From positions 1-10,064 of the forward strand of contig JAEWSK010000310.1 of assembly GCA_023398345.1 (NCBI GenBank): a DNA stretch of 10,064 bases, written 5' to 3'. This stretch comes from Armatimonadota bacterium (lineage in GTDB: Bacteria > Armatimonadota > UBA5829). Shown here piece after piece: positions 1 through 10,064 of the stretch (position 1 is the first letter of the stretch; the number at the start of each line of letters is the position of its first letter). The notes beneath the pieces were generated by a model. That model ran no database searches, was not told the DNA's origin, and worked only from the letters and a program-made list of their open reading frames with translations. A program made the position numbers and the translations under genes.

Positions 1-1
1 A

Positions 2-1519
2 AGTGTAATTGTAGCCGGCTCGATAGGCCCACTGGGCGTTCGGCTTGCACCGATGGGACATCTCACTGTCGATGACCTCAAAGCTGCAATCACTGTGCAG
101 GTAAAGGGGCTTGTCGAAGGTGGAATCGATGTAATTTTACTCGAAACACAGACCGATCTTGAAGTCGTCCGCGCAATCCTGGAAGCAGTATTTGATAGTT
201 GTGCTCTGCCGGTGATGTGTCAATTCACAGTTGGCGATGACCTCACTACACCAATTGGCAACACACTCGACGACATCGTTCAAGGACTTTCGGATTACCC
301 GATAAGCTCCATCGGCGTGAACTGCGGAGTCGGCCCAGAGGGTGCGCTACGCGCCGTGCAGTCGTTAAGCGAGATATGCGCACTGCCGATTTCAGCACAG
401 CCCAATTCCGGCTTTCCGGCAAATGTTGACGGCAGAACACTGTTCATATCCGGCACTGACTACTTCGCTGACCGTGGAGTTGAGATTGTCGAAGCGGGTG
501 CATCTATTATTGGCGGATGCTGCGGAACCACTCCGGCACACATTCAATCGCTGGTTACAAAGACAAAAATACTGCCGCTTCCAAAGCACACTGTTGTCCG
601 CGCTCCGCGCGCACGTGCAGTTGCGACAAAAGTAGTCTGTGAACAAAGCCCACTGCTTAGCAAGATGAATGGTAAGTTCATCACAATAGAAGTCACTCCA
701 CCAAAGGACACCAATTACAAAGACTTAGTAAACAAGCTGCGGCCATTAGTCGACGCGGGTATATCGGCAATCGACGTGACAGACAACCCAATGGCATCGA
801 TGCACATGAGCGCAATTGCATTTGCGCATTTGGTAAAAGAAGAACTCGGCATCGCAACCATATTGCATCTAACTTGCCGCGACTTAAATTTACTGGGCAT
901 GCACTCAGCATTACTCGGCGCGGCAGCGCTCGGCGTCGACGGAATTCTCGCGTTGACAGGCGACCCGGCTACCGTAGGTGATTTTCCGTCTGCAACGTCG
1001 GTATTCGATGTCACATCAGACGGGCTTGCACGAATAATCAACTCACTAAATTGCGGCGTTGATTATATCGGCAAAGAGATAGGACAGCCGACCAACTTCG
1101 CGATAGGCGCCGCGTTCAACCCATTTGCCGCCGACATGGAAAAAGAACTGAATCGGCTTGCAAAAAAGCGTGAAGCCGGAGCGGGTTTTCTGATGACCCA
1201 GCCGGTCTTCGACGTCGAGCACCTAAAGACCGCCGTAAAGCAACTTCCATTGGATTGGAACCCACCGATACTCGTCGGAATACTGCCGCTCAGAAGTTCA
1301 CGTCATGCGGAATTTCTACATAATGAGGTTCCGGGAATCACTATTCCAGATGACGTCCGAGCAAAACTCGCAAGCGCAGATGCCGACACCGCAAAGCGCA
1401 TCGGAATCGAATACGCAAAAAGCATATATAAGGCCGCGCGCAACTCGTTTGGTGGAGTCTACTTCATGCCGCCCTTTAATAATTATGACGCTGTGCGAGA
1501 AGTGATGGCCGAGTCTTAG
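2..1519 (+). CDS. Bifunctional homocysteine S-methyltransferase / 5,10-methylenetetrahydrofolate reductase (5'-truncated)
   Basis: The gene is open from the first in-frame codon (base 2) and lacks its start; 505 residues are visible. Compared with YitJ-type fusions of about 610 residues, roughly 100 are missing. The fragment opens with a GSIGPLG motif of the homocysteine S-methyltransferase barrel. Its three zinc-thiolate cysteines are visible: Cys108 (GVNCG) and the Cys173-Cys174 pair (GGCCGTTP). From about residue 220 a MetF domain follows (ITIEVTPPK, VTDNP, CRDLN, ALTGDP, MTQPVFD), the FAD-dependent reductase. In this family the reductase makes 5-methyl-THF and the N-terminal domain methylates homocysteine to methionine from a donor such as S-methylmethionine or methyl-folate; which donor is used here cannot be told. 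The ATG at base 53 is internal, because the GSIGPLG motif lies upstream of it. The protein is cytosolic. No terminator is evident after the stop. Confidence 0.93.
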   Translation, partial: SVIVAGSIGPLGVRLAPMGHLTVDDLKAAITVQVKGLVEGGIDVILLETQTDLEVVRAILEAVFDSCALPVMCQFTVGDDLTTPIGNTLDDIVQGLSDYPISSIGVNCGVGPEGALRAVQSLSEICALPISAQPNSGFPANVDGRTLFISGTDYFADRGVEIVEAGASIIGGCCGTTPAHIQSLVTKTKILPLPKHTVVRAPRARAVATKVVCEQSPLLSKMNGKFITIEVTPPKDTNYKDLVNKLRPLVDAGISAIDVTDNPMASMHMSAIAFAHLVKEELGIATILHLTCRDLNLLGMHSALLGAAALGVDGILALTGDPATVGDFPSATSVFDVTSDGLARIINSLNCGVDYIGKEIGQPTNFAIGAAFNPFAADMEKELNRLAKKREAGAGFLMTQPVFDVEHLKTAVKQLPLDWNPPILVGILPLRSSRHAEFLHNEVPGITIPDDVRAKLASADADTAKRIGIEYAKSIYKAARNSFGGVYFMPPFNNYDAVREVMAES

Positions 1520-1698
1520 TCAAAGACATCAGGAATATGTTTCTCAATGGACGTATGACAAAAAAATGTGCCGCACTACAAAAGTACCAATGTGTCTGAA
1601 CGCACTAACTCAAACCAACTGAGTAAATGACTTCGCTCTATAGTTCGGCATGCCAAAAACTCCCTGCAAAAGCGCACCAAAGCGAGTTAGCGGCAAAC
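1520..1698. other. Intergenic stretch without recognisable genes
   Basis: This is the first part of the 335-base gap between the methyltransferase/reductase stop and the exporter start. I see no convincing reading frame, no tRNA and no GC-rich hairpin with a T-run that would end the upstream transcript. It holds only a short palindrome (GGCATGCC, 1647-1654) and a 5-bp inverted repeat around 1608-1624, both compatible with chance. The rest of the gap is the regulatory leader listed separately. Confidence 0.6.
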
Positions 1699-1727
1699 TT
1701 GACATGGAATTACGCGCACATTATACT
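1699..1727 (+). promoter_or_regulatory. Sigma-70-type promoter of the riboswitch-exporter transcript
   Basis: The -35 box TTGACA (1699-1704) is a perfect consensus match. The -10 box TATACT (1722-1727) differs from TATAAT at one position. The spacer is exactly 17 bases. The predicted transcription start, about 1733-1735, falls at the first bases of the aptamer-like RNA. That agreement supports both calls. Confidence 0.88.
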
Positions 1728-1732
1728 CATAT

Positions 1733-1814
1733 CAGATCAGGCGGCTCCGATTTTTAATGGGGTGCGGCTGGGCCGTAATTAAAGGCAGCAGGTTTTATTA
1801 GCCCTGTGGGACTG
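1733..1814 (+). promoter_or_regulatory. Candidate NiCo (czcD-motif) riboswitch aptamer
   Basis: The RNA follows the NiCo family plan as I remember it. A short P1 is formed by CAG (1733-1735) with CUG (1812-1814). The segment CAGGC (1738-1742) comes next. P2 is CUCC/GGGG (1745-1748 with 1759-1762). The joining segment is GCGGCUGG (1764-1771). P3 is GCC/GGC (1772-1774 with 1784-1786). P4 is CAGG/CCUG (1789-1792 with 1803-1806 by position), and then the diagnostic UGGGACUG (1807-1814). Known members sense Ni2+/Co2+ and switch on metal exporters, especially CDF (czcD) genes, which is the downstream gene here. The metal-ligand guanines in the junctions appear present. P1 is only about 3 bp. Class assignment comes from recalled consensus, not a covariance-model search. 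Confidence 0.8.
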
Positions 1815-1836
1815 TAAAATGTCCCATGGGGCTTTT
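1801..1836 (+). terminator. Intrinsic terminator forming the riboswitch expression platform
   Basis: Bases 1801-1812 (GCCCTGTGGGAC) pair with 1821-1832 (GTCCCATGGGGC) in a 12-bp stem, with two G-U wobbles at the fifth and sixth pairs, an 8-base loop and TTTT at 1833-1836. The 5' arm is the same sequence that closes the aptamer (P4 3' strand and the UGGGAC junction), so aptamer and terminator are mutually exclusive. Inference: metal binding stabilises the aptamer and prevents termination, an ON switch for efflux. The U-tract is short, so termination may be partial. Confidence 0.85.
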
Positions 1837-1844
1837 GTGACTCT

Positions 1845-1850
1845 GGAGGG
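1845..1850 (+). promoter_or_regulatory. Shine-Dalgarno site that sets the exporter start at GTG 1855
   Basis: GGAGGG lies 4 bases before an in-frame GTG (1855-1857) and just beyond the terminator. The only upstream ATG (1819) sits in the terminator loop with no ribosome binding site, so this site decides the start. Confidence 0.8.
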
Positions 1851-1854
1851 CGAA

Positions 1855-2826
1855 GTGTCCAATTTTGCCGAGCGTAAATCGTCTGCAGCAATACTATCGG
1901 TAATATCGAATGCCACGCTGATCGTGCTCAAAATCGTGGTGGGCATTGCGATTCAGTCTGTGTCGGTCATATCGGAAGCAATCCACTCCGGCGTGGACAT
2001 GCTCGCCGCGATGATCGCGCTATTTGCCGTCAAATCATCAGAAAAACCCGCAGATGATGAGCATCCATTTGGCCACGGAAAGATCGAAAACATCTCCGGC
2101 ACCATAGAAGCAATTCTAATATTCGGAGCCGCCGCATGGATAATATACGAAGCCGTCCAAAAGCTTATCCATCCAAAACCCATTGCCGATGCATCGTGGG
2201 GCATCGGCGTAATGCTTCTATCGGCGCTCGCGAACATATTTGTCTCAAGAGTGCTTTTTAAAGTCGGCAATGAGACAGACTCGGCCGCTCTCAAGGCCGA
2301 CGGTTGGCACTTGATGACTGACGTCTATACTTCCGGCGGCGTAATGACGGGTCTGGGGATAATCTGGATCACAGAGCGCATCCTACCCGGCTACAACATT
2401 CAATGGATTGACCCAGTAGCTGCAATTGCAGTCGCATTACTTATTCTCAGGGCTGCATACAAACTGACTGTTGAATCCGGCCGCGATCTTTTAGATGCGA
2501 GTCTTCCTCAAGATGAAGAAGATTGGATACGGACTTACGTTAGCAAAATGGCCGGAACAGTTAGAGGATTTCATCGTCTGCGCACTAGGAAATCAGGCGC
2601 ACATCGATTTGTGCAGTTCCATCTTTTGGTGCATGCCGATATGTCAGTTGACGAATCGCACAAACTCCATGACGCGATAGTCGCCGCGATAAAAGAGCGC
2701 TTCCCGGCAAGCACAGTTACAATTCATGTAGAGCCATGCGATCTTTCATGCGGCACAGACTGCATTGACGGATGCTTTATGAGCGACGAAGACCGCAGCG
2801 CGCTGGTGAATGCGAGTCAAAAGTAA
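1855..2826 (+). CDS. Cation diffusion facilitator (CDF) family divalent metal exporter
   Basis: The 323-residue protein is an inner-membrane metal/proton antiporter with about six hydrophobic segments in the first 200 residues and a cytoplasmic C-terminal domain. The transport site is clear: His44 and Asp48 (HSGVD, TM2) and His152 and Asp156 (HLMTD, TM5), matching the HxxxD pairs of Zn/Co/Ni-type CDFs and the D/H sites of YiiP. The loop motif HPFGHGKIE after TM2 is typical. The C-terminal ferredoxin-like domain includes GAHRFVQFHLLVH and HVEPC. It is followed by an evenly spaced Cys295, Cys299, Cys303 and Cys307 (CX3CX3CX3C), which is unusual and could bind metal. The start is taken as GTG 1855 because of its Shine-Dalgarno site and because ATG 1819 lies inside the leader terminator. 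The riboswitch-like leader suggests Ni2+/Co2+ as the physiological signal; substrate range cannot be read from the sequence alone. Confidence 0.93.
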   Translation: MSNFAERKSSAAILSVISNATLIVLKIVVGIAIQSVSVISEAIHSGVDMLAAMIALFAVKSSEKPADDEHPFGHGKIENISGTIEAILIFGAAAWIIYEAVQKLIHPKPIADASWGIGVMLLSALANIFVSRVLFKVGNETDSAALKADGWHLMTDVYTSGGVMTGLGIIWITERILPGYNIQWIDPVAAIAVALLILRAAYKLTVESGRDLLDASLPQDEEDWIRTYVSKMAGTVRGFHRLRTRKSGAHRFVQFHLLVHADMSVDESHKLHDAIVAAIKERFPASTVTIHVEPCDLSCGTDCIDGCFMSDEDRSALVNASQK

Positions 2827-2856
2827 GCCCTCGAGGCTTGGCACTCAGAGCCGCGC

Positions 2857-2885
2857 TTGACCGTCGAGCATAGCGCCGCTATAAT
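2857..2885 (+). promoter_or_regulatory. Sigma-70-type promoter of the rmlD-ileS-lspA-lgt gene run
   Basis: TTGACC (2857-2862) and a perfect TATAAT (2880-2885) are separated by 17 bases. The predicted transcription start is near 2892, giving a leader of about 60 bases before the TTG start at 2953. All five following genes are close enough to be read from it. Confidence 0.85.
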
Positions 2886-2905
2886 GTAAAAAGTTGATGA
2901 TTCCG

Positions 2906-2930
2906 AGCCCCTGCATTATACAGGGGCTTT
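2906..2930 (+). terminator. Leader hairpin, possible attenuator or weak terminator
   Basis: A perfect 8-bp stem, AGCCCCTG (2906-2913) with CAGGGGCT (2921-2928), has a 7-base loop and only two Ts beyond the stem (2929-2930) before a G. It lies between the promoter and the rmlD ribosome binding site, so it would be transcribed in the leader. It might also end the exporter transcript, which stops 80 bases upstream. The short T-run makes efficient termination doubtful; a 5'-end stabilising hairpin is an alternative. Confidence 0.5.
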
Positions 2931-2940
2931 GCATTATGTA

Positions 2941-2946
2941 CGGAGG
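2941..2946 (+). promoter_or_regulatory. Shine-Dalgarno site that sets the rmlD start at TTG 2953
   Basis: CGGAGG lies 6 bases before TTG 2953, which is followed directly by the RVLVTGA Rossmann strand. An upstream in-frame TTG (2929) overlaps the leader hairpin and has no ribosome binding site. Confidence 0.8.
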
Positions 2947-2952
2947 CATACG

Positions 2953-3819
2953 TTGCGAGTACTCGTCACAGGCGCATGTGGAATGCTCGGGTCGCTGGTC
3001 TGCAAAGCGCTCGAAGACAAACACACTGTAATTGCTACGGATATCGTCGATGGTTGCGAACTGCTCAACATTGCCGATACCGGATCGGTATTTGATGTCA
3101 TCAATCGAACCCAACCGGAAATGGTTATTCACTGCGCGGCAATGACTGACGTGGACGGCTGTGAGCGAGAACCGGACGCAGCGCATAAGATCAATGCAGT
3201 CGGAACATGGAACTTGGCATGCGCATGCGCGTCCATCGACTGCCCCATTGCATATGTCAGCACGGACTATGTCTTCGACGGCGAAAAGGGTTCGTCATAC
3301 ACTGAGTTTGATTCACCCAATCCACTCAGCGCTTACGGTGCAAGCAAGCTCGCGGGCGAACGTGCAATTCAAAGCATATCTCCAAAGCACTTTATAGTGC
3401 GCACTTCGTGGCTGTTCGCGCCACATGGCAAGAACTTTGCGATAAGCATACTCAAAGCCGCAGAAACTCGTCCTGAGTTGAAGATTGTTGCCGACCAGTT
3501 CGGATCGCCGACTTACGCGAAAGATCTGGCGGAGTTTCTGGCTGGCCTTGTCGGTTCGCCGCTATTTGGGGTCTATCATTTCACTAACTCAGGAAGCTGC
3601 TCATGGCACGAGTTCGCAAGCGCAATATTGAACGCAGCAGGCAAAACACAAGTAAAAACAATACCAATCAAATCGGAAGAATGGCCCACCCCCACCCGCA
3701 GGCCCGTCTACTCGGTACTGCGCCATTATAGAATGGAACTGCTCGGTCGTGACAATGCGAGACCGTGGGAAGAAGCCGTAGCGGAGTTTGTTTCGGAATG
3801 GACTATAGCAAAACAGTAA
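2953..3819 (+). CDS. rfbD: dTDP-4-dehydrorhamnose reductase (RmlD/RfbD-like, extended SDR family)
   Basis: The 288-residue protein matches the usual RmlD length. It has the N-terminal nucleotide-binding glycine motif TGACGMLG (about residues 6-13), INPD-type motifs (HCAAMTDVDGCE and the KINAVGTWNL strand), STDYVFDG, and the catalytic Tyr128 and Lys132 pair (YGASK). A substrate-domain RTSWLF and a QFGSPTYAKDLA segment are characteristic of RmlD. The family reduces dTDP-4-keto-L-rhamnose to dTDP-L-rhamnose with NAD(P)H in the cytosol for cell-wall glycans. No other rhamnose-pathway gene is in the window, so the exact sugar substrate is inferred from similarity. The gene begins at TTG and is the first of the operon. 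Its last 22 bases overlap the start of ileS, implying translational coupling. Confidence 0.87.
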   Translation: MRVLVTGACGMLGSLVCKALEDKHTVIATDIVDGCELLNIADTGSVFDVINRTQPEMVIHCAAMTDVDGCEREPDAAHKINAVGTWNLACACASIDCPIAYVSTDYVFDGEKGSSYTEFDSPNPLSAYGASKLAGERAIQSISPKHFIVRTSWLFAPHGKNFAISILKAAETRPELKIVADQFGSPTYAKDLAEFLAGLVGSPLFGVYHFTNSGSCSWHEFASAILNAAGKTQVKTIPIKSEEWPTPTRRPVYSVLRHYRMELLGRDNARPWEEAVAEFVSEWTIAKQ

Positions 3820-6557
3820 ATCTGCCAAAGACCGACTTCCCGATGAAGGCGAATTTGCCTAATAGAGAGCCTGGATTCCAGGAATTCTGGGAAGATCATC
3901 AGATATATCAAAAGATGGCGAACCGTGAGTCGCCAAAGGGCACGTTTGTCTTTCATGACGGGCCGCCCTACTCCAACGGCGATATTCACATGGGACATGC
4001 GCTCAACAAGTCGCTGAAGGACTTTATCGTCCGCTATAAGGCGATGAGCGGCTACCGTGTGCCGTATATTCCCGGATGGGACAACCACGGGCTGCCCATT
4101 GAGCAAAAGGTCGCGGAGGAATTTCGCAAAAAGCACGAATCTCCGAGCAAGCTCGAACTGCGTAAGGCCTGCCGCGTCTATGCGGAGAAATGGGTCAATA
4201 TCCAGCGCGATCAGCTCAAAAGACTGGGGCTGATGAGTGACTGGGAGCATCCATATCTCACAATGAACCGCGAATACGAGGCCACGATCATAAAAGTCTT
4301 CGGCGAGATGGTCGAAAAGGGCTATATCTATCGCGGTCTAAAACCCATCTATTGGTGCATAAACGACGAGACCGCACTTGCCGAAGCCGAAATCGAGTAT
4401 GCAGATCACACTTCGCATTCGATATTTGTCCGATTTCCGCTCGTAAGCGATCCCAATGGCCTTTTCGGCGACTCGCCAAAAGAACATTCTTACACAATTA
4501 TATGGACAACGACTCCATGGACAATACCAGCGAACTTAGCTGTAGCTGTCCACCCGGACTATGAATACGCATTCGTTGACGCGGACGGCGACAGATACTT
4601 AGTTGCTGCGGAACTCGTCGGTCAGACAATGAGCGCTGCCGGCAAAGAAAAATACTGCGTCGTAAAGACAGTCAAAGGCCGCGAGCTTGAAGGAATGATC
4701 TTTAAGCATCCGCTTTTTGACCGTGACTCCGTGCTTGTTCATGCGAACTACGTCACGCTCGAAGACGGCACTGGCGTTGTTCATACTGCACCGGGTCATG
4801 GCCGCGAAGACTTCGAGACGGGTCGCAGATATGGTCTTGAAGTGCTCAACCCGGTCGACAGCAAAGGGCGATTTACGCATCTAGCCGGGCAGTTCGAGGG
4901 GCTTCATATAATTAAGCAGGGCAACCAGGCAGTTATAGACGCGCTCAAAGATAACGGCAGTCTGCTCGCCGAAAGCACTATCACGCACAGCTACCCACAC
5001 TGCTGGAGATGCCATAAACCTGTAATCTTCCGCGCAACCGAGCAGTGGTTTGTTAGCATCGATCACGACGATCTGCGGAAAAGAATCTTATCCGAAATAG
5101 AAGAGTCTGTCAGGTGCTTCCCACCCGAAGGGCGCAATCGACTGTATGCAATGATAGAAAGCTCACCGGACTGGTGTCTTTCGCGACAGAGATCGTGGGG
5201 GGTTGCTATTCCGGTTCTGTTCTGCGACGAATGCAATGAGCCTATACTGAGCAAGGCGGTTATTGATCGCGTATACGAAGATGCGCTTGAAAACGGTTCG
5301 GACTCATGGTTTGAAAAAGATGCATCGGCATTTGTTCCCGAAGACTTCAAGTGTCCACAGTGCGGCGGGGGCAAATTTACAAAAGAAGAAGATGTTCTCG
5401 ACGTTTGGTTCGACTCCGGTTCGAGCTGCCGCGCAGTAACTGAGAGACTGTACGGTGACTTCGTTTCAAACGTATATCTTGAAGGCTCGGATCAGCATAG
5501 GGGCTGGTTCAATAAATCAATTATCGTCGGAACCGCGACTAAAGGCTCATCACCATTCAAAGATTTAGTGACGCACGGATATGTGCTCGATGCCGAAGGC
5601 AAGAAGATGAGCAAGTCCGGTGGCAATGCAATTGCGCCTAAAGAGGCCACCAAAAATATCGGCGCCGATATATTGAGATTATATGTCTCATCACTAAACT
5701 ATTTCGAGGATGTTCGATTCGGCCAGGAGATGTTCACACGGGCAATCGATGCCTATAGACGCATAAGAAACACCTTTAGATTTATACTCGGCAACATATC
5801 CGATTTTACGCCCGGTGTAGATTCGATTGAATATAGCGAACTGCTTGAAATAGATAGATTCGCTCTGCATCGTTTGCAAGAGCATATTGCTGACATTACA
5901 AAGGCGTATGAGTCCTATGAGTTCCATAAGGTCTATCATTCGGTGCATAATTACTGTGCAGTTGATTTAAGTGGGTTTTATCTGGATATTCTTAAGGACA
6001 GGCTGTATGCTTCTGCGCACGACTCAAAAGAACGTCGCTCGGCGCAAACGGCACTTTATGAAATATTGTCCACGCTAGTGCGGCTTATGGCTCCAATTCT
6101 TCCGCATACTACAGAGGAAGTGTGGCAGTCGACACCTGGTGGGAATAATGAGGAGTCGGTGCATTTGTCAGCATTTCCAATTGCAAATTCTGACAAAATG
6201 GATTCGGAGCTTGCTGCTCGCTGGGCAAGAATTCTTGAAGTTCGAGACAAAGTTCTTGCGGCATTGGAAGAAGCGCGACAATCCGGAAAAATCGGCAAGC
6301 CGTTGGAGTCTCGGGTGACGCTGTCGGCTCCCGAGGATTTGTATGTATTCTTGAAATCGTATGAAGCATCGCTGCCGTCGATATTTATCGTGTCGCAGGT
6401 TGAACTAAAGCAAATTGACGGTGAAGTAGCGATAGATGTGCAAAGGCCGACTGGCGAAAAGTGCGCACGCTGCTGGCTGGTGCAAGAGTCCGTGGGCAGC
6501 CACGATGACCACCCGCAGCTATGTGATAGATGTCGTGGGGCAATATCACAGTTCTAA
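3798..6557 (+). CDS. ileS: Isoleucyl-tRNA synthetase
   Basis: The 919-residue class I synthetase attaches isoleucine to tRNA-Ile in the cytosol. The start at ATG 3798 is chosen because MDYSKTVNLPKTDFPM is the usual N-terminus of the family; GGAG at 3783-3786 can serve as ribosome binding site. The HIGH signature is HMGH (64-67) within PPYSNGDIHMGH, as in Bacillus enzymes. The CP1 editing domain shows TIIWTTTPWTIPAN and GTGVVHTAPGHG. A cysteine-bearing insert (CDEC, CPQC) lies before DVWFDSG. KMSKS is at 603-607. The anticodon-binding domain is followed by a C-terminal zinc motif with Cys889, Cys892, Cys909 and Cys912. All key residues look intact. There is no T-box leader in front of it; expression probably comes from the promoter before rmlD, with which it overlaps by 22 bases. 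Confidence 0.98.
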   Translation: MDYSKTVNLPKTDFPMKANLPNREPGFQEFWEDHQIYQKMANRESPKGTFVFHDGPPYSNGDIHMGHALNKSLKDFIVRYKAMSGYRVPYIPGWDNHGLPIEQKVAEEFRKKHESPSKLELRKACRVYAEKWVNIQRDQLKRLGLMSDWEHPYLTMNREYEATIIKVFGEMVEKGYIYRGLKPIYWCINDETALAEAEIEYADHTSHSIFVRFPLVSDPNGLFGDSPKEHSYTIIWTTTPWTIPANLAVAVHPDYEYAFVDADGDRYLVAAELVGQTMSAAGKEKYCVVKTVKGRELEGMIFKHPLFDRDSVLVHANYVTLEDGTGVVHTAPGHGREDFETGRRYGLEVLNPVDSKGRFTHLAGQFEGLHIIKQGNQAVIDALKDNGSLLAESTITHSYPHCWRCHKPVIFRATEQWFVSIDHDDLRKRILSEIEESVRCFPPEGRNRLYAMIESSPDWCLSRQRSWGVAIPVLFCDECNEPILSKAVIDRVYEDALENGSDSWFEKDASAFVPEDFKCPQCGGGKFTKEEDVLDVWFDSGSSCRAVTERLYGDFVSNVYLEGSDQHRGWFNKSIIVGTATKGSSPFKDLVTHGYVLDAEGKKMSKSGGNAIAPKEATKNIGADILRLYVSSLNYFEDVRFGQEMFTRAIDAYRRIRNTFRFILGNISDFTPGVDSIEYSELLEIDRFALHRLQEHIADITKAYESYEFHKVYHSVHNYCAVDLSGFYLDILKDRLYASAHDSKERRSAQTALYEILSTLVRLMAPILPHTTEEVWQSTPGGNNEESVHLSAFPIANSDKMDSELAARWARILEVRDKVLAALEEARQSGKIGKPLESRVTLSAPEDLYVFLKSYEASLPSIFIVSQVELKQIDGEVAIDVQRPTGEKCARCWLVQESVGSHDDHPQLCDRCRGAISQF

Positions 6558-6588
6558 TTGCGGAAAACACTGAAGTTGGGAAGCGCTT

Positions 6589-6951
6589 GTGGAAAAGAAA
6601 CTCGACTTGGCCAAATATAAAAAGCTGCTTCTTGCAGAGCGAGAGCGGCTCCAATTGGAGCATCGCATTGCAACGGGTGATATTGCCGAGCGCAGTAATG
6701 AGCTGGCGGATTATGACGATCATCACCCTGCCGACGCTGCAAGTGAAACATTCGAGCGCACCAAGGATTATGCGCTTGATGAAAACTATCGCGACTTGCT
6801 AGAACGCATCGCCGAAGCGCTGCGCAAAATTGATGACGGAACCTACGGCATATGCGACCGCTGCGATAGCCAAATTCGCCCCGAAAGGCTCAGGGCAATT
6901 CCTTACGCAACACTGTGCATAGATTGCCAAGAGCGGATGGAGCGACGATAA
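6589..6951 (+). CDS. TraR/DksA-type C4 zinc-finger protein, YteA/YocK-like
   Basis: The 120-residue protein has a charged N-terminal coiled coil (about residues 1-70), then a DHHPADAASETFERTKD segment and a C4 zinc finger with Cys89, Cys92, Cys110 and Cys113 (CDRC and CIDC). The HPAD and ERxKD pattern is closer to the Bacillus YteA/YocK branch than to E. coli DksA. DksA binds the RNA polymerase secondary channel through an acidic coiled-coil tip and acts with ppGpp; whether this protein does so is inference. The Asp residues near positions 42-49 could be the tip. Translation starts at GTG with a modest GGGAAG site 5 bases upstream. It lies 31 bases after ileS and 1 base before lspA, so it is read in the same operon. 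Confidence 0.88.
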   Translation: MEKKLDLAKYKKLLLAERERLQLEHRIATGDIAERSNELADYDDHHPADAASETFERTKDYALDENYRDLLERIAEALRKIDDGTYGICDRCDSQIRPERLRAIPYATLCIDCQERMERR

Positions 6952-6952
6952 T

Positions 6953-7450
6953 TTGAGCTTACGCAATAATATTTGGTTTTATTCGACCGCATTGTGTGTT
7001 GTCGCCGTAGATCAGTTAACAAAAGCGCTTGCCCGTCTATATCTCGCACATGAGCGCATCATTACACTAATACCCGGCGTTTTTGACTTGAGACTAACTT
7101 TCAACAAAGGCGCCGCGTTTGGAATGCTGCCCAATTGGGCGCCGCTTTTTATTCTTGTCGGATTAGTTGCGATATATGCAATAGTGCGGCTTAGACGAAC
7201 GGGAATGAACTCGCTGTGCCTCTCAATCGGCCTTGCGTCACTTATGGGCGGAGCGATTGGAAATCTTATCGACCGCGTGCTATTTTCCTCGCGAGGCGTC
7301 ACCGATTTTCTGGACATACACATCAAGTCCGGCGGGTCGCTGCTCGCATGGCCTACGTTTAATGTCGCCGACGCAGGTATTGTAATTGGCGCGATATTGG
7401 TCGTTATTTACGTATATATAATTGAGAAGAGAAGACAAGAGGACGGATAG
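6953..7450 (+). CDS. lspA: Lipoprotein signal peptidase (signal peptidase II)
   Basis: The 165-residue integral membrane aspartyl protease removes the signal peptide of diacylglyceryl-modified prolipoproteins. Four hydrophobic segments are apparent, starting with WFYSTALCVVAVDQLTKA. Family motifs are all present: DQLTK, FNKGAAFG, GNLIDR with catalytic Asp107, and FNVADAGI with catalytic Asp140. The length is typical. The start is TTG, one base after the stop of the preceding zinc-finger gene, with GGAG at 6939-6942, 10 bases upstream, inside that gene. Its neighbour lgt catalyses the step before it, so the two probably act on the same substrates at the cytoplasmic membrane. Confidence 0.97.
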   Translation: MSLRNNIWFYSTALCVVAVDQLTKALARLYLAHERIITLIPGVFDLRLTFNKGAAFGMLPNWAPLFILVGLVAIYAIVRLRRTGMNSLCLSIGLASLMGGAIGNLIDRVLFSSRGVTDFLDIHIKSGGSLLAWPTFNVADAGIVIGAILVVIYVYIIEKRRQEDG

Positions 7451-7458
7451 CACTTTTA

Positions 7459-8214
7459 ATGCGAAGTACTTTATTTACAATATTTGGTCTTCCAATTCGC
7501 TCATATGGTTTCATGATGGCCGTAGGGTTCGCGTTTGGCATTTGGCGGGCGGTGCGGATATCAAAAAAACGATATGATATAGAGGCCGATAGAATTTACG
7601 ATCTCGCGCTAGTGCTGCTTGCCAGCGGCGTAATTGGCGCGAGAATCGTTTATATTTTACTTAACCCCTCAACAGAAAATTGGCACAATTTCGTAGCCGT
7701 CTGGCAGGGCGGACTAAGTTTTCATGGCGGGCTTGGCCTGGCGATGATCGCTGGATATGTATATACAAAGATCGCCAAGCTATCCTACTGGAAGTGCGCC
7801 GACCTTATCGCGCCATCGCTCGCAATAGGTTACGCATTTACTCGAATCGGGTGTTTTTTGAACGGCTGCTGTTATGGCTGCCCCACGAGCATGCCGTGGG
7901 GGGTGAGATTCAACGAAAATGGCATTATAACAGCCCCGTCTCACCCCACACAGCTCTACGCATCGGCGGCGAATTTTATTATATTTATGCTTCTGACTAG
8001 GCTTGAACGTCTAAATCGCAAGCAAGGGTTTGTATTCGTCGCATACCTCGGGCTTTACTCGATCTATAGGTTCTTTATTGAGTTTTTGCGGTGCGGCTAT
8101 TCAGCCGAACTATGGAAATTCGGCCTCACACAAGCGCAGTGGATCAGCATGGTCGTCATATTAATATCGGCCATTTTAGTTGCAACGGTATTTCGCAAGC
8201 CGATTAAGTCATAG
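7459..8214 (+). CDS. lgt: Prolipoprotein diacylglyceryl transferase
   Basis: The 251-residue polytopic membrane enzyme transfers diacylglycerol from phosphatidylglycerol to the lipobox cysteine, the first step of lipoprotein maturation. Visible motifs are GLPIRSYGFMMA at the N-terminus, GARIVYI, GGLSFHGG with the important His89, and the Lgt signature in the form TRIGCFLNGCCYGCPT with Arg129. HPTQLYAS and RFFIEFLR near the C-terminus are also typical. The signature is the GCCYG variant rather than the GNFxNxE form of E. coli; I know this variant from several non-proteobacterial lineages. It starts 8 bases after lspA with no strong Shine-Dalgarno site (GAGGA is about 15 bases away), so coupling to lspA is likely. 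It ends 3 bases from the stop of the convergent wrbA, and I see no terminator between them. Confidence 0.96.
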   Translation: MRSTLFTIFGLPIRSYGFMMAVGFAFGIWRAVRISKKRYDIEADRIYDLALVLLASGVIGARIVYILLNPSTENWHNFVAVWQGGLSFHGGLGLAMIAGYVYTKIAKLSYWKCADLIAPSLAIGYAFTRIGCFLNGCCYGCPTSMPWGVRFNENGIITAPSHPTQLYASAANFIIFMLLTRLERLNRKQGFVFVAYLGLYSIYRFFIEFLRCGYSAELWKFGLTQAQWISMVVILISAILVATVFRKPIKS

Positions 8215-8217
8215 CTG

Positions 8218-8844
8218 CTAACGCGTCTCAAGAGCCTGTTTACCAAGTTTGAGCATCAGTCCCCGCTGGGTTGTGCGCTTGCCTACAAATCTGGCGACAG
8301 CCATGTCTTTTTCAGTCGGAAGCTCATCTGCGTTTGCGCCGCTGACTGAACTCGCACCATATGGTGTACCTGCTTCGAACATAATCGCATCTGCATAGCC
8401 CGGAGTGACAATTATTCCGCCCAGGTGCATAATTGGATTGAGCATGGCAAGTAATGTCGCTTCATTGCCACCATGCATGGTGCTTGTGCTCACGAAAACT
8501 GAGAAGACTTTATCGACCAATTTGCCGGCAAGCCACAGTGGGCCGGTCTTGTCGATAACGAGCTTAATCTCGGCTGAGGGGTTGCCGTAGCGCGTCGGCG
8601 TGCCAAGAAAGATTACGTCCGCCCACTCCATATCCTCGTTTGTGGGCTCAGGATATAGATCCATCATCTCTTTGCGGGCCGCAGCCCATCTATTGTCCGA
8701 TTCTATGACGCTTGCAGGCGCTAGATCATCTGCGCGCCGAAGTCGTATCTTAACGTCGTCAATTTCTTGTGCGCCTTGTGCAATAGCTTCGGCCAACGCG
8801 CGAGTGTTGCCATATCGGCTGTAGAATGCAATAAGTACGTTCAT
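8218..8844 (-). CDS. wrbA: NAD(P)H:quinone oxidoreductase / flavodoxin-like WrbA
   Basis: The 208-residue protein has the WrbA fold. The FMN phosphate loop SRYGNTRALAEA (about residues 9-20) follows the first strand. GTPTRYGNPSAEIKLVID is the WrbA-specific flavin-binding segment, followed by a STSTMHGGNEATL loop and PYGASSVSG. WrbA proteins are cytosolic FMN enzymes that reduce quinones by two electrons and limit radical formation. Length is close to the family's usual 200 residues. The start is ATG at 8844. A terminator stands between this gene and the upstream phosphofructokinase gene, so it probably has its own promoter, which I could not place convincingly. Confidence 0.95.
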   Translation of the reverse strand: MNVLIAFYSRYGNTRALAEAIAQGAQEIDDVKIRLRRADDLAPASVIESDNRWAAARKEMMDLYPEPTNEDMEWADVIFLGTPTRYGNPSAEIKLVIDKTGPLWLAGKLVDKVFSVFVSTSTMHGGNEATLLAMLNPIMHLGGIIVTPGYADAIMFEAGTPYGASSVSGANADELPTEKDMAVARFVGKRTTQRGLMLKLGKQALETR

Positions 8845-8855
8845 CAGTGTGTAAA

Positions 8856-8861
8856 TCCTCC
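8856..8861 (-). promoter_or_regulatory. Shine-Dalgarno site of wrbA
   Basis: On the minus strand GGAGGA lies 11 bases before the wrbA ATG. The spacing is slightly long, but the match is strong and supports the chosen start. Confidence 0.65.
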
Positions 8862-8915
8862 AAGCATAATAACCTCTGCCATTCTGCCCAAAGGCACTAC
8901 TCAGTAAACATATAT

Positions 8916-8957
8916 AAAAAAACGAGCAGGCGATTTTATGGTAAATCCACCTGCTCG
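8916..8957 (-). terminator. Intrinsic terminator of the phosphofructokinase gene
   Basis: On the minus strand a perfect 8-bp stem CGAGCAGG (8957-8950) with CCTGCTCG (8930-8923) extends inward with wobble and A-T pairs. It is followed by seven Ts (8922-8916). It begins 15 bases after the stop codon and should separate this transcript from wrbA. Confidence 0.93.
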
Positions 8958-8972
8958 ATATTCATAGCCGAC

Positions 8973-10064
8973 TTACTCTCCGCAGCCGCAACTGCAGCAA
9001 CAGCAGCAAGATTCCATTTTCTCAAGAGCAAGTGTTACTGTCGAAGCGTCGCATACTTCGCTTGGCCCAAAATACTGAATCGGGCCGGGGAAGATGTATT
9101 CGTCGTTAATTGCCCATGCGTCGCGATTGACGGCAAAATACTGGAACGGCTTGTCATTGAGATCCACTAGCGCCTTCTTTATAACCGGCGTGGGCTTACC
9201 CTTGCGGATCTCCATGTTGAGCATCATCGTCACTGGAGTGCCACCTGCCAGCCACATATCTGAAGGCTTTGTAAGATTCTGCACGTTCACCGTATAGCCC
9301 GTCAGACCTGCTCGGACGAGCTGTGCGGCAGCGTAGCCGAGCGAATAGGTGTAGTCAGCATCAAAGTTCGACGGTGCAGCGCAGCGACCTTCGTAGCCAA
9401 AGAAATGTCCCAACGAACTGAATTTCGCCTGCGTCTCGCCGTGCTGCTTCATCGTTCTTATCTTGTCGGAAACCAAATCCATCAATAGACGCTCGGTTTC
9501 GACCTGCGAAAGAGGCACGTTGCCGTGGCTGTCGCGCTTAAGAAGGACTTGCTGAGCATCAGGCGGCAGAGAGCTATATACGCGCGCGCTGTGGTCGGTA
9601 AGCTGATTTACCATATACTGCACCCGCTCGGAATGATCTTCCAGTCCGTGTATATACTCTTCATCTTTGCCGAGTATATTGCTGACCTCATCGATCATTG
9701 TCTTAATATCTGGAATGAACTCAGGCAAACCTTCGGGGACAACCAAAATGCCATAGTTCTTGCCGGCAGCGGCACGCTTGCAAACGACATCAGTAATATA
9801 GTCAACAATCTCGCTAAGCGTCGTGCCCTTGGCCTGAATCTCTTCAGAAATCAGAGCGATATTTGGATGCGTCTGCAGTGCGCACTCGAGTGCGACGTGG
9901 CTTGCGGCCCGTCCCATTAGTCGTATAAAGTGCCAATATTTAACGGCCGATGTCGCATCACGGGCGATATTTCCGATAAGCTCGGAATAGGTCTTTGCGG
10001 CGGTATCGAAGCCAAATGATGCCTCAATTCGCTCGTTTTTCATATCGCCGTCAATGGTTTTAGG
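8973..10064 (-). CDS. pfp: Pyrophosphate-dependent 6-phosphofructokinase, long type (5'-truncated)
   Basis: The coding frame runs through the right edge of the window; 363 residues are visible. The first codons read PKTIDGDMKN, the catalytic PFK motif with the proton-abstracting Asp, so the ATG at 10043 is internal. The N-terminal PPi-binding region, perhaps 170-210 residues, is outside. SFGFDTAAK, FIRLMGRAASHVALE (the fructose-6-phosphate-binding MGR motif), LVVPEGLPEFIP and FFGYEGRCAAPSNFD resemble long-type and plant-beta PFPs. These enzymes interconvert fructose 6-phosphate plus PPi with fructose 1,6-bisphosphate plus phosphate, reversibly, in glycolysis and gluconeogenesis. The C-terminus is odd: seven cysteines in nine residues (CCCCCSCGC) just before the stop, encoded by TGC-rich codons. 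I know no such tail as a family feature. A strong terminator follows. Confidence 0.94.
   Translation of the reverse strand, partial: PKTIDGDMKNERIEASFGFDTAAKTYSELIGNIARDATSAVKYWHFIRLMGRAASHVALECALQTHPNIALISEEIQAKGTTLSEIVDYITDVVCKRAAAGKNYGILVVPEGLPEFIPDIKTMIDEVSNILGKDEEYIHGLEDHSERVQYMVNQLTDHSARVYSSLPPDAQQVLLKRDSHGNVPLSQVETERLLMDLVSDKIRTMKQHGETQAKFSSLGHFFGYEGRCAAPSNFDADYTYSLGYAAAQLVRAGLTGYTVNVQNLTKPSDMWLAGGTPVTMMLNMEIRKGKPTPVIKKALVDLNDKPFQYFAVNRDAWAINDEYIFPGPIQYFGPSEVCDASTVTLALEKMESCCCCCSCGCGE
8982..9008 (-). repeat. Imperfect TGC trinucleotide run encoding the Cys-rich tail
   Basis: Nine consecutive codons (TGC, TGT, AGT, GGC) form an imperfect TGC-type microsatellite at the 3' end of pfp. 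Replication slippage could have produced or could vary it. It stays in frame and ends two codons before the stop codon. Confidence 0.6.

What the first reader, a model, noticed from the sequence alone, without database searches (positions are those of the whole stretch)
1699..1857. Complete Ni/Co-sensing riboswitch unit in front of a CDF exporter
Four independent elements line up. A TTGACA-17-TATACT promoter has its start site at the first aptamer base. An 82-base RNA matches the NiCo (czcD) layout, including the UGGGACUG end. A 12-bp terminator has a 5' arm identical to the aptamer's closing segment. A strong ribosome site and the exporter gene follow. The mutually exclusive folds predict an ON switch. 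The aptamer shows a short P1 and a 3-bp P3, so it may be a divergent member of the class.
Basis: partly seen in the sequence, partly recalled or inferred. Interest (0 to 1): 0.75.

Follow-up and report, generated by a model that had tools for sequence, protein, structure and literature searches.

The report
NiCo metal riboswitch before metal exporter
This stretch encodes an RNA metal sensor of an already described class, the NiCo (czcD) riboswitch, placed in front of a metal-pump gene in what looks like an Armatimonadota bacterium; it is a sound but ordinary new member of a known kind.

Summary
Confirmed and ordinary. Window 1723-1816 (+) matches Rfam NiCo RF02683 at 54.8 bits (cut-off 37). 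A TTGACA-17-TATACT promoter (1699-1727) leads into it. A 13-bp hairpin (1800-1812/1821-1833) re-uses the 3' strand of P4, the GGG junction and P1 as its 5' arm. A Shine-Dalgarno site and a GTG (1855) then open a CDF exporter gene. Across 44 NiCo loci (window included), 37 have such an overlapping terminator, against 29 of 880 shuffled flanks; aptamer helices show strong covariation. Best reading: the published mechanism. Without metal the terminator forms; with metal the aptamer holds the shared strand and the exporter is transcribed. 'Divergent member' is not supported: 42 of 62 over-cut-off matches score lower, and short P1 or P3 is common. Caveats: the cognate ion of the class is disputed (Co/Ni or Fe(II)), and the U-tract here is short. 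Extras: the host looks Armatimonadota; RNAs below Rfam's cut-off precede CDF genes in a Synergistaceae genome and in four genomes reached from a Victivallis-labelled one; the exporter has a Cys-rich tail and an HDHD metal site.

The parts
1699..1727 (+). sigma-70-type promoter TTGACA-17-TATACT
   Evidence: consensus scan, 11 of 12
1734..1734 (+). predicted transcription start (approximate)
   Evidence: 7 nt downstream of the -10 hexamer; inference
1723..1816 (+). Rfam NiCo (RF02683) match; the transcribed aptamer is about 1733-1815
   Evidence: 54.8 bits, E 1.4e-10; 64.6 bits with a model built here, of which it is a training member
1733..1735 (+). P1 5' strand, pairs with 1812-1814; C1738 pairs with G1810
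   Evidence: Rfam structure projected on the window
1740..1769 (+). P2 hairpin (9 of 10 pairs standard)
   Evidence: covariation
1770..1772 (+). GGG, probable counterpart of metal-coordinating G45-G47 of the crystallised Erysipelotrichaceae RNA
   Evidence: invariant in 36 of 36; coordination read in PMC7689651 passages; residue mapping by motif is inference
1772..1786 (+). P3 hairpin (4 of 5 pairs standard)
1788..1807 (+). P4 hairpin (5 of 6 pairs standard); its 3' strand is shared with the terminator
1808..1810 (+). GGG of GGGAC, probably holding the counterparts of metal-coordinating G87/G88
   Evidence: invariant in 36 of 36; mapping by motif is inference
1800..1833 (+). intrinsic terminator hairpin, 13 pairs, 8-nt loop, followed by UUUG
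   Evidence: overlapping terminators in 37 of 44 NiCo loci
1845..1850 (+). Shine-Dalgarno GGAGGG
   Evidence: sequence
1855..2826 (+). CDF-family cation exporter, 323 aa, probable GTG start; Cation_efflux + ZT_dimer; HDHD metal site; Cys-rich C-terminal tail

Best explanation
A NiCo (czcD)-class riboswitch acting as a transcriptional ON switch for a CDF metal exporter. RNA polymerase starts at or just before P1 and makes the four-helix aptamer first. If enough divalent transition metal is present, ions bound by the two GGG junction strands (1770-1772, 1808-1810) hold P4 and P1, so the shared strand 1800-1812 is not free and polymerase reads on into the exporter gene. Without metal, strand 1800-1812 pairs with 1821-1833, forming a terminator that stops transcription ahead of the ribosome site. 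Shown here: anatomy, class membership, covariation and conserved overlap. Inferred from the published class: metal binding and read-through. Not shown: which ion.
For: Rfam NiCo, 54.8 bits over a cut-off of 37. A 36-sequence alignment not fitted to the structure gives 88.3% of cells paired (shuffled 71.2), 21 of 26 pairs with changes on both sides, covariation 0.531 (shuffled 0.217; slid structures at most 0.118). The GGG/GGGAC residues are invariant in 36 of 36. The overlapping terminator is in 37 of 44 loci against 29 of 880 shuffled flanks. Folding: RNA 1733-1840 prefers the terminator (-42.8) over the enforced aptamer (-22.4 kcal/mol); P4 pairs with probability 0.72-0.90 at 1809-1815 and P1 0.47 at 1815, before the terminator's 3' arm is made; terminator pairs reach 1.0 once 1833 is made. 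Exporter: Cation_efflux, ZT_dimer. Two relatives show traces of the leader in over-extended predicted N-termini: P0001 (96% identical; its 3' end only) and P0006 (73%). The published mechanism is the same: metal prevents an overlapping terminator (PMC7917058, PMC7689651, passages).
Against: The U-tract is short and the tool's terminator scan listed none. The window's own terminator overlap is reached by 14 of 300 shuffles, so it leans on the comparative evidence. 4 of 26 consensus pairs are mismatched in the window. The aptamer segment 1733-1815 alone is not unusually stable by computed energy (z +0.63; 148 of 200 shuffles fold at least as well). In the growing transcript the metal-free P4 is not stable throughout: its probability falls to 0.50 at 1818 and 0.06 at 1821 before rising again to 0.79 at 1824. 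Nothing here measures metal binding, start site or read-through.
Confidence: 0.92

Rival explanations
1. Same RNA and same switch, but the physiological ligand is Fe(II) (or a mix of transition metals) rather than Ni/Co, and the exporter is an iron exporter.
For: Reviews report Fe(II) responses and call the cognate metal unclear (PMC7689651 passages), advise caution (PMC9971707 passages), or list the class under Fe2+ (PMC11477304 passage, which cites an iron-riboswitch reappraisal that I could not open). The exporter's best solved relative is FieF, deposited as a ferrous-iron efflux pump.
Against: The exporter's four metal-site positions read HDHD, not FieF's DDHD; that this favours Zn/Co/Ni over Fe is recalled, not tested. 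It scores 190 bits against the FieF equivalog cut-off of 420.
Confidence: 0.4
2. The RNA works mainly, or also, on translation: structure in the leader hides the ribosome site.
For: Short U-tract after the hairpin. In computed folds of 1733-1860, 1733-1880 and 1733-1900 part of the Shine-Dalgarno site is paired: G1845 with an upstream stretch, G1849-G1850 with downstream bases.
Against: The terminator hairpin itself ends 11 nt before the site, and the downstream pairing of G1849-G1850 does not use switch bases, so it would not depend on metal (inspection). 37 of 44 loci have a T-rich stretch right after the same hairpin.
Confidence: 0.08
3. A chance or degenerate resemblance with no regulatory role.
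For: Individual elements, such as the promoter and the terminator overlap, are each reachable by chance.
Against: E 1.4e-10 over the whole Rfam library, invariant junction residues, an exporter directly downstream, and leader traces in relatives.
Confidence: 0.01

Closest known systems
NiCo / czcD riboswitch (Rfam RF02683; Furukawa et al. 2015, recalled and cited in papers whose passages I read, not opened)
   Same: Four-helix aptamer with invariant GGG and GGGAC junctions, overlapping intrinsic terminator, metal exporter downstream.
   Different: Host appears to be Armatimonadota. P1 is 3 contiguous pairs and P3 is short, both within the range seen in 36 members.
FieF/YiiP-type CDF exporters
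   Same: Cation_efflux plus ZT_dimer; best solved relatives by sequence.
   Different: HDHD instead of DDHD at the aligned metal site, an added Cys-rich tail (EPCDLSCGTDCIDGC), below the FieF equivalog cut-offs.
yybP-ykoY (Mn) riboswitch
   Same: Metal-sensing leader RNA of metal-homeostasis genes (recalled).
   Different: No match in the window up to E 1; only NiCo is listed.

Membership tests
NiCo riboswitch (RF02683) | Covariance-model score above the curated gathering score | tested here: met
   54.8 bits against 37, positions 1-96 of 96
NiCo riboswitch (RF02683) | Conserved junction guanines that bind metal (G45-G47, G87, G88 in the crystallised RNA) | tested here: met
   GGG at 1770-1772 and GGGAC at 1808-1812, invariant in 36 of 36; mapping to crystal numbering by motif (inference), coordination from PMC7689651 passages
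NiCo riboswitch (RF02683) | Four paired helices P1-P4 supported by covariation | tested here: met
   21 of 26 pairs with both-side changes; 22 of 26 pairs standard in the window
NiCo riboswitch (RF02683) | Expression platform: terminator overlapping the aptamer's 3' end | tested here: met
   1800-1833; 37 of 44 loci against 29 of 880 shuffled flanks; the window's U-tract is short
NiCo riboswitch (RF02683) | Heavy-metal exporter directly downstream | tested here: met
   CDF gene 1855-2826; CDF match downstream in 28 of 44 loci, one of them a broken frame
NiCo riboswitch (RF02683) | Cooperative binding of Co2+/Ni2+ and metal-dependent read-through | not testable with these tools
   needs in-line probing and transcription assays
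CDF transporter family | Cation_efflux and ZT_dimer domains; TIGR01297 | tested here: met
   178.2 and 80 bits; 249.6 against 82.35
FieF equivalog | Score above the NCBIfam equivalog cut-off | tested here: not met
   190.1 against 420 and 194.6 against 447
FieF equivalog | DDHD transport-site residues | tested here: not met
   HDHD at aligned positions 44, 48, 152, 156; that these are the site is recalled from FieF/YiiP
DmeF Co/Ni CDF equivalog | Score above the NCBIfam cut-off | tested here: not met
   62.7 against 250

The most novel reading that the evidence does not exclude
Outside the Bacillota, NiCo RNAs, some with minimal P1 stems, repeatedly accompany a distinct clade of HDHD CDF exporters with a four-Cys C-terminal tail. 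RNA and tail might form a two-step control, the RNA inducing and the tail gating, tuned to one ion that may not be Ni or Co.
Probability: 0.08. Interest if true: 0.4.

Novelty: new member of a known kind. Interest (0 to 1): 0.17.

Why it matters
It adds a well-supported NiCo riboswitch from a probable Armatimonadota genome. It also points to likely members below Rfam's cut-off ahead of CDF genes (L005, L013, L014, L015, L056). Such natural variants could help settle which metal the class senses, a question that a review still called open (PMC7689651 passages).

Tried and rejected
Divergent-member idea: rejected, since 42 of the 62 over-cut-off matches score below the window and short P1/P3 is common. 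Link between the Cys tail and the RNA: not strict. Four-Cys tails also occur in CDFs without a detected NiCo RNA (L001/L058, which are one place, L057 and L059). Of the 17 CDFs found downstream among the loci (phylum of a Lachnoclostridium-labelled genome), 15 lack the tail and two (L038, L044) have it; elsewhere L005, L047 and L048 lack it. Fixed promoter position for the class: only partly seen. With 8 or more of 12 matches, the window, L039, L042 and L043 have a -10 box ending 8 nt before the anchor G; the other 32 of 36 rows do not. Plasmid leaders similar at DNA level: none up to E 0.1. Relatives in viral contigs: none confirmed by that scan, which finds close relatives only. Own-genome searches: not possible, no genome held.

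Faults of my own. My first platform script read minus-strand loci in the wrong orientation; its counts are discarded and replaced. Alignment A2 has the same fault and was not used. The terminator column used wrong partners; one search repeats it correctly.

Rows dropped before counts: A3 uses 36 of the 44 loci. L016 and L054 were left out as likely false hits; L021, L023, L031, L032, L033 and L040 were left out by hand to thin the set, without a test. The 44 loci are the 42 returned with a locus, plus the window and L056; lower-ranked matches without a locus were not examined.

Full report
What is there. The leader between the upstream methyltransferase/MTHFR gene and the CDF gene holds the window's only Rfam match: NiCo RF02683, 1723-1816 (+), 54.8 bits against a cut-off of 37, E 1.4e-10, full model length. 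A lax scan of both strands of the whole window to E 1 lists only that match, with one lower-scoring overlap of the same clan left out. Projected on the window, the consensus structure has 26 pairs, of which 22 are standard: P1 has 3 contiguous pairs plus C1738-G1810, P2 has 9 of 10, P3 has 4 of 5 (3 contiguous), P4 has 5 of 6.

Surroundings. A TTGACA-17-TATACT promoter ends at 1727. If initiation is at the usual distance, RNA begins at about 1734, inside P1, so the first positions of the Rfam match are promoter rather than RNA (inference). A 13-pair hairpin at 1800-1833 follows; its last pair is A1800-U1833, then UUUG. The tool's terminator scan does not list it, probably because the U-tract is short. 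GGAGGG at 1845-1850 precedes GTG 1855; part of it is paired in computed folds, with G1849-G1850 bound to downstream bases. The mechanical ORF start at ATG 1819 lies in the hairpin loop. The closest public protein, P0001 (96% identical), begins MSHGAFVTLEGEVSNF, which is the window's own translation of the hairpin's 3' arm and the ribosome site. So that relative probably carries the same leader end and is probably annotated with the wrong start.

Exporter. 323 aa, Cation_efflux and ZT_dimer, TIGR01297 CDF superfamily 249.6 bits, below the equivalog cut-offs for FieF, MntE and DmeF. Closest solved chains are FieF. Aligned with FieF, the transport-site residues are H44, D48, H152, D156 where FieF has D, D, H, D (which residues form the site is recalled). 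HDHD occurs in 24 of 27 NiCo-linked CDFs with all four columns (the window apart; L026 and L035 read NDDD, L050 HDDD) and in 120 of 120 of its closest listed homologues. Past the last domain match there is a tail EPCDLSCGTDCIDGC; at least 3 Cys occur there in 119 of the same 120.

Host. Among the 120 closest IleRS relatives listed, 16 show an organism name: 15 Armatimonadetes/Armatimonadota and one 'bacterium' (best, P0130, 80% identity). For the CDF, 9 of 120 show one: 5 Armatimonadetes/Armatimonadota, one 'bacterium', and one each of NC10, Methanothrix and Deltaproteobacteria. For the PFP gene, 16 of 120: 12 Armatimonad, 3 Acidobacteria/Acidobacteriota, one 'bacterium'. So Armatimonadota is likely, not proven; no whole genome is held.

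Comparison. NiCo matches over the cut-off: 55 of 299 genomes of the phylum of a Lachnoclostridium-labelled genome; 3 of 201 of the phylum of an Anaerolineales-labelled genome; 0 of 95 relatives of a Victivallis-labelled genome, though 4 had matches at E <= 0.001. These three searches used stricter filters that lose some weak matches, and the tool does not name the genomes or phyla. Three of the four sub-cut-off hits (L013, L014, L015; 29.8-33.5 bits), and L056 (31.7 bits), sit upstream of CDF genes 56-59% identical to the window's (L014's match covers 73 residues before its frame breaks). The fourth, L016, has no CDF gene downstream and looks false. L056 comes from a sample of 288 genomes of the phylum of G012, in which 6 held a CDF at 55-59% identity; two of those six (L055, which is the same place as L013, and L056) show the RNA, the other four (L057-L060) do not. 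A model built from 36 members (R1) was searched against 45 sources. It found the window and L056, both training members, L055 (the L013 place again), and L005, a Synergistaceae locus outside the training set, 36.1 bits, ahead of its CDF gene; Rfam gives that one 31.1 bits.

Covariation. On the MAFFT alignment A3 (36 of 44 loci, not fitted to the structure), 88.3% of 913 cells pair (shuffled 71.2), 21 of 26 pairs change on both sides (shuffled 15.5), and covariation is 0.531 (shuffled 0.217, 0 of 500 as high; structures slid by 1-3 columns at most 0.118). The structure came from the family consensus, so the slide control leans in its favour, and related sequences inflate the shuffle control. 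Outer P1 pairs hold in 19 of 36 and 30 of 36; the fourth and fifth P3 pairs in 28 of 35 and 18 of 31. The window's short P1 and P3 are therefore normal. It would rank 21st beside the 62 over-cut-off matches.

Switch. In 37 of 44 loci a hairpin with at least 6 pairs, dG of -13 or lower and a T-rich foot starts inside the aptamer's 3' end; the same scan on dinucleotide-shuffled flanks gives 29 of 880. For the window alone, shuffles reach it in 14 of 300. The seven without it are L016, L036, L040, L047, L048, L052 and L054; two of these (L016, L054) look like false hits. RNA 1733-1840 folds at -42.8 kcal/mol with the terminator and at -22.4 when the aptamer is enforced. At 1809-1815, before the terminator's 3' arm exists, P4 pairs with probability 0.72-0.90 and P1 reaches 0.47; P4 drops to 0.06 at 1821 and is back at 0.79 at 1824; terminator pairs are 1.0 from 1833 on. 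The aptamer segment alone is no more stable than shuffles (z +0.63), the segment with the terminator is (z -3.25). So the computed metal-free default is termination, and metal must hold the aptamer. The published mechanism is the same (PMC7917058 and PMC7689651, passages).

Second line of evidence from proteins. P0006 (73% identical exporter) has a 48-residue N-terminal stretch, most of it over-extension, whose residues are compatible, in one frame and in order, with three NiCo sequence islands. None of 2000 shuffles of it and none of 2891 interior 45-residue windows are. The pattern was set after seeing P0006, so this is supportive only; of the 28 of 120 homologues with 15 or more such residues it is the only one that matches, and most of the others are too short to hold the pattern.

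Ligand. Passages of PMC7689651 report four Co sites, coordination by conserved guanines, in vitro affinities for Co, Ni, Zn, Fe and Mn, and an unresolved cognate metal. A passage of PMC11477304 lists the class as an Fe2+ riboswitch. I could not open the primary papers. Sequence cannot decide this. No paper held contains both 'riboswitch' and 'Armatimonad' (with nickel added also found none); that library lacks most subscription journals.

Verdict. A new member of a known riboswitch class with its expected gene and platform; low surprise.

Noticed in passing
window 2731-2826 (+), end of the CDF gene: Cys-rich C-terminal tail EPCDLSCGTDCIDGC beyond the ZT_dimer domain, shared by 119 of 120 closest listed homologues (at least 3 Cys) and by CDFs in other lineages, with or without a NiCo RNA.
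   Followed up: partly
window 8973-10064 (-): C-terminal part of a pyrophosphate-dependent phosphofructokinase, cut by the window edge, ends in a poly-Cys tail (MESCCCCCSCGCGE). 36 of 120 listed homologues have at least 3 Cys in their last 14 residues. Function unknown.
   Followed up: partly
window 1819-1854 (+): The longest ORF start (ATG 1819) lies in the terminator loop; public protein P0001 begins with the same residues, and P0006's predicted N-terminus appears to be translated riboswitch. Such N-terminal over-predictions could be mined for hidden leaders.
   Followed up: yes
window 2906-2931 (+): GC-rich hairpin (AGCCCCTG...CAGGGGCT) then TT shortly after the CDF gene, a possible terminator closing a single-gene unit (seen, not scanned).
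   Followed up: no
L014: NiCo RNA below the cut-off ahead of a CDF gene whose frame breaks after about 78 codons in that assembly; left as it is.
   Followed up: no
L018, L020, L022, L024, L026, starting about 30 bases upstream of the P1 anchor G: These NiCo leaders share TTTGCACTGCAT (L022 with one base different) upstream and ACAGTACAAnCTG at P1, hinting at a conserved promoter or upstream element.
   Followed up: no
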